Assembly (NCBI RefSeq): GCF_947492365.1
Contig: NZ_CANLMB010000001.1
Coordinates: 868,001-932,000 of the forward strand
DNA from: an uncultured Erythrobacter sp.
GTDB taxonomy: Bacteria; Pseudomonadota; Alphaproteobacteria; Sphingomonadales; Sphingomonadaceae
Direction of reading: 5' to 3'
Length of the DNA stretch: 64,000 nucleotides
In this document: positions 1-64,000 of the stretch, piece after piece
Layout: every line of letters begins with the position of its first letter
How positions within the stretch are numbered: position 1 is the stretch's first letter
The notes under the pieces: generated by a model
Database searches by the model: none
Seen by the model: the letters and a program-made list of their open reading frames with translations, nothing else
What the model was told of the DNA's origin: nothing
Made by a program: the position numbers and the translations under genes

Positions 1-1571
1 CGAGCGCGGGCACGATCTTCGAATGGTACGATTTCTTCATATACGGCACACTCGCCTACATTCTGAAGGACGCGTTCTATAACGTCGATGACCCCACGTT
101 GGGTCTGCTGCTTGTGTGGTCGACTTTCGCAGTCGGTTTCGCCTTCCGCCCGATTGGCGCGATCCTGTTCGGCTTTCTCGGCGACAGGCTGGGGCGCAAA
201 TACACATTCCTTGTCACCGTCACGCTGATGGGCATTGCGACCGCCGGTGTGGGTTTTATCCCGACGGTGGATCAGATCGGCATAGTTGCGCCGATTATTG
301 TCATCATCTTGAGGGTGTTGCAGGGCCTCGCGCTGGGCGGTGAGTATGGCGGCGCTGCGATCTACGTTGCCGAACACGCCCCGCCGGACAAGCGCGGTTT
401 CTATACCAGCTTCATTCAAGCCAGCGTCGTCGGCGGCTTCGTGCTTTCGATCATCGTTGTGCTCGCGTGCCGCCTGATTATTCCAGAGGACGATTTCATT
501 GCATGGGGCTGGCGCGTGCCGTTCCTGCTGTCGATCCTGCTTTTGGTGATTTCGCTGTGGATGCGCTTCAAACTGTCTGAAAGCCCGGTCTTCAAGGCAA
601 TGAAGGAAGCGGGTGAAACCTCGGGCAATCCCTTCATCGAAAGCTTCACATATCCCGGCAACAAGAAGCGCATCTTCGTCGCTTTGTTCGGTGTCGCGGG
701 TATCCTTACGACGATCTGGTACTCGGCGTTCTTCTCCAGCCTGTCGTTCCTGAAAGGGGACATGCGGCTTGATGAGACAACGGTTGAAGTCATCATGCTG
801 ATCGCCGGCGGTATCTCGATGGCGTTCTACATCGTGGTCGGCAAATGGTCGGACCGGATCGGGCGCAAGAAGCCGATTATCATCGGCGCTCTGGCGACGC
901 TGGCGCTGATCTTCCCGATCTTCTGGGGCATGGGCAGTCTCGCCAACCCTGGCCTTGCCGAAGCGGCGGAGCGCAACCCAGTGGTCGTGACCGGCCAGCA
1001 ATGCGTCACCGATCCATTCGCTGAATTGTTCGACCGCGAACAAAGCGATTGCGGCAAAGTTCTCGGTTCGCTGAGAGCAAGCGGGGTGGCTTACACCGTT
1101 GCAGAGGGTGACACGCTGGGCGTCACGGTCAGCGGAGAGCCGGTGGCGATGGAAGCGGGCTGGCTCGACGACACGGCTGCGCGCACTTCGGGGCTTCAAG
1201 CAGCTCTGACCCAGTCAGGCTTTGACTTCACCCGCCAAATTCCGCCGATGACGAGCCTGATCGGTATCATCGCGCTGCTGCTAGCGGTCGGGATGCTCTC
1301 TGCGCTGACCTACGGTTCGGTCGCGGCGCTGTTGTCAGAGATGTTCCCGCCAAGGATCCGCTATTCCTCGATGTCGATCCCGTATCACATCGGCGCGGGT
1401 TATCTGGGCGGGTTCCTCCCGCTGATCTCGGGCATCATCGTGGCGAGCACAGGGAACGTCTATTCGGGCCTCTGGTACACCTGGGGCGTCGTCGCCTTTG
1501 GCGTCGTGGTCGCATGGTGGGGCCTGAAAGACGGCCCGCCCAAGGACTTCGAGGATGATGTCACCACCTGA
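1..1571 (+). CDS. MHS-family MFS transporter, 5' partial
   Basis: Inner-membrane major facilitator of the metabolite:H+ symporter family, which moves organic acids or zwitterions; the substrate cannot be read here. The frame is open from base 3 and the true start lies upstream. The first visible residues include EWYDFFIYG, the signature of the first helix of this family, and GDRLGRK in the loop after helix 2 (about bases 180-200). About twelve hydrophobic helices follow, with a second WSDRIGRKK loop near 847-870. Unusual for the family is a hydrophilic stretch of about 95 residues (bases about 950-1240) between two helices. The 3' end overlaps alr by 17 bases, which suggests co-transcription. 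Confidence 0.88.
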   Translation, partial: SAGTIFEWYDFFIYGTLAYILKDAFYNVDDPTLGLLLVWSTFAVGFAFRPIGAILFGFLGDRLGRKYTFLVTVTLMGIATAGVGFIPTVDQIGIVAPIIVIILRVLQGLALGGEYGGAAIYVAEHAPPDKRGFYTSFIQASVVGGFVLSIIVVLACRLIIPEDDFIAWGWRVPFLLSILLLVISLWMRFKLSESPVFKAMKEAGETSGNPFIESFTYPGNKKRIFVALFGVAGILTTIWYSAFFSSLSFLKGDMRLDETTVEVIMLIAGGISMAFYIVVGKWSDRIGRKKPIIIGALATLALIFPIFWGMGSLANPGLAEAAERNPVVVTGQQCVTDPFAELFDREQSDCGKVLGSLRASGVAYTVAEGDTLGVTVSGEPVAMEAGWLDDTAARTSGLQAALTQSGFDFTRQIPPMTSLIGIIALLLAVGMLSALTYGSVAALLSEMFPPRIRYSSMSIPYHIGAGYLGGFLPLISGIIVASTGNVYSGLWYTWGVVAFGVVVAWWGLKDGPPKDFEDDVTT

Positions 1572-2595
1572 GCCGACCCTCAGGCTGCGCGTCGATGCTG
1601 AGGCTTTGGCAGCGAACTGGCGCGTGCTGGATGCGATGTCGGGCGATGCAAAGGCCGGTGCGGCGGTCAAGGCTGACGCCTACGGGCTCGGCATAGATCG
1701 CTGCGTTCCGGCCTTGCGCGATGCGGGGTGCGAGCAGTTCTTCGTCGCCCATTGGAGCGAGGTTGAAGCGCTGGCTGCGCATGTGCCGCCCGACCAGATC
1801 ACCGTGCTCCATGGACCGATGAGCGATGCGGACGTCGCCTATGCCAAGGCCGCTGGCGCGGTGCCCACGATCAATTCGCTTGAGCAGGCAAGCCGCTGGA
1901 CGGCGGGCGGCGGAGGTCGCTGCCATCTGATGATCGACACCGGCATAAACCGGCTCGGCATATCGGCAGCGGAAGTGAGCGACCCAATGATCCAGTCGCT
2001 CGATATCGACATCCTGATGAGCCACCTTGCTTGCGCCGATGAAGACAGCGTGATGAACGCCGCACAATGCGAAGAATTCCGCACATGCCTTCCCAGGATC
2101 GCGCACCGGCGGACGAGCCTCGCCAACAGTGCGGGCATTGCTTTGGGCAAAGAATACGCCTTCGACCTGACCCGGCCTGGCCTTGCGCTGTATGGCGGAG
2201 TGCCCCGTCCCGGCATGGCGAAAGCAATCGGGCAAGTCGCCCATCTGGAGGCCGCCATTCTCCAGACGCGCAGGCTCAGGAAAGGCGACCGCGTCGGCTA
2301 TAACGGAGAATTCACCGCACCGCGAGACATGCGCGTCGGCACAGTTTCGATTGGATATGCCGACGGCTTCCTGCGCAGCCGCGGGCCGGGAGCGGTCTTG
2401 AAACACGGCCCGTCCGAGTTCGCGCTGCTGGGCAAGGTCTCAATGGATATGGTCGTTGTGGACCTCGATACTGCGGAAGGGTTGGGCGAGGGCGACTGGC
2501 TCACTGTGCCATTCGACCTTCCCAATGCTGCGCGGCAAAGCTCTGTTTCTCAATATGAATTGCTAACGGTGCTGGGTCAGCGACTGCGGGTTTGA
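1555..2595 (+). CDS. alr: Alanine racemase
   Basis: PLP-dependent enzyme that interconverts L- and D-alanine for peptidoglycan synthesis in the cytoplasm. The N-terminal barrel carries AAVKADAYGLG with the PLP lysine at about residue 39. The C-terminal beta domain has VGYNGEF and SIGYADG, the region of the catalytic tyrosine. The length of 346 residues is slightly short for the family (about 360-380). Two consecutive ATG codons (1555, 1558) could start it; AAGGA lies about 8-12 bases upstream. It overlaps the transporter end, so the two are probably translationally coupled. Confidence 0.92.
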   Translation: MMSPPEPTLRLRVDAEALAANWRVLDAMSGDAKAGAAVKADAYGLGIDRCVPALRDAGCEQFFVAHWSEVEALAAHVPPDQITVLHGPMSDADVAYAKAAGAVPTINSLEQASRWTAGGGGRCHLMIDTGINRLGISAAEVSDPMIQSLDIDILMSHLACADEDSVMNAAQCEEFRTCLPRIAHRRTSLANSAGIALGKEYAFDLTRPGLALYGGVPRPGMAKAIGQVAHLEAAILQTRRLRKGDRVGYNGEFTAPRDMRVGTVSIGYADGFLRSRGPGAVLKHGPSEFALLGKVSMDMVVVDLDTAEGLGEGDWLTVPFDLPNAARQSSVSQYELLTVLGQRLRV

Positions 2596-2626
2596 GTGCA
2601 ATCGCGAAGTTCGCGCGCGCAAAATA

Positions 2627-2656
2627 TTGCACTGCACATTGTGCAGGTGCTAATAC
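2627..2656 (+). promoter_or_regulatory. phaR promoter with palindromic PhaR-type operator
   Basis: A sigma70-like promoter TTGCAC (2627-2632) and TAATAC (2651-2656) with an 18-base spacer lies 38 bases before phaR. The spacer is largely filled by a perfect 15-base palindrome, CTGCACATTGTGCAG (2632-2646). PhaR proteins of alphaproteobacteria are known to bind CTGC-N-GCAG type boxes and to repress their own gene, so autorepression is the natural reading; binding itself is inferred. Confidence 0.6.
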
Positions 2657-2693
2657 GTGGCCAGAGCAATAAGAGTCGCATTGGGGCAGACGC

Positions 2694-3284
2694 ATGGCAC
2701 GCAAATCTAACGAGGCATCGATCGAGGTGCCCGAAGGCACAACCGTTATCAAGAAATACGCCAACAGGCGTCTCTACAACACCGCATCGTCGAGCTACAT
2801 TACGCTAGATGACCTTGCAAAAATGGTGCGCGACAATGTCGAGTTTGTGGTGTTCGATGCCAAGAGCGGTGACGACATCACCCACTCGATTCTGACCCAG
2901 ATCATCATGGATGAAGAATCCAATGGCGAGCAGATGCTGCCGGTCAGTTTCCTGCGCCAGCTGATCGGGATGTACGGCAATTCGATGCAGTCGTTGATGC
3001 CGTCCTATCTCGAAGCGAGCATGACCAATTTCCGCGAGAACCAGTCGAAAATCCGCGAGGCTTTCGAGCAGGGTCTGGCGAAGAACCCGCTGGCCGCGAT
3101 CCACGAGACCAACATGGCGATGATGCGTGCGGCTGCGGAAACGTTCATTCCGGGCGCGCGGGCCAAGAAGGCACAGGCGTCGAAGCCCGCAACCAAGGCC
3201 GCCGACACCTCGGCCGACGAAATCGCGGCCTTGCGCGAGCAGATGGCAGCGATGCAAAAGAAGCTCGACGAGTTGGGCAAGTAA
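2694..3284 (+). CDS. phaR: Polyhydroxyalkanoate synthesis repressor PhaR
   Basis: DNA-binding regulator that controls phasin and PHA granule genes in response to polymer. Residues about 18-80 form the PHB/PHA accumulation regulator DNA-binding domain (IKKYANRRLYNT, SSYITLDDLAKMV), followed by the PHB-associated region (ILTQIIMDEE, LPVSFLRQLIGMYG) and an Ala/Lys-rich C-terminal tail ending in a short coiled segment. The 196-residue length is normal. No PHA synthase or phasin gene is in this window, so the gene stands alone behind its own operator-bearing promoter. Confidence 0.93.
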   Translation: MARKSNEASIEVPEGTTVIKKYANRRLYNTASSSYITLDDLAKMVRDNVEFVVFDAKSGDDITHSILTQIIMDEESNGEQMLPVSFLRQLIGMYGNSMQSLMPSYLEASMTNFRENQSKIREAFEQGLAKNPLAAIHETNMAMMRAAAETFIPGARAKKAQASKPATKAADTSADEIAALREQMAAMQKKLDELGK

Positions 3285-3333
3285 CGCCCGCTTGGCTGCG
3301 CAAGAAATTCGATAAAGATCAGGAAAACAACAA

Positions 3334-4890
3334 GTGTCTAACAAAGGCCCAGCAATCAGGCACGCGCTCAATGTGAAGCGCGAAGATGATTTCGCAAAAT
3401 GGTATCAGGAGGTCATCTCCGCTGCTGACATGGCCGAGGAATCGGGCGTGCGCGGCTGCATGGTGATCAAGCCGTGGGGTTACGGCATCTGGGAACGCGT
3501 CCAGCGCCTGATGGATGACCGGATCAAGGCCGATGGTATCGACAACGCCTATTTCCCGCTCTTCATCCCGCTCGCCAATTTTGAGCGTGAGGCGGATCAC
3601 GTCGACGGCTTTGCCAAGGAGATGGCGGTCGTCACCCATCACCGGCTGATCGGCGACGGCAAAGGCGGCCTGATCCCTGATCCCGAGGCAAAGCTTGAAG
3701 AGCCGCTGGTTGTGCGTCCGACTTCGGAAACGATCATCGGCGATGCGATGGCGCGCTGGGTTCAGAGCTGGCGCGACCTGCCGCTACGCATCAACCAATG
3801 GGCCAATGTCGTGCGCTGGGAAATGCGCACCCGCATGTTCCTGCGCACGTCCGAGTTCCTCTGGCAGGAAGGGCACACGGCGCACGCCACACGTGAAGAG
3901 GCTCTGGAGGAGACGCACCGCGCGCTGGAGATGTACCGCGCCTGCCTTGAAGAAGACCTCGCCATGCCGGTCGTCGCAGGCGAGAAGCCCGAGAATGAGC
4001 GCTTTCCCGGTGCGGATGAAACCTGGTCGGTTGAAGCGATGATGCAAGATGGCAAGGCGCTGCAGGCGGGCACCTCGCACTATCTCGGCACATCTTTCGC
4101 GAGCGCGGCCGGCATCCATTATCAGGACAGCGAAGGCACGCAGCAACTGTGCCATACGACCAGCTGGGGCACCTCCACCCGCATGATTGGCGGGGTCATC
4201 ATGACGCACGGCGATGATGACGGGCTGCGCGTGCCGCCCCGGATCGCTCCGCACCAGATCGTGATCCTACCGATGCTGCGGGACAAGCCCGAAGACGATG
4301 ACGTGCTGACCTATTGCGAAGAAATTCGCGCGTCGCTCGCCGAGCAATGGAGCATGGGCGAGCGCGTGCGCGTTCTGCTCGACAAGACGCCTGGCAAGGC
4401 GACTGCGAAGCGTTGGGACTGGGTGCGCAAGGGCGCTCCGGTCATCATCGAAGTCGGCCCGCGCGATATGGAGAACGGCAAAGTGGCAATGCTCCGCCGC
4501 GACCAGCTGTGGAACGCCGACAACGGTAAGCCTGCGATGAGTTTCATCGCCCGCGAGGACTTCGCCGCGCAGGCTCCTGCCTTGCTCGAAGACATTCAAA
4601 AGGCGCTCTATGATGAGGCGCGCGCGCGCCACGATGCCAATATCACGCGCGGGCTCACCCACTGGCACGACGTGGTCAATTTCTACCGCAAGGGCGGCAA
4701 GTATCCGGGCTGGGTCGAGGTCCAGTGGGCCAAGCCTACTGGCGAAGAACTGGCGAAAGTTGTCGAGCAGCTCAAAGGCGAAAAGCTCACCTTCCGCAAT
4801 GTCCCGCGGGATGGCGAAGCAGCGGACGGCACTTGCATCTTCACAGGCGCACCCGCGACCGAGCGCATTCTGATTGCGCGCGCGTACTAA
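3334..4890 (+). CDS. proS: Prolyl-tRNA synthetase, archaeal/eukaryotic (type 3) form
   Basis: Class II aminoacyl-tRNA synthetase that charges tRNA-Pro. The N-terminal half (KWYQEVISAADMAEESGVRG, FPLFIPLANFEREADHVDGF, motif 2 around RWEMRTRMFLRTSEFLWQEGH) matches the type 3 ProS of archaea and eukaryotes rather than the short alphaproteobacterial enzyme. An anticodon-binding domain (about residues 305-410) and the type-3 C-terminal domain follow, ending in the usual terminal tyrosine. At 518 residues the size fits type 3. The start is GTG at 3334, with AGGA about ten bases upstream; the first downstream ATG would cut into the conserved domain. Confidence 0.9.
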   Translation: MSNKGPAIRHALNVKREDDFAKWYQEVISAADMAEESGVRGCMVIKPWGYGIWERVQRLMDDRIKADGIDNAYFPLFIPLANFEREADHVDGFAKEMAVVTHHRLIGDGKGGLIPDPEAKLEEPLVVRPTSETIIGDAMARWVQSWRDLPLRINQWANVVRWEMRTRMFLRTSEFLWQEGHTAHATREEALEETHRALEMYRACLEEDLAMPVVAGEKPENERFPGADETWSVEAMMQDGKALQAGTSHYLGTSFASAAGIHYQDSEGTQQLCHTTSWGTSTRMIGGVIMTHGDDDGLRVPPRIAPHQIVILPMLRDKPEDDDVLTYCEEIRASLAEQWSMGERVRVLLDKTPGKATAKRWDWVRKGAPVIIEVGPRDMENGKVAMLRRDQLWNADNGKPAMSFIAREDFAAQAPALLEDIQKALYDEARARHDANITRGLTHWHDVVNFYRKGGKYPGWVEVQWAKPTGEELAKVVEQLKGEKLTFRNVPRDGEAADGTCIFTGAPATERILIARAY

Positions 4891-4911
4891 GCGAACACAA
4901 AAGGGGGCATC

Positions 4912-5523
4912 ATGATCAAGTCAATCCGCCACAACCTCGGCAATCTGACCAATTTCAATGGCCGCGATGCGCGCCAGACATTCTGGTTCTGGGTGCTGGT
5001 CGTGGTGATCGTGCAATATGCGGTTTCGATGCTTGCCTCTGTTCCCATGATTATCTCGATGTCGTCGGGGATGATTTCTGCAATCACTCAGAACCCCGAA
5101 AGTGTGGATGCCACCGCCCAAGCTATCGATTCTGTCCTGGACGACATGCTGGTTTGGGTGAAGTTCCAGATAATTGTGGGATCAATCATAGGAGTGATCA
5201 GCATCGGGATGCTCGCGGCGTCATTTGTGAGGCGTCTCCACGATGGCGGATTTACCGGATGGATCGCGGTGGTCCCGATTGCCGCGTATCTCTTTTCGCT
5301 CGCTTACAACATCGTGGTGATTGATCAGGTGGAAGAGATGATGAGAGCGTCCATGGCCTCTGGCGCGGACGGTTCGGCGGTCGCAGACCCATTTGCGATG
5401 CAGGCGGAGATGGGTGTGATGGGACTGGTAGGCTGGCTCGCGCCGCTCATCGGCATCATTTTCGGCGTTTGGCCGTCTGAGGAAGGCCCGAACCAGTATG
5501 GCGAAGAGCCCGATCTGCACTGA
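4912..5523 (+). CDS. DUF805 family membrane protein
   Basis: Integral inner-membrane protein of unknown function. The N-terminus (NFNGRDARQTFWFWVLVV) is the start of the DUF805 domain, in which an FxGRxxRxxFW motif precedes the first helix. About four hydrophobic helices are visible, with RRLHDGGFTGW in the loop typical of the family. The start ATG at 4912 sits behind AAGGGGG at proper spacing. It lies 21 bases after proS and may share its transcript. Function is not assignable from sequence. Confidence 0.82.
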   Translation: MIKSIRHNLGNLTNFNGRDARQTFWFWVLVVVIVQYAVSMLASVPMIISMSSGMISAITQNPESVDATAQAIDSVLDDMLVWVKFQIIVGSIIGVISIGMLAASFVRRLHDGGFTGWIAVVPIAAYLFSLAYNIVVIDQVEEMMRASMASGADGSAVADPFAMQAEMGVMGLVGWLAPLIGIIFGVWPSEEGPNQYGEEPDLH

Positions 5524-5562
5524 GGCTTGCCAGCACTCGGCGCGCGCGGCAGTGTGCGCGCC

Positions 5563-6963
5563 ATGAACAAACGCCTCCTTGCGCTCGCCGCTCCCTTCGC
5601 CATTCTCGCATCGCCGCTCGCCGCTGACGGGCATTCGGAAGGCACTGCCGAAGCTACGCTGGACGATCCGGGATTGGAAGTGTCCGAAGCCCGCCTGCGC
5701 GCCGATATGGACACGATAGTCGGCTTTGGTACGCGGCACACGCTCTCGACCCAGACCGATCCCGAGCGTGGCATTGGCGCAGCGGTTGACTGGGCGCTCG
5801 CGGAGTTCGGCCGGATGAGCGCGGCGTGTGACGGTTGTCTCGACGTGCAGCCTGTGGGCCGCGTGGTCGAACCCGATGGCCGTCGGATCCCCGAGCCAAC
5901 ATTGATCCGCAATGCAGTGGCGATCCAGTGGGGCAGCGAACGGCCCAAGGAAGTCATCATTGTGCAAGGGCATTATGACAGCCGTGTCACCGATCCCCTG
6001 AATGGCACAGACGATGCGCCCGGCGCGAATGATGACGGTTCGGGCAGCGTCATGGTGCTTGAGGCCGCGCGCATTCTGAGCAGCCGCGAATACCCCTCGA
6101 CCATCATCTACGCGCTGCTGACCGGCGAGGAGCAGGGGCTCTACGGTGCGGGCATTCTCGCCGATTGGGTCACCGAGCAGGGCATGACGGTGAAGGCGGT
6201 CCTCAACAACGATATGATCGGGAACAGTTGCGGCTCAGACGGCTATTGCGAGCCGGACGTGGTGCGCGTGTTTTCGGAAGGCTTGCGCGCCGATTCCACC
6301 GAGAAATTGCGCGCCCGCCAGCGCCGTTTCGGGGGTGAGAACGATTCGCCTGGCCGCAACCTGTCGCGCTGGCTCGCAGGCTTTGCCGCGCAATATCCCG
6401 ACGGCATGCAGGTGCGGCAGATATGGCGGACTGATCGCATGGGGCGGGGCGGGGATCAGATCCCCTTCCTCGACCGTGGTTATCCCGCTGTGCGCGTGAC
6501 CGTAGCGGTGGAAGATTATGACCACCAGCATCAGGACCTGCGCACCGAAGACGGGGTGAATTACGGCGACACGGTGGACGAGATTGACTTTGAGTATTTG
6601 ACCCGCGCGAGCGTGCTGAATGTGCGGGCGCTGGATCATCTGGCGCATGCTCCGATGCCGCCCATAATGACAGCTGACGGAGCCGTGAGAACCGATACTG
6701 AGCTCCAGTGGACCTATTCCGCAGGAGCAACGCACTTTCGGTATTTTGATCGAAGGACCGACGAGCCTTACTGGGACAATGGTGTGAAACTGACGCCGTT
6801 GAATTCTGGCGTTCCAGAAAACGGGATGGTCACGATCGCAATTCGCCGAAGAGCTGACGACTGGATCTTCGGTGTCCAAGCCTGCAACGGCGAATATTGC
6901 TCCCCTGTCTCCAGCGCAGTACCCGGCGGTGCGTTTGAACCGGTTGAACAGCCCGAGGAATAG
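5563..6963 (+). CDS. Secreted M28-family zinc peptidase
   Basis: Exported metalloaminopeptidase-like enzyme of family M28. A signal peptide covers about residues 1-20 (MNKRLLALAAPFAILASPLA). The two-zinc site is complete: HYD at 137-139, D157 in NDDGSGS, the catalytic pair EE at 189-190, D217 in NNDMIGN and a late histidine at 321 or 323. After the peptidase core a C-terminal domain of about 110 residues with WTYS and Cys-containing segments resembles a beta-sandwich. The ATG at 5563 was chosen over an upstream in-frame start at 5527 because it starts the signal peptide. Substrate unknown. Confidence 0.85.
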   Translation: MNKRLLALAAPFAILASPLAADGHSEGTAEATLDDPGLEVSEARLRADMDTIVGFGTRHTLSTQTDPERGIGAAVDWALAEFGRMSAACDGCLDVQPVGRVVEPDGRRIPEPTLIRNAVAIQWGSERPKEVIIVQGHYDSRVTDPLNGTDDAPGANDDGSGSVMVLEAARILSSREYPSTIIYALLTGEEQGLYGAGILADWVTEQGMTVKAVLNNDMIGNSCGSDGYCEPDVVRVFSEGLRADSTEKLRARQRRFGGENDSPGRNLSRWLAGFAAQYPDGMQVRQIWRTDRMGRGGDQIPFLDRGYPAVRVTVAVEDYDHQHQDLRTEDGVNYGDTVDEIDFEYLTRASVLNVRALDHLAHAPMPPIMTADGAVRTDTELQWTYSAGATHFRYFDRRTDEPYWDNGVKLTPLNSGVPENGMVTIAIRRRADDWIFGVQACNGEYCSPVSSAVPGGAFEPVEQPEE

Positions 6964-7001
6964 CTTTCAACCCTGAGCCGCACCCTGTAGGGGCGCGGCT
7001 T

Positions 7002-9305
7002 ATGGCGAAACGCTCCCACCACAACAAACCCCAAGGTCTGCCGACAAAGACGCAGCTCCTCGAATTCATCCAGACCTCCGATAGCCCCGCCGGCAAGCGC
7101 GAGATCGCGAAGGCATTTGGTCTCAAGGGGCAGGAGAAGATCGCGCTCAAGCGATTGCTCAAAGATATGGCCGAAGAGGGCCTGATCGACGGTAAGAAAA
7201 CCGCCTATCACCGTATGGGCGGCGTTCCGAAGGTCACTGTGCTGCGCATCGTTGAGATCGAGGATGGCGAGCCGATTGCGGTGCCTGACAATTGGTCCCC
7301 CGATGCTGCGGAAAAGCCTCCGCGCCTGACGGTGAAAGAGGTGAAGGGACGCGGCGGCAAACGAGCGCCCGCACTTAAACGCGGCGACCGTGTGCTCGCG
7401 CGCACCGAAGAGCGAGAAAGCAGTTGGGTGGCGCATCCGATCAAGAAACTGCCCGCGCGTACCGAAGGGCTAATGGGAGTGGTCGAGCTGGACGGAGCGG
7501 GCAAGGCATGGCTCGCACCTATCGACAAACGCATCCGCTCGTCTTCCCCAATCAGCGATGTTGGTGAGGCGGAAGAAGGCCAGCTGGTGATCGCCGAGCG
7601 CGCAGGACGCTCCGAACGCAGCGGCGTGAAGGTGATCGAGGTGATCGGCGATCCGCTTGCACCCAAGAGTTTCAGCCTGATTGCCATCGCCAAGCACGGC
7701 ATCCCGCACACTTTCCCGCCTGAAGTGATCGTAGAAGCAGGCATTGCGGCCGACCTTGCGCTGTCCGAAGACAAGCGCGAGGACCTGCGCGCACTCCCGA
7801 TCGTTGCGATCGACCCAGCCGATGCGCGCGATCACGACGATGCGATCTGGGCTGAGCCGGACGGGAAGGGCGGCTACAACGCGCTCGTCGCGATTGCCGA
7901 TGTGAGCTTTTACGTGCGCCCCGGCTCCGCGCTCGACAAGGAAGCGCGTAAACGCGGCAACTCGGTCTACTTCCCCGACCGCGTCGTGCCGATGCTGCCG
8001 GAATTGCTCTCGGCTGATGTCTGCTCGCTGCGTGAGGATGAGGATCGCGCGGCGATGGCTTGCCACCTGCATATCGATGCAGAGGGCAAGGTTGAAAATC
8101 GCGGCTTCACCCGCGCGATTGTGCGCATCCACCACAACATCGCCTATGAAGATGCACAGGCGTCAGTGGATGGCGGAGAAGCGCCTGAATATCTCGAACA
8201 TCTCTGGGGGGCATGGCGCGCATTGGCCAAGGCTCGGGCGGCGCGCGATCCGCTCGATCTCGAACTGCCTGAGCGGCGCGTTGTGCTGGGCGAGGACGGC
8301 CAGATCGCCGAGATTGCCGTGCGCGAACGTCTCGATGCGCACCGCGTGGTCGAGGACTTTATGATCGCCGCCAATGTCGCCGCGGCCAAGGCGCTTGAGG
8401 CGAAGACGTCTCCCGTTGTCTATCGTGTTCATGAGACTCCGAGCCGCGAGAAGTTGATTGCCCTGCGTGATTACGTCGCGACTATGGGCAAGAAACTGGC
8501 GTTGGGACAGGTTGTTACGCCGAACCTGTTCAACCGCTTGCTCAAGGATATCACCGAAGAATCTGAAAAAGCACAGGTAATGGAAGCCGTGCTGCGCAGC
8601 CAGATGCAGGCCTATTACGGACCCGCCAATGCCGGACATTTCGGCCTCGCGCTTGGCTCCTACGCGCATTTCACCTCGCCGATCCGCCGCTATGCCGACT
8701 TGTTGGTCCACCGCGCGCTGGTCGATGCCTACAAGCTCGAACAGCCCTCTCCCAAAGGCAATTTGCCGGATAAAAGCGGATTGTCGGACAAGGACCGCGC
8801 GAGCCTGCAAGAGGTCTCCGACGCGATCAGCCAGACCGAGCGCCGCGCGATGGAGGCTGAGCGCGATACGATCGACCGTTACGTCGCGGCTTGGCTCTCG
8901 GGCCGAGTGGGCGAGACGTTCGACACGCGGATCACGGGCGTACAGGGCTTCGGCTTTTTCGCCACCATCGTCGGGCTGGGCGGTGACGGACTGGTGCCGG
9001 TTTCAACGCTGGGCTCGGAATATTTCCGCCATGACGAGGCCGCGCAGTCGCTGATCGGCGAGAGTAGCGGCACGACCTACAGCGCGGGCGACCGGCTGAA
9101 GCTTAAACTGGCTGAGGCAAACGCGCTCACCGGAGCGCTCAAGTTCGTGCCGGTCGATGCCGATGGCAATGTGATTGAAACTCGCGGGACCCGTCCTGCG
9201 CCGCGATACGAAAAGAAGCGCATGCCTGCGGGGAAAGCTGGGAAGTTCAAGGCGGGCAAGCGCGGTCGTCCGGGTAACATCCGCCATCAGGGGCGGCGCA
9301 AGTAA
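7002..9305 (+). CDS. rnr: Ribonuclease R
   Basis: Processive 3'-5' exoribonuclease that degrades structured RNA and takes part in rRNA and tmRNA-linked quality control. It has an N-terminal winged-helix region (about 20-80), cold-shock-like domains, the RNB catalytic domain with the acidic cluster DPADARDHDDA (residues 271-281, Asp ligands 271, 277, 279, 280), then an S1 domain near 630-720 and a basic Lys/Arg/Gly C-terminal tail. The length of 767 residues is standard. A secreted peptidase precedes it on the same strand, 38 bases away. Confidence 0.95.
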   Translation: MAKRSHHNKPQGLPTKTQLLEFIQTSDSPAGKREIAKAFGLKGQEKIALKRLLKDMAEEGLIDGKKTAYHRMGGVPKVTVLRIVEIEDGEPIAVPDNWSPDAAEKPPRLTVKEVKGRGGKRAPALKRGDRVLARTEERESSWVAHPIKKLPARTEGLMGVVELDGAGKAWLAPIDKRIRSSSPISDVGEAEEGQLVIAERAGRSERSGVKVIEVIGDPLAPKSFSLIAIAKHGIPHTFPPEVIVEAGIAADLALSEDKREDLRALPIVAIDPADARDHDDAIWAEPDGKGGYNALVAIADVSFYVRPGSALDKEARKRGNSVYFPDRVVPMLPELLSADVCSLREDEDRAAMACHLHIDAEGKVENRGFTRAIVRIHHNIAYEDAQASVDGGEAPEYLEHLWGAWRALAKARAARDPLDLELPERRVVLGEDGQIAEIAVRERLDAHRVVEDFMIAANVAAAKALEAKTSPVVYRVHETPSREKLIALRDYVATMGKKLALGQVVTPNLFNRLLKDITEESEKAQVMEAVLRSQMQAYYGPANAGHFGLALGSYAHFTSPIRRYADLLVHRALVDAYKLEQPSPKGNLPDKSGLSDKDRASLQEVSDAISQTERRAMEAERDTIDRYVAAWLSGRVGETFDTRITGVQGFGFFATIVGLGGDGLVPVSTLGSEYFRHDEAAQSLIGESSGTTYSAGDRLKLKLAEANALTGALKFVPVDADGNVIETRGTRPAPRYEKKRMPAGKAGKFKAGKRGRPGNIRHQGRRK

Positions 9306-9314
9306 GCCCCGAGC

Positions 9315-9767
9315 CTAAGCTTCGTGGTCGCTATTCGTCTCGTCATAATCGTGCGGGATGACGTAGAGAGGGCAGGGCAAAGTGCCTGCATGTGCCGCAA
9401 AATAGGTCACCAGCGGCCCCGGATTGCCGCCCTTGGCCGCTCCCAGAACGAGGGCAGCAACTTCTTTGTGGCTTTCGAGGAACTCGCTGACGATCGTCTG
9501 GCCGGCGCCGATTTTCACCGAAATCGTCGGCATTAGCCCGCTTTCTGCCAGTAAATTGCCCGCAACGCCGTGCGCGAGGATCTCTGCACGGTCGCGCGCT
9601 TCCTCTTCGATGGTGGCTTGAACGCCGCCGAATGCGCTGAAATTCTGCTGCGCCACCACGGCAAGGATATGGACCGCGCCGCCGACCTGCACCGCGCGCC
9701 GCGCGGCAAAGCGCAAAGCCGCGCGGGCCTCGTCGCTTTCATCGGTAATGACCAGGAATGTGCGCAT
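9315..9767 (-). CDS. Universal stress protein family
   Basis: Small cytoplasmic alpha/beta protein of the UspA fold. The N-terminus MRTFLVITDESDEARAALRFAARRA is the first strand and helix of the fold, and the C-terminal part contains GAAKGGNPGPLVTYFA near the usual nucleotide-binding G-x2-G-x9-G(S/T) site, here only partly conserved, so ATP binding is uncertain. At 150 residues it is a single-domain member. It converges on rnr with 9 bases between the stops and is divergent from pdhC. Confidence 0.82.
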   Translation of the reverse strand: MRTFLVITDESDEARAALRFAARRAVQVGGAVHILAVVAQQNFSAFGGVQATIEEEARDRAEILAHGVAGNLLAESGLMPTISVKIGAGQTIVSEFLESHKEVAALVLGAAKGGNPGPLVTYFAAHAGTLPCPLYVIPHDYDETNSDHEA

Positions 9768-9933
9768 AACGTTCCTTGTTCTGGCCCTGTTTTGGGCCTT
9801 TCCGGTTCACGATATCCAGCCAAAACGCCAATTTGGCAAGTCTCCGCACAAAAGCTTGCCCCATCCGTTTCAGCGGTTAAAGCCCTATTGAACCCGATAT
9901 TCCAGCATGCCGTAAGGGAGTTTTGACACCACC

Positions 9934-11346
9934 ATGGCCATCGAAATCAAGATGCCCGCTTTGTCCCCCACGATGGAAGAGGGGACGCTCGCCAAATGGC
10001 TGGTGAAGGTCGGCGACCAGATATCATCGGGCGATATCATGGCCGAAATTGAAACCGACAAGGCAACGATGGAATTCGAGGCGGTCGATGAAGGCGTGCT
10101 TGCCGCGATTGCCGTTGATGAGGGTACGGAGAACGTCGCGGTTGGCACGGTTATCGCGATGCTGGCCGAGGAAGGCGAAGATGCTGGCGATGTGAGCGCG
10201 CCCGCTGGTGACGCTGCTCCCGCTCCTGCACCCACCCCGGCTCCAGCTGCGAGCGATGGCCCACCGGCGAGCCCGACCGCGCGCAAACTGGCGCAGGCTG
10301 AAGGGATCGACCTTGCAAGCATCACCGGCACCGGCCCCAGAGGCAAAATCACCAAGGACGATGTTGAAGCCGCGATGGGAAGCGGCGGTGGCGGTGGTTC
10401 TGCACGTGCACCAACCCCGGCACCAGCGCCTACACCAGCTCCCGCACAAAGCGGCGGCCGCGTAATCGCATCGCCGCTGGCCAAGCGGATCGCCGAACAG
10501 AAAGGCATCGACCTTTCCGCCGTTACCGGCTCCGGTCCGAACGGCCGTATCGTGAAGGCGGATGTCGAGAGCTTCGACCCTGCCTCCGCACCCGCTCCTG
10601 CAGCGGCGGCCACACCAGCACCGGCTCCCGCCGCTGCACCAGCCAACGAATTCGACGCGCCGTACGAAGAGCAGAAGCTCAACAATGTGCGCAAGGTTAT
10701 CGCGCGCCGCCTGACCGAGGCGAAGCAAACGGTCCCCCACATCTACCTCACCGTAGATGTGCGGCTCGACCCGCTGCTGGGCTTGCGTAAACAGCTCAAC
10801 GCCTCGCTCGAAGCGGACGGCGTAAAGCTGTCGGTCAACGATCTGATTATCAAGGCGCTCGCCCGCGCATTGCAGCGTGAGCCGCAGTGCAACGTCTCGT
10901 TCCAGGGCGACGTGATGCACCAATATACGCGCGAGGACGTGTCTGTCGCGGTCGCCGCGCCCACCGGCTTGATCACCCCGATCATCCGTGATGCTGGTCG
11001 CAAGGGCCTTGCTGAGATATCCAAGGAGATGAAGGAGCTTGCGGGCAAGGCGCGCGACGGCAAGCTGCAACCGCATGAATATCAGGGCGGCACCGTCTCG
11101 CTCTCCAACCTCGGCATGTTCGGCACCAAGCAGTTCGACGCGGTCATCAACCCCCCGCAGGGCATGATCCTGGCGGTCGGCGCGGGCGAACAGCGGCCGT
11201 TTGTGGTCGATGGCGCGCTGCAGGTTGCGACTGTGATGAGCGTCACCGGCAGCTTCGACCACCGAGCGATTGACGGTGTGGACGGGGCGAAACTGCTCGA
11301 CCAGTTCCGCAGCCTGATCGAGAACCCGATGGGGCTGGTGGTTTGA
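9934..11346 (+). CDS. pdhC: Pyruvate dehydrogenase E2 (dihydrolipoamide acetyltransferase) with two PSBDs
   Basis: Core acetyltransferase of the pyruvate dehydrogenase complex. Domain order: lipoyl domain (1-80, lipoyl lysine K43 in [10 protein letters not shown]), Ala/Pro linker, a first peripheral-subunit-binding domain (about 112-147), a Gly/Ala/Pro linker, a second such domain (about 177-213), another linker, then the catalytic domain (about 235-470) with DHRAIDG near the C-terminus. Canonical E2s have one binding domain. RBS AAGGGAG lies before the ATG. A lipoprotein gene starts inside the stop codon. E1 subunits are encoded about 43 kb away at 52866-55352 and E3 at 12779. Confidence 0.95.
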
Positions 11347-11840
11347 GGCTTTTCACTGCATCCGCTTGCGCGATGACGGTTCTGCTCGCCGCATGCGGGG
11401 CGCCTGCATCTGAAGAAGACCCGATCGAAACAGGCGAATTTGGCGAAGATGAAGTGGTCGAAACGGCTGCAATTGCTCCGCCCGAAGAACCCGTTTTCGG
11501 CGTCGATGCGCGGCCCGTGCGCGTGGGCTTTGACGGTCCGGAATTCGATGCGTGTGGTAGCTATGGCGAGATAACAGGGCTCAACCCTGATGGTGACAAT
11601 TTCCTGTCTGTCCGCGCGGCTCCTTCGAGTGATGCTGAGGAACTGGACCGCCTGACCACCGGAACCGGCGTGTCACTATGTGAAGAGGCCGATGGATGGA
11701 TCGGGATTGTCTACGAGGCTTCGGGCGCCAGTGGCACAAGCTGCGGCACCGGTTCTCCAGTTAGCGAAGTGCGCGCCTATGACGGTCCGTGCCGCTCTGG
11801 CTGGGTAAGCCAGCGCTTTGTTGAGTTGATTGCGGGGTAG
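11343..11840 (+). CDS. Putative SH3-domain lipoprotein
   Basis: Predicted exported lipoprotein. Starting at TTG (11343), which overlaps the pdhC stop, the protein opens with a charged residue and a hydrophobic run leading to the lipobox LLAAC (Cys at residue 18). An ATG at 11373 would leave only a tiny signal sequence. An acidic linker follows, then a Cys-rich domain (about 70-165) with [17 protein letters not shown] and GWVSQRFV, resembling a bacterial SH3 (SH3_3) fold. Role unknown; it may bind cell-wall material. Confidence 0.65.
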
Positions 11841-11848
11841 TCCAGGTC

Positions 11849-12241
11849 ATGAGCGACATGCTTATTCTCTTTGCCAAGTCGCTGGTGATCGCGTTTGCGG
11901 CGGCGGTCGCTGCTTGGTTGCCTTGGGTTCTGGTGATCGGCGGAGATGCGGATTCGTCGCTCCAGTTGTTTGCAGTTGCGGCGGTGGGATCCTTTGCAGT
12001 GGGTCTGCCCATCGCGTTGCTGACCTACTATCTGGCGGGCGAGCAGCTCCGGCAATCTGCCGTAACTGTTTTCATGATTGCGAACATGGCGGGCGTCATG
12101 TTGCTGCTCGTTACCATGGTGCTTGGCCAAGTATTCGGTGGCTTTGTGTTCGGCGTGCCGAGCTTGATCGGGGCCAATGTCTACGCAGTTCTTGGCTGGT
12201 TCTGGATTCTCAAACCCCAGCGCGATGCTCTGAATGTCTGA
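11849..12241 (+). CDS. Hypothetical four-helix membrane protein
   Basis: Unrecognised integral membrane protein of 130 residues with about four hydrophobic segments (roughly 4-30, 38-63, 70-95, 100-120) separated by short charged loops. It begins 8 bases after the lipoprotein stop and its stop overlaps the next gene by 8 bases, so it sits inside the pdhC transcript. No motif identifies a function. Confidence 0.6.
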   Translation: MSDMLILFAKSLVIAFAAAVAAWLPWVLVIGGDADSSLQLFAVAAVGSFAVGLPIALLTYYLAGEQLRQSAVTVFMIANMAGVMLLLVTMVLGQVFGGFVFGVPSLIGANVYAVLGWFWILKPQRDALNV

Positions 12242-12611
12242 CCGCCAACCCTACATCCGCGCCACCGCCATGCCGAGCGACCTCAACCCCTATGGTGGGG
12301 TTTTCGGGGGCTGGCTGATGGCGCAGATGGCTTTGGGTGCGGGTGCGCTTGCGAGCCGGGTGGGAAACGGCAAGGCGGTTGTCGTCCATGCCAGCGACTT
12401 CACCTTTCCCGGCGCGATGCAGCTGGGTGATGAGCTGAGCGTCTATTGCGAAGTCGTCGCCACGGGCACCACGTCGCTGACGATCCAGGCCGAAGGGGTC
12501 GGGCGGGAACGTGATGGCGAGGCGCTCACGACAGTTTCAAACGGCACGTTCAAATTCGTGCTGCTCGATGAAGATGACCGGCCGCGCGCCGTGGAAAGTG
12601 CAGGCGGTTAA
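12234..12611 (+). CDS. Hotdog-fold acyl-CoA thioesterase (YciA-like)
   Basis: Cytoplasmic acyl-CoA hydrolase of the YciA/BACH type. The pattern MPSDLNPYGGVFGGWLMAQM holds the N-D/N and G-G-x-x-x-G features of this family's first helix, and HASDFTFPGAMQLGDELSVY is the typical beta-hotdog core where the 'hotdog' helix packs. The 125-residue length fits a single domain. Overlap with the previous gene supports an operon running from pdhC toward lpd. Chain-length preference cannot be read. Confidence 0.8.
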   Translation: MSDRQPYIRATAMPSDLNPYGGVFGGWLMAQMALGAGALASRVGNGKAVVVHASDFTFPGAMQLGDELSVYCEVVATGTTSLTIQAEGVGRERDGEALTTVSNGTFKFVLLDEDDRPRAVESAGG

Positions 12612-12724
12612 GGGCTGTCCTACAGGGCTGCGAAATGCGATGAATGATGGGATGAAACTGCGCGAATTCTTGGCCCATAATATGCCCGTCGCGGGGCCGG
12701 CTGCGCAGAGCAAATATTTATTTC

Positions 12725-12747
12725 TGGACCGTGTAACATGCGGTCCA
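12725..12747 (+). promoter_or_regulatory. Perfect inverted repeat upstream of lpd
   Basis: Arms TGGACCG (12725-12731) and CGGTCCA (12741-12747) are exact complements around a 9-base centre, 31 bases before the lpd start, in a 167-base gap after the thioesterase gene. There is no T-run after it, so an operator or leader hairpin is more likely than a terminator. No regulator can be named. Confidence 0.35.
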
Positions 12748-12778
12748 TGTCTCGGTGAGAATAGAGGGAAAAGGCGTA

Positions 12779-14191
12779 ATGTCAGCGAGTTACGATGTGA
12801 TCGTGTTGGGTTCGGGTCCGGGTGGCTATGTCGCGGCGATCCGCTGCGCGCAGCTGGGGCTGAAAACCGCGATTGTGGAGCGTGAGAACCTGGGCGGCAT
12901 CTGCCTCAACTGGGGCTGCATCCCGACCAAGGCGCTGCTGCGCTCTGCTGAGATCAAGCACTACATGGACCACGCGGCGTCCTACGGCCTGAAGGTCGCT
13001 GGCACGATCGAGGCGGACCTCGACGCCATCGTCAAGCGCTCGCGCGGAGTGGCCAAGCAGCTCAATCAAGGCATCGGCCACCTGATGAAGAAGAACAAGA
13101 TTACCGTCCATATGGGTGAGGGCACACTGACCGGTCCGACTTCGCTGACGGTGAAGGGTGATAAGGGTGAGGAGAAGCTCACCGCCAAACACGTCATCGT
13201 CGCCACCGGAGCCCGGGCGCGCGACCTGCCCTTTGCGCCAGCTGACGGCAAGCGCGTCTGGACCTATCGCCACGCCATGGTCCCGCCCGAAATGCCAAGC
13301 AAGCTGCTCGTGATCGGATCGGGCGCCATCGGTATCGAGTTTGCGAGCTTCTACAACGATATGGGCGTCGATGTGACGGTTGTAGAGATGCTCGACCGGA
13401 TCGTGCCGGTTGAGGATGCGGACGTCTCGACCTTCCTTGAAAAAAACCTGAAAAAGCAGGGCATGACGATCATGACCGGCGCCGGGGTCGAGGATCTCAA
13501 AGCGCATGGCAAAGGCGTCACCGCAAAGATCAAGGATGCGAAGGGCAAGGTCGAAACCACCGAGTTCAGCCATGCCATCGTCGCCATCGGGATCGTGCCG
13601 AATACCGAGAATATCGGTCTTGAAAGCCATGCCGAGCTCGATCGCGGCTTCATCCAGATTGACCCGCTTTGCCGGACCAAGAGCAAGGGCCTGTGGGCCA
13701 TCGGCGATTGCACTCCCGGCCCGTGGCTGGCGCACAAAGCGAGCCATGAAGGTGTGACCTGCGCCGAAGCTATCGCGCAGGAAATGGGCAACAAGGACGT
13801 CCACCCGCACCCGCTCGACCGCAACAACATCCCGGGTTGCACCTATTGCCACCCGCAGGTCGCCAGTGTCGGCATGACCGAAGCGAAGGCGAAGGAAGCG
13901 GGCTACGACGTGAAGGTCGGCAACTTCCCCTTCATCGGCAATGGCAAGGCCATCGCGCTGGGCGAAGCGGAAGGCTTCATCAAGACGGTGTTTGACTCGA
14001 AAACCGGCGAGTTGCTGGGCGCGCATATGGTCGGCGCGGAAGTCACCGAGCTAATCCAGGGCTACACGGTCGGAAAGCAGCTCGAGACGACCGAAGAAGA
14101 GCTGATGCAAACCGTCTTCCCGCATCCGACGCTCTCGGAGATGATGCACGAAAGCGTCCTCGACGCCTATGGCCGCGCACTGCACTTCTAG
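12779..14191 (+). CDS. lpd: Dihydrolipoamide dehydrogenase (E3)
   Basis: FAD-dependent E3 that reoxidises lipoyl groups of the pyruvate (and other 2-oxoacid) dehydrogenase complexes. The FAD site GSGPGGYVAA (11-20), redox-active disulfide GGICLNWGCIPTK (C42, C47), NAD-binding GSGAIGIEFA, and the C-terminal HPTLSEMMHE with the active-site His-Glu dyad are all present. The ATG at 12779 is preceded by GAGGGA at good spacing; an earlier in-frame GTG at 12755 lies before that site and is less likely. The length of 470 residues is typical. Confidence 0.96.
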   Translation: MSASYDVIVLGSGPGGYVAAIRCAQLGLKTAIVERENLGGICLNWGCIPTKALLRSAEIKHYMDHAASYGLKVAGTIEADLDAIVKRSRGVAKQLNQGIGHLMKKNKITVHMGEGTLTGPTSLTVKGDKGEEKLTAKHVIVATGARARDLPFAPADGKRVWTYRHAMVPPEMPSKLLVIGSGAIGIEFASFYNDMGVDVTVVEMLDRIVPVEDADVSTFLEKNLKKQGMTIMTGAGVEDLKAHGKGVTAKIKDAKGKVETTEFSHAIVAIGIVPNTENIGLESHAELDRGFIQIDPLCRTKSKGLWAIGDCTPGPWLAHKASHEGVTCAEAIAQEMGNKDVHPHPLDRNNIPGCTYCHPQVASVGMTEAKAKEAGYDVKVGNFPFIGNGKAIALGEAEGFIKTVFDSKTGELLGAHMVGAEVTELIQGYTVGKQLETTEEELMQTVFPHPTLSEMMHESVLDAYGRALHF

Positions 14192-14192
14192 G

Positions 14193-14384
14193 ATGGCGGA
14201 CGAGGGCCCCAAGGCTGAGAACTCCTTCCTGACCAAGGAGGATCTTGTCGCACATCTCAAAGGCGCGATGTTCCCCAAGGGCAAGAAGTTCGCGCCGTCG
14301 CTGGTGATGTGGGGCGATCTGCATGGGGACGAGCAAGACCTCGATCACCTTGACCACATGGAACCGCCGGAAGAGGACGATTAG
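14193..14384 (+). CDS. Small acidic hypothetical protein behind lpd
   Basis: A 63-residue unrecognised protein starting at ATG 14193, one base after the lpd stop, which argues for coupled translation. It has a lysine-containing middle (LTKEDLVAHLKGAMFPKGKKF) and a strongly acidic, histidine-containing end (GDEQDLDHLDHMEPPEEDD). No membrane segment or known motif is visible. The antiporter gene follows 9 bases after its stop. Codon use looks like that of its neighbours. Confidence 0.5.
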   Translation: MADEGPKAENSFLTKEDLVAHLKGAMFPKGKKFAPSLVMWGDLHGDEQDLDHLDHMEPPEEDD

Positions 14385-14393
14385 CGCACAGTC

Positions 14394-16259
14394 ATGGGTG
14401 ACTTCCTCCTTCTCGCCTTCATCCTGCTGATCGCCGGAGTTGTCGCTGTCCCGCTTGCCACGCGCTTCGGCCTCGGGTCGGTGCTGGGCTATCTGCTCGC
14501 GGGTGTGGCTGTCAGTCCGACTTTGCGGTTTCTCGACGTTGATGTCGCGGGGATGCAGCAATTCGCCGAGATCGGCGTGGTGATGATGCTCTTCATCATC
14601 GGTCTTGAGCTTGAACCCAAACGGCTCTGGCAAATGCGCCAGCGCTTGCTCGGATTGGGCGGCGGGCAGGTGTTGGTCACGACTTTGCTGATCGCAGGCG
14701 TGAGCCTGATGACCGGCGAGGAGTGGCGCACGGCAATTGCGGTGGGCATGATCCTCGCGCTTTCTTCGACCGCAATTGTGCTCCAGACCCTCGAGGAAAA
14801 GGGCCTGATGCGCACCCAGGGCGGGGAGGCGAGCTTCTCGGTCCTACTGGTTCAGGATGTCGCGGTGATCCTGATCTTGGCATTGCTGCCATTGCTGGCG
14901 ATACCGGAACTTGTCGAAGCGGCGAGTACCGCTGGCGAAAACGCCGCAGATCACGGCCATGGCGGGCTGAGCCTTGTCGAAGGTTTGCCGGCATGGCTCG
15001 CGGGATTGATCACCATCGGATCAGTGGGGCTGGTCGTGTTCATCGGGGCCTATCTGACCCGCCCGGTTTTCCGTTTCATCGCCTCGGCAGAGTTGCGCGA
15101 GCTCTTCACCGCCGCTGCGCTGCTGTTCGTGATCGGAATCGCGCTGCTGATGTTGCTGGTCGGCCTGTCGCCAGCGCTCGGAGCGTTCATTGCTGGCGTA
15201 GTGCTGGCAAACAGCGAATATCGCCACGAACTCGAAGCGGATATCAGCCCGTTCAAGGGCCTGCTGCTTGGCCTGTTCTTCATCACCGTGGGAGCAGGAA
15301 TCGACTTCAGCGCAGCAATTGCGCAGTTCAACTCGTTGCTCTTGTGGACGACTGTCTTGCTCGGCAGCAAGATGGTGGTGCTGTGGATCATCGCGAAAAT
15401 GGCCGGACTTGTGGGGCAAGATCGCTGGCTGTTTACGCTCGGCCTAGCGCAGGCGGGCGAATTCGGGTTTGTGCTGATCGCCTATGCGTCGGGTAGCGCA
15501 GTGCTTGCGCCTGAGCTTTCAGAGTTCCTGCTGATGGTGGTGGCATTCTCGATGCTGCTAACGCCGCTATTGTTCATTCTCTTCGACAAGGTCGTCGTTC
15601 CCCGCTTCGTCTCTGGCGAAAGCCGCGAGTCAGATGCGATTGATGAAAGCAATGATATCATCCTTGCCGGGCGCGGACGGGTTGGCGGACTGATTGACCG
15701 CATTCTTGAAGCCGCGGGGCACCAATCGACCGTCATCGACTATGATTCGCGCCATATTGAGGCTCTCAAGAAATTCGGCGTCAAAAGCTATTTTGGCGAT
15801 GCCACCCGTCCTGATCTGCTCGCCAGTGCGGGCATTGCAAAAGCAAAGCTTTTGATCGTGGCACTCGACGACAAGGAGCAGATCGACAAGCTTGTCTCCT
15901 ATGCCATCAGCAACTTCCCCAAGCTGCATGTGATTGTGCGGGCGATCGACCGCGATCACGTCTATCGGCTTTGGTCGCTGGGATGCCGCGATATCATTCG
16001 GGAAACCTATGATGGATCTCTCAGGATGGGTCGATCTGCCCTGGAGGCACTTGGCAACGATCGGCAATCCGCGCAGGCGATGGTTGATGCTTTCGAAGCA
16101 ATGGATCGCAACGCGATGATCGAGGTCGCCGATCTTTGGAGAGCCGACGTCCCTGCGTTTGACAACGAACCGCTGCTCGCACGGATCAACGAATTGCGGG
16201 GCGAATGGGATCGCAAACTGTCCGAGCAGATGGACGCGATCACGAAGCGCGGTTCTTGA
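14394..16259 (+). CDS. CPA2-family K+/H+ antiporter (KefB/KefC-like) with TrkA-N domain
   Basis: Inner-membrane monovalent cation:proton antiporter. About 12 helices occupy residues 1-400, including the family pattern ADIGVVMLLF-like AEIGVVMMLFIIGLELEP and GAFIAGVVLANSEYRHELEADISPFKGL. A C-terminal RCK/TrkA-N Rossmann domain (about 415-540) begins IILAGRGRVG and likely gates transport by binding a nucleotide. Its 621 residues match KefB/KefC. Ion specificity and glutathione gating cannot be decided from sequence. Confidence 0.88.
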   Translation: MGDFLLLAFILLIAGVVAVPLATRFGLGSVLGYLLAGVAVSPTLRFLDVDVAGMQQFAEIGVVMMLFIIGLELEPKRLWQMRQRLLGLGGGQVLVTTLLIAGVSLMTGEEWRTAIAVGMILALSSTAIVLQTLEEKGLMRTQGGEASFSVLLVQDVAVILILALLPLLAIPELVEAASTAGENAADHGHGGLSLVEGLPAWLAGLITIGSVGLVVFIGAYLTRPVFRFIASAELRELFTAAALLFVIGIALLMLLVGLSPALGAFIAGVVLANSEYRHELEADISPFKGLLLGLFFITVGAGIDFSAAIAQFNSLLLWTTVLLGSKMVVLWIIAKMAGLVGQDRWLFTLGLAQAGEFGFVLIAYASGSAVLAPELSEFLLMVVAFSMLLTPLLFILFDKVVVPRFVSGESRESDAIDESNDIILAGRGRVGGLIDRILEAAGHQSTVIDYDSRHIEALKKFGVKSYFGDATRPDLLASAGIAKAKLLIVALDDKEQIDKLVSYAISNFPKLHVIVRAIDRDHVYRLWSLGCRDIIRETYDGSLRMGRSALEALGNDRQSAQAMVDAFEAMDRNAMIEVADLWRADVPAFDNEPLLARINELRGEWDRKLSEQMDAITKRGS

Positions 16260-16276
16260 GCTTTCTGGAATGTGGT

Positions 16277-16366
16277 TGGCGGACAGGGTGGGATTCGAAC
16301 CCACGAAGGGCTTGCACCCTTGCCGGTTTTCAAGACCGGTGCATTCAACCGCTCTGCCACCTGTCC
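16277..16366 (-). tRNA. tRNA-Ser (anticodon TGA)
   Basis: On the minus strand the acceptor stem GGACAGG/CCTGTCC, discriminator G, encoded CCA (16277-16279), a long variable arm (AAGGGTGCAAGCCCTT) and the GTTCGAATC T-arm form a complete 90-nt class II tRNA. The anticodon TGA is the complement of 16330-16332, between the CCGGT/ACCGG stem halves. The long variable arm and G discriminator are serine identity features. Confidence 0.95.
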
Positions 16367-16569
16367 GCGCAGGAAAGCTCGCTAGCGATGCGAAGCCACC
16401 TTGTCACTACGAGATACGCAATCGCGATCATTTGTAGGAAAAAACAGCTGATCCGTGCCGGAGCAACTTTGAGTTTGGATTGAAACATGCAATTGCCGAT
16501 AAGGTATAAGAGCGACGCTTCATACTCGCTCATGCCCGATTCAGATCTGCTGTGAGACACAAACTGACT

Positions 16570-17622
16570 ATGCCGATCCAACGCTTCTTCGCCTTCGCGT
16601 TTCTGACCATTGCTACGCTGGGGTTGGGCTCAATCGCCGCGCCATCGCCAACACAGGCGCAGGTGGCTGCGCGCGACGGTATTGCTTTTGACGCCTATAT
16701 GGAGCTGCTCAAGGCTCGTGCCCGCGCGGAGGGTGTGAGCGAGGCGACGATCCAGCGCATGACAGTTGGTCTCACTCCAAATGCACGGGTGATCCGACTC
16801 GATCAGGGACAGCCGGGCACGCCCACACGGCGCGGCTATCCGGCGCTTGCTCCCTATATCGCGACCCATGTGAATTCCGCGCGGATTGCTGGCGGACGAA
16901 GTGTGTTCCGCGCCCATAGCGGGCAGCTTCGCGCGATCGAACGCGAATATGGCGTGCCGGGCGAAATCGTCGTCGCGATCTTCGGGCATGAGACGAGCTA
17001 CGGCCGCATCCGCGGGAATTTCGACCTGTCGCGCAGCCTTGCCACTCTCGCCTGGGAAGGCCGCCGCCGTGACCTCTTTGCAGGCGAGTGGGTGGCGTTG
17101 ATGAAGGTCGCGGATCGCGGCTTCACGCGCGGTGAATTGGTGGGGAGCTATGCCGGAGCCTTCGGCAATCCGCAGTTTCTGCCGTCAGTCTATCTGCGCC
17201 TTGCCGTCGACGGAGACGGGGATGGGCGCGCGAACATCTTCAGCAACCGCGCGGATACATTCGCTTCGATTGCCAACTACTTCAAGGACGCCGGTTGGCG
17301 CAGCGGACAGCCCTGGGGCGTTCGCGCGGCTGTGCCTAGTGGCTTTGATGTCGATGCTTACAAAACTGAGCTTGTCGCCCCGGTTTGCCCGCGCGTCCAC
17401 GAGCGTCACAGCCAGTGGAAAACAGTTGCCGAATGGCGCGCGCTGGGCGTGCAGCCGCAGCGACCTTTGCCTGACGACACCCTAACCTCGTTGTTCCAGC
17501 CAGACGGTCCGGGAACCCGCGCATGGCTCCTCACAGGAAATTACCGCGTGATCCTCGAATACAATTGCTCAAACTATTACGCGATGAGTGTTGGATTGCT
17601 GGCTGACGAAATCGTGAACTAA
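16570..17622 (+). CDS. Lytic murein transglycosylase, MltB type
   Basis: Periplasmic enzyme cutting peptidoglycan glycan strands to 1,6-anhydro products. A signal peptide spans about residues 1-31 (MPIQRFFAFAFLTIATLGLG, ending near TQAQ). The SLT_2 domain holds the catalytic glutamate E141 in IFGHETSYGRI, then SLATLAWEGRRRDLF and GSYAGAFGNPQFLPSVY, typical of MltB. The ATG at 16570 starts the signal peptide; an in-frame GTG at 16552 would add only six residues. No peptidoglycan-binding tail is present, so this is the compact form. Confidence 0.88.
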   Translation: MPIQRFFAFAFLTIATLGLGSIAAPSPTQAQVAARDGIAFDAYMELLKARARAEGVSEATIQRMTVGLTPNARVIRLDQGQPGTPTRRGYPALAPYIATHVNSARIAGGRSVFRAHSGQLRAIEREYGVPGEIVVAIFGHETSYGRIRGNFDLSRSLATLAWEGRRRDLFAGEWVALMKVADRGFTRGELVGSYAGAFGNPQFLPSVYLRLAVDGDGDGRANIFSNRADTFASIANYFKDAGWRSGQPWGVRAAVPSGFDVDAYKTELVAPVCPRVHERHSQWKTVAEWRALGVQPQRPLPDDTLTSLFQPDGPGTRAWLLTGNYRVILEYNCSNYYAMSVGLLADEIVN

Positions 17623-17683
17623 GCTTGCCGCGCCCTCGCATCTTGGTCGAGCCGCGCGTATATCGCTGGTCGTGTTTTCGAGA

Positions 17684-18829
17684 ATGATCAGAACCATCGG
17701 CATGATTGCCGCATTGCTGTTTTCGGCGACCGCTCATGCGCAAGCCTCTCCTACAGTGCCGTCCGATAGCGACGCGCCGATTGCGATGCTGGTCGATGTC
17801 ACCAGCGGACAAGTGCTCCATGCCCGCAATATCGACCGCCGCTTTGTCCCTGCTTCGATCACCAAGGTGATGACGCTCTTTCATGCATTCGAGCTTGTCG
17901 ACGAAGGCAAACTCGATCCCGCGCAAGTGTTGACGATGCGCGACGAGACCTGGCGCGAATGGAACGGCGAAGGTTCGACCATGTGGATCAATGCCGGCGA
18001 TACAGTGCCGGTTGAGAGCCTCCTCATGGGGATCGCCAATATCTCCGCCAATGACGCGTCGATCATGTTGGCAGAAGGCCATGCGGGTAGCGTGGCTGCG
18101 TGGGTCGATGCGATGAATGAACGCGCGCGCGGGCTTGCAATGACTGGCAGCCATTTCGGCACACCCAATGGCTGGCCGGATGAGGGGCGGACATTTACGA
18201 CGGCGCGCGATCTTGTGACGCTCGCCGAGGCGATGATCGAGGGGCATCCGGAGAAGTATGCGCGCTATATGGGCAAGCCAGGCTACGCATATAGCGGTAT
18301 CGAACAACCCAACCGCGACCCGATGATCGGACGGGTCGAAGGCGCCGACGGTATCAAGACCGGATACACCAACGAAGCTGGCTTCGGTTATCTCGGTACT
18401 GCTGCGCGCGACGGGCAGCGGCTTGTTCTGGTGGTCGCAGGCGTCTCGCGCAATGCGATCAGGGCGCGCGCTGCGCGTAGCTATCTCGAATGGGGATTCA
18501 GTGCCTTTGACCGCGAGCAGTTGTTCGTTGCAGGCGAGAGCGTCGGCAATGCACGGGTGCAGGATGGCAGCGCTCGTGCGGTGATGTTGCGAACGGATCG
18601 GGCGGTGTTCGTCAATGTGCCAAGCGGACGCACTGCCGATCTCAGGCTTTCGATACGCTATGATGGACCCGTGCGAGCGCCGATCCATGCCGGAGACGAA
18701 ATTGCCACTTTGGTGATCGAAGTTCCCGATATGGAGCCGGCGCAAGTTCCTTTGCTGGCGGCTGAGAGCGTCGCCGAAGCAGGTTTTTTCGCGCGTATTA
18801 TCAATGGAGTGGCGGGGTGGTTCTCGTGA
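17684..18829 (+). CDS. D-alanyl-D-alanine carboxypeptidase (PBP5/6 family)
   Basis: Serine peptidase S11 that removes the terminal D-Ala of peptidoglycan pentapeptides in the periplasm. After a signal peptide (residues 1-20) the three penicillin-binding motifs are complete: SITK (S58-K61), SAN (120-122) and KTG in DGIKTGYTNEAG. A beta-rich C-terminal domain and a final amphipathic segment (FFARIINGVAGWFS) that may anchor it to the membrane follow, as in PBP5. It overlaps the tmk start. An upstream GTG at 17672 is an alternative start. Confidence 0.9.
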   Translation: MIRTIGMIAALLFSATAHAQASPTVPSDSDAPIAMLVDVTSGQVLHARNIDRRFVPASITKVMTLFHAFELVDEGKLDPAQVLTMRDETWREWNGEGSTMWINAGDTVPVESLLMGIANISANDASIMLAEGHAGSVAAWVDAMNERARGLAMTGSHFGTPNGWPDEGRTFTTARDLVTLAEAMIEGHPEKYARYMGKPGYAYSGIEQPNRDPMIGRVEGADGIKTGYTNEAGFGYLGTAARDGQRLVLVVAGVSRNAIRARAARSYLEWGFSAFDREQLFVAGESVGNARVQDGSARAVMLRTDRAVFVNVPSGRTADLRLSIRYDGPVRAPIHAGDEIATLVIEVPDMEPAQVPLLAAESVAEAGFFARIINGVAGWFS

Positions 18830-19479
18830 CCTCTACACCAAAATACGGCCGCTTCATTGCCTTTGAAGGCGGTGAGGGAACCGGAAAGAGCACCCAAAGC
18901 CGGATGCTGGCCGATGCTTTGCGCAAGGGTGGTAAGGTGGTCAAAGTTACCCGTGAACCCGGCGGAACTCCGGGCGCAGAAGCGATCCGCGAATTGCTGC
19001 TGCACCCACCGGGGGAAGGCTGGAACGCGCGCGCGGAAGCGCTGCTCTTTGCCGCATCGCGCTCGGATCACGTTGGGACCTTGATCCGGCCTGCACTGGC
19101 AGAAGGCACCTGGGTGATAAGCGACCGCTTTGTCGATTCAAGCCGTGCCTATCAAGGCGGGGCAGGGGGGCTGGGCGATGAGGCCATTCAGGCTCTCCAC
19201 CAATTCGGCAGCGACGGCATGCGCCCCGATTGTACCATCCTGCTTGAAGTCGACGAAGCGCGACTTTCGGAGCGCCTCGCCGAACGCGACGGCGACACCA
19301 GCGATGCGATTGGCGGGCGCAGCATCGATTATCACCGTGAGGTCGCGCGCAGTTTCCGCAAACTGGCCGAGGCCGATCCGCACGGCTTCCGCATTGTGGA
19401 CGGAACGGGCACTCCGCAAGAAGTCCATGCGCGTATCCTTGATGAGCTGCGCCCCCTGATCGAGGGCGAAGCCGCGTGA
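18826..19479 (+). CDS. tmk: Thymidylate kinase
   Basis: Phosphorylates dTMP to dTDP in the cytoplasm. P-loop GGEGTGKST near the N-terminus, the DR-motif region around ISDRFVDSSRAYQGG, and the lid region after DEARLSERLAERDGD are present. The chosen GTG at 18826 overlaps the previous stop (GTGA) with a G-rich ribosome site upstream; GTG 18817 is also possible. The gene overlaps holB by 4 bases, forming the common tmk-holB pair. Confidence 0.93.
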   Translation: MTSTPKYGRFIAFEGGEGTGKSTQSRMLADALRKGGKVVKVTREPGGTPGAEAIRELLLHPPGEGWNARAEALLFAASRSDHVGTLIRPALAEGTWVISDRFVDSSRAYQGGAGGLGDEAIQALHQFGSDGMRPDCTILLEVDEARLSERLAERDGDTSDAIGGRSIDYHREVARSFRKLAEADPHGFRIVDGTGTPQEVHARILDELRPLIEGEAA

Positions 19480-20435
19480 CCGATTGGCCCAATCACACGA
19501 GCGCTTGGAGCGAATGGCGAGGCGCGATGAGCGGCTCGCGGATGCATCACGGGTGGATTCTTGCGGGCAAGAGCGGGTTGGGCAAACGTGATTTTGCGAT
19601 GGCAGCCGCGCGCGAGTTGGTGGCTCAAGAAGGCATTCCGCAACCGGTTGGCGATCATTCGGATATAATCGAACTCACTTACGGTCCTAAGGACGACAAG
19701 GCCGAACGCGCCGCCGCTGATGGCAAGGATTACGAGCGCGCGCGATCGATCCGCGTGAAGCAAATCCGCGCGATGCAGAAACGGCTGAATACGCGCCCGA
19801 CGTTGGGTGATCGCCGCGTGATCATCATCAATCCGGCTGACGAGATGGAGGTGAGCGCGGCCAATGCGCTGCTCAAGAGCCTTGAGGAACCGCCGCAAGG
19901 CACCTTCTTCGTGCTCGTGACCCACCGGCCTTCGCGATTGCTCCCGACGATTCGTTCGCGGTGCCGCGTGTTGCGTTTTCCGATCCTCAAGGATGCGCAG
20001 CTTGAGGCAATGCTCAAGGAAGCAGGGGCGCAAGGCGACATCGAAACTGCGATCCGCGCGGCCGAGGGCTCATTCGGGGCCGCACAGCGTTTTGCCGAGC
20101 AGGATCTTGCACCTGTCGCTGCGCTTGTCACCGACTTGCTGACCAAGGGTGATAACATCTTCAATGCGCGCGCAGAGCTGTCCCGCCTCATCGGAGCGCG
20201 CGCTGACCGTGTTCGTTTGCAGGCAATCATGGAGCTGGCTCAGGCGATCGCAGCAGGCCTCGCGCGGAGAACCGACAACAGCGCTCACCGCGCCTCTCTG
20301 GTTGAGGTGCACAGCGACCTCGTGACCCTCGCAGCGCAAGCGCCCAACTATAATTTCGACACCGGCCTGCTCACGCTTGAAATCGGCACCTTGCTCATGC
20401 GCGCCGCCCCCGCTAGCGCTCCTGCCCATGGCTGA
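19476..20435 (+). CDS. holB: DNA polymerase III delta' subunit
   Basis: Clamp-loader subunit of the replicative polymerase. An AAA-type domain with Walker A-like GKSGLGKRDFA, the sensor region NALLKSLEEPPQGTFFVLVTHRPSRLLPTIRSRC (the SRC arginine is the arginine finger), and a C-terminal helical collar domain are seen. The 319-residue length is typical for alphaproteobacteria. Start GTG at 19476 overlaps the tmk stop; the 3' end overlaps metG. Confidence 0.9.
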   Translation: MTDWPNHTSAWSEWRGAMSGSRMHHGWILAGKSGLGKRDFAMAAARELVAQEGIPQPVGDHSDIIELTYGPKDDKAERAAADGKDYERARSIRVKQIRAMQKRLNTRPTLGDRRVIIINPADEMEVSAANALLKSLEEPPQGTFFVLVTHRPSRLLPTIRSRCRVLRFPILKDAQLEAMLKEAGAQGDIETAIRAAEGSFGAAQRFAEQDLAPVAALVTDLLTKGDNIFNARAELSRLIGARADRVRLQAIMELAQAIAAGLARRTDNSAHRASLVEVHSDLVTLAAQAPNYNFDTGLLTLEIGTLLMRAAPASAPAHG

Positions 20436-21999
20436 AGCTGAAAACACACCGTACTACATCACCACTGCGATCAATTACCCCAATGGTCGCCCGCATATCG
20501 GGCATGCCTATGAGGGGATTGCCGCAGACGTCATCGCCCGATTCCAGCGGCTGCGAGGACGCGAAGTGCGCTTCCAGACGGGCACGGACGAGCATGGCCT
20601 CAAAATGGCGCGCAAGGCGGAAGAGCAGGGGCGCACCCCGCGCGAACTCGCCGATGAGATGTCGGGCTATTTCCGCGAGATGGACGAGAAGCTCAATATC
20701 AGCTTCGACCGATTTATCCGCACTGTTGAGGACGATCACCACCGCGCCAGTCAGGAAATCTGGCGGCGGATGGAGGCTGCGGGTGATCTCTATCTCGATC
20801 GCTACGAAGGCTGGTATTCAGTCCGCGACGAGGCCTATTACGACGAAAGCGAGCTGGTCGCAGGGGAGGGCGCCGAAAAGCTCTCACCCCAAGGCACTCC
20901 GGTGGAATGGACCGTCGAGGAAAGCTGGTTCTTCCGCCTGTCCAAATATCAGGAACCTTTGCTCGAATTGCTGCGTAAGCCGGGTTTTCTGGAACCGGCA
21001 AGCCGCCGCAACGAGATGATTGCCTTTGTCGAAGGGGGCCTGCGCGACCTGTCGGTCAGCCGCACAAGCTTTGACTGGGGTGTGAAGGTGCCGGGCAGCG
21101 ACAATCACGTCATGTATGTCTGGGTTGATGCGCTCACCAATTACCTCACAGGCCTTGGCTTTCCCGGCGAGACGCCGGAAATGGAGACATTCTGGCCCGC
21201 CAGCCTGCACCTGATCGGCAAGGACATTGTGCGCTTCCACACGATCTACTGGCCGGCTTTCCTGATGAGCGCGAAGCTGCCTGTTCCCGACGCGGTGTTC
21301 GGCCACGGCTTTTTGCTCAATCGCGGGCAGAAGGAGTCGAAGTCGCTCGGCAATGTTACCGATCCGCTCGCGCTGGCAGACCAATTCGGCGTGGATGCCT
21401 TGCGCTATTTCTTGATGCGCGAAGTGGCATTCGGGCAGGACGGTAGTTATTCCGCCGAAGCAATTGTAACGCGGGCGAATGCCGAGCTGGCAAACAGTTT
21501 CGGCAACCTCGCGCAGCGCACTCTTTCCATGATTTTCAAGAACATGGACGGCAAGTTGGAGGCCTTTGAGAGCGCACCTGACGATGATGCGCTTCTTGGT
21601 GAGGTTTCGGACGCTTGCAGCAGTCTTCTTCCCGCCGAGTTTGAGAAGCTCAACTTTTCTCACGGCATCGAAGCGTGGATGCGCGCTGTCTATGCGTGCA
21701 ATCAATATGTTGACGAGCAGGCGCCGTGGGGTCTGAAGAAAACCGATCCGGAGCGGATGAAGGTGGTGCTGCAAACGCTGTTCATTGCCATGCGTGACCT
21801 CACAATTGCGATTCAGCCTGTCATTCCGGAGAAGGCCGCCGCCTTGCTCGACCAGCTTGGAATTGGCGAGGGCGCGCGCGGTTACGCCTCTCTTGCCGAC
21901 AGTGACTGGTTTGAGCGTCTGGTCGCGAGCGGTTTCACGGTCGACAAGCCGACGCCGCTCTTCCCGCGTCTCGAACTGCCCGAAGAGGACGCCGCTTGA
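20428..21999 (+). CDS. metG: Methionyl-tRNA synthetase
   Basis: Class I synthetase charging tRNA-Met. The HIGH motif is at residues 23-26 (PHIGH). The KMSKS loop reads KESKS (302-306), keeping both lysines and both serines but replacing methionine by glutamate. The protein of 523 residues lacks the C-terminal EMAP/dimerisation domain, so it is the short form. The ATG at 20428 lies inside the holB end and starts just before the conserved YYITTAINYPNG strand. tatD starts on its stop codon. Confidence 0.95.
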   Translation: MAEAENTPYYITTAINYPNGRPHIGHAYEGIAADVIARFQRLRGREVRFQTGTDEHGLKMARKAEEQGRTPRELADEMSGYFREMDEKLNISFDRFIRTVEDDHHRASQEIWRRMEAAGDLYLDRYEGWYSVRDEAYYDESELVAGEGAEKLSPQGTPVEWTVEESWFFRLSKYQEPLLELLRKPGFLEPASRRNEMIAFVEGGLRDLSVSRTSFDWGVKVPGSDNHVMYVWVDALTNYLTGLGFPGETPEMETFWPASLHLIGKDIVRFHTIYWPAFLMSAKLPVPDAVFGHGFLLNRGQKESKSLGNVTDPLALADQFGVDALRYFLMREVAFGQDGSYSAEAIVTRANAELANSFGNLAQRTLSMIFKNMDGKLEAFESAPDDDALLGEVSDACSSLLPAEFEKLNFSHGIEAWMRAVYACNQYVDEQAPWGLKKTDPERMKVVLQTLFIAMRDLTIAIQPVIPEKAAALLDQLGIGEGARGYASLADSDWFERLVASGFTVDKPTPLFPRLELPEEDAA

Positions 22000-22775
22000 T
22001 GCTCGTCGATAGCCATTGCCATCTGGAGTACAAAGGTCTCGTTGAAGATCAGCAGGGCGTGCTCAGCCGTGCGCGTGAGGCGGGGGTGGGGGCCTTCCTC
22101 AATATCTCGACCAAAGAGTCCGAGTGGGAGCAAGTTGTTGCCACCGCGAACCGCGAACCAGATGTCTTCGCCAGCGTCGGCATTCACCCGCATCATGCCG
22201 ACGACCATGAGGATCTGGGGCGTGCAAAGTTGCTCGCAGCGACCGAGAATTACCGCGTCATCGGAATTGGCGAGACGGGTCTCGACTATTTCTACGAACA
22301 TTCGGATCGCAAAGTGCAAGCCGCCTTGTTCCGCATGCATATCGACGTTGCGCGCGAGACGGGCCTGCCAGTCATTATCCACACGCGCGATGCCGAGGAT
22401 GATACGCTCCAGATTCTGAGTGAGGAGATGGAGAAGGGCGCGTTTCCCGCGCTGATCCATTGCTTCACCGCTTCGGCTGAATTCGGGCGCGAATGCCTCA
22501 AGCTGGGCCTCACAATCTCTCTTTCAGGCATTGTCACGTTCAAGAACGCCAAGGATTTGCAGGAAGCCGCCAAGGAAGTTCCGGCGGATCGCCTGTTGGT
22601 TGAGACGGACAGCCCGTTTCTCGCGCCGGTTCCCAATCGCGGCAAGACCTGCGAGCCTGCTTTCGTGGCTGACACAGCGCGTTTTGTCGCTGAATTGCGC
22701 GGGACCGATCCTGAACGCCTCGCTGAGCAGACGACCGAGAATTTCAGGCGGCTCTTTAGCAAGGCTGCCTTGTGA
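21999..22775 (+). CDS. tatD: TatD-family metal-dependent hydrolase (DNase)
   Basis: TIM-barrel metallohydrolase with 3'-5' nuclease activity in known members. The metal ligands are visible: DSHCH at the N-terminus (DxHxH), GETGLDY with the bridging glutamate, IHTRDA, IHCFTAS and ETDSPFLAP. Its ATG overlaps the metG stop by one base, and the gene order metG-tatD-MBL hydrolase is common in alphaproteobacteria. 258 residues. Confidence 0.92.
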   Translation: MLVDSHCHLEYKGLVEDQQGVLSRAREAGVGAFLNISTKESEWEQVVATANREPDVFASVGIHPHHADDHEDLGRAKLLAATENYRVIGIGETGLDYFYEHSDRKVQAALFRMHIDVARETGLPVIIHTRDAEDDTLQILSEEMEKGAFPALIHCFTASAEFGRECLKLGLTISLSGIVTFKNAKDLQEAAKEVPADRLLVETDSPFLAPVPNRGKTCEPAFVADTARFVAELRGTDPERLAEQTTENFRRLFSKAAL

Positions 22776-22785
22776 GTATGGGCCG

Positions 22786-23568
22786 GTGAAGCTCATCATG
22801 CTTGGATCAGGCACATCGACCGGTGTGCCGCGTATAGGCGGTGATGACGGCACTGGCGATTGGGGTGCCTGCGACCCCGAAGAACCCCGCAACCGCCGCA
22901 CGCGCGTCTCAATCCTGGTTGAGAGCAATGAAGGCAAGCGGCTGCTGATCGACACCAGCTCCGACTGCCGCGCGCAGTTGCTGGCCAACAGGATCAACCG
23001 GATCGACGGTGTGTTCTGGACCCACGACCACGCCGATCACTGCCATGGAATCGATGACCTGCGCGTGTTGCGCTATGGCCGAAGTGGCCCGATCCCGGGT
23101 TATGCATCGAGCGAGACTGTCCGGCGACTGCGGCAACGCTTCGGCTATGTCTTTGCCGGGCAAGAGGGATATCCCACCATTTGCACGATCGACACGCTCG
23201 ACCGGCTCAGAATGGTATCCGGTTTCGGTGTCGAATGGTGCCAGATGGAACATGGCCCCGGTGAAACGACCGGTTTTCGCTTTGAAGCGGACGGCAAGTC
23301 CATCGCTTATGCTACTGATTTCAGTTCGATTTCTGACGAGATGATTGATCTTTATGAAGGCGTCGACATTCTCGTTAGCGATTGCCTGCGCCGCAATCCG
23401 CACCCAACCCATGCGCATCTCGCGATGGCATTGGAACTGGCTGAACGAACCGGAGCCAATCGGCTTGTGCTAAGCCATCTCGACAAGAGTATGGATTATC
23501 GCAGTCTGGTGGATGAAGTGCCGGAACATGTTACCGTGGGTTATGACGGTTTGGAGATGATTGCATGA
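22786..23568 (+). CDS. MBL-fold phosphodiesterase (PhnP-like)
   Basis: Metallo-beta-lactamase-fold hydrolase similar to PhnP, which acts on cyclic phosphate esters. The start GTG at 22786 gives MKLIMLGSGTSTGVPRIGG, the standard first strand of this subgroup. The two-metal site is seen as THDHADH (HxHxDH), with YATDFSSIS and the late SHLDKS supplying further ligands. A conserved GACDPEEPRNRRTRVSILVE segment is typical. The physiological substrate is unknown here, as no phosphonate genes are nearby. Confidence 0.87.
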   Translation: MKLIMLGSGTSTGVPRIGGDDGTGDWGACDPEEPRNRRTRVSILVESNEGKRLLIDTSSDCRAQLLANRINRIDGVFWTHDHADHCHGIDDLRVLRYGRSGPIPGYASSETVRRLRQRFGYVFAGQEGYPTICTIDTLDRLRMVSGFGVEWCQMEHGPGETTGFRFEADGKSIAYATDFSSISDEMIDLYEGVDILVSDCLRRNPHPTHAHLAMALELAERTGANRLVLSHLDKSMDYRSLVDEVPEHVTVGYDGLEMIA

Positions 23569-23747
23569 ATGAAGGTGCATGGATTTCGATTGTAGCGATG
23601 CTCGGTTGGTTGATCCTTGCCGGGAGCGCTCTGGCTAGTTTTAAGCTTGGTTGGAGCAAGATTGCGCAAATGGCGCTTGTTTGGTTCGCAATATTTGCAG
23701 GGCTGTATGTGGTTGCGGATCTGTTGGGGATTAGGCTGCCGACTTGA
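23565..23747 (+). CDS. Small two-helix membrane protein
   Basis: A 60-residue hypothetical protein whose ATG overlaps the previous stop (ATGA). Two hydrophobic segments (about 7-24 and 35-54) are separated by a short loop with basic residues (KLGWSK), so it is probably an integral inner-membrane protein. The tight overlap and even codon use support a real gene. A hairpin terminator begins at its stop codon, making it the last gene of the tmk-holB-metG-tatD operon. Confidence 0.6.
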   Translation: MNEGAWISIVAMLGWLILAGSALASFKLGWSKIAQMALVWFAIFAGLYVVADLLGIRLPT

Positions 23748-23776
23748 GGTCGCCCCCTGATGCCCGACCTCAATTT
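23744..23776 (+). terminator. Intrinsic terminator after the metG-tatD operon
   Basis: A 9-bp stem TTGAGGTCG (23744-23752) / CGACCTCAA (23765-23773) with a 12-base loop is followed by a short TTT. The left arm includes the stop codon of the small membrane protein. The U-run is weak, so termination may be partial. Confidence 0.55.
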
Positions 23777-23779
23777 AAC

Positions 23780-23793
23780 ATAATATATATTAT
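23780..23793 (+). promoter_or_regulatory. AT-only 14-base palindrome upstream of mazG
   Basis: ATAATATATATTAT is a perfect palindrome of A and T only, 19 bases before the mazG start, in an otherwise GC-rich genome. It includes TATAAT-like sequence on both strands and may be the -10 region of the mazG promoter or a binding site. Confidence 0.35.
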
Positions 23794-23811
23794 CATTCTA
23801 CCAGATCGCTT

Positions 23812-24594
23812 ATGACCCTATCTCCCCTTTCGCCTCAAATAGACCGCCTCCTCTCAATCATGGCGCGTCTGCGCGATCCCAAGCGAGGTTGCGAATGGGA
23901 TGTCGCGCAGACTTTTGAAACTATCGCACCCTATACAATCGAAGAAGCCTACGAAGTTTCCGACGCTATCGAACGCCAGGATATGGACGAACTGCGCGGC
24001 GAGCTCGGTGACCTGCTGCTCCAAGTCGTCTTCCATGCGCGTATGGCTGAGGAAGCTGGTCATTTTGCCTTCGAAGACGTCGCGCGATCGATCAGCGACA
24101 AGATGGAAGCGCGGCACCCGCACATCTTCGGCTCAGAAACAGGTGTGATGGATGGTAAACGCTGGGAGGACATCAAAGCCAGTGAACGCGCAGATACCGG
24201 TGCTAAGAGCGCCATGGACGGCGTTGCTCAGGCCCTCCCGGCACTGATGCGGTCAGAGAAGTTGCAAAAGCGCGCCGCGCGCGTCGGGTTTGAATGGCAT
24301 GATGTCAAAGGTCCTCGCGACAAGCTCTTGGAAGAACTCGAAGAATTGGAAGAAGCCAGCGAAGACGAAAAACTCGTTGAAGCGGGCGATGTGTTGTTCG
24401 TCGCCGTCAATATCGTGCGTCGGTATGGAGTTGATGCCGAACAGGCGCTCAAAGCGTCGAACGCAAAATTCGAGCGGCGTTTCCGGCAAATGGAGGAGCT
24501 AGCTGCCGCAGATGGCGCGGATTTCGAAGCGCTTTCGCTCGATGAGCAGGAAGGCTACTGGCAGCGGGTAAAGAAAAACGAAAAAGCCTTTTAA
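23812..24594 (+). CDS. mazG: Nucleoside triphosphate pyrophosphohydrolase MazG
   Basis: Hydrolyses (d)NTPs to monophosphates and pyrophosphate, a house-cleaning enzyme. Two tandem MazG domains are visible. The first begins LRDPKRGCEWDVAQTFETIAPYTIEEAYEV and has the metal motif EExxE with ELGDLLLQVVFH. The second covers about 160-230 with KLLEELEELEEA and EAGDVLFVAVNIVRR. 260 residues is the normal length. It converges with hflX (8 bases between stops). Confidence 0.93.
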   Translation: MTLSPLSPQIDRLLSIMARLRDPKRGCEWDVAQTFETIAPYTIEEAYEVSDAIERQDMDELRGELGDLLLQVVFHARMAEEAGHFAFEDVARSISDKMEARHPHIFGSETGVMDGKRWEDIKASERADTGAKSAMDGVAQALPALMRSEKLQKRAARVGFEWHDVKGPRDKLLEELEELEEASEDEKLVEAGDVLFVAVNIVRRYGVDAEQALKASNAKFERRFRQMEELAAADGADFEALSLDEQEGYWQRVKKNEKAF

Positions 24595-24602
24595 ATTCAA
24601 AA

Positions 24603-25904
24603 TCAAAGCGTCGAATATTGACCCAATTCCTTCGGGTTGAGGCGGACAGTCAAGCGCCTCAAAGGACCCTGCTCCCCTTCCCCTGCATCTTCCTCTTCCA
24701 AGACATCGCCATGCGCATGCAGCCACGCAATTCGGCGGCCATCTGATACGGGCAAAGTCACCGTGACTTCGCTCGCCTTTGTGGTGAGCATCTGCCCGGT
24801 CTTTTCTGCGAAATCGTCAATCCCGTCACCCAACGCTGCCGAAACAAGCACAGCTTCTTGCGCGCTTGCGGCTTCTTTCAGCGCCTCGAGCCGGTCTGGA
24901 TCAAGTAGATCGGCCTTGTTCCACACTTCGAGGATCGGGATATCGCTTGTGCCAGTTGCGCCGTCGATAACGCCAAGATCGGCAAGCACTTCCATCACCT
25001 GCTTCTTTTGCGCGGCATGAGCCGGATTGGCCATGTCACGCACGTGGCAGATGATGTCAGCCCCGGTGACTTCTTCCAGCGTTGCGCGGAATGCTGCGAC
25101 AAGCTGAGTTGGCAGATCGGAGATGAAGCCAACGGTGTCGGATAAGATTGCCTTCTCGACACCGGGCAGACTGATTGCGCGCATTGTTGGGTCAAGCGTG
25201 GCGAAAAGCAGGTCTTCAGCCATGACCTCTGCACCGGTCAAGCGATTGAACAAAGTGGACTTTCCGGCGTTGGTGTAGCCAACTAACGCGATCACGGGCC
25301 AGGGTGCCCTTCCCCGCCGTTCACGGTGCAAAGTGCGGGTCTTGCGAACCTGTTCAAGCTCTCGGCGAAGGCGTCCCATCCGTTGACGGATCATCCGCCG
25401 ATCGGCCTCGATCTGTGTCTCACCCGGACCGCCAAGAAAGCCGAATCCGCCGCGTTGGCGCTCAAGGTGGGTCCAACTGCGCACAAGGCGGCTTTGCTGG
25501 TAGTCGAGATGCGCAAGTTCGACCTGCAAGCGGCCTTCAGCGGTCGCTGCGCGCTCACCGAAGATTTCAAGGATCAGGCCGGTTCGGTCGATCACCTTGC
25601 GCTTGAGCCGGTCCTCGAGGTTGCGTTGCTGGATCGGCGAGAGCGCGCCATCAACGATGACCAGCTCGCACTCATATTGCTCGCACCAGATCTTGATATT
25701 CTCGACCTGACCTGATCCGAACAGCGTGTTGGGCTGCATCTGGCGGATCGGCAGAACCGTCGAATGCTCAATCTCCACACCGATCGCGAGCGCCAGACCT
25801 TCAGCCTCCGCTAGACGATCCTTTGCATCAAGATCGTAGCGGAAGCTCCTGATATCAGGGCACAAGACCAGGCTTCGCGCACCGCGCGTTACCTCGTCCA
25901 TCAA
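24603..25904 (-). CDS. hflX: GTPase HflX
   Basis: Ribosome-associated GTPase that rescues or splits stalled ribosomes. An N-terminal HflX domain with a coiled linker (residues about 1-195, GGFGFLGGPGETQIEADRR at its end) precedes the G domain: G1 GYTNAGKST, G3 DTVGF, G4 NKAD. Its 433 residues are typical. It is downstream of hfq with 14 bases between them, the arrangement found in many proteobacteria, so the two are probably one transcript. Confidence 0.94.
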   Translation of the reverse strand: MMDEVTRGARSLVLCPDIRSFRYDLDAKDRLAEAEGLALAIGVEIEHSTVLPIRQMQPNTLFGSGQVENIKIWCEQYECELVIVDGALSPIQQRNLEDRLKRKVIDRTGLILEIFGERAATAEGRLQVELAHLDYQQSRLVRSWTHLERQRGGFGFLGGPGETQIEADRRMIRQRMGRLRRELEQVRKTRTLHRERRGRAPWPVIALVGYTNAGKSTLFNRLTGAEVMAEDLLFATLDPTMRAISLPGVEKAILSDTVGFISDLPTQLVAAFRATLEEVTGADIICHVRDMANPAHAAQKKQVMEVLADLGVIDGATGTSDIPILEVWNKADLLDPDRLEALKEAASAQEAVLVSAALGDGIDDFAEKTGQMLTTKASEVTVTLPVSDGRRIAWLHAHGDVLEEEDAGEGEQGPLRRLTVRLNPKELGQYSTL

Positions 25905-25918
25905 TGTTTCATCGAAGC

Positions 25919-26509
25919 TCAGTAGTCGGTCCCGAAATCGTCGGCGTCGTCATCTTCGTCTACATCCTCGCCATCATCGCCGGACAGATCGACAGGACTC
26001 GCGGGTTGGATTGTCGAAACGGCATGTTTGTAAGCAAGCTGCACCGCGCCATCGCGTTCGAGCAGCATGCAGAACAGATCATAGGCTGCGATCCGCCCTT
26101 GCAGCATCACGCCGTTTACGAGGAACATGGTCACTTGAACGCCGGCATCGCTCACCCGGCTGAGGAAGACATCCTGCAGTTGGCGCTGCTTGTGTTTGCC
26201 GCCGCGATTTCCAAACTGTTCGGCATCGACCGGCCCGCTGGGCATAATGGTCGAGATCGCGTGCTTATAGACCAGCTGCGACTGGCCATCGCGCCGCAAA
26301 AGGATCGAAAAATTATCGAACCAGGTGACAATACCCTGAAGTTTAACGCCTTTTACAAGGAACATCGTCACCGGAACCTTGTTCTTGCGCAAAAGGTTCA
26401 GGAAGGCGTCCTGAAGATTTCCCTGCCGCGCTGCACTGGATCCGGCGCTGCTGCCTTGATCGGCGTCGGGGCTCCGAGGGCGCGGAGAGAGAGTTCGCCC
26501 ATTGGACAT
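25919..26509 (-). CDS. hfq: Tandem-domain Hfq RNA chaperone
   Basis: RNA-binding Sm-like chaperone for small RNAs, here with two complete Hfq domains in one 196-residue chain instead of one in about 80-100 residues. Repeat 1 spans about 30-94, repeat 2 about 109-173, followed by an acidic tail (174-196). Both keep the proximal-site signature YKHA(I/V)ST (K82-H83, K161-H162), LQD and the stacking Phe (F67, F146). The basic rim patch is kept in repeat 1 (RKNK, 41-44) and lost in repeat 2 (SDAG, 120-123). A 29-residue Ser/Arg-rich N-terminus precedes repeat 1. AGGAG lies upstream of the ATG. It is located between ntrX and hflX. Confidence 0.93.
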
Positions 26510-26689
26510 ATTATGCTCCTGTTTATTGGCGGCCGTCCTTACGGTCCGCGATATCGCTACACTCGCGCCGTTCCGCGATGTGAAGCTCGACCAGCATAAT
26601 GGCGCGTGCTGGCCGCACTCGCAACGCTAGAATTTCTTCCAATCGACGAGCGTCATATTGTTACGGCGAATAACGCGCGGACTTGGATG

Positions 26690-28081
26690 TTATCGAGCCT
26701 TGCGCTCTGCTTCGCGCCGTTCGGCCATGCCAAGCAGCTTAAGCTTGCGATGAAGCGCAGACCTCTCCATCCCAATAAAGGTCGCTGTTTTGGAGATATT
26801 CCCCGAAAAACGGCGGATCTGGATGGTGAGGTATTCGCGTTCAAAGCTTTCGCGCGCCTCTCGCAAAGGCACGCCCATCATCGCAGTCAGCCCCTGCCCT
26901 GAAGCCGCAAGCCGCCCGCCCGTAATCTCGCCCGGTAGCATGTCGGTTTCGACCACGGTCAAACGTTCGCGCGGTGTCATGATGATCGTGCGCTCAACCA
27001 CATTGCGAAGCTGGCGAACATTTCCCGGCCAGTCATAGGCCTGAAGAGCAGCCATAGCTTCTTCTGAGATTTCGGGTGCTGGAAGGCCCTGGTCGGAGGA
27101 ATAGCGGGTGAAGAAATGCTCTGCCAATGCGGGGATATCGTCACGGCGCTCGGACAGTGAGGGGATCGAGACCGGCACAACATTCAGACGGTAGAACAGA
27201 TCTTCACGGAAGCGCTTCTCTTCCATCTCGGCTGCGAGATCGCGCGATGTGGAGGAGACCACGCGCACATCCACGCCGATCTGGCGGGTGCCGCCGACGC
27301 GGACAAAGCTCTGCTCGGTCAACACGCGCAAGATACGCGCCTGCGTCGACAAAGGCATATCGGCAACTTCATCGAGATAGAGAGTGCCGCCGTCAGCCAT
27401 TTCGAGGAGGCCCGGTCGAACCTGCTTGCCGTCCGCTTCCTCGCCAAACAGCTCCTGTTCAAAACGTTCGGGTGTGATGCGGGCCGAGTTGACGAGCACG
27501 AAGGCGCTGTCGGACCGATTACTCCATGAATGCAGCATCCGCGCGGCAACTTCCTTGCCCGCCCCTGCTGGTCCCGAAATTAGCACCCGGCTACCGGTAT
27601 TCGCCACGCGTTTGAGGGTCGCGCGGACCGCGTTGATCGCAGGCGAATTGCCGGTGAAATCGGCGCTTCCCCAGCTGGAATCGCGAAGCTGCGTGTTCTC
27701 GCGCCGCAGACGCTCGGTCTCGGTTGCACGCTCGACCAGCAGCAACAGCCGGGAGGCCTCGAACGGCTTCTCGATAAAGTCCATCGCCCCGCGCCCGACT
27801 GCCGACACGGCGGTGTCGATATTGCCATGACCGGAGAATATGATGACAGGCAGATCGGGCTCACGCTGCTTAATCGCGTCAAGCATTTCGAGCCCATCCA
27901 TATCGCTCCCGTGCAGCCAAACATCCAGGAGGACGAGGCTCGGCCGACGCTCGTCAATCGCAGCGAGCGCGCTGGTGCTGTCGGCGGCGGTGCGGCATTC
28001 ATAGCCTTCATCGCCAAGCACGCCGGCAACCAGTTCGCGAATATCGCGTTCATCATCGACTATCAGGATATCAAGCGCCAT
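26690..28081 (-). CDS. ntrX: NtrX-type response regulator lacking GAFTGA
   Basis: Response regulator paired with NtrY in nitrogen and redox signalling. Receiver domain (1-120, phosphoacceptor D53 in LVLLDVW), AAA+ domain with Walker A GPAGAGKE and Walker B TLYLDEVADM, and a Fis-type helix-turn-helix at the C-terminus (NISKTATFIGMERSALHRKLKLLG). The sigma54-contacting GAFTGA loop is absent: the FGxE segment passes directly to GKQVRPGLLEMADGG. It lies downstream of ntrY with a 72-base gap. Confidence 0.92.
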   Translation of the reverse strand: MALDILIVDDERDIRELVAGVLGDEGYECRTAADSTSALAAIDERRPSLVLLDVWLHGSDMDGLEMLDAIKQREPDLPVIIFSGHGNIDTAVSAVGRGAMDFIEKPFEASRLLLLVERATETERLRRENTQLRDSSWGSADFTGNSPAINAVRATLKRVANTGSRVLISGPAGAGKEVAARMLHSWSNRSDSAFVLVNSARITPERFEQELFGEEADGKQVRPGLLEMADGGTLYLDEVADMPLSTQARILRVLTEQSFVRVGGTRQIGVDVRVVSSTSRDLAAEMEEKRFREDLFYRLNVVPVSIPSLSERRDDIPALAEHFFTRYSSDQGLPAPEISEEAMAALQAYDWPGNVRQLRNVVERTIIMTPRERLTVVETDMLPGEITGGRLAASGQGLTAMMGVPLREARESFEREYLTIQIRRFSGNISKTATFIGMERSALHRKLKLLGMAERREAERKAR

Positions 28082-28153
28082 GCGCTACTCCTTGTGAGGG
28101 GATCGGTCCGCGGGGACCGTGAGGGGTTCGTTTGAAGTCGGTCTTGGGTGACA

Positions 28154-30400
28154 TCACGCTGGCTCGCAGCCGGGATCATCGGGCACTCTGGCAAAGCGCA
28201 ATGTGACACGCGTGCCGCCATCTGCGCCGCTGGCAAAGCTCATATCGCCGCCGTGCTCATCGACGATTTTGTTGACGATTGCGAGGCCCAGCCCCGTGCC
28301 CTTTTCTCGTGTGGTCACATAGGGTTCAACAATACGCTCCCGGTCAGAGGGCAGCCCGATGCCGTTATCCTCGACCATGATGGCGATACGGTCGCCATGG
28401 TCTTCCATCGTCACGCCGATCTTGCCGGAGAACTGCGCGTCTTCTTCGGCGGCGCGCGCTTCGACCGCTTCGACGGCGTTCTTGAGCACATTGGTCATCG
28501 CCTGACCAAGCTGGTGGCGGTCGCATTCGATCATGCGGTCGGAGAGGTCGTTTGCAGATACGCCAAATGCGATTTCGGAATGTGCAACTTCCTGCAGGAA
28601 CACCGCCTGCCGGACCAGGTCGAGCGCGTCCTCGTTGCGGAACACCGGCTTGGGCAGACGCGCAAACGAAGAGAATTCATCGACCATCTTGCGCAGATCA
28701 CCCACTTGCCGAACGATGGTGTTGGTAAGCTCGTCAAACAGCTCGCCATCCTCGACCTCGACCTGTTTGCGATAACGGCGCTTGAGCCGCTCGGTTGCAA
28801 GCTGGATTGGGGTGAGTGGGTTCTTGATCTCATGAGCGATCCGGCGGGCAACATCGGACCATGCTGCCTGTCTCTGATCGAGCAATTGGCGGGTGATGTC
28901 TTCGAAGGTGATGACATGGCCGCTGCTGCCTGGCGCAACCTTGACCGCAAGCGTTAGCAATTCGCCGTCTTTGGCATGGTTGACGATGGCCCGGTCCCTG
29001 CCCTCACTCACCATCTGGCAAATTTCGGGCGAGAGCGCGTCGAGGCCCTGCCCGCCGAAATCTTCGCCGAGGAGCCCTTGCGCGGAACTGTTCATCAGCA
29101 GAACCCGGCTTTCATCATCGACCGAGATTACACCTGCCGTGACCGATTCCAGCACCGCTTCCATAAAGGCGCGGCGATCGTCGATCTGGCGATTGGCGCT
29201 GACGAGAGCATCGGTCTGCTTTTCGAGTTGCGCGGTCATGCGGTTGAACGCGCGATTGAGTAGGCCAATCTCGTCCGCTCCGGTGCGACCTTCGACCCGT
29301 AGAGCAAAGTTGCCCTGCCCCACCTTGCGCGCAGCACCGACTAGATCAGTCAAAGGCTCAACCTGACGGTCGGCAAAGCGCAGGGCAAACCAAACCGCAA
29401 TCCCCACGAGCAGTAGGCTCATTGCGATCAAGGCGATGTTGAAGCGCAGTTGAAGTGTGCGGGCCTCTTCGGTCAGCGTCTCGTACGAGGCAGAGATCGA
29501 CTGTGCGATTTCCCATTGCTGGAACATCTCTTCTTCGGTTGTACGCGCATTGTAGAGATAGACACCGGTCTCGCGGTCAATCGGTGCAATCGCAGCGATC
29601 CGCTCGGCGCTGCCCTCCACCACGACAAATTCGCCAGCGTCAAGGCGTGCAAGTGCGGCCATGCTGAAGGCAAGAGGGCTGTTGTCTTCAAGCAGGTTCA
29701 TGATCGCGGCGGTTCGTAACGTGCCATCATCCATACGTTGGAGGATTGCGCTTTCAGAGATTTCGCGCCCCTGCGCCTGAAATGCATAGAAATCGGGGAA
29801 GTCAGGATCGGTGATCGGCACACGTCGGAGAATGTCACCCATATCGACAGCCATTGTGATCGTGTGCTGCTCTACGTCGCGCTGATTGGCGTCATAATAA
29901 CCTGCTGCCAGCGTGTTGGCGTTCTCCACCAACCCTCGAGAATCGTCGGAGAACCAAAACGCTACGCCCGTCTGGAATAGAAAGGCAGCGAAGCCTGCGA
30001 CCAGCAAGGTCGGCACTGCCGCAATGACCGAGAAGAAGAAAACGAGGCGCACATGCAGCCGCGCGGTGCTTCCGGCTGCACGCCGCAGAGCCATCCTGCG
30101 GCCAATCAACACGATTATCGCCAGCGCGGGCACCAAGACCGCCACCATCAGCAGCGAGACTTGCAAGGATGGCAGCCCGCCCGAATCTGCCGGTTGGCCG
30201 GAATAGGCAGCGTAATTCGCGCCCAAAGCAACAAGCAGCGCGATAATCGAGAGCACTTCTAGCCATATGAAGATGTTGGCGCGGCGCGAAGTGACTACAA
30301 ATTGTCGCCACCAGCGCGGGGACTGGCGCAACCCTGGACGCGCTCCGCCGGACGCCTCCGCGCCAAGATTCTCAGAGGGGGTCAGCGTGGTGCCTTCCAT
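28154..30400 (-). CDS. ntrY: Sensor histidine kinase NtrY
   Basis: Membrane-bound sensor kinase for NtrX. Three closely spaced helices near the N-terminus, a periplasmic domain of about 150 residues and a further helix (ALIAMSLLLVGIAVWFAL) lead into HAMP, PAS and HisKA domains. The phosphoacceptor histidine is in RRIAHEIKNPLTPIQLATERL; the ATP-binding domain has NVLKNAVEAVEAR, DNGIGLP and GTGLGLAIV. Its 748 residues match the family. A 20-base imperfect palindrome lies just upstream of the start. Confidence 0.93.
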   Translation of the reverse strand: MEGTTLTPSENLGAEASGGARPGLRQSPRWWRQFVVTSRRANIFIWLEVLSIIALLVALGANYAAYSGQPADSGGLPSLQVSLLMVAVLVPALAIIVLIGRRMALRRAAGSTARLHVRLVFFFSVIAAVPTLLVAGFAAFLFQTGVAFWFSDDSRGLVENANTLAAGYYDANQRDVEQHTITMAVDMGDILRRVPITDPDFPDFYAFQAQGREISESAILQRMDDGTLRTAAIMNLLEDNSPLAFSMAALARLDAGEFVVVEGSAERIAAIAPIDRETGVYLYNARTTEEEMFQQWEIAQSISASYETLTEEARTLQLRFNIALIAMSLLLVGIAVWFALRFADRQVEPLTDLVGAARKVGQGNFALRVEGRTGADEIGLLNRAFNRMTAQLEKQTDALVSANRQIDDRRAFMEAVLESVTAGVISVDDESRVLLMNSSAQGLLGEDFGGQGLDALSPEICQMVSEGRDRAIVNHAKDGELLTLAVKVAPGSSGHVITFEDITRQLLDQRQAAWSDVARRIAHEIKNPLTPIQLATERLKRRYRKQVEVEDGELFDELTNTIVRQVGDLRKMVDEFSSFARLPKPVFRNEDALDLVRQAVFLQEVAHSEIAFGVSANDLSDRMIECDRHQLGQAMTNVLKNAVEAVEARAAEEDAQFSGKIGVTMEDHGDRIAIMVEDNGIGLPSDRERIVEPYVTTREKGTGLGLAIVNKIVDEHGGDMSFASGADGGTRVTLRFARVPDDPGCEPA

Positions 30401-30410
30401 AGTTGCCTAG

Positions 30411-30430
30411 TTACAACGATAGTGTTGCAA
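30411..30430 (-). promoter_or_regulatory. Imperfect palindrome before ntrY
   Basis: TTACAAC (30411-30417), six bases, then GTTGCAA (30424-30430): arms match in six of seven positions. It ends 11 bases from the ntrY start, within the 70-base gap to ntrC. This could be an operator for separate control of ntrYX. No regulator can be assigned. Confidence 0.3.
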
Positions 30431-30470
30431 GGATGCAAGCTAAAAGTGACAAATAGGTCGCAGTTCTGCG

Positions 30471-31892
30471 TCAGGCCGGTCTCGCAAAGCGATCAGGTAC
30501 GATTCCGAGTTCATTGATCCGTTTGCGCAAGGTGTTGCGATTGATCCCGAGCAGCTTGGCCGCGCGCACTTGGTTGCCGCCGGTTACACCTAGTGCATGC
30601 TCGATCAGTGGCTTTTCGAATGCCGCCAATGCTGCTGCATAAACTGTCCCCGATGCCGGCACCTCTTTTGCAAGCCATTGGTCGAGCGCAGCACCGATCC
30701 CGCCCTCACCGCCCCCCTGTCCTGCAGCAAAGGCGGTGTCCTCGCCAAGGATGTCAGTCAGGCTCACCGCATCGATCAAGTCCTCGCGCGCCATCAGACA
30801 AAGGCGATAGATGACGTTGCGCAGTTCACGCACATTGCCCCGCCATGCGCGTTGCTCGAGCGCCTCGATGGCTCCGTGCGCGAGTTGGCGTCGAGGCAGA
30901 CCGTCTTCTGCAGCTTGCGCAAGGAAGTGCTGCGAAAGCACTTCGATATCCTCGCGGCGCTCGCGCAAAGGTGGCAGCTCGATGGGAACAACATTGAGCC
31001 GATAGAAAAGGTCCTCGCGAAATTCTCCTGCAGCAATCATCGGTGCAAGATCGCGGTTGGTTGCGGCGATGATCCGGACGTTGACCGCGATTTCCTGCCG
31101 TCCGCCAACGCGCCGGATCCGGCCTGACTGAAGCGCACGCAAGAGCCGTGTCTGGGCCTCCGCAGGCATGTCACCGATTTCGTCCAGAAACAGCGTGCCG
31201 CCATTGGCCTGCTCAAACTTACCGATCGCCTGCGCGATCGCGCCCGTGAACGCACCCTTTTCGTGCCCGAACAGCTCGCTTTCGATCAATTCGCGCGGGA
31301 TCGCGGCTGTGTTGACCGCAACAAAGGGGCCAGTGCGCCGCGCACCGAGCTGATGGATTGCTTCTGCGACGAGTTCTTTGCCTGTCCCGCTTTCTCCTGT
31401 GACGAGCACGGTGAGGTCGTTGCGCAGCACACGCGTAATCATCCGGTAGACGCCCTGCATCGCAGGGCTGCGCCCGACTAGCGGCATGCTTTCTTCAGGC
31501 CCAGGTTCAGAGATATCTGTGCTTGCAGCCCTCCCTCCAACCGCCTGAACCACCGCGCGCACGAGTTCATCGAGGTCGAAGGGTTTGGGGAAATACTCGA
31601 ATGCATCGCCCTCGCTCGCGCGCACTGCAGTGTCGAGTGTGTTTTGCGCAGACAGCACGATTACCGGCATGTCGGGCGCGGCGGAGCGCACAGAGGAAAG
31701 GCTCGCCAACCCGTCTCCATCTTCGAGCATGACGTCTGTGAGCATCGCGTCAAAGTCGCGTTCGAAAAGCAGGGCATCCCGCTCGGCTATTGATGCGCAC
31801 CGCAGGATTGCAAAACCCTCATCCTCCAGCGCAGCTGTAATAACCGCCACAATCGCGCTGTCATCTTCAACCAGGAGTATGGTGCCGGACAT
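30471..31892 (-). CDS. ntrC: Nitrogen regulation response regulator NtrC
   Basis: Sigma54-dependent enhancer-binding activator of nitrogen assimilation genes. Receiver domain (1-120, D53 in MLTDVML), AAA+ domain with Walker A GESGTGKE, the intact sigma54-contacting GAFTGA in [14 protein letters not shown] and Walker [11 protein letters not shown], and a Fis-type DNA-binding end ([20 protein letters not shown]). 473 residues. It follows ntrB by 10 bases. Confidence 0.95.
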
Positions 31893-31902
31893 GTGCGCGT
31901 TC

Positions 31903-33012
31903 CTAGGTTGAAGAAGCTTGGGGCGCGAGCGGGAGATGCACGCGGAAATGGGTAAAGCCGGATCGAGTGTCGCGTTCGTGGCTGATCGACCCGTTCATGT
32001 CGCGCACAAGCTTTCGCACCAAGGCAAGACCAAGCCCCTGCCCCGACTGCTTGGAAGAGATGAACGGTTCAAATATGTGATCACTGATCGCCGGGTCGAT
32101 GCCTGCACCATTGTCTGAAATAGTGATTTCGATCGGCAATTTAACCGCGCGGCCAAAACGAACCGCGCTAAAGGACAAACCGCTGGCAAACCGGGTCTGC
32201 ACGATCACTTCGCTACCCTCATTGTGCTCCGCAAGTGCGGCATCGCGGGCATTGGAAACAAGGTTGATTAGCACTTGCTCCAAAGCATCGCGATTGGCGA
32301 ACGCCGGTGGGAGCGAGGGGTCAAACGCCTCGCGAATATCCACTCCCTCGGCAGAGCCTGCTCGCACGGTTGCAATAGCAGAGCGGATCGCTTCATGCGG
32401 ATTGCAAGGCGCGGCCTCTTGTGTGGTCTGCGCACCCAACTCCTGCATCCGGTCAATCAACCGTGCGATCCGGTCGACCTCGTCTGTGATCATTACGGCG
32501 AGCTTTTTGTCGGCAGGCGGCAGTTTGCGAGCGGCCAATTGGCCTGCCCCGCGGATTGCGGCGAGCGGGTTCTTGATCTCGTGAGCAAGCACGGCCGGGG
32601 CGCTGACGGCTGCGATGGCCTCATCGCCGCGCGCCGCGTCGTCATGCACTGCTGACGCAAGAGTTACGACCCGCCAACCCGGGTGACTCCCAAGCGGAGA
32701 CATGGTGAGATTTATCCTCATATCGCCGCCGCGCACCGAGATATCGCGCGCGACCAGAGCTTCGTCCGCTTCGCTCAATCGCGCTTCGACACGCGGATCA
32801 ACCGGACCGAGAATTTCGAGCAGGCTCTTGCCGATCAGCCGGTTTGCGCTGATGCCAAGCAAACTCTCTGCCGAATAATTTGCCTGTGTAACTTGGCCGT
32901 TCGTGTCGACCAGCAATAGGGCAAAGACCAAACCCGCAATCTGCGTGTCGCCATCAGGCTGCGCGCTCTCTGTGCCGATTGTGCCGGACCCGCTGGCCAA
33001 ACTCGCGGCCAC
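31903..33012 (-). CDS. ntrB: Nitrogen regulation sensor kinase NtrB
   Basis: Cytosolic histidine kinase/phosphatase acting on NtrC and controlled by PII. PAS domain (about 25-120), then HisKA with the phosphoacceptor histidine in VLAHEIKNPLAAIRGAGQLA, and a HATPase domain with NLVSNARDAAL, DNGAGIDP and GQGLGLALV. No membrane segment is seen. 369 residues. It is 2 bases downstream of dusB. Confidence 0.94.
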   Translation of the reverse strand: MAASLASGSGTIGTESAQPDGDTQIAGLVFALLLVDTNGQVTQANYSAESLLGISANRLIGKSLLEILGPVDPRVEARLSEADEALVARDISVRGGDMRINLTMSPLGSHPGWRVVTLASAVHDDAARGDEAIAAVSAPAVLAHEIKNPLAAIRGAGQLAARKLPPADKKLAVMITDEVDRIARLIDRMQELGAQTTQEAAPCNPHEAIRSAIATVRAGSAEGVDIREAFDPSLPPAFANRDALEQVLINLVSNARDAALAEHNEGSEVIVQTRFASGLSFSAVRFGRAVKLPIEITISDNGAGIDPAISDHIFEPFISSKQSGQGLGLALVRKLVRDMNGSISHERDTRSGFTHFRVHLPLAPQASST

Positions 33013-33014
33013 GT

Positions 33015-34037
33015 TCAGGCTGCTTTGGCCGTTCGGCCCAGAAACGGGGAGTAAAAGCGCTCGATCTCGCCCAGAACTTCATCGGGATCGTCGATGAAAT
33101 TGGCTTTGTTGCGGAACTCGGCCGAGCCGTGCATTCCCTTAGTGTACCAGCCCAGATGCTTGCGCGCGATTTTGGTCCCGACATTGCGGCCATAGTGATC
33201 GAGCATGCGGTGATAGTGCTCGACCAGCACCGTGTATTGCTCATCAAAGCTGGGCGTGGGGATCACAGAACCCGTGCGCCACCAATGCATCACCTGACCC
33301 AGCAGCCACGGCTTTCCATAAGCGCCGCGCCCGATCATCAGCCCGTCTGCGCCCGATTGCTCAAGCGCCTTGGCCGCGTCGTCAATGGTGCAGATATCGC
33401 CGTTGACGATCACCGGAATGCTGACCGCATCTTTCACCTTGCGGATAAAGGACCAGTCGGCGCTGCCTTTATACATCTGGTTGCGGGTGCGCCCGTGAAC
33501 AGTGATCATCTTTACGCCAAGATCCTCGGCAATGCGTGCCATTTCGGGCGCGTTGAGGCTCTGGTGATCCCAGCCCATACGCATCTTGACCGTGACCGGC
33601 ACATCGACCGCTTTGACCGTCGCCTCCATCAGCTTGGTAGCAAGCGGCACTTCGCGCATCAGGGCCGAGCCTGCAAACTGGCCGACGACTTTGCGGACCG
33701 GGCAGCCGAAATTGATGTCGATGATTGCGGCGCCATTGCCCTCTTGCAGTTTGGCGGCTTCGGCCATCGAGCCTGGATCACAGCCGACGAGCTGCATCGA
33801 AACCGGCTCCTCGGTCTGGTCCCAGGCTGTTTTCTGGATCGACTGGCGCGTTTCGCGGATCGCGGCTTCGCTAGCGACCATCTCCGTAACATTGAGGCCC
33901 GAGCCATAGCGGCGCACCAAAGTGCGGAACGGCAAATCTGTGACACCTGTCATCGGCGCGAGCAGCACGGGCTCGGCTATCGTCTCGGGACCGATCTGCA
34001 TAGGCTTCAGAGCCGGGGGTGTAGGAATGTCTGTCAT
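33015..34037 (-). CDS. dusB: tRNA-dihydrouridine synthase DusB (NifR3)
   Basis: FMN enzyme that reduces uridines in the tRNA D-loop. The N-terminus [22 protein letters not shown], the substrate-binding [17 protein letters not shown], the catalytic Cys in [10 protein letters not shown], and [17 protein letters not shown] are all standard. 340 residues. It is the first gene of the nifR3-ntrB-ntrC-ntrY-ntrX order conserved in alphaproteobacteria and is divergent from ispDF with 85 bases between. Confidence 0.95.
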
Positions 34038-34122
34038 CGGGGTGCCTAAATATTGGGCATTGCTCGGTTCGGGCGCTTAGTGGATTGCGAAAAGCCCGTC
34101 CAGACCCTAAGCGCTCGCACAT

Positions 34123-35289
34123 ATGGCCCCGCGCGCTCCCCTTCCCCCTTTTGCAGCCATCATCGTGGCGGCGGGCAAAGGCCTGCGGGTGGGCGGAGAC
34201 ACTCCCAAACAGTTTCGTAAATGGCGGGGCCGCGCTGTGATTGCGCATTCGGTCGAGCGGTTGATTGCGTCAGGCGCTGCGCCGCTGGTCGTCGTGGTGG
34301 CGGAAGGGGCATCGCAAGATGCGAATGCGGCGCTTTCCGGTCTAGACGGCTACATTCTCGCGGTCGGAGGAGCGACACGGCAGGACTCGGTTCGCGCCGG
34401 GTTGGAGGCATTGGAGAGTTCCAGACCAGAACGTGTCCTGATTCACGACGCAGCCCGGCCTGACATCACGCCCGAAGTGCTGGAACGCCTGCTCACCGCG
34501 CTCGGCGCCCACGCAGGCGCTATCCCCTCCCTCCACGTGGTTGATAGCCTCGCCGTCGCGGCAGCGGATGAAACCATGGCGGGCAAGGCTGAGCGCGAGA
34601 CATTGCGCCGGGTCCAGACACCGCAAGCCTTTCGTTATCCTGATATCCTCGCCGCACACCGCAACTGGTCTGGCAAAAGCGATGCGGGAGATGATGCGCA
34701 GGTGCTCGCAGCCAGCGGCGGTTCAGTTGCGCTGGTACAAGGCGATGAGCGACTGAAGAAGATCACTTTTGCGGAAGATTTGATGGATACTCACTCAGCA
34801 CCCATTTTCCGTGTCGGACAGGGCTTTGACGTTCACCGGCTCGTCGAAGGTGAACAGTTGTGGCTGTGCGGGATCAAGCTGGAGCACACGCACGGCCTTG
34901 CCGGTCATTCCGATGCAGATGTGGCGCTCCACGCGATCACCGATGCCGTTCTCGGCGCGATTGGCGACGGCGATATTGGTACCCACTTCCCGCCCAGCGA
35001 CCCGCAATGGGCAGGCGCGCGTTCGGGCCAGTTTCTGGAACATGCGGTGAAGCTGGCTGGCGAAGCTGGTTTCGTGCTGGGCAATATCGATCTCACCATC
35101 ATCTGCGAGGCACCCAAGATCGGCCCACACCGCCCGGCCATGCGCGCCGAAGTCGCCCGTCTGACAGGGCTTGATGAAGCTGCCGTCAGTATTAAAGCGA
35201 CCACCACAGAAAGGCTCGGTTTTACCGGGCGCGGCGAAGGTATCGCGGCTCAGGCGATTGTCGGTCTAACCGGCGCTAGAAATATTTGA
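34123..35289 (+). CDS. ispDF: Bifunctional IspD/IspF, MEP isoprenoid pathway
   Basis: Fused enzyme doing the third and fifth steps of the non-mevalonate pathway. IspD (residues about 1-222): AAIIVAAGKGLRVGGDTPKQF nucleotide-binding loop, VLIHDAARPDITPEVLERL. IspF (about 227-388): RVGQGFDVHRL and HSDADVALHAITDAVLGAIGDGDIG hold the metal ligands Asp-x-His and His. The fusion is known in alpha- and epsilonproteobacteria, where it links steps that are not consecutive. Confidence 0.96.
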   Translation: MAPRAPLPPFAAIIVAAGKGLRVGGDTPKQFRKWRGRAVIAHSVERLIASGAAPLVVVVAEGASQDANAALSGLDGYILAVGGATRQDSVRAGLEALESSRPERVLIHDAARPDITPEVLERLLTALGAHAGAIPSLHVVDSLAVAAADETMAGKAERETLRRVQTPQAFRYPDILAAHRNWSGKSDAGDDAQVLAASGGSVALVQGDERLKKITFAEDLMDTHSAPIFRVGQGFDVHRLVEGEQLWLCGIKLEHTHGLAGHSDADVALHAITDAVLGAIGDGDIGTHFPPSDPQWAGARSGQFLEHAVKLAGEAGFVLGNIDLTIICEAPKIGPHRPAMRAEVARLTGLDEAAVSIKATTTERLGFTGRGEGIAAQAIVGLTGARNI

Positions 35290-35302
35290 GCAGGAGGAAA
35301 TG

Positions 35303-35884
35303 ATGAAGCAGCTCACCACATTCGCAGGCGCTGCCCTGATGGCAGGGGCTGCTTTTGGCGCCGCTCCTGCCTCGGCGCAGGTTGAAGACCTCGACCCGGC
35401 GGCGGTTGCAGCGGCGACCCGTTACGCTCTGCCGCTGGCGTTTGAGGGATTCATGACGCGCTGTTTCGACCGGCTCGACAACGATGGTTATGCTGTCACC
35501 AATGCGGAAACGCTGCGCGCAAAATTCAGCGACGGTGCGGACGCGGCCTGGCCCGGTGCGCGGACGCTGATCGTTCAGATGGCTTCGGAAGAGGCCGACA
35601 ATATGACTGATGTCTTCAATATGCTCGACGATGATGCGCTGCGTCCTTTTGTCGACGGCCTGGTCGAGAACATGGTCGCGCAGGAGATCCGTCCGGAGGA
35701 TTGCGAGACAATTGAACGCGGCCTCGAAATTTTCGACCCGGTGCCCGCTGACAACATGGCGGCGCTAGTCGGCTTTATCGTCGAGCTGGTAGCAGAGGAA
35801 GAGGCGCGCAATGTCGAAATCGAGCCGGAAATGACTGAGAGCCGCGCTCGCAAACTGCGCGAGCAGGAAGAGGAACGGCGATAG
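35303..35884 (+). CDS. Secreted hypothetical protein
   Basis: Unrecognised exported protein of 193 residues. A signal peptide covers about 1-26 (MKQLTTFAGAALMAGAAFG, ending ASAQ). The mature part is acidic and mostly helical, with two cysteines (near MTRCFDRL and PEDCETIERG) that could pair. The second of two adjacent ATGs (35303) is preferred because AGGAGG lies 5 bases upstream of it; ATG 35300 is too close. It sits between ispDF and pncC, 13 bases and one overlapping base away. Confidence 0.65.
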   Translation: MKQLTTFAGAALMAGAAFGAAPASAQVEDLDPAAVAAATRYALPLAFEGFMTRCFDRLDNDGYAVTNAETLRAKFSDGADAAWPGARTLIVQMASEEADNMTDVFNMLDDDALRPFVDGLVENMVAQEIRPEDCETIERGLEIFDPVPADNMAALVGFIVELVAEEEARNVEIEPEMTESRARKLREQEEERR

Positions 35885-36396
35885 TGAGCAACTACCTCCT
35901 CTCCGATGACATCTCCGAATTGGCTGCTCGCGTCGTGGCCGAAAACGCTGCAGCCGGTCGCAAGGTCGCAACAGCGGAAAGCTGCACCGGCGGGCTGGTT
36001 GCTGGAGCGCTGACAGAAATTGCGGGTTCCTCTTCGGTACTTGATCGGGGCTTCGTGACCTACTCGAACGAAGCGAAGATGGAATCGCTGGGGGTGGCGC
36101 AGGATATTATTGAGACCTTCGGTGCGGTTTCGATCGCCTGTGTCTGGGCGATGGCACAGGGCGCATTGGAGCGTTCCAACGCTGATGTCGCAGTCGCTAT
36201 CAGCGGTGTGGCAGGTCCGGGTGGCGGCACCCAGCTAAAGCCGGTCGGCACAGTCGTCTTTGCCCGCGCGGTGCGCAATTCAACCGGAGAGCCGGAGGGT
36301 GAGCTTAAGCACTTCGACGGCGGCGACGGCCCCGGCGGACGCGCTGCAATCCGGCGTCAGGCGACGATCTGCGCGCTCGAATTGCTGCTGCCGTAA
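35884..36396 (+). CDS. pncC: CinA-family nicotinamide-nucleotide amidohydrolase (PncC)
   Basis: Deamidates nicotinamide mononucleotide in the NAD salvage cycle. The C-terminal CinA domain is present alone: AESCTGGLVAGALTEIAGSS with the catalytic serine, DRGFVTYSNEAKMESLGV, and AISGVAGPGGGTQLKPVGTVVFA. 170 residues is the stand-alone length. GTG at 35884 overlaps the preceding stop by one base. The 3' end overlaps the minus-strand ratA/coq10 gene by 40 bases. Confidence 0.92.
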   Translation: MSNYLLSDDISELAARVVAENAAAGRKVATAESCTGGLVAGALTEIAGSSSVLDRGFVTYSNEAKMESLGVAQDIIETFGAVSIACVWAMAQGALERSNADVAVAISGVAGPGGGTQLKPVGTVVFARAVRNSTGEPEGELKHFDGGDGPGGRAAIRRQATICALELLLP

Positions 36397-36818
36397 AGCT
36401 CTTCCGCACGCTGTTCGAATGCCGCGACCATCTTGCGAAACGCACGGTCAAAGTATTGGCCAGCCATCGCCTGGAAAACGCGGTTCCTGAACTGGAAATC
36501 GACCGCAAAGTCGATCTCGCAAGTGCTCTCGTCAATTGCGCGGAAGGTCCAGACATTGTCGAGGTCCGACAGCGGTCCGTCTATATAATGGACTGCGATT
36601 TCGTTCGGGCGCTTCTTTGTTACGCGTGAAGTGAAGCTTTCGCGCAGGCTCTTGAAGCCGACCACCATATCCGCGACCATCTCGGTCTCGCTGTCTGAGC
36701 GCACGCGGGTCGCGATCACCCATGGCAGGAACTGCGAATACCGCTTCACATCCGATACAAGGTCGAACATCTGCTCGGCACTGTAAGGCAGTCGGCGAGT
36801 TTCGCGGATGCCGACCAT
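36357..36818 (-). CDS. START-like COQ10/RatA family protein
   Basis: Small START/polyketide-cyclase fold protein. The N-terminus ETRRLPYSAEQMFDLVSDVKRYSQFLPW is the signature of Coq10, which carries ubiquinone for respiration, and of RatA, annotated as a ribosome-association toxin. In alphaproteobacteria a Coq10-like role is the better guess. 153 residues. Its ATG overlaps the lipA stop (ATGA), so it is co-translated with lipA. Confidence 0.88.
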   Translation of the reverse strand: MVGIRETRRLPYSAEQMFDLVSDVKRYSQFLPWVIATRVRSDSETEMVADMVVGFKSLRESFTSRVTKKRPNEIAVHYIDGPLSDLDNVWTFRAIDESTCEIDFAVDFQFRNRVFQAMAGQYFDRAFRKMVAAFEQRAEELYGSSNSSAQIVA

Positions 36819-37771
36819 CAGACGCTCAGGCGGTCTTTCTTCCTGAGCTTTTCTTCGCGCGCCGCTTTCATCACCGCAAAGTCATCGCCTGCGTGATAGC
36901 TCGAACGGGTTAGTGGGCTTGAGGCGACTTGCAGGAAGCCTTTTGCCCGCGCGATGGAGCCGTAGGCGGCGAAAGCCTTGGGCGTGACGAATTCCTCGAC
37001 ATTGGCGTGCTTCGGTGTGGGTTGAAGATACTGACCCATAGTGATGAAATCGACCTCTGCGCTGCGCATGTCGTCCATCACCTGATGCACTTCGAGCCGC
37101 TGCTCACCCAGTCCCAGCATGATGCCTGACTTGGTGAAGATCAGCGGATTGTGCGACTTCACCTCTTCGAGCAGCCGCAAAGATGCGTAATAACGCGCGC
37201 CGGGACGGATCGTAGGGTAAAGGCGCGGCACGGTTTCCAGATTGTGGTTGTAAACGTCTGGCCCCGCCTCGCAGATTGCCTCCACCGCGGGGCGCATCTT
37301 GCCGCGGAAATCGGGGGTGAGGATCTCGATTGTCGTGTCCGGTGTGTTGCGGCGTAGAGCCTCGATCACTTTCACGAACTGCCCTGCCCCGCCATCGGGC
37401 AGATCGTCGCGGTCGACGCTGGTGATAACGATGTGTTTCAGGCCCATCTTCGCCGCTGCTATCGCGGTGTTTTCTGGCTCCATCGGATCGACTGCGCGCG
37501 GCATGCCGGTCTTGACGTTGCAGAAAGCGCAGGCGCGGGTGCAGACATCGCCGAGGATCATGACGGTCGCATGCTTCTGCGTCCAGCATTCGCCGATATT
37601 GGGGCAAGCCGCCTCTTCACACACGGTGTTGAGGTTGAGCTCACGCATCAGACGGCGCGTTTCGTGATAGCCTTCGCTAACCGGCGCGCGCACGCGGATC
37701 CAGTCAGGCTTGCGCTGGCGCGGCGGGCGGTCTTGTTTGGGCGAGTTGGAGAGGTCGTTCATGGCGCCCAT
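36818..37771 (-). CDS. lipA: Lipoyl synthase
   Basis: Radical-SAM enzyme inserting sulfur into octanoyl-lysine of lipoyl domains, so it makes the cofactor for the E2 and E1-beta subunits encoded elsewhere in this window. The auxiliary cluster cysteines are in [13 protein letters not shown], the radical-SAM CxxxCxxC in [10 protein letters not shown], and the RSSYHAG motif near the end supplies the serine ligand. 317 residues. An internal ATG at 37762 is an alternative start. Confidence 0.96.
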
Positions 37772-37894
37772 TTAGGCCTGCAGGCGCTTCGCTGCAAGCG
37801 TAGCGGCCTGTAAAGTGCCGACCGGCGGCGGGAACAGAAACGAGGGCAATATATTTGCTTAGTGTGTTCTCAGTTTTAGGTTACTGACAAAGCC

Positions 37895-38881
37895 ATGTTC
37901 GAAACCGCGATCCAGACCTTCACCTCGCCCGTCGTGCTTTTCTTCGTACTGGGCCTGATCGCGGCTTTCGTGCGGTCAGACCTTTCCATTCCGGAGCCAA
38001 TTGCAAAGGCGATGTCGCTTTATCTGATGGCGGCGATCGGGATCAAAGGCGGAGTTGCGGTTGCGGAATCGGGGATCGATGGCACTGTCCTATCGGCGCT
38101 GGGTGCCGGGGTCGCGGCAGGTTTTATCCTGCCTTTCTTTGCCTACGCTGTGCTCAAGACATTCGGGAAGCTGGACCGGATCAATTCAGGCGCGGTCGCA
38201 GCGCATTATGGCTCGATCAGCGTCGTCACCTTCGTGACTGCGGTCGACATTCTGACGGTGCAATCGCGCGAACCGGGTGGATACATGGTCGCGGTGATGG
38301 CCGCGATGGAAGCGCCCGCAATCCTGAGCGGCCTGTTGCTCGCCAGAGGAATGGGAAGCGCTAACGCGACCCAGTCCACCGGTGAAATGCTGCACGAGGT
38401 GTTCACCAACTCCTCAATTGTTCTTCTGCTCGGAGCCTTTGCCATCGGCATGGCCGCCGGTGCGCAAGGGTTCGCACCCGTCAGCCCGTTCTTTGAAACG
38501 GGCTTCAAAGGCGTCCTGTGCCTGTTCCTTCTCGACATGGGATTGATTGCAGCGCGCAGGATGATGGATTCGCGCTCCATGACATGGAGGTTGGTGGTCA
38601 TTGCAATTGTCATCCCGATTGTGAACGGCGTGGTCGGAACAGGACTGGGCGCGGCAATCGGGCTCGACGCCGGTTCTGCGGCTGCTTTGGGTGTGCTGTG
38701 TGCCAGCGCGAGCTACATCGCGGTTCCGGCGGCAATGCGGCTTGCCCTGCCCGAGGCGGATCCGGGTATTTACCTCACCATGTCGCTCAGCATTACCTTC
38801 CCATTCAACGTCCTAATCAACATCGCGCTCATCAGCGCGCTCGCCGTCTATCTGACCGGCGGAACCGGAGTGACGCCATGA
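37895..38881 (+). CDS. sbtA: SbtA-type sodium-dependent bicarbonate transporter
   Basis: Inner-membrane permease of the SbtA family, which imports bicarbonate with sodium in cyanobacteria. About ten helices; family features are PEPIAKAMSLYLMAAIGIKGG, AAHYGSISVVTFVTA and the repeat-like ALGVLCASASYIAVPAAMRLA. 328 residues, shorter than the cyanobacterial form (about 370), lacking most of the central cytosolic loop. The stop overlaps the PII-like gene (ATGA), and a carbonic anhydrase follows. Bicarbonate as substrate is inferred from family and neighbours. Confidence 0.88.
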   Translation: MFETAIQTFTSPVVLFFVLGLIAAFVRSDLSIPEPIAKAMSLYLMAAIGIKGGVAVAESGIDGTVLSALGAGVAAGFILPFFAYAVLKTFGKLDRINSGAVAAHYGSISVVTFVTAVDILTVQSREPGGYMVAVMAAMEAPAILSGLLLARGMGSANATQSTGEMLHEVFTNSSIVLLLGAFAIGMAAGAQGFAPVSPFFETGFKGVLCLFLLDMGLIAARRMMDSRSMTWRLVVIAIVIPIVNGVVGTGLGAAIGLDAGSAAALGVLCASASYIAVPAAMRLALPEADPGIYLTMSLSITFPFNVLINIALISALAVYLTGGTGVTP

Positions 38882-39186
38882 TCGAAACCGTAACGCGCAA
38901 ACGGATCGAGATCCTCGCCGACAAGGCTCTGCAAAGCCGTGTCACTGACGCTATTGACCGGGCGGGCATCACTGGCTGGACGATCACTCCTGTCTCCAGC
39001 GGAAAGGGCCGCGAAGGCCGCTGGCGCGAAGAAAGCGTCATGGGCACGAATAAAGTGCTGGTTCTGACGATTGCTGCGGAAGACAAAGCGATGGCCCTTG
39101 CAGAAGAGCTTGCACCCATGCTTACGAATTTCGGGTTCATCCTGAGCATGTGGGATGTGCAAGTGATACGGGGAGAGCGTTTTTAG
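38878..39186 (+). CDS. sbtB: SbtB-like PII-family protein
   Basis: Small trimeric-type PII-fold protein of 102 residues that probably controls the transporter. Visible features are the first strand and helix (KRIEILADKALQSRVTDAIDRAGI), a T-loop region (SSGKGREGRWREES) and the C-terminal strand (FGFILSMWDVQVIRG). The cyanobacterial C-terminal CGPxGC redox motif is absent. The ATG at 38878 lies in the sbtA stop codon. Nucleotide ligand (cAMP, ATP, ADP) not readable. Confidence 0.8.
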   Translation: MIETVTRKRIEILADKALQSRVTDAIDRAGITGWTITPVSSGKGREGRWREESVMGTNKVLVLTIAAEDKAMALAEELAPMLTNFGFILSMWDVQVIRGERF

Positions 39187-39218
39187 GCGTCGGCCCCATT
39201 GCAAACGGGAGATGCTTT

Positions 39219-39860
39219 GTGCCTGAATTTGCCGAATTGCTGAGAGGTTATCGCCGTTTCCGTGAGGATGTATATCCGCGCCAGAAAGAACGTTTTGATC
39301 AGACCATCTCCGAAGGTCAGCATCCCAAGCTGATGATTATCGGCTGTTCAGATAGCCGCGTCGATCCCGCGCAGATATTCGATGTCGATCCGGGCGAGAT
39401 CTTCGTGGTTCGCAATGTCGCAGCGCTGGTTCCGCCGTTCGAGACCACGCCGGGTCTTCACGGCGTTTCTGCCGCCGTGGAATTTGCGGTGCAAATGCTC
39501 GGCGTGAAGCAGATAGTGGTTATGGGACACGGAAGATGTGGAGGGTGCCAGGCAGCCCTGACACAGAATTTCGAAACCAAACCGCATGGTGAAGGTGCCT
39601 TCGTTGCCGACTGGATCGAGCTGCTCGACGAGGCACGCAAGCCAGTAGCGCGCAAACACGGTACGACAGGTCGCAAGGCCGAACTGGCAATGGAGTTTGC
39701 CGCGATCCGCCAAAGCCTCGCCAATCTTCGCAGCTTCCCTTGGGTTGCGGAGAAGGAAGAATCCGGCGTGCTTAAGCTGCGCGGCACACACTTTTCGATT
39801 GCCGAAGGTATCCTTTATTCACTGGACGAGGATACCGGTGAGTTTCTTCCCGAGGACTAA
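39219..39860 (+). CDS. Beta-class carbonic anhydrase
   Basis: Zinc enzyme interconverting CO2 and bicarbonate. Ligands and catalytic dyad are complete: C43-x-D45-x-R47 in CSDSRVDP and H104-x-x-C107 in GHGRCGGC. 213 residues is the usual bacterial length. The GTG start at 39219 follows GGGAGA at good spacing; longer starts would lie inside sbtB. It follows sbtB by 32 bases, so sbtA-sbtB-carbonic anhydrase reads as one operon. Confidence 0.94.
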   Translation: MPEFAELLRGYRRFREDVYPRQKERFDQTISEGQHPKLMIIGCSDSRVDPAQIFDVDPGEIFVVRNVAALVPPFETTPGLHGVSAAVEFAVQMLGVKQIVVMGHGRCGGCQAALTQNFETKPHGEGAFVADWIELLDEARKPVARKHGTTGRKAELAMEFAAIRQSLANLRSFPWVAEKEESGVLKLRGTHFSIAEGILYSLDEDTGEFLPED

Positions 39861-39899
39861 GCGCTTGCCCCTCTCCGCCAGCAGCCCCATGTAAAGGGC

Positions 39900-40622
39900 A
39901 TGTCTGACAAAGAACTCAAGAACATCGCCCTGCTGATCGACGCCGATAATACGACGCCGGAGGGGATCGACCCTGTGCTGACCGTGATGGCAGAGCTGGG
40001 CCAAGTGAATATCCGCCGCGCCTATGGCAATTTTGCCAAGGACAACCTTTCGCGCTGGGACAAGATCACCAACAAATTCGGCATCCGCCCTCAGCAGCAA
40101 TTCGATGTGTCGAAGGGCAAGAATGCGACCGATATGGCGATGACGATCGACGCGATCGACTTGCTCTATCAGGGCAAGGTCGATGGCTTTGGCATCATGA
40201 CGTCGGACAGCGATTTTACACCGCTGGTGACGCGGCTGCGGCAGGATGGGATCGTCGTTTATGGCTTTGGCGAGTCCAAGACTCCGCAGGCGTTCAAGTC
40301 GGTCTGCACTCGCTTCATCGATATCAAGCAGCTGATCGCCAATTACGCGGCTGACAAATCCGGCGAGGAGAAGTCATCGGGCACCGATGGTGGGCTGGAT
40401 GAGGACCTTCTTGAACTCATCACGGCCGCCTATTCCGAGGCAAAGCGCGATGACAAGGGCTACGCCAAGCTACAACAGGTCGGTCAGATCGCGGGCAACC
40501 GTTCGAGCTTTGATGTGCGCAATTACGGGTTCAAGAGCCTTTCTGACCTTTTCAGCACGCTGGACAATTTCTCGGTCGAACGGCGCGGCGACAATCAGGT
40601 TTACGTGAGACGCCTGCGCTAA
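39900..40622 (+). CDS. NYN-domain nuclease-like protein with LOTUS/OST-HTH domain
   Basis: PIN-like NYN domain (about 5-150), with IALLIDADNT near the start, KNATDMAMTIDAIDLL and IMTSDSDFTPLVTRLR supplying the acidic metal-binding cluster of this RNase-like fold. A C-terminal domain (about 168-240; LLELITAAYSEAKRDDKGYAKLQQVGQ, FDVRNYGFKSLSDLFSTLDNF) looks like an OST-HTH/LOTUS RNA-binding domain. Similar LabA/DUF88 proteins are widespread; the RNA target is unknown. Confidence 0.87.
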   Translation: MSDKELKNIALLIDADNTTPEGIDPVLTVMAELGQVNIRRAYGNFAKDNLSRWDKITNKFGIRPQQQFDVSKGKNATDMAMTIDAIDLLYQGKVDGFGIMTSDSDFTPLVTRLRQDGIVVYGFGESKTPQAFKSVCTRFIDIKQLIANYAADKSGEEKSSGTDGGLDEDLLELITAAYSEAKRDDKGYAKLQQVGQIAGNRSSFDVRNYGFKSLSDLFSTLDNFSVERRGDNQVYVRRLR

Positions 40623-40650
40623 AGTCTTCGTGCTGAATCAATCGCACAAA

Positions 40651-40695
40651 GAAAAGAAAAGGGCGCGAGGAATTGCTCCCTCGCGCCCCGTTTCT
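40651..40695. terminator. Bidirectional intrinsic terminator
   Basis: A perfect 10-bp stem GGGCGCGAGG (40661-40670) / CCTCGCGCCC (40679-40688) with an 8-base loop lies between convergent genes. On the minus strand it is followed directly by TTTTCTTTTC, a strong U-run ending the TPR-like gene; on the plus strand a weaker TTTCTGTT follows for the NYN gene. Confidence 0.8.
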
Positions 40696-40712
40696 GTTCA
40701 GTTCGAACCGGC

Positions 40713-42089
40713 TTACATTGTTGCCGGTGCAGCAGGCGCTGCAGGCACAGCAGGAGCTGCGGCATTTTCGAGCTCGTTCGCATATGCGGTCCAGAGCTTT
40801 GCAATCGGCATCCGGCTGCCGCTCACACGATCGAACGAGGCACGGGCGGCTGCATAGTCGCCCATTCCGACTTGCGCGATACCAAGCCGCGTCAGAGCTT
40901 CGTTGGTGTCGACACCGGCCATGCCGAGCGCGCGATTATAAAACGTCGCGGCCTTCTGATATTCGTCATAGCTCAGAAATGCGCCGCCTGCGGCCATCAC
41001 GGTGCGAAGACCTGCATCAGCAGCCATTGCATCGCTTTCCAGCGCGGGGAGGTCTGCGCGGTCACTTGCAATACGGCCATTGGCAATTTCAAGCGCCTCT
41101 GTGATGAAAAGGTTATCTCGGCTGACAACACCAGCCGCCATGCCTTCGTCGATCACGTCTTTTACTTCCTTGGGAAGGCGACGCGCATCAGCGGCTTCGA
41201 CATAGTAATCGTAGTCGGTCGGATCTTGCAGCGCGTCGACGCGGCGGCTTAGGCGGAACAGATCGAGGATTTCTCCAGCCGGAAACTCGTTGAGATTCCG
41301 GGTCAGGTTGATCGCATCGCGCCAATTGTCCGCGCTCGGATAATCGCTGATCCACATGGTCGTGAAATCATAGACCGTCGGAACGATGTTGTGCTCATAA
41401 GCGACGGTGACGCCGCGGCGATACCACTGTTCATCAACCGAAAGGCCCTGTTGCTTGCGCGCGGCAATTGCATTGCCGAGATAGGCGAAACCTTCATTGA
41501 AAGATTCCGAAGCGAAAAAGCTTTCCGCCATGGCGATCTGCAGTTCCGCGCTGGTGACCTGCGCTGTGCTGAAATTGTTGTCGATTGCACCCTGAAGATA
41601 GGTCCGGGCTTTGACGTGATCATCGCGATCATTGCTCAATTGATAGGCGATGAAATTGTAGCGTCCGAGCTGTTCAGCAGGCACTTTTCCGCTGGCCAGC
41701 ATCAATTCCATGCCCTGCAGCTGAAAGGCGCGGTCAGACGACTTGATACCTGCGTTGAAGATAAGACCACCACCAGCGATCTTTTCATCATTTGTGGTGA
41801 GCAGCGGGATGAGTGCGAGGATTTGCGGACGCAGGGCCGCAACATCGGCGCCTTCGGCTTTCAGCGCTTCGTCCAGCGGGACATAGGCGGCGCGAAAGGC
41901 GTCAGTATAACCTCCCCCATCGCTCTCAGCGGCAGCGCGATCTCTGTCGCGGTCACGGTCCCGATCGCGGTTGCGCTGTGCGCTGGCCTCTGCGGGCATC
42001 ACGGCGGTTGCGACAACGGCGGTGCCGGTCGCAAGAGCAACAGCAAGAGCGAGCGAGGAAGCGCGCTTGCGCATGAAAAGGGTCAACAT
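40713..42089 (-). CDS. Secreted TPR-like helical repeat protein
   Basis: Exported protein of 458 residues without a recognised family. A long signal peptide (MLTLFMRKRASSLALAVALA, ending near AEASAQ) is followed by an Arg-Asp dipeptide run (RDRDRDRDRD) and a body rich in Ala-containing helices; the last part (YQKAATFYNRALGMAGVDTNEALTRLGIAQVGMGDYAAARASF) has tetratricopeptide-type spacing. It ends in an Ala/Pro tail. The ATG at 42089 has AGGAGG 5 bases upstream, which decides it over a TTG at 42167. Confidence 0.72.
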   Translation of the reverse strand: MLTLFMRKRASSLALAVALATGTAVVATAVMPAEASAQRNRDRDRDRDRDRAAAESDGGGYTDAFRAAYVPLDEALKAEGADVAALRPQILALIPLLTTNDEKIAGGGLIFNAGIKSSDRAFQLQGMELMLASGKVPAEQLGRYNFIAYQLSNDRDDHVKARTYLQGAIDNNFSTAQVTSAELQIAMAESFFASESFNEGFAYLGNAIAARKQQGLSVDEQWYRRGVTVAYEHNIVPTVYDFTTMWISDYPSADNWRDAINLTRNLNEFPAGEILDLFRLSRRVDALQDPTDYDYYVEAADARRLPKEVKDVIDEGMAAGVVSRDNLFITEALEIANGRIASDRADLPALESDAMAADAGLRTVMAAGGAFLSYDEYQKAATFYNRALGMAGVDTNEALTRLGIAQVGMGDYAAARASFDRVSGSRMPIAKLWTAYANELENAAAPAVPAAPAAPATM

Positions 42090-42436
42090 TGGTATCCTCC
42101 TGAGAATGTTATCAACCACGCTGCCTTTGTCCATTGCGTGGGAAGTTTGAATTTCTGCGGCGCTCAATGAACGAGAGCGTGCCTCTTTGCAATTCGTTGT
42201 AGGTGTAGCGGGCTGAACGGCGATTGAATGGCTTGTTCGATTGGTTCAGCCGCGCGCAATAATTGTTCACAAATGTATCGAAGCCACCTCTGTCACGCTC
42301 GGGACAAGGTGAGGTGTGGAAAAAGGCCGTTCTGTCCCCGAGTCTGTCACCGGATAATGTGGCTAAAACTGCGCCAAGCGCCTAGATTGAAACCTAGAAA
42401 GACATTGCCCCGAAACAATCAGGAACGGCCGCCCCT
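42090..42436. other. Intergenic region between divergent genes
   Basis: 347 bases between the TPR-like gene and gyrA. I see no convincing gene. It holds a 9-bp hairpin with one bulged base at 42285-42311 (CACCTcTGTC ... GACAAGGTG) and must carry both divergent promoters, but no clear -35/-10 pair stands out. Confidence 0.5.
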
Positions 42437-45238
42437 TTGAGCGACGAAAACGACATTCTCGAACCTGCTGCACCCTCCCCTATGGGTGAGTATGAACGCA
42501 TCGATATCGTCGATGAGATGAAAACCAGCTATCTCGATTACGCGATGAGCGTGATCGTAAGCCGCGCACTGCCCGATGTGCGCGACGGCTTGAAGCCGGT
42601 CCATCGCCGCATTCTCTTCGCCAGCAAGCAAGGCAACTTTGTAGCCGGGCGACCATTCGTAAAAAGCGCGAAGATCGTGGGTGACGTGATGGGTGATTAC
42701 CACCCCCACGGCGACAGTGCGATTTATGACGCCCTCGCCCGCCTGACGCAGCCCTGGTCGATGCGCGTTCCGCTGATCGACGGTCAAGGCAACTTCGGTT
42801 CGATGGACCCCGACCCGCCCGCCTCCATGCGTTACACCGAGGCTCGGCTTGCACGCGTTACCGACACGCTGCTCGACGATCTCGACAAGAACACGGTTGA
42901 TTTCGTCGACAATTACGATGGCCGTAAGCAGGAGCCCTCGGTCCTCCCTGCCCGCTTCCCCAACCTGCTCGTCAATGGCGCGGGCGGGATCGCAGTCGGC
43001 ATGGCGACCAATGTGCCGCCGCACAATCTGGGCGAAGTCATCGACGGCTGTTTCGCCTATATGGACAATCCGGCGATCACTTCGGAGGAATTGATCGAAT
43101 ACATCCCCGGTCCCGATTTCCCGACCGCCCCGCTGATCCTGGGCACGAGCGGCGCGAAGTCGGCTTACACGACCGGTCGCGGTTCGATCCTGATGCGCTG
43201 CCGTCACGAGATCGAGCAGCTGCGCGGGGACCGCGAGAGCATCGTCTTCACCTCGATCCCCTATCAGGTCGGCAAGGCCGGTCTGGTCGAGAAGATCGCC
43301 GACGCCGCGAAGGAAAAGCGGATCGAGGGCATCTCCGACATCCGCGATGAAAGCTCGCGCACCGGCGTCCGCGTTGTGATTGACCTTAAGCGCGATGCAA
43401 CCGCAGAGGTCGTGCTCAACCAGATCTGGCGTCACACGCCGGCTCAGGCAAGCTTCCCCGCGAACATGCTGGCGATCCGTGGTGGTCGTCCTGAAACGCT
43501 GATGCTGCGCGACTTCATTCAGGCGTTTATCTCGTTCCGCGAAGAAGTCATCACGCGCCGGACCAAGTTCGAACTCGCCAAAGCGCGCGACCGGGCGCAC
43601 ATCTTGCTCGGCCTGGTGGTCGCGGTTTCCAACCTTGACGAGATCGTTGCGATCATTCGCGGCGCACCCAACCCTGCGACGGCGCGCGAACGGCTGTTGG
43701 TCAAAGAATGGCCGATTGGCGACATCGCCCAATATATCCGCCTGGTCGAAGCGATTGAGCCAACTGCCGATCAGGATGGCGGAACATATCGCCTGTCCGA
43801 ACGGCAGGTAAAGGCGATCCTCGACCTGCGCCTCCATCGCCTCACCGCGCTAGGCCGGGACGAGATTGGTGACGAGCTGCAAGAGCTTGCTGACCGTATC
43901 GAGGAGTATCTCGCCATCCTCGCTGACCGCGTGAAGCTTTACGCGGTTATGCGTGAGGAGCTGGAGGAAATCCGCGCGACCTATGCCACCCCGCGCGTCT
44001 CCGAGATTGCGCCTGCATGGGACGGCCTCGACGACGAAGACTTGATCGAGCGCGACGACATGGTCGTCACCGTAACCCTCGACGGCTATATCAAACGGAC
44101 CCCGCTCTCGACTTTCCGCGCGCAAAATCGCGGCGGTAAGGGCCGTGCTGGCATGTCGACGAAGGATGAGGATGCCATCGCTGAGATGTTCGTCACCTCG
44201 ACGCACAATCCGGTGCTGTTCTTCTCGACCGCGGGCAAGGTTTACCGCATGAAAGTCTGGAAACTGCCTGAAGGCGGTCCGGCGACGCGGGGACGTCCGA
44301 TTGTCAATCTGCTCCCTGCACTGGACGCAGATGAGACAATCCGGACCGTTCTCCCTCTGCCTGAAGACGAGGATGAGTGGGGCGCGCTTTCGGTGGTCTT
44401 CTCGACCGCAAAGGGCAATGTGCGTCGCAACTCGATGGATGCCTTCACCAACATCCCCTCGAACGGCAAGTTCGCCATGAAGTTCGATGCGGAAAGCGAA
44501 GACAAGTTGATCGGTGTGCGATTGGTTGCTCCCGGTGATGATGTGATGCTCGCTTCCAAATCGGGCAAGGCGATCCGCTTTGCTGCCGAGGATGTGCGCG
44601 AATTCACCTCCCGCACCTCGACTGGTGTGCGCGGGATGAAACTGGCAGACGGCGATGAAGTCGTCTCGCTCTCCACTTTGGGCGCGACTGGCACCACTCC
44701 GGAAGAGCGCGAGCAATATATCAAATTCGCGCCGTGGAAGGGTGAGAAAGAAGGCGAACCCGACCTCGCAGCCGATCGCTATGAGACGTTGCAAGAGAGA
44801 GAGGAATTCATCCTCACCGTCTGCGCCAATGGCTATGGCAAGGTCTCAAGCGCCTACGAATATCGGAAGACCGGACGCGGCGGTCAGGGCGTGGTCAATA
44901 TCGACAATATCAGCCGCAACGGACCGGTTGTGGCCAGCTTTGTGGTCGCGACAGGCGAGCAACTCATGCTCGTCACCGATCAGGCGAAACTGATCCGCAT
45001 CGGGCTTGAAAGCCTGCGCGTGATGGGTCGCAACACGGCCGGTGTGCGCCTCTTCACGGTCGGCAAAAACGAACACATCGTCAGCGCGGTCAAGATCGAC
45101 GAAACCGAAGAGCCAGAGAATGAAGCCGAAGAGGCAGTGGTTGAGGAAATGGTCGAGCGGCGCGGTGGCGGCGACGAAACCACTCCCGAAACCACGCCGC
45201 AATCGGACAAGGACATCGGCGAGGAGCCGCCTGAATGA
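42437..45238 (+). CDS. gyrA: DNA gyrase subunit A
   Basis: Breakage-reunion subunit of gyrase, introducing negative supercoils with GyrB. The catalytic tyrosine is Y133 in SMRYTEARL. The quinolone-determining region [12 protein letters not shown] (89-100) keeps Ser94 and Asp98, the equivalents of E. coli Ser83 and Asp87, so it looks drug-sensitive. The C-terminal DNA-wrapping propeller (about 540-880) has [10 protein letters not shown] as its GyrA box, and an acidic tail ends the protein. Start TTG at 42437 with AGGA about 13 bases upstream. 933 residues is normal for alphaproteobacteria. Confidence 0.96.
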
Positions 45239-45248
45239 GGATGCCAAA

Positions 45249-46088
45249 ATGAGCCTTATCATCGAGCCAAGCGGACAAGCCTGCGGTGCACGTGTCACCG
45301 GGTGTGATCTTTCCGGGGTGCTTGATGAAGGTTTGATCGCTGAGATCCGAGCAGCGTGGCTCAAGCACCGGGTTCTGGCCTTTGCCGATCAGGACATGGA
45401 TGACGATGCGCTGGAGCGCTTCACCTTGGCGATGGGCGGCTTTGGCGAAGACCCGTTCTTCGATCCGATTGAAGGACGCCAAAACATCGCCGCGATCTTG
45501 CGCGAGGCGGACGAAACCTCCCCGCTCTTTGCTGAGAACTGGCACAGTGACTGGAGCTTTCTGGAAAGGCCGCCTTCGGGCACTTGCCTGCTCGCAATCG
45601 ATATCCCGCCGGTCGGCGGCGACACGATGTTTGCCGACCAGATCGCTGCCTTTGCCGCCCTGCCGGACTCTCGCAAAGACGAGCTGCGAGCAATGACCGC
45701 GATTCACTCGGCCAAGCTCGCCTACGCGCCCGACGGCACTTATGGCGAGAAGGATAGCCAGGGCGACCGCTCAATGGCGATCCGTCCCGATGAAAGCGCG
45801 AATGCGACCCGCACCCATCCGCTGATCCGCAAACATCCCGAAACGGGCGAGGAAGCGATTTACTCGACGCTCGGCTATATTATCGGGATCGAGGGGATGG
45901 ATGAGAGCGAGGCCATTCCGATGCTGATGGAACTCGCCGCGTGGCAAGCGCGCGACGAATTCGTCTATCGCCACAAATGGGAGCCGAACATGCTCATCCT
46001 GTGGGACAATCGCAGCGTGTTACACAAGGCGACCGGCGGATATGAAGGCCACCGCCGCGAGTTGCACCGGACCACTATCGCAGCTTGA
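45249..46088 (+). CDS. TauD/TfdA-family Fe(II)/2-oxoglutarate dioxygenase
   Basis: Non-haem iron oxygenase of the taurine/2,4-D dioxygenase family. The iron triad is visible: WHSDWSF (HxD) and the distal His in GHRRELHRTTI; the arginine binding 2-oxoglutarate lies in that last motif. The central part has GGDTMFADQIAAFAALPDS. 279 residues. The substrate is unknown, as there are no sulfonate transport genes nearby. It follows gyrA by 10 bases and may be read through from it. Confidence 0.86.
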   Translation: MSLIIEPSGQACGARVTGCDLSGVLDEGLIAEIRAAWLKHRVLAFADQDMDDDALERFTLAMGGFGEDPFFDPIEGRQNIAAILREADETSPLFAENWHSDWSFLERPPSGTCLLAIDIPPVGGDTMFADQIAAFAALPDSRKDELRAMTAIHSAKLAYAPDGTYGEKDSQGDRSMAIRPDESANATRTHPLIRKHPETGEEAIYSTLGYIIGIEGMDESEAIPMLMELAAWQARDEFVYRHKWEPNMLILWDNRSVLHKATGGYEGHRRELHRTTIAA

Positions 46089-46095
46089 ACTGGCG

Positions 46096-46767
46096 CTATT
46101 CGGCGACCGGCTCTCCGCGCAAAGTCTGCACCACTCCGGTAGCGATCATCAACTGCCCGCCATAGTAGAGCGGCCACACGAGCAGCGCAGGCAGGATGCC
46201 CAGATCAAATCTGCCCATATCGCTAAAGATCAGCCAGTCGCTCACCACGAACAGCACCGCGCCAATTCCGACGCGGTAGCGCGGAAACCGGCTCGTCCAC
46301 GCCGCTGCCGCCATCAGACCTAATGTGACGGCATAGGCCGCAACTTCGACCCGTTCGCTGAGCAGATAGGATATTGCCGGAGTTGCGATGAGAAGCGCTG
46401 CTGCAAGTGCCAGTTGGCTCCCGGTCAATTGCTCCCGCCGGTTGCGCAGATAGAGAATGATCGCGACCGCGTGAGATGCAGCGAACAGCGCGCCTCCGAT
46501 TGCAAATTCAATCTCGAGCGCCATGTCCGCCGCGGCAGAAAGGGCCAGGACGAGAGCGAGAATCTTTCCGTCGAGACAATGCGCGCGGCGCAAGGCATAG
46601 GCAGCGAGCAGTGCGACGCCTGCCCCCTTAAGCAGGATCAGCCACACCCCTCCGAACGCCGGAAAAGGCGTCCCGAACGGATTATCGGACAGCAGATAAT
46701 AGGCAATCGAGGCAACCACGCTCGCCAGCAGCCATGGCCGGTGTTCGATCAATGCAGTTTTTGCCAT
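46096..46767 (-). CDS. YhhN/lysoplasmalogenase-family membrane protein
   Basis: Inner-membrane protein of 223 residues with about eight helices, matching the YhhN family whose eukaryotic member TMEM86 hydrolyses lysoplasmalogen. Family features are LSAAADMALEI, where a conserved Asp sits in the helix, and VVSDWLIFSDMG. Start ATG at 46767. It converges on the dioxygenase gene with 7 bases between stops. Bacterial function is uncertain. Confidence 0.82.
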   Translation of the reverse strand: MAKTALIEHRPWLLASVVASIAYYLLSDNPFGTPFPAFGGVWLILLKGAGVALLAAYALRRAHCLDGKILALVLALSAAADMALEIEFAIGGALFAASHAVAIILYLRNRREQLTGSQLALAAALLIATPAISYLLSERVEVAAYAVTLGLMAAAAWTSRFPRYRVGIGAVLFVVSDWLIFSDMGRFDLGILPALLVWPLYYGGQLMIATGVVQTLRGEPVAE

Positions 46768-46827
46768 TCGCCCCAACTCACTTCTCTGGTCTTGTGCTGC
46801 GGCTAGCACGCAACTACCGCGCTTGCC

Positions 46828-48210
46828 ATGAGCAAGACTGCACACACTCACGATGTCCACATTATCGGCGGCGGCCTCGCCGGATCTGAGGCTGCGTGGC
46901 AGCTGGCGCAGCGAGGTGTCAAAGTGCGGCTGTCGGAAATGCGCGGAAGCGGAGAGATGACGCCCGCGCATCAGACAAACGGTTTGGCGGAGCTGGTCTG
47001 CTCGAACTCGTTCCGTTCCGATGACGACACCAAGAACGCGGTCGGCTTGCTCCACCACGAAATGCGTGCTCTCGATTCTATCGTCATGCGCGCAGGCGAA
47101 GTCGCGCGGGTGCCTGCAGGCAGCGCGATGGCGGTGGACCGCGATGTCTTTTCCGACGAAGTCGAAAAGGCGCTGTCCGGACATCCCAATATCACGGTGG
47201 TGCGCGAGCGCGTAGATTCGCTGCCCGAAAGCGGCCTTACCATTGTCGCGACCGGCCCGCTCACTGCACAATCGCTGGCCGAGAGCATTGTCGGCGCAAC
47301 CGGCGAAGAGCGTCTTGCCTTCTTCGATGCCATCGCGCCGATCATCCACCACGACTCCATCGACATGTCGAAATGCTGGATCCAGTCGCGCTGGAACAAG
47401 CGCACCGAGGCTTCCAACGAAGACGGCGACTACATCAATTGTCCCATGACCAAGGAGCAATATCTCGCCTTCCACGCTGGTCTGATGGAGGGTGAGAAGG
47501 GCGAGTTCCGCGAGTGGGAGAAGGACACGCCCTATTTCGACGGCTGCATGCCGATCGAGGTCATGGCGGAGCGCGGGTTGGAGACTTTACGCTATGGTCC
47601 GATGAAGGGTGTCGGGCTCGATAACCCTTACGACACCAGTGAAGAGCACCCGCAGGGCAAGTGGCCTTATGCGGTGGTGCAGCTGCGGCAGGACAACAAG
47701 CTGGGCACATTGTGGAACATGGTCGGGTTCCAGACCAAGCTCAAATACGCCGCGCAAATTGATCTGTTCCGCACCATTCCCGGCCTGGAGAATGCCGAGT
47801 TTGCGCGGCTCGGCGGGCTGCATCGTAACACCTTCCTAAACTCGCCGCGCGTGCTCGACCGGCAATTGCGCCTGAAAGCTGCGCCGCATGTGCGCTTTGC
47901 CGGACAGGTGACGGGGTGCGAGGGCTATGTCGAAAGCGCGGCGATCGGTCTGGTTGCCGGCATGATGGCTGCGGGCGAGTTGGCTGACCGCGAGTGGTCC
48001 CCCCTTCCCGCCACGACTGCATTGGGCGCGCTGTTGAGCCACATCACCGGCGACGCAGAGGCCGATACGTTTCAGCCAATGAATGTGAACTTCGGCCTCT
48101 TCCCGCCGCTTCACGAAGTCAAAAAGAAGCAGCGCAAGGAAGCCTACACGTCGCGTGCGAAGGCTGATCTAGCCGCTTGGATCAAAGCAAGCGAAGCGAT
48201 TCCCGCCTAG
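46828..48210 (+). CDS. trmFO: FADH2-dependent tRNA m5U54 methyltransferase TrmFO
   Basis: Makes ribothymidine at position 54 of tRNA with methylenetetrahydrofolate as carbon donor. The FAD-binding N-terminus [20 protein letters not shown], the [14 protein letters not shown] segment with the catalytic cysteine region, and [20 protein letters not shown] at the end of the FAD domain are typical. 460 residues. This folate-based route replaces the SAM-dependent TrmA. It overlaps the convergent EF-hand gene by 4 bases. Confidence 0.95.
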
Positions 48211-48671
48211 CAGCGGCACGCTGGCCGACTTGGCCGCCGAGCAGGTGCAGAAGTGGCAAATTCGGCCGGAGTTAGCTCGGCATCTTCGTCTTCGTCCATC
48301 TCGGCAAACCGTTCTGAAGTGGTGATCGCCCATTCCTCGAATGTCAGCAGATTGTTGCCGTCCGTATCGAGCTTTCGGAATGCATCAGCACGGGTCGAGA
48401 GCATTTCATTGCGGGTGATGATGCGGTCGCGGTTGCGGTCATAGCGGAAGAAGCGGCGTTCCTCGCGGGTGAGTTCAGAGGCTTCGGGCGGGGCCGGACC
48501 GACCATATCGGCGGGGTCGGCTTCGGGTAGTTCATCAGGTGCTTCAACGATTTCTTCAGGCTCCGGTGGAGGCGGCGCGTTGCTTTCCACCTGTGCACGG
48601 CCCTGCCACCAGAATATACCCACTCCGGTGAGCAATATTCCCACGAATACTCCAAGTACTGCCTGACGCAT
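48207..48671 (-). CDS. Membrane-anchored EF-hand protein
   Basis: 154-residue protein with one N-terminal hydrophobic helix (about 5-22), a Pro/Glu-rich spacer and three EF-hand-like calcium loops: [24 protein letters not shown] and [12 protein letters not shown]. The first and second fit the DxDxDG pattern best. It ends in a basic CRC tail. Likely a periplasmic calcium-binding protein; no partner is evident. Confidence 0.78.
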
Positions 48672-48713
48672 CTGCTACCCCTGCGATCAAATCGTATAAG
48701 GGATTACACGTAT

Positions 48714-49352
48714 TTAGCGACCGAAGGAAGCGGCCCTTAAGGCGACAAGCGAGGCGGTGCGCCCTTCCATTAGCGGTCGCCCTCCGCGTTTCAGCGCACG
48801 CTGACCGAGCGCCCCGAGAACGGCGAGCCCGCGAGCCTGGCGCGGAAGACTGCGCGACGCACCGCCTTGCAAGCCAAGCTTAACGAGCATCGTGCGCTCC
48901 TCATCGAGCGACACCTTCGATGCGAGATCAGCGACGGCCCAGTGCCAAGCGGCATCTTTTCCCTCCTTGTCACCATAGATCGCCAGCAGCGCCTGCCCCC
49001 GATTCTCGGCAAACCCGATGGCATCCGCATCACTCAAGGGCGGTTCGGCGAGCAAATGCTCCCAAGCATCCACCAGCGGGACAAGTTCAGCCTCGCGTTC
49101 GGCCCAGTGTTCGCCGATCCCATCGAGCACGGCGTCACCGCTTGGTCTGTCCTCGACAGATGTGCCTAACATGTCGCGCCACCATGCCAACCGCATCTGG
49201 CCCAGCATAGGTTCGTTTGTAGCGGCAACTATGCGGCCCAGGCGCATATCGAGCTCAAAGAATATCCTTAACGCATCGCGCAGATTTGGCCGTGTATGGG
49301 CCAGTGCCAATTGCACCTCTGCGGGCAGATTTTCGGAAGGTTGATCAGCCAT
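48714..49352 (-). CDS. Squalene/phytoene-synthase-like family protein
   Basis: About 212 residues resembling a short all-helical isoprenoid synthase fold. RIFFELDMRLGRIVA and MLGQMRLAWWRDML match the NDUFAF6/phytoene-synthase pattern in which the second motif is RLxWWRD. The aspartate-rich catalytic motifs of true squalene or phytoene synthases are not evident, so it is probably non-catalytic, like NDUFAF6. Start ATG 49352 is chosen; a GTG at 49403 in frame is possible. Confidence 0.62.
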   Translation of the reverse strand: MADQPSENLPAEVQLALAHTRPNLRDALRIFFELDMRLGRIVAATNEPMLGQMRLAWWRDMLGTSVEDRPSGDAVLDGIGEHWAEREAELVPLVDAWEHLLAEPPLSDADAIGFAENRGQALLAIYGDKEGKDAAWHWAVADLASKVSLDEERTMLVKLGLQGGASRSLPRQARGLAVLGALGQRALKRGGRPLMEGRTASLVALRAASFGR

Positions 49353-49437
49353 CAAATCCGCCCGTAACCGAGGAATCGGGCTGCTTGTCAAGCGCTCCGT
49401 CACACCGGCATTGGCAGACCTTCGCAGTTTACAAACC

Positions 49438-49463
49438 GTTACGAGGGTAACCTTTCATTTACC
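49438..49463 (+). promoter_or_regulatory. Overlapping inverted repeats upstream of the Tad-like genes
   Basis: GTTAC-GAGG-GTAAC (49438-49451) is a perfect 5-bp inverted repeat and overlaps a second one, GGTAA (49446-49450) with TTACC (49459-49463). The GTAACC/TTTACC content loosely resembles CtrA half-sites, which regulate pili in other alphaproteobacteria. Candidate operator only. Confidence 0.3.
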
Positions 49464-49566
49464 ACGCTACTTCGGAAACTGCTTACTGTGGCTGGGCTAA
49501 GGCCCTCAGACATATCAAGGATTCCGCGCTATTTTGTGCAGACTTCGAGCTGAGGACTTAGACCCG

Positions 49567-51525
49567 ATGGGCCAGGATACACAGACCCACCTTCCCCTGT
49601 TTCGCAGACTTGCGAAAGATGTGACGGCGAACACGATTGCAATTTCGGCAGCCTCGCTGGTGCCGTTGATGGCGATGGTTGGCGGCGGGGTCGATGCCAG
49701 CCGGTACTACATGACCGAGACGCGTCTGCAGGCTGCCTGCGATGCCGGCGCCCTCGCCGCTCGCCGCGCGATGGACAAGAACAACTTCACCGGTGAACAC
49801 CGGAATATCGGCTACAATTTCTTCGATCAGAACTATCCGGACGGCACGTTCGGCCTTGAGGACCGCAGTCGGGTCTACACCGAAGATGACGGCACAGTCA
49901 GCGGGGTAGCTTCTGGAACGCTTCCTACCACGATCATGGGCGCATTCGGATACGAAGAGTTCAATCTGACCGTCGAATGTTCGGCGGAGATCAACATCTC
50001 CAACACCGACATCATGTTTGTGCTCGATACAACCGGTTCCATGGCATGGAATACCGATGGGACGAATTGCGGGGTGTCGGGCGGCCTTTGGGTTGAATGT
50101 GCCGATTCCAGAATAAGCGCACTGCGCGATTCTGTGCTCACATTCTATGATACCGTTGACTCGGCTACTTCGGCCAGCGCGCAGATACGCTACGGTATCT
50201 TGCCCTACTCGAATCAGGTCAATGTGGGCGACTCGCTCAATTCGAGCTGGATGAAAACAAGCCATACCTATCAGTCGCGCGAAGCCGATTGGCAGATCAC
50301 CTACACCTATGAGCCGACCGATTATCAATACACGCGAACCGGAAGCGGCTATAGTTATACCTCTCAGGGTTCGACTGAAGAAAACGAATACGGCCTGACC
50401 TATGATCAGTGCGTCGCTTCGATCAACAGCCGATCAGACATCTATGTGTCGAGCAGCGAAGCGACGTGGACGCAAACGTCGCAAAGCGGAACGGACCCGC
50501 GCACCACGACCTATGATGGTGTCGTGCGATATGAGCGTCTTACCTTCACCGGCGGCTACTACTATAGCTCGAACGGCCGTTGCCGTTTGTTCTACGACCG
50601 CGAATATTACTACGCTGATTCAACAATCACCGTGACCGAAGGCCGTGTGGAGAACCAAGAATTCTTCTGGGCCTATCGCCCGGTCGAATGGAACGTTTCT
50701 TCAGTCTATTCGAATGGTTCGGTTTCTCTCCCTACCGGTTGGGAAGAAGCCAACGAAACCCATACTTGGAACGGTTGCATCGAAGAGGCCAGCACCGTCG
50801 TGTCATCGACCTGGGATCCGGTTCCGACCGGTGCCTATGATCTTGATATTGATCTTGTCCCTAGTTCGGATGACGAACGTTGGGCTCCGATGCTGCGCAG
50901 CCTCGCATACTATCGCTACCCTGACGGCAGCGGTACGTGGACAACATCGGAAGTGACCGGTTCGACCGAGGACAAGTCGCATCCTAACGATACCTGCCCC
51001 AAGGCCGCGCGAAAGCTGGCTGCCTTTGACAGTCGCACCGATCTGGAAAACTGGGTCTCCGCATCCAACGGCTTTATTCCGAATGGCGCGACCTATCACG
51101 ATTTTGGCATGATCTGGGGCGGGCGCTTCATCACCCCGGACGGTATCTTCTCATCGGAGAATGCCACCGCTCCGAACGGCGATGCGATCTCGCGCCACAT
51201 CGTCTTCATGACTGATGGCGAGCAGTCGACCAGCAATAGCATCTACGGTCTATACGGCATTGAATGGTGGGATCGGCGCGTAACGACCGATGCGTCTTCC
51301 ACCAACATGGCCACCAACCACGCCGAGCGTTTCCAGGCCGCTTGCCGGGCCGCGCGCAACAAGAACATTTCGGTCTGGGTGGTCGCATTTGGCACTACCC
51401 TGTCGCAAAATCTCATCGATTGCGCGACTCCAGGCCGGGCCTATCAGGCAAGCAATTCTGATGAACTGGATACTGCATTCACCGAAATTGCCGAGAAAAT
51501 CGCAGCTCTGAGGCTCACAGAATGA
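49567..51525 (+). CDS. TadG-like VWA-domain pilus/surface protein
   Basis: 652-residue protein with a TadE/G-type N-terminus: a short basic segment, then the hydrophobic helix NTIAISAASLVPLMAMVGGGVD and the typical TRLQAACDAGALAARRAM. A von Willebrand A domain starts around residue 148 with the metal-site motif DTTGSM (154-159) and resumes near the C-terminus (IVFMTDGEQST). The centre is an insert of about 250 residues rich in Tyr, Ser, Thr and Trp. Start ATG 49567, with GAGGA about 13 bases before. It overlaps the next gene. Confidence 0.85.
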   Translation: MGQDTQTHLPLFRRLAKDVTANTIAISAASLVPLMAMVGGGVDASRYYMTETRLQAACDAGALAARRAMDKNNFTGEHRNIGYNFFDQNYPDGTFGLEDRSRVYTEDDGTVSGVASGTLPTTIMGAFGYEEFNLTVECSAEINISNTDIMFVLDTTGSMAWNTDGTNCGVSGGLWVECADSRISALRDSVLTFYDTVDSATSASAQIRYGILPYSNQVNVGDSLNSSWMKTSHTYQSREADWQITYTYEPTDYQYTRTGSGYSYTSQGSTEENEYGLTYDQCVASINSRSDIYVSSSEATWTQTSQSGTDPRTTTYDGVVRYERLTFTGGYYYSSNGRCRLFYDREYYYADSTITVTEGRVENQEFFWAYRPVEWNVSSVYSNGSVSLPTGWEEANETHTWNGCIEEASTVVSSTWDPVPTGAYDLDIDLVPSSDDERWAPMLRSLAYYRYPDGSGTWTTSEVTGSTEDKSHPNDTCPKAARKLAAFDSRTDLENWVSASNGFIPNGATYHDFGMIWGGRFITPDGIFSSENATAPNGDAISRHIVFMTDGEQSTSNSIYGLYGIEWWDRRVTTDASSTNMATNHAERFQAACRAARNKNISVWVVAFGTTLSQNLIDCATPGRAYQASNSDELDTAFTEIAEKIAALRLTE

Positions 51526-52121
51526 CCGGTCTCAGCTTCTTCCGCCAGCTTCGCCGCGACAAGAGCGGCGCGACATTAACCGAATTCGGCTTTGTCGCGC
51601 CGGTCCTGATCCTGATGATCATGGGCATTTTCGACATGGCCCATTCGCAATACACATCGGCATTGCTCAACGGTGCCATGCAGAAAGCAGGCCGTGACCT
51701 CACGCTCGAAAGTGCGGGCAGTCAGCAAAATACGATCGATCAACGAGTGATAGACGAGATTGGTCTTGTCGTGCCCGACACGGCGACGATCACGCTCGAA
51801 AAGCTCTCGCACTTCGACTTTGAAGATATCGGCGAGGCTGAAGAATACACCGACGATAACAATGACGGTGTGTGCAACAATGGCGAGCCATTTGTCGATT
51901 CAAACAGCAATGGCCAATGGGATGCCAATCGCGGTGAAGACGGGATCGGCGGCGCACGCGATGCGGTGCTCTACACCGCTGTTGTGAGCTACCCGCGGCT
52001 CTTCCCGATGTACGGCCTTGCGGGCCTGCCGCAGGAAGTTGAGCTGCGCGCTTCCACTGTGCTGCGCAACCAGCCTTATGACGAACAAGACAGAACCATC
52101 GAAACCGGGAACTGCGTGTAA
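51522..52121 (+). CDS. TadE-like pseudopilin
   Basis: 199-residue protein with the TadE layout: short N-terminal basic stretch, GATLTEFGFVAPVLILMIMGIFDMAHSQYTS as the pilin-like helix with the conserved E, then an extracytoplasmic domain. An acidic loop (DDNNDGVCNNGEPFVDSNSNGQWD) looks like a calcium-binding motif. Its ATG overlaps the TadG-like stop (ATGA), and its stop overlaps the next start by one base. Confidence 0.86.
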   Translation: MTGLSFFRQLRRDKSGATLTEFGFVAPVLILMIMGIFDMAHSQYTSALLNGAMQKAGRDLTLESAGSQQNTIDQRVIDEIGLVVPDTATITLEKLSHFDFEDIGEAEEYTDDNNDGVCNNGEPFVDSNSNGQWDANRGEDGIGGARDAVLYTAVVSYPRLFPMYGLAGLPQEVELRASTVLRNQPYDEQDRTIETGNCV

Positions 52122-52816
52122 TGATTACCAAAGCAATCCGTTCGATCCGCAGTAAAGCGGCCAGGCTTCGCGACCTAGGCCGGGACAATTCGGCTGTGGC
52201 AATGGTCGAGTTTGCCTTTAGCGCGCCGATCGTGCTGGGCATGGGCCTGCTCGGCACAGAAACCGCCTATTTCACCATCACCCATATGCAGATCAGCCAG
52301 GTCGCAATGCAGGTTGCCGATAACGCATCACGCATCGGTGAGGCGGATGTTCTGGTCTCGCGCAAGGTCTATGAAGACGACGTCAACGGCACCTTTGTCG
52401 GGGCCGAAAAGCTGGGCGATGGCTACGGGATTTACGAACAGGGCCGCATTATCCTTTCCAGCCTGCAGAAGAACACCGGCGGCGGACAATGGATTGCATG
52501 GCAGCGTTGCCGTGGTGCCAAAAACTTTGCGTCAAGCTACGGTGTTGAAGGCGATGGAGCTAGCGGCACTTCGTTCAATGGTATGGGTGAGCCGGGCAAC
52601 CGGATCACTGCAAGCCAGGGTACGGCAGTGATGTTTGTTGAAGTGTCCTACACCTACGAACCGATTACGCCGGTGGACTTTTATGGCGATACCGAAATCC
52701 GGTACACCGCTGCTTTCACCGTTCGTGACAGCCGCGATTTGACCCAGCTTTATCAGACGACGCCGGCCTCGCCTGTTGCAGATTGCGACGTGTATTCGGC
52801 TGACCGTCCGGCCTGA
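52121..52816 (+). CDS. Second TadE-like pilus-assembly protein
   Basis: 231-residue protein with basic N-terminus, AVAMVEFAFSAPIVLGMGLLGTETAYF as the TadE-type helix, and a soluble extracytoplasmic domain with two cysteines far apart. It is the last gene of the trio and is followed by a strong terminator. No other tad genes (cpaA-F, tadZ, tadB/C) are in this window. Confidence 0.83.
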   Translation: MITKAIRSIRSKAARLRDLGRDNSAVAMVEFAFSAPIVLGMGLLGTETAYFTITHMQISQVAMQVADNASRIGEADVLVSRKVYEDDVNGTFVGAEKLGDGYGIYEQGRIILSSLQKNTGGGQWIAWQRCRGAKNFASSYGVEGDGASGTSFNGMGEPGNRITASQGTAVMFVEVSYTYEPITPVDFYGDTEIRYTAAFTVRDSRDLTQLYQTTPASPVADCDVYSADRPA

Positions 52817-52824
52817 TAGAGTTC

Positions 52825-52866
52825 GTGGGAGGCGCGATTGCACCCCGCGCCTCCCACTACAATTTT
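52825..52866 (+). terminator. Strong intrinsic terminator after the Tad-like trio
   Basis: A perfect 12-bp stem GTGGGAGGCGCG (52825-52836) / CGCGCCTCCCAC (52846-52857) with a 9-base loop is followed by TACAATTTT. The pdhB stop on the minus strand begins at its edge. A T-run on the minus side is missing, so it acts mainly on the plus strand. Confidence 0.85.
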
Positions 52867-54218
52867 CAGACGTAGCAGACCTTCTTGACCGCCTCGACGA
52901 TCCGAGGCGCGTCGATAAGCGCGAGCTTTTCAAGGTTCGCGGCATAGGGCAGCGGCACATCTTCGTTGCAGACCCGGGCAACCGGCGCGTCTAGATCGTC
53001 GAAGCCTTCTTCCATGCAGATCGCAATGATCTCGCTCGCAATCGAGCAGGTCGGCCAGCCTTCTTCGGCGACGACCAACCGGTTGGTTTTGGCAAGGCTT
53101 TCAAGCACGGTCTGCTTGTCGAGCGGACGCAATGTCCGCAGATCGATGACTTCCGCGTCGATGCCCTGCCCTGCCAGCTCTTCAGCCGCTTCAAGCGCTA
53201 GACCTACGCCAATCGAGTAGGTCACAATCGTCGCATCTTTGCCCTCACGCACGATACGCGCCTTGCCGATGGGCAGGACGTGATCGTCGAGGTCAGGAAC
53301 TTCAAATGAGCGGCCATAGACCAGCTCGTTCTCGAGGAAGACAACCGGATCTTCGGAGCGGATTGCTGCCTTCATTAGGCCTTTCGCATCGGCGCTGTCA
53401 TAGGGCGCGATGACGATGAGACCGGGGACGCTCGCATACCACGGACCGTAGTTTTGCGAGTGCTGCGCACCTACGCGCGAAGCTGCGCCATTGGGGCCGC
53501 GGAATACGATCGGGCAACGCATCTGGCCGCCTGACATATAGTTGGTCTTGGCCGCAGAGTTCACGATGTGGTCAATCGCCTGCATCGCAAAGTTGAAGGT
53601 CATGAACTCGACAATCGGCTTCAAACCACCCATCGCCGCGCCCGAGCCAATGCCGGCAAAGCCGTATTCGGTGATCGGCGTGTCGATGACGCGCTTGGGG
53701 CCAAATTCGTCGAGCAGGCCCTGCGTCACTTTGTAGGCGCCTTGATATTCGGCGACTTCCTCACCCATCACAAAAACGCGGCGGTCTGCGCGCATTTCCT
53801 CTGCCATCGCGTCGCGCAAGGCTTCGCGCACGGTTGTGCTGGTGAAGGTAGTTCCTTCAGGGATGCTCGGATCGCTGACCGGTGAGGAGGCCGCAGGGCG
53901 CTCTGCCGTTGCTGCGGGCGCAGGCGTTGGAGTCGGAGCTTCTACCGGAGCAGGCGTGGGAGCCGGGCTTTCATCTCCCTCCCCTTGCAACTCTGCGATC
54001 ACAGTGCCGACAGCGACATTCTCGGTGCCTTCAGCCACGAGAATTTTGGTCAGCACACCTTCGTCAATGGCTTCGAATTCCATCGTAGCCTTGTCGGTTT
54101 CGATCTCGGCGATGATGTCGCCGGGTTCAATCGTGTCGCCTTCGGATTTGAGCCACTTGGCGAGCGTGCCTTCTTCCATGGTCGGCGAAAGCGCGGGCAT
54201 TTTGAGTTCGATAGCCAT
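52866..54218 (-). CDS. pdhB: Pyruvate dehydrogenase E1 beta with N-terminal lipoyl domain
   Basis: Beta subunit of the thiamine-diphosphate E1. An N-terminal lipoyl domain (1-80, lipoyl K43 in [10 protein letters not shown]) nearly identical at its start to that of PdhC is joined by a Pro/Ala linker to the E1-beta core (about 125-450: [52 protein letters not shown]). This lipoyl-E1beta fusion is known in alphaproteobacteria and should be modified by LipA. 450 residues. It lies 3 bases after pdhA. Confidence 0.95.
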
Positions 54219-54221
54219 GGA

Positions 54222-55352
54222 TCAATACTCCTCCACCAGAACTTCGGTGTAGAGTTCTGCCGGTGCAGGCTCAGGCGAGTTTTCGGCGAAGTCGGCGCTC
54301 TCGGCGACGATCTTGCGGATATCCTTGTCGATAGCTTTCAGGTCATCCTCGCTATGGCCGGCATCGACCAGCGTCTTCTTCAAGCGCTCGATCGGATCGT
54401 GGTGGTCGCGCTGTTCCTGCACTTCTTCGCGGGTGCGGTACTTAGCAGGGTCGGACATTGAGTGGCCGCGATAGCGATAGGTGTTGAGCTCCATCAGAAC
54501 CGGCCCTTTGCCTTCCCGCACATGTTTGAAGGCTACCTCGGCAGCGGCCCGCACTTCGAGCACGTCCATGCCGTTCACTTCCATACCGGGAATGCGGAAC
54601 GCGGTGCCGCGGCGGTGGAAGCGGGTTTCAGCCGAGCTACGCGAACTGGCTGTGCCCATGGCGTATTGGTTGTCCTCGACCACGAAAACGATCGGGAGAT
54701 TCCACAGCGCAGCCATGTTGAAGGTCTCGTAGACCTGCCCCTGGTTCGCCGCGCCGTCGCCGAAATAGGCAAGGCACAACCCGCCATCTTCATTGTACTG
54801 ATGCGCGAGCGCCAGACCGCCGCCCAACGCAACCTGCGCGCCGACAATGCCGTGTCCGCCATAGAATTTGTGCTCGGTGCTGAACATATGCATCGAGCCG
54901 CCCTTGCCCTTGGAAATGCCAGCTTCGCGGCCAGTCAGCTCGGCCATGATGACCTTGGGGTCGATGCCGTAAGCGAGCATGTGGCCGTGATCGCGGTAGC
55001 CGGTGATCACGCTGTCCTTGTCCCCGTCGAGCGCGCTTTGCAGGCCGATCGCGACCGCTTCCTGCCCGATATAGAGGTGGCAGAAACCGCCGATCAGGCC
55101 GAGGCCGTAAAGCTGGCCAGCCTTCTCCTCGAATCGGCGGATGAGTAGCATCTGCCGGTAGAATTCGAGCATCTGATCATCGCTGGCGTCGAAGCGCTTG
55201 GTTTTCTCGAATTCCTCCTGAAGCGAATGGAGGATGAAGTCCGGATCATCCGAAGGCGCTACGGCGCTTTCAGGCTTCGACTTTGCCGCTTTCGTGCGCT
55301 TAGCGGGCGCGCGTTTAGCGGCGGGCTTTTTGGCTGCTGGCTTTTTGGCCAA
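54222..55352 (-). CDS. pdhA: Pyruvate dehydrogenase E1 alpha
   Basis: Alpha subunit holding the thiamine-diphosphate site: FGDGAANQGQVYETFNMAALWNLPIVFVVEDNQYAMGT is the GDG...N TPP motif, and YRYRGHSMSDPAKYRT the phosphorylation-loop region. It has a Lys/Ala/Pro-rich N-terminal extension of about 30 residues (AKKPAAKKPAAKRAPAKR), unlike typical E1 alpha and reminiscent of histone-like tails. 376 residues. It forms an operon with pdhB. Confidence 0.95.
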   Translation of the reverse strand: MAKKPAAKKPAAKRAPAKRTKAAKSKPESAVAPSDDPDFILHSLQEEFEKTKRFDASDDQMLEFYRQMLLIRRFEEKAGQLYGLGLIGGFCHLYIGQEAVAIGLQSALDGDKDSVITGYRDHGHMLAYGIDPKVIMAELTGREAGISKGKGGSMHMFSTEHKFYGGHGIVGAQVALGGGLALAHQYNEDGGLCLAYFGDGAANQGQVYETFNMAALWNLPIVFVVEDNQYAMGTASSRSSAETRFHRRGTAFRIPGMEVNGMDVLEVRAAAEVAFKHVREGKGPVLMELNTYRYRGHSMSDPAKYRTREEVQEQRDHHDPIERLKKTLVDAGHSEDDLKAIDKDIRKIVAESADFAENSPEPAPAELYTEVLVEEY

Positions 55353-55423
55353 GATCTGTGTCCCTTCTCTCGTTCAGCGCGCACCAGACTGGGGAGGGAA
55401 AGTGCGCGTCCACGTTGAGCTGT

Positions 55424-55453
55424 CCTATAGGCATGCGGACAGGCGTGACGCAA
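55424..55453 (-). promoter_or_regulatory. Candidate pdhA promoter
   Basis: On the minus strand TTGCGT (55448-55453) and TATAGG (55424-55429) are separated by 18 bases, about 70 bases before the pdhA start. Close to sigma70 consensus in both boxes; not supported by other evidence. Confidence 0.4.
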
Positions 55454-55523
55454 CGGAAACCCGCGCGAATTCAACTCGATTTGCCAGATTGGTTAGATTT
55501 CGCTTGAACGCGAATAGAGACGG

Positions 55524-55823
55524 TTATTCACCGTCCAACGTAATCACAATTTCATCGGGGTGAATGACGCCAAGATCTTCACGGATAAGCTCGCTTACCA
55601 GATCGGGGTCAGCGCCGTTCGGGTCGAGCAGATCAACTCGGTTGCGCAGAGCATCGCGTTCCTCGGTAAGAACCGCGATACGCGCCTTGCGCTGTTCCAG
55701 CGTCTCAGCATTCTCCGCCCATGCGAGGAGGCCTGTGGGCCCGGCAATCGCGCCCACCGTTAGGGCGACAAGCAGCACAAGCGCAAAGGCCTGTTTCGCA
55801 TTTTCCCTTGGTGGCTTTCGCAT
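55524..55823 (-). CDS. ftsB: Cell division protein FtsB/DivIC-like
   Basis: Small bitopic septum-formation protein of 99 residues. A transmembrane helix (about 14-34) is followed by a coiled coil (ETLEQRKARIAVLTEERDALRNRVDLL) and the short conserved end ELIREDLGVIHPDEIVI. ATG 55823 has GAGGG six bases upstream, which decides it over upstream in-frame starts. The position before pdhA is the common alphaproteobacterial arrangement. Confidence 0.85.
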   Translation of the reverse strand: MRKPPRENAKQAFALVLLVALTVGAIAGPTGLLAWAENAETLEQRKARIAVLTEERDALRNRVDLLDPNGADPDLVSELIREDLGVIHPDEIVITLDGE

Positions 55824-55929
55824 GATCATCCCTCGTTGAAATCCCACAGAATCATAGTTAACCGCTTACCGCAAGTGAAATGCGCTCAGATGGCAGAATT
55901 TGTCAGGCAGTGAGCCGGCCTAAGGCCGT

Positions 55930-57102
55930 TCAATAGGAACGAGGCAGGCCGAGGACATGCTCGGCTAAGTAAGACAGGATCAGATTGGTTGAGATTGGCG
56001 CGACTGTGTAGAGCCGTGCTTCGCGAAACTTGCGTTCGACGTCATATTCCTCTGCAAAGCCAAAGCCGCCAAAGGTCTGCACACACATATCCGCCGCCGC
56101 CCAGCTGGCTTCGGACGCGAGTAATTTCGCCATATTGGCTTCTTCGCCCGGATTGCCGCCCTCGTCATAGACCTGTGCGGCGTGGTGAACCATCAGCTCG
56201 GCCGCGCGCATTTGGGCATAGCAGCGTGCAATCGGGAACTGGACGCCCTGATTCTGGCCGATGGGACGCGCAAAGACGTTGCGGTCGCCGGCATAGGCTT
56301 TCGCCTGTTCGATGAACCATTTGGCATCGCCGATGCACTCGGCACCGATTAGGATGCGTTCGGCGTTCATGCCGGACAGGATGTAGCGAAAGCCCTTCCC
56401 TTCCTCGCCCACCAGCGCGCTTGCTGGAATGCGCAGATCGTCGAAGAACACTTCGCAGGAAGAATGGTTCATCATTGTGCGGATCGGCTTGATGCTCATG
56501 CCGCTGCGAAGCGCTTCCTGCATGTCGACGAGGAAGATCGAGAGCCCCTCGGTCTTCTTCTCGACTTGCTCGCGCGGCGTGGTGCGGGCGAGGAGCAGCA
56601 TGAGGTCCGAGTGCTCCGCACGGCTCGTCCAGATTTTCTGGCCGCTGATGACATATTCATCGCCGTCTTTGACTGCGCGGGTCTTCAGGCTGAGCGTGTC
56701 GGTGCCGCTGGTGGGTTCCGAGACGCCAAAGGCCTGCAAGCGCAGATCACCCTTGGCGATTCTGGGCAGATATTCCTCCTTCTGCGCGTCTGACCCGTAA
56801 CGCAGCAGCGTGTTCATGATATACATCTGCGCGTGCGCGGAGGAGCCGTTGCAGCCGCTCGCCTGGATCTCCTCCATGATCACCGCCGCCGCATCGAGGC
56901 TTAGCCCGCTGCCGCCAAATTCTTCCGGGATCAGTGCCGCCAGAAAGCCCGCCTGGGTTAGCGCGTCGACAAACTCGCCCGGATATTCGCGTGCTGCATC
57001 CTTGGCGCGCCAATATTCTCCGGGAAATTCGTCGCAAAGCGCCCGCACAGCGCGGCGGATTTCGGTCAGTTCTTCGCTTTCGGCTTTCATGGACTTGAGC
57101 AT
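55930..57102 (-). CDS. Acyl-CoA dehydrogenase
   Basis: FAD-dependent dehydrogenase of acyl-CoA beta-oxidation. The N-terminal helical part (LIPEEFGGSGLSLDAAAVIMEEI), the FAD/substrate strand (QAFGVSEPTSGTDTLSLKT, ISGQKIWTSRAEHSDLMLLLART), and the C-terminal QTFGGFGFAEEYDVERKFREARLYTVAPISTN match the family. 390 residues. Chain length not readable. Start ATG 57102; ATG 57090 is possible. It diverges from the MscS gene. Confidence 0.9.
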   Translation of the reverse strand: MLKSMKAESEELTEIRRAVRALCDEFPGEYWRAKDAAREYPGEFVDALTQAGFLAALIPEEFGGSGLSLDAAAVIMEEIQASGCNGSSAHAQMYIMNTLLRYGSDAQKEEYLPRIAKGDLRLQAFGVSEPTSGTDTLSLKTRAVKDGDEYVISGQKIWTSRAEHSDLMLLLARTTPREQVEKKTEGLSIFLVDMQEALRSGMSIKPIRTMMNHSSCEVFFDDLRIPASALVGEEGKGFRYILSGMNAERILIGAECIGDAKWFIEQAKAYAGDRNVFARPIGQNQGVQFPIARCYAQMRAAELMVHHAAQVYDEGGNPGEEANMAKLLASEASWAAADMCVQTFGGFGFAEEYDVERKFREARLYTVAPISTNLILSYLAEHVLGLPRSY

Positions 57103-57255
57103 TTCCTTTGCAGTGCATATGCTGCTTGCCTGCCCGAGAGAGCCAAGTCTACCTCATCCAATTGTTAGCGCGGCATGTGCCTGAGCACGCTAACTCTTTG
57201 GATCAAAAGAGCGATCCCACCCGTTGGGAAGAAAACATAAGGACAAGCGAATTTT

Positions 57256-58119
57256 ATGATCGACACATTGATCGACCAATTGAATCTCATGGGAACCGAA
57301 TTCGTCCGAGCATTGCCCGGTATTGCCATCGCGCTCGTCATCATACTTATCACCGCCATTGTCGCGAAGGTCGGCGTCAGTATCGCGGACAAAGCGATCG
57401 GCAAAACTGAACTGCGCCCCTCGCTGCGGACGTTAATCAAGACGATTGTGAAGATTGGTGTCTGGCTATTCGGCTTGCTGGTCGCCGCGATTGTGGTCTT
57501 TCCGGGCCTTACTCCGGGCAGCCTGATTGCGGGCCTTGGTATCGGTGCGGTCGCGATCGGCTTTGCATTTCAGGATATTTTCGAGAACTTTCTCGCTGGC
57601 GTCCTCATCATGATCCGCGAGAAGATGCGGATCGGCGATGTGATCGAATGCGAAGGCATCGTCGGCAAGGTCGAGCACATTACCTTGCGCGAAACCCACA
57701 TCCGCAAGCTGTCTGGCGAAGTCACGGTCGTGCCCAACTCGATCCTGTTCAAGAACCCGGTCGAAATCCTGACCGACAAGGAGCAGCGCCGCCATAGCGT
57801 CGTGATCGGCGTTTCCTACGACACCGACCTCGATAAGGCTGCAGAGGTCATCCGCAAGGCCGTCACAGCTGTTGAGCTGGTCGACGTGGACAAGGGTGTC
57901 GATATTTTCGCTGATGAATTCAACTCTTCCTCGGTCGATTATCTGGTCCGCTGGTGGTCGGGTTCGACCCCGCGCGCTGGCCGCGAATCGAAGGACCAAG
58001 TGGTGCGTGCGATCAAACGCGCGCTGGATGATGCGGGGATCGAGATTCCGTTCCCCTACGTCACCCATACGTTCAAGGAACGCGTGCCCATGGGCAACGA
58101 ACCGGGCGAGAGCGCATAG
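57256..58119 (+). CDS. Small-conductance mechanosensitive channel (MscS family)
   Basis: Inner-membrane channel that opens on hypo-osmotic stress. Three N-terminal helices, the third pore-lining (GLGIGAVAIGFAFQDIFENFLAGVLIMI), then the beta domain (RIGDVIECEGIVGKVEHITLRETHIRKLSGEVTVVPNS) and a C-terminal alpha/beta domain. 287 residues, like E. coli MscS (286). RBS AAGGA lies about 14 bases before the ATG. No other channel genes are nearby. Confidence 0.93.
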   Translation: MIDTLIDQLNLMGTEFVRALPGIAIALVIILITAIVAKVGVSIADKAIGKTELRPSLRTLIKTIVKIGVWLFGLLVAAIVVFPGLTPGSLIAGLGIGAVAIGFAFQDIFENFLAGVLIMIREKMRIGDVIECEGIVGKVEHITLRETHIRKLSGEVTVVPNSILFKNPVEILTDKEQRRHSVVIGVSYDTDLDKAAEVIRKAVTAVELVDVDKGVDIFADEFNSSSVDYLVRWWSGSTPRAGRESKDQVVRAIKRALDDAGIEIPFPYVTHTFKERVPMGNEPGESA

Positions 58120-58177
58120 GGGCTTTGGCAAAGGTTTTTGTGTGCTACTGATCTCTTCGAAAGAGGAGAACCCAGTG

Positions 58178-59089
58178 ATGCAAGTGCTCAATGCCGACCT
58201 CTCGCGCTTTGCCGCGATACCCGATTATCCTTTCGCCGAGAACTGGATCGAGATTGATCTTGGCGAAGGGCATCGGGGGCGGATGCACTATCTGGATGAA
58301 GGTCCGAAGGATGGCCCGCCGGTGCTGCTGTTCCACGGCGAGCCGAGCTGGAGTTTCCTCTATCGCAAGATGATCCCCGTGTTGGTCAAAGCAGGCTTTC
58401 GCTGCCTTGCGCCAGACCTCATCGGGTTCGGAAAGAGCGATAAGCCGGACGATATCGGCTTCTACACCTATGACCGCCACGTCAGTTGGCTCGGCCAGTG
58501 GCGCGATGCGGTGGTGCCTGAAGCGGCGGCGTTGTTCTGTCAGGATTGGGGCGGATTGCTCGGCCTGCGCATGGTTGGCGAAGCGCCCGAGCGGTTCACT
58601 TGTGTCGTCGCCAGCAACACCTTCCTGCCCACTGGCGGAACACCCTCACCGGCATTCCTTGCCTGGCGCGAATTTGCCAAATCCTCTCCTGAATTTGCAA
58701 TTGGCGAGCTGCTCCAGCGCGCCACCGCGACCGAGCGCTCACCCGCAGAGATTGCTGCCTATGACGCGCCCTTCCCTGATGAAGCCAGCAAAGCAGGCGC
58801 GCGAGCATTCCCGCAATTGGTCCCGGTCGAAGACGGGATGGACGGGATCGCGCAGAACAAAGCCGCTTGGAAAGGCCTCGCCGCGTTTGACAGACCGTTC
58901 CTGACCCTGTTCGGAGAGGACGATCCGGTCACAGGCGGCCTCGCCCAGCCCCTGATCGACAATATCGCCGGCGCTGCGGGAATGCCGCATGGCATGCTCT
59001 CGACCTGCGGGCATTTCTGTCAGGAGGATAGCCCGGTTGAGCTTGCCCAAGGCATGATCGACACCGCCAAGAAGGCAGGCGTGCTCTGA
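58178..59089 (+). CDS. Haloalkane dehalogenase (HLD-I, DhlA-like)
   Basis: Alpha/beta hydrolase converting haloalkanes to alcohols and halide. The nucleophile D123 and halide-stabilising W124 are in FCQDWGGLLGL, the oxyanion region in HGEPSWSFLYRKM, the acid at D248/D249 in FGEDDPVTGG and the base H279 in CGHFCQED. The order and spacing fit subfamily I (DhlA of Xanthobacter). 303 residues. AGAGGAGA precedes the ATG 58178. Whether haloalkanes are its natural substrate is unclear. Confidence 0.87.
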   Translation: MQVLNADLSRFAAIPDYPFAENWIEIDLGEGHRGRMHYLDEGPKDGPPVLLFHGEPSWSFLYRKMIPVLVKAGFRCLAPDLIGFGKSDKPDDIGFYTYDRHVSWLGQWRDAVVPEAAALFCQDWGGLLGLRMVGEAPERFTCVVASNTFLPTGGTPSPAFLAWREFAKSSPEFAIGELLQRATATERSPAEIAAYDAPFPDEASKAGARAFPQLVPVEDGMDGIAQNKAAWKGLAAFDRPFLTLFGEDDPVTGGLAQPLIDNIAGAAGMPHGMLSTCGHFCQEDSPVELAQGMIDTAKKAGVL

Positions 59090-59151
59090 GCAATTCGGCA
59101 CAACCGGCCGCACCAGCCCACCTCACCCGCGCGCAGGAATATGCGCTTGCG

Positions 59152-60285
59152 GTGACGGTCGCTGTCGTGACGGCCAATGCCTATTACATTCATCCGATCA
59201 TCAGCGAGGTCGCGCGGGATTTCGGCGTGAGCGATGCACAGATCGGGATTGTGCCTGCGCTCAATCAGCTGGCCCTGGCGCTAGGCATTCTCCTGTTGTT
59301 GCCGCTGGGGGATCGCTATTCGAACAAGGCGTTGTGCATCGCCTTTGTCAGCGCGCAATGCGTGTTCATGCTCGGCATGGCTCTGGCGCAGGGTTTTGCG
59401 CTGTTCACGCTCGCATCGACCCTGCTCGGCTTTGTCACCATAGCGCCTTACCTGATCCCGGCCTTCGCTTCGAAACGCGTCGATCCCGAGCGCCTCGGCC
59501 AAGTGACCGCGTTGCTAACGGCGGGAGTGATTTTCGGCATTCTGGTCGCACGGGTGGGCGCGGGCGTCCTGGCAGAGGCCTATGGCTGGCGAGTGGTCTA
59601 TTGGTGCGCCTTTGCCCTGATGGCGGCTGTGACCGCTCTACTGCCGCTCACGATGCGCAGCGAGGGGACTGCGCCCAAAGTCCCGCAAGGCAGCTATGGT
59701 GCGCTGCTCACCTCGGTCTTCACCCTCGCCCGTTCGCATCGCGATATGCTGGTGTCGGCGCTCATTCAGGGGCTGAACTTTGCGACCTTCACTGCGACCT
59801 GGTTGGCGCTGGCGCTGCATCTGACTAGCGACGCGATGGGTTATGGCGTCGATACGGTTGGCTATCTGGCAGGCATCGCAGCGATCAGCATCTTCTCGAC
59901 GCCGAGGCTGGGCAAATGGGCGGATAAGGTCGGCGCAAGACGCGCGCGCTTCCTCGCCGCAATCGTCCAGCTAATCGGCGTCGCTTTGATGTATCCGTTG
60001 GGGTGGAATGTTTGGACCGTGCTGGTGCCTCTGGTGCTGGTCAACATCGTCGGGCCGAGCATCGATGTGACCGGACGGATGACTTTCCTCACGCTCGAAC
60101 CGGCGATCCGCACGCGTCTGACGACGACCTATATCGTCATCATGTTTCTGGGCGGCGCAGTCGGTTCGATCCTTGGTACCGCAGTATATGACTGGGGCGG
60201 ATGGGGCGGCACTTGCGCGCTCGTCTTTGCGATGTCGGCCTGCGTGCTGGGCTTGTCATACTCGGCTGCTCGCAAAGGGGATTAG
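59152..60285 (+). CDS. MFS transporter (start uncertain)
   Basis: Major facilitator with 12 helices and the GDRYSNKA loop after helix 2; substrate unknown, arabinose-efflux-like subgroup. The annotated start is GTG 59152, which removes part of the first helix. The frame stays open upstream to CTG 59086, overlapping the dehalogenase stop, and encodes SNSAQPAAPAHLTRAQEYAL before it, a plausible cytosolic N-terminus and helix start. The true product is therefore probably about 22 residues longer. Possibly one transcript with the dehalogenase. Confidence 0.8.
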   Translation: MTVAVVTANAYYIHPIISEVARDFGVSDAQIGIVPALNQLALALGILLLLPLGDRYSNKALCIAFVSAQCVFMLGMALAQGFALFTLASTLLGFVTIAPYLIPAFASKRVDPERLGQVTALLTAGVIFGILVARVGAGVLAEAYGWRVVYWCAFALMAAVTALLPLTMRSEGTAPKVPQGSYGALLTSVFTLARSHRDMLVSALIQGLNFATFTATWLALALHLTSDAMGYGVDTVGYLAGIAAISIFSTPRLGKWADKVGARRARFLAAIVQLIGVALMYPLGWNVWTVLVPLVLVNIVGPSIDVTGRMTFLTLEPAIRTRLTTTYIVIMFLGGAVGSILGTAVYDWGGWGGTCALVFAMSACVLGLSYSAARKGD

Positions 60286-60324
60286 GAGAGCCCCTAAGAC
60301 CGAGTCCATAAAGCGCGCTTGGCG

Positions 60325-60339
60325 TTAACCTTTTGTTAT
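60325..60339 (+). promoter_or_regulatory. CtrA-like binding site
   Basis: TTAACCTTTTGTTAT matches seven of the eight defined bases of the CtrA consensus TTAA-N7-TTAA. It is six bases before the structured region at 60345. A single match in 64 kb of AT-poor sequence is suggestive but could be chance. Confidence 0.35.
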
Positions 60340-60344
60340 CCGTG

Positions 60345-60556
60345 TTCGGTAATAAGTGCTCTTCGAAGGCACTACGGACTTTACCGAATGGCTGGTCGCA
60401 CCCCCTCTCCCAAAGGGTCGCAAAACTAGAGCCGCTCCGGTCTGCCCGACTGCCTTCACCATCTCACCGGCCCTATCAAGGCCAGTAGAAAAGCGCTCCG
60501 GCTCTTCCGAACGGCACTCCCCCCTCGCCGCTACGGATATGCCGAGCGCTTTTTTG
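60345..60556 (+). ncRNA. Candidate structured small RNA
   Basis: The 5' part folds as TTCGGTAA (60345-60352) with TTACCGAA (60381-60388), enclosing AGTGC/GCACT around a CTTCGAAG loop. The 3' end is a terminator: AAAAGCGCT-C-CGGC (60489-60502) pairs with GCCG-AGCGCTTTT (60541-60553), followed by T6. Between lie C-rich single-stranded stretches (CACCCCCTCTCCC, CACTCCCCCC) that could pair with Shine-Dalgarno sequences. Not recognised as 6S, SRP or RNase P RNA. Confidence 0.35.
60489..60556. terminator. Branched intrinsic terminator with A/T flanks
   Basis: A 13-bp stem with one bulged C (60489-60502 with 60541-60553) ends in T6 on the plus strand. AAAA on the left gives TTTT on the minus strand, so it may also stop tRNA-Arg transcription. 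It could end the MFS transcript or the candidate RNA. Confidence 0.55.
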
Positions 60557-60782
60557 TTTGTGTGGACGCCTCCGCGCCCACTCCTCGGCGAGTCTCCTCC
60601 GCTTCGCTACGGATCGCCTACGGGCGTCCCGTCGGGCTTTGGCTCGCCTTCGGCTCACAACCATTCGATGCCAGAACCTTGCTCACAGCAGTCAGAGCGC
60701 GACTGCGCGGCCCGCAGCGGGCGCAGCTCTGCTGCGCGTCTAGCGAGGACGATTGCCCGGATGGGCAATCGAAAAACAAGAG

Positions 60783-60859
60783 TGGTGACCCCGGCGTGAT
60801 TCGAACACGCGGCCCCCAGATTAGGAATCTGGTGCTCTATCCAGCTGAGCTACGGGGCC
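60783..60859 (-). tRNA. tRNA-Arg (anticodon CCT)
   Basis: 77-nt class I tRNA on the minus strand: acceptor GGCCCCG/CGGGGTC, discriminator A, encoded CCA (60783-60785), D-arm GCTCAGCTGGATAGAGC, anticodon CCT (complement of 60823-60825) in loop TTCCTAA closed by CCAGA/TCTGG, and T-arm with TTCGAAT. It reads AGG arginine codons. Confidence 0.95.
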
Positions 60860-60892
60860 CCGTCGCCTCCAATAGCAGCGCAGACCTCTCAA

Positions 60893-61372
60893 TCAATTGA
60901 GATCTTCCGGTGGAGCTATCGGGAACGGGAGCGGCGCGACCGGAACGCCTTCATCGACCAGCGCTTTGGCGTCCTCGAGGCTGGCCTGTCCGTGGATCGC
61001 CGCTTCGTCGCGCTCGCCATAATGCATTTCGCGCGATTGCTCAGCGAAGTCCTTACCCACCCACTTGCTGTTCTTAAGCGCCTTGGCCTGCGCCTGGGCA
61101 AGCTTTTGCAGGGCTTGCTGCACTTCTGCAGGCATGGGCGTGTTCGAAACCGGCTGAGTGTCAGCTTGTGCAGGCACGGGAGCAGGCGCTGCGCGGTCAG
61201 TGTTGCCTTTAGCGGGAACTGCAGGCGCCATCGGGGCTTTACCAATTTCCGCCGAGCCGCATTCAGGACAACTCACCAGACCACGCTCCCGCTGATCCTC
61301 ATAATCGGAGGAAGAGCCGAACCAGCCTTCGAAGCGGTGGCCATGGGCGCAGTGGAGGTCGAATACGATCAT
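60893..61372 (-). CDS. DUF1178 family zinc-ribbon protein
   Basis: 159-residue protein typical of alphaproteobacteria. The N-terminus MIVFDLHCAHGHRFEGWFGSS and the pair CPECGS form a likely zinc ribbon (C8, H9/H12, then CxxC). The C-terminal half is helical with FAEQSREMHYGERDE, a conserved signature. Biochemical function unknown. It is 9 bases after the nitrilase-family gene in a cluster with glutaredoxin. Confidence 0.88.
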   Translation of the reverse strand: MIVFDLHCAHGHRFEGWFGSSSDYEDQRERGLVSCPECGSAEIGKAPMAPAVPAKGNTDRAAPAPVPAQADTQPVSNTPMPAEVQQALQKLAQAQAKALKNSKWVGKDFAEQSREMHYGERDEAAIHGQASLEDAKALVDEGVPVAPLPFPIAPPEDLN

Positions 61373-61381
61373 TACGCGCGA

Positions 61382-62206
61382 CTAATTGGGGATTTCGCGG
61401 CGGTTGGCAAGGCTGGGCACCTGCGCGCGCACTTCGGCGATCCGGCCAAGGTCGATGTCGCAAAATCCAAGACCCGGCTCCTCGCCCATATCGAGCAGAA
61501 CCTCACCCCAAGGATCGACGACGAGGCTGTGGCCGTAAGTTTCGCGGCCATCCTCGTGCTTTCCGGTTTGCGCGGCTGCGATCACGAAGGCGCTGGCTTC
61601 GATGGCACGCGCACGCAACAGGACATGCCAATGCGCCTCGCCTGTGGGTTTGGTGAAGGCGGCGGGCACCGCGATGGCATCGCATCGGCGGTTTCCGAGA
61701 GCCTCGAACAACGCGGGAAAGCGCATGTCATAGCAGACTGACAAGCCGAGCCTGCCAACTGGCGTGTCTTCCACCGCTACGACCTTGTTGCCGGCCTCGT
61801 ACGCTTTGCTTTCGCGCCAAGTCTCACCGGTCGACAATTCGACGTCGAACATGTGCATCTTGTCATAGGTAACGGGATCGACCGGTCCGTCGCAATTTCT
61901 GTCGAAATACATCGAGCGGTTTGCAAACCGCCCTTCCTGGCTTGGCACAGGCATGGAGCCCAAAGCGATGTCGATACCGAATTCCATCGCATAGTTGGTC
62001 AGACGTTCCTTAAGCTCCCAGACCAGACCGGGTTCGATCGAAGCGGACGCGCGTTTACGATCACGGTCAAGCAGTGTCGCCATCTCGGGCGTGAATAGCA
62101 CCTGCGCGCCCTCTCCTGCCGCCGCCTGAGCCGCGTCTTCAATCGCAAACAGATTAGCCTCGGGATCAATCCCCGAAGTCATCTGCAAGATCGCGATTTT
62201 GGGCAT
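61382..62206 (-). CDS. Nitrilase-superfamily carbon-nitrogen hydrolase
   Basis: Amidase-type hydrolase similar to Nit1/Nit2 (deaminated glutathione or 2-oxo-acid amide hydrolases). The catalytic triad is complete: E41 in FTPEM, K116 in YDKMHMFDV and C158 in SVCYDMRFP. 274 residues. Located between grxC and the DUF1178 gene, so a repair role in glutathione metabolism is reasonable but inferred. Confidence 0.9.
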   Translation of the reverse strand: MPKIAILQMTSGIDPEANLFAIEDAAQAAAGEGAQVLFTPEMATLLDRDRKRASASIEPGLVWELKERLTNYAMEFGIDIALGSMPVPSQEGRFANRSMYFDRNCDGPVDPVTYDKMHMFDVELSTGETWRESKAYEAGNKVVAVEDTPVGRLGLSVCYDMRFPALFEALGNRRCDAIAVPAAFTKPTGEAHWHVLLRARAIEASAFVIAAAQTGKHEDGRETYGHSLVVDPWGEVLLDMGEEPGLGFCDIDLGRIAEVRAQVPSLANRREIPN

Positions 62207-62215
62207 TGCTGCGCC

Positions 62216-62479
62216 CTACCCCGCCAGCAATGCGTCGAGCTTGCCCTGCGCCTCTAGCATGGCGAGATCGTCGGAGCCGCCGATGTGGTGATCGCCGATG
62301 AAAATCTGGGGCACGGTGCGCGCTTCGGGTGCGCGCTCAAGCATCTCTGCCTTTTTCGGGCCGCCCATTGTGATGTCGTGCTCCTTGAACTCCACACCCT
62401 TGGACGACAGCAGATGCTTTGCCCGGTGGCAAAAGCCGCAGGTGAACTTGGTGTAGATGTCGACGGTCGGTTTGGTCAT
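62216..62479 (-). CDS. grxC: Glutaredoxin 3
   Basis: Small dithiol glutaredoxin (87 residues) that reduces protein disulfides with glutathione. Active site CGFC (C14-C17) is preceded by the first strand VDIYTKFT; TVPQIFIGDHHIGGSDDL holds the cis-proline and the GG-D glutathione site. It is the first gene of the grxC-nitrilase-DUF1178 operon and diverges from hsp20, with 204 bases between. Confidence 0.94.
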   Translation of the reverse strand: MTKPTVDIYTKFTCGFCHRAKHLLSSKGVEFKEHDITMGGPKKAEMLERAPEARTVPQIFIGDHHIGGSDDLAMLEAQGKLDALLAG

Positions 62480-62524
62480 CGCGTTAATCCTGTAAATCCG
62501 CTTTCAAAGCCGCATTCAAAAACT

Positions 62525-62552
62525 CTTGAAAGCCGGTTTGCCCGTCCTAATT
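62525..62552 (+). promoter_or_regulatory. RpoH (sigma32) promoter of hsp20
   Basis: CTTG (62525-62528, continuing AAA), 17 bases, CCTAATT (62546-62552) fits the alphaproteobacterial RpoH consensus CTTG-N17/18-CYTATNT. Its start site would give a leader of about 125 nt before hsp20, long enough for the thermometer. Confidence 0.7.
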
Positions 62553-62652
62553 AGTGTGTGTCGCCGGTTTGATCCAGTTGTTCCGCCAATAATGGGGAGC
62601 CGCAGACCGCGATTCACCGGCAGGCGCTGCATGAGGCAGGCCTGTCACCACA

Positions 62653-62679
62653 CAAATTGCTCAAAGCAAAGAGGATTTG
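62653..62679 (+). promoter_or_regulatory. ROSE-type RNA thermometer covering the hsp20 ribosome site
   Basis: CAAATTGCTC (62653-62662) pairs with GAGGATTTG (62671-62679), which contains the Shine-Dalgarno site, leaving the G of TTGCT bulged and an 8-base loop. A bulged G in a U(U/C)GCU element opposite the ribosome site is the hallmark of ROSE thermometers before small heat-shock genes. Melting on heat would free translation. The fold was done by eye. Confidence 0.6.
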
Positions 62680-62683
62680 AACT

Positions 62684-63175
62684 ATGTCACGTCTTGATTT
62701 TACCCCCTATCGCCGCAGCACCGTTGGCTTTGACCGCCTGTTCGACATGCTCGAAAGCCAGGCCCGCGCCAGTTCGGGCGACAATTACCCACCCTTCAAC
62801 ATCGCGCGGCGCGGTGAAGACAATTACCGGATCACCCTCGCCGTCGCCGGTTTCCGCCCGCAGGATATTGAGATCACTGCGCAGGCCAACCTGCTGACCG
62901 TGCAAGGCAAGAAACGCGAAGAGAACGACGATGGTAGCGAGCTGCTCCATGTCGGGATCGCAAACCGCGGCTTTGAACGCCGATTTGAACTGGCCGACTA
63001 TGTCCGCGTCGCAAATGCCGACCTGGCAGACGGTCTGCTGATCATCGATCTGGTACGCGAAGTGCCCGAGGCGATGAAGCCCAAGAAGATCGCGGTGAAT
63101 GGCAGCACCAATGCCAGCGCAACTCTGACCGCTGTCCCAGACAGCGATAAGGACGACTCCGCCAACGCTGCGTGA
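62684..63175 (+). CDS. Small heat shock protein (Hsp20/IbpA family)
   Basis: ATP-independent chaperone that holds unfolded proteins. The N-terminus (MSRLDFTPYRRSTVGFDRLFDML) resembles class A sHSPs (IbpA/HspA). The alpha-crystallin domain spans about 35-135 (YRITLAVAGFRPQDIEITAQANLLTVQGKK, GIANRGFERRFELADYVRVANADLADGLLIIDL). The C-terminal IxI motif is seen as KKIAVN. 163 residues. Controlled by an RpoH promoter and a predicted RNA thermometer. Confidence 0.93.
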   Translation: MSRLDFTPYRRSTVGFDRLFDMLESQARASSGDNYPPFNIARRGEDNYRITLAVAGFRPQDIEITAQANLLTVQGKKREENDDGSELLHVGIANRGFERRFELADYVRVANADLADGLLIIDLVREVPEAMKPKKIAVNGSTNASATLTAVPDSDKDDSANAA

Positions 63176-63218
63176 GCGCAAGTCCCGCGATAATCTCGAT
63201 AATTTGATAAAGTTAAGT

Positions 63219-63253
63219 GGGGGCGGTCCCGAAGGACTCGCCCCCGCGGTTTT
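63219..63253 (+). terminator. Intrinsic terminator of hsp20
   Basis: GGGGGCG-GTCC (63219-63229), a CGAA tetraloop, then GGAC-T-CGCCCCC (63234-63245), followed by GCGG and TTTT (63250-63253). A strong GC stem 43 bases after the hsp20 stop. Confidence 0.85.
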
Positions 63254-63582
63254 AACACCGCCTCGTCCGGTTCTGACCATCCGGGTCGCAGAAGATGGTC
63301 AATCCCGGCTCGAGCTCGTTGCAGCCATGTATGGAAGCCGCGATGGCGGCTATGCTGCGAAACCCTGTATCTGTTTTGCCCTTCTTTCGCTTCGATCAGA
63401 CGCCCGGACCTACGCTGGGCACCCTTACGAAAACCTGTAGGCTTGCCGACTGGTAAAACGCATTTGGTCGCTGACGCAAGCGCTATTTCGAAAGCTTGTA
63501 AAAAGACGACAGATTATATCAGATAAAGAGCCCCATCCGCTGTTTTACGAATGACCAGCGCAGGATTGAAACTCTCGGGGGA
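63254..63582. other. Intergenic region between hsp20 and pyrG
   Basis: 329 bases after the hsp20 terminator and downstream of the convergent pyrG stop. Short open frames here have no family likeness, and the largest runs through the terminator. I see no RNA gene or repeat. Confidence 0.4.
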
Positions 63583-64000
63583 TCAGACCAGACGCGATTG
63601 CTCAAGCGCTGCGGCGATGAAACCGGCGAATAGCGGATGCGGGTCAAACGGTTTCGACTTGAGCTCCGGATGGAACTGCACCCCTACAAACCACGGATGG
63701 TCAGGCCGCTCAACAATCTCGGGCAGCAGGCCATCGGGTGACATGCCGGAGAACACCAGACCCTGCCGCTCCAGCGGGTCGATATAGGCGCTGTTGACCT
63801 CGAACCGGTGGCGGTGACGTTCGTGGATTGTCTCTGCGCCGCCATAGATGCGCGAAGTGTGGCTGTTGCCAGCGAGCTTGGCCTCATAGGCGCCCAGACG
63901 CATCGTGCCGCCCAGATCGCCGCCCTCTTCGCGCTCCTGAATGCCCTCTTCGCTCATCCATTCGGTGATGATGCCGACGACAGGTTCGTTGGTATCGCCG
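63583..64000 (-). CDS. pyrG: CTP synthase, C-terminal part
   Basis: Glutamine-dependent CTP synthase; only the last 138 codons are in the window, the rest being beyond base 64000. The visible part is the end of the glutaminase domain: [30 protein letters not shown] (typical RHRYEVN) and [18 protein letters not shown], with the catalytic His-Glu pair in FHPE. The gene reads leftwards and ends at 63583. Confidence 0.95.

Follow-up and report, generated by a model that had tools for sequence, protein, structure and literature searches.

Hfq is the textbook homohexamer in which every protomer bears every RNA-binding face, and because all protomers are identical, one face is hard to change in some protomers alone. 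The hfq locus analyzed here, which lies in a 64,000-nucleotide stretch of Erythrobacter sp. DNA (the window), encodes two Hfq domains in one chain and raises the question of how the faces of the ring are shared out between them. Tandem Hfq of this kind is a natural experiment in which faces have been altered in part of the protomers, and it can test the number of rims, distal sites and tails that a functional ring requires.

An earlier note on this DNA mentioned double-length Hfq in related sphingomonads, in agreement with Yang et al. (2010), the available text of which (PMC2877685) describes two Sm-like domains with separate predicted interaction sites in Zymomonas mobilis Hfq (ZMO0347) and likewise two-domain Hfq in six other Sphingomonadales species. 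A Z. mobilis hfq insertion mutant was reported there to tolerate inhibitors less, and the question of whether three chains suffice for a ring was already posed. The available text of that paper does not describe the position 28/31 exchange, a loss of rim residues from repeat 2 or the TLSxRP extension, all set out below; at 161 aa (PMC4004385), Z. mobilis Hfq is probably too short for the N-terminal extension. Searches of open-access literature turned up no published account of this exchange, of the loss at the rim or of a single origin. The two-domain architecture is already known, and the interest lies in its asymmetry.

The hfq reading frame of the window is intact, starts with ATG and is preceded by AGGAG (Table 1). 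The coordinates assigned to it in the earlier note are correct, with the gene on the minus strand; reading the plus strand gives an antisense frame only. PF17209 (Pfam) matches the protein in two stretches (E 3.7e-55; 183.8 bits against a cut-off of 27), TIGR02383 scores 173.2 bits against a cut-off of 61.7, and the 176-position equivalog model NF010691 (NCBIfam, PRK14091) scores 288 bits against a cut-off of 270 over residues 20-182. NF010691 is a family model of the tandem architecture, although it is named merely 'RNA chaperone Hfq', and the window protein fits nearly the whole of it. A search of the whole source genome placed both domains in one stop-free frame and gave no further Hfq match besides this pair. 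Two complete Hfq domains are thus present in one chain, as had been proposed, and the tandem hfq is the cell's sole Hfq. The antisense frame (231 codons, 25904-26599, plus strand) overlaps hfq and is taken as a probable by-product of codon use.

Table 1. Features of the tandem hfq locus, in window coordinates
Feature	Position	Strand	Basis
hflX (presumed), downstream of hfq	24603..25904	-	open reading frame; neighbour survey
hfq, tandem two-domain RNA chaperone	25919..26509	-	196 aa plus stop; Pfam and NCBIfam matches
Acidic C-terminal tail, residues 175-196	25922..25987	-	protein sequence
Repeat 2 Sm domain, residues 110-174	25988..26182	-	alignment, structure superposition
M135 codon (E. coli position 31)	26105..26107	-	repeat 2: K 0/75, M 68/75
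Repeat 2 rim site SDAG, residues 120-123	26141..26152	-	protein sequence, alignment
Inter-repeat linker, residues 96-109	26183..26224	-	sequence comparison
Repeat 1 Sm domain, residues 31-95	26225..26419	-	Pfam match, alignment, structure superposition
K53 codon (E. coli position 28)	26351..26353	-	lysine in 75/75 tandem repeat 1
Basic rim patch RKNK of repeat 1, residues 41-44	26378..26389	-	protein sequence, alignment
N-terminal extension with TLSxRP motif (here TLSPRP), residues 1-30	26420..26509	-	motif count, 31/56 tandem proteins
ntrX-like response regulator (presumed), upstream of hfq	26690..28081	-	open reading frame; neighbour survey

Repeat 1 has a complete basic rim, the distal lysines K53 and K56 of the chain, and the proximal YKHA motif. 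Repeat 2 retains YKHA and has methionine at E. coli position 31 and a reduced rim; with S120, D121 and G123 at its rim residues, a basic rim is not found in every domain. The contrasts to which the earlier note drew attention, namely RKNK against SDAG and K56 against M135, are there as described, the latter pair falling at E. coli position 31, and its proximal motif YKHA(I/V)ST is present as YKHAIST and YKHAVST. That note overlooked K53, the TLSxRP motif and the fact that the loss of K31 is clade-wide. The stretch between position 64 of repeat 1 and position 8 of repeat 2, taken as the linker, measures 16-25 residues (median 21) in 56 tandem proteins.

Both repeats are predicted to adopt the Sm fold of solved Hfq, with an N-terminal helix and five strands. 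In an AlphaFold prediction of the single chain, both domains had pLDDT values of about 94-98, and the pTM was 0.74. Repeat 1 superposed on solved Hfq with a Z score of 10.0 (70 residues, rmsd 1.0) and repeat 2 with a Z score of 9.8 (69 residues, rmsd 1.4). No solved tandem Hfq was found among the 35 distinct structure matches, which were 63-114 residues long. The best-scoring solved structure by both sequence and fold was Caulobacter crescentus Hfq (PDB 6gwk), with which repeat 1 shares 77% identity in the structural alignment. Like the tandem protein it has an acidic tail; unlike it, it is a single-domain protein with a short N-terminus that forms a hexamer of identical chains. E. coli Hfq resembles the tandem protein at the proximal positions Q8, K56 and H57 and the distal positions Q33, Q52 and T61, but it has a single domain and bears N28, K31 and R16/R17/R19 in every protomer (sequence alignment with solved Hfq; PMC10628458, available text).

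The distribution of tandem Hfq was surveyed in 297 genomes of the order, 236 from the window's family and 61 from other families, with matches counted by hand. Two Hfq matches were present in 225 of the 236 family genomes and one match in the other 11, whereas 59 of the 61 genomes from other families had one match and one had none. The remaining genome (L033/G001) had a second, partial match of 38 positions on a separate contig (C82), possibly a fragment or contamination. All 27 surveyed genomes of the window's genus, the source genome included, had two matches. Of 241 genomes surveyed across the class, 4 passed the NF010691 cut-off, and these all belonged to the window's family; none of the other 237 did, at a threshold that strongly diverged tandems could escape. 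Sequences were compared in 75 of the 225 two-match family genomes (56 plus 19, with the duplicate loci L002 and L014 dropped from the 56-protein set), the remainder being counted by matches alone, and both domains lay within one open reading frame in all 75.

Two domains in one frame were also found in 80 of 80 loci from named relatives. These loci ranked highest among at least 595 matches, were found by patterns including KGVKLQG, and may share some species with the survey genomes. Within this set, tandem Hfq occurs in Erythrobacter, Qipengyuania, Tsuneonella, Aurantiacibacter, Croceibacterium, Novosphingobium, Sphingobium, Sphingomonas, Blastomonas, Sphingorhabdus and Hephaestia. A frameshift or assembly error separating the domains, or a chimeric gene, the outcomes that the earlier note had named as fatal to its reading, can be dismissed: the frame is single and open in 75/75 family genomes and 80/80 named loci, the gene order is kept in 55/56 loci, every genome of the genus has two matches, and 10 single-domain family members lie outside the tandem clade.

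That clade was defined with a protein tree of the two flanking genes, hflX and ntrX, in which the tandem loci formed one clade (55/55, support 100/99), and 10 single-domain family members and one outgroup fell outside it. The tree held 66 of 100 loci; the 34 loci without an ntrX match in the compared flank, including one tandem locus (L034), were left out, and L092 and the outgroup L100 were both flagged as long. It included 10 of the 11 single-domain family members, G222 being absent. In a quick tree of hflX alone (100 loci), resolution was too poor for a decision; two changes were required, of which the starred branches forced just one. Since the single-domain members lie outside the tandem clade, one duplication explains the distribution of tandem Hfq. 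Reversion of these members to a single domain is not favored: all 10 are outside the clade, they retain N28 and K31, and their tails are mostly LFE/LFD-like, resembling single Hfq tails in other families. Because the usual residues and, mostly, the usual tail are kept, they look ancestral rather than reverted. Collectively, these sequence comparisons indicate that the tandem fusion arose once inside the family.

Recent gene conversion between the repeats was also rejected, since the identity of repeat 1 to repeat 2 was 0.586 both within and between proteins (51 proteins), as expected of copies that evolve apart. The direction in which they have done so was examined by counting residues, in E. 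coli numbering, in 44 single Hfq and 75 tandem proteins. Position 28 is asparagine in 44/44 singles and in 74/75 second repeats, and lysine in 75/75 first repeats. Position 31 is lysine in 44/44 singles and lysine (66) or arginine (9) in the 75 first repeats, whereas in repeat 2 it is methionine in 68/75 and lysine in 0/75. All seven exceptions in repeat 2 (A in three, R in two, L and S in one each) belong to a diverged subgroup of one genus. In the named loci, N28 and M31 of repeat 2, neither of which was chosen by the search patterns, were found in 80/80; K28 of repeat 1 was also found in 80/80, a count that is not independent evidence because the patterns include KGVKLQG. At the second adenine site, N28 forms a contact through water, and the neighbouring protomer supplies T61, L26, I30 and Y25 (PMC10628458, available text). 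With these residues drawn from the adjacent protomer, a ring of alternating repeats would have two kinds of distal pocket.

The rim is the second face to differ. Positions 16, 17 and 19 are all basic in 44/44 singles and 69/75 first repeats, but in only 1/75 second repeats. The rim loss claimed for this gene is therefore real, yet it is not special to it, as the repeat 2 rim is reduced in 74/75 tandem relatives. A basic rim is typical of Gram-negative Hfq and is not a requirement of the family. None or one of the three basic residues is kept in 60/75 second repeats and two in 14/75; in the 80 named loci the corresponding counts are 51 with none or one, 28 with two and one with three. The loss is thus partial for a good share of tandems. 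Since the rim patch is also less conserved in Gram-positive Hfq (PMC10628458, available text), its reduction lowers the functional equivalence of repeat 2 but not its membership of the family. At the proximal site, K56 and H57 are both present in 75/75 second repeats, and repeat 1 has K56 in 75/75 and H57 in 71/75. In sequence terms, the proximal site has been doubled and retained, the rim has been weakened by roughly half and the distal lysine has been relocated.

One way to account for these changes is a neutral ratchet, in which drift after the fusion led to complementary losses and left ring function unchanged. The distal lysines fit this explanation: each protomer pair still has two lysines at positions 28 and 31, repeat 1 having gained one and repeat 2 lost one, and both the gain of K28 and the loss of K31 are nearly fixed across the clade and seen in 0/44 singles, as would be expected if two changes that compensate each other had occurred on the stem of the clade. 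However, the rim is uncompensated, with six basic residues per protomer pair falling to four or fewer in most tandems (60/75). This explanation overlaps in part with the alternating ring proposed below, and as an account of its own we consider it rather unlikely.

To evaluate constraint on the two repeats, pooled pN/pS was compared among five species of the window's genus. These values, raw proportions at a high number of synonymous changes per site, were 0.120 for repeat 1 and 0.119 for repeat 2, against 0.33 for the linker, 0.40 for the tail and 0.61 for the N-terminal extension. Both repeats are thus under similar purifying selection in this genus. Across the clade, mean identity was lower for repeat 2 than for repeat 1 (0.75 versus 0.87; 51 tandem proteins), as was identity to the family's single Hfq (0.63 versus 0.80; 51 tandem and 9 single proteins); these means cover 51 of the 56 tandems, with five diverged ones set apart, and 9 of the 10 single family members. 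Such divergence, together with the missing rim and distal lysine, is what a decaying repeat 2 would look like, kept in a structural role or none while ordinary Hfq function rested on repeat 1. This reading is improbable, as the two repeats have equal pN/pS in the genus, K56 and H57 of repeat 2 are invariant while H57 of repeat 1 is not, and the two-gene tree requires no repeat loss among the loci that it contains. Repeat 2 varies more across the clade, yet within the genus it is not decaying.

A single fusion followed by a division of labor between the copies points instead to a putative three-chain pseudo-hexamer in which the repeats alternate, a reading that we hold with a probability of about 0.62. 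Three chains would close one Sm ring of three-fold symmetry, with repeats 1 and 2 in alternation, as the earlier note had also suggested together with an altered geometry of sRNA-mRNA pairing. All six proximal pockets would be usable for the U-rich 3' ends of sRNAs, the distal lysines and the basic rim that is active in annealing would be concentrated at the three repeat 1 positions, and the role of repeat 2 would be to offer a proximal pocket and to act as a scaffold. Just three acidic tails, exiting from repeat 2, would compete with RNA for three full rims. Such a ring would be expected to have about half the usual valence at the rim and, on its distal face, an A-rich track of alternating stronger and weaker steps. 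We infer the stoichiometry, the alternation and the consequences for RNA; from the reported roles of rim and tails, annealing-active repeat 1 protomers would alternate with proximal-only repeat 2 protomers, with three tails per ring.

The roles of position 28 and of the rim are described in PMC10628458 (available text), and the accessible part of a preprint (PMC12262471) reports that the rim of E. coli Hfq plays an important part in annealing and in the yield of captured RNA pairs. In that work, R16A in the rim almost abolished captured RNA pairs and kept partial regulation, and K31A lowered captured pairs almost 4-fold with a mild effect on regulation; given this mild effect, the change of K31 to methionine may matter little. 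The eukaryotic Sm/Lsm hetero-rings, which also serve as background in PMC2877685, likewise contain non-identical Sm protomers, but these are separate polypeptides and number seven. If the fullest form of this model, given below, is correct, the class I/class II sRNA rules of E. coli would be altered predictably in this family, and the conserved division of labor makes the ring question of 2010 testable.

The same chain could in principle build stacked or linked rings, in which six chains would tie a repeat 1 hexamer, as a basic annealing ring, to a neutral hexamer of repeat 2. Either repeat alone makes a complete predicted Hfq fold, the linkers might reach between rings, and a homotypic ring was presumably ancestral because the relatives outside the tandem clade are single-domain. 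However, a pTM of 0.74 on 196 residues is higher than expected for one domain of about 65 residues, so the predictor seems to fix the two domains relative to each other. We regard stacked rings as unlikely.

An N-terminal extension of 24-39 residues with TLSxRP near its start is present in 31 of the 56 tandem proteins (L and R in 31/31, T in 30/31, S in 28/31 and P in 27/31; median net charge +3), and these 31 proteins form exactly one clade of the hflX and ntrX tree. The pattern occurs in 45 of the 80 named loci, on the Erythrobacter-Novosphingobium side, with two further variants (L106, L129). The usual Hfq N-terminal extension has about four residues (PMC6561178, available text). As a guess, the longer one may act as a basic arm close to the proximal face, where it might touch RNA or the acidic tail. 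The tail itself has a median net charge of -6 in 51 tandem proteins, against -4 in the 44 singles; in Caulobacter Hfq, acidic tips dock onto basic rim residues, and such tips compete with RNA for the rim (PMC6561178, available text). The fullest form of the model, in which most of the family would have exchanged the homohexamer for an obligate three-fold hetero-ring made from a fused duplicate, with rim-dependent annealing at alternate protomers, relocated distal lysines, three tails and, in a subclade, a basic N-terminal motif near the proximal face, is put forward tentatively, at somewhat less than even odds.

One genus (g12) departs from this pattern. In 9 of its 25 genomes (L058-L062, L198-L201) the tandem Hfq is strongly diverged and shorter, at about 140 aa, with an ambiguous start position in L201; the remaining 16 genomes have tandems of ordinary length. 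The diverged versions carry arginine at position 31 of repeat 1 in all eight that were fully compared, and M31 is missing from repeat 2 in seven of nine, two of the seven carrying arginine there. Their rims are less regular, and in the five measured the tails are short and nearly neutral. The asymmetry is thus not obligatory everywhere, and the pairing of irregular rims with near-neutral tails fits a link between tail and rim, though in one lineage.

The gene downstream of hfq is presumably hflX, as an HflX-type GTPase gene adjoining hfq, and its start is more likely the ATG at 25901, 17 bases past the hfq stop. The upstream gene is presumably ntrX-like, from the ntrX-hfq-hflX order; where flanks were compared, both neighbours were present in 55 of 56 tandem loci. 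The gap between ntrX and hfq is 180 bases (26510-26689). No Rfam match above the gathering score was found in 24000-32000, and scans for promoters and terminators gave scores near shuffle level. The 5' UTR of Z. mobilis hfq has been reported to be regulatory (PMC5770649, available text). In plasmid and phage records, no site covered 80% of the query. An 880-kb record of Sphingomonas parapaucimobilis (NZ_CP155749.1), filed as a plasmid, gave a 471-base match to both domains, within one annotated hfq. A tandem hfq can thus occupy a second large replicon.
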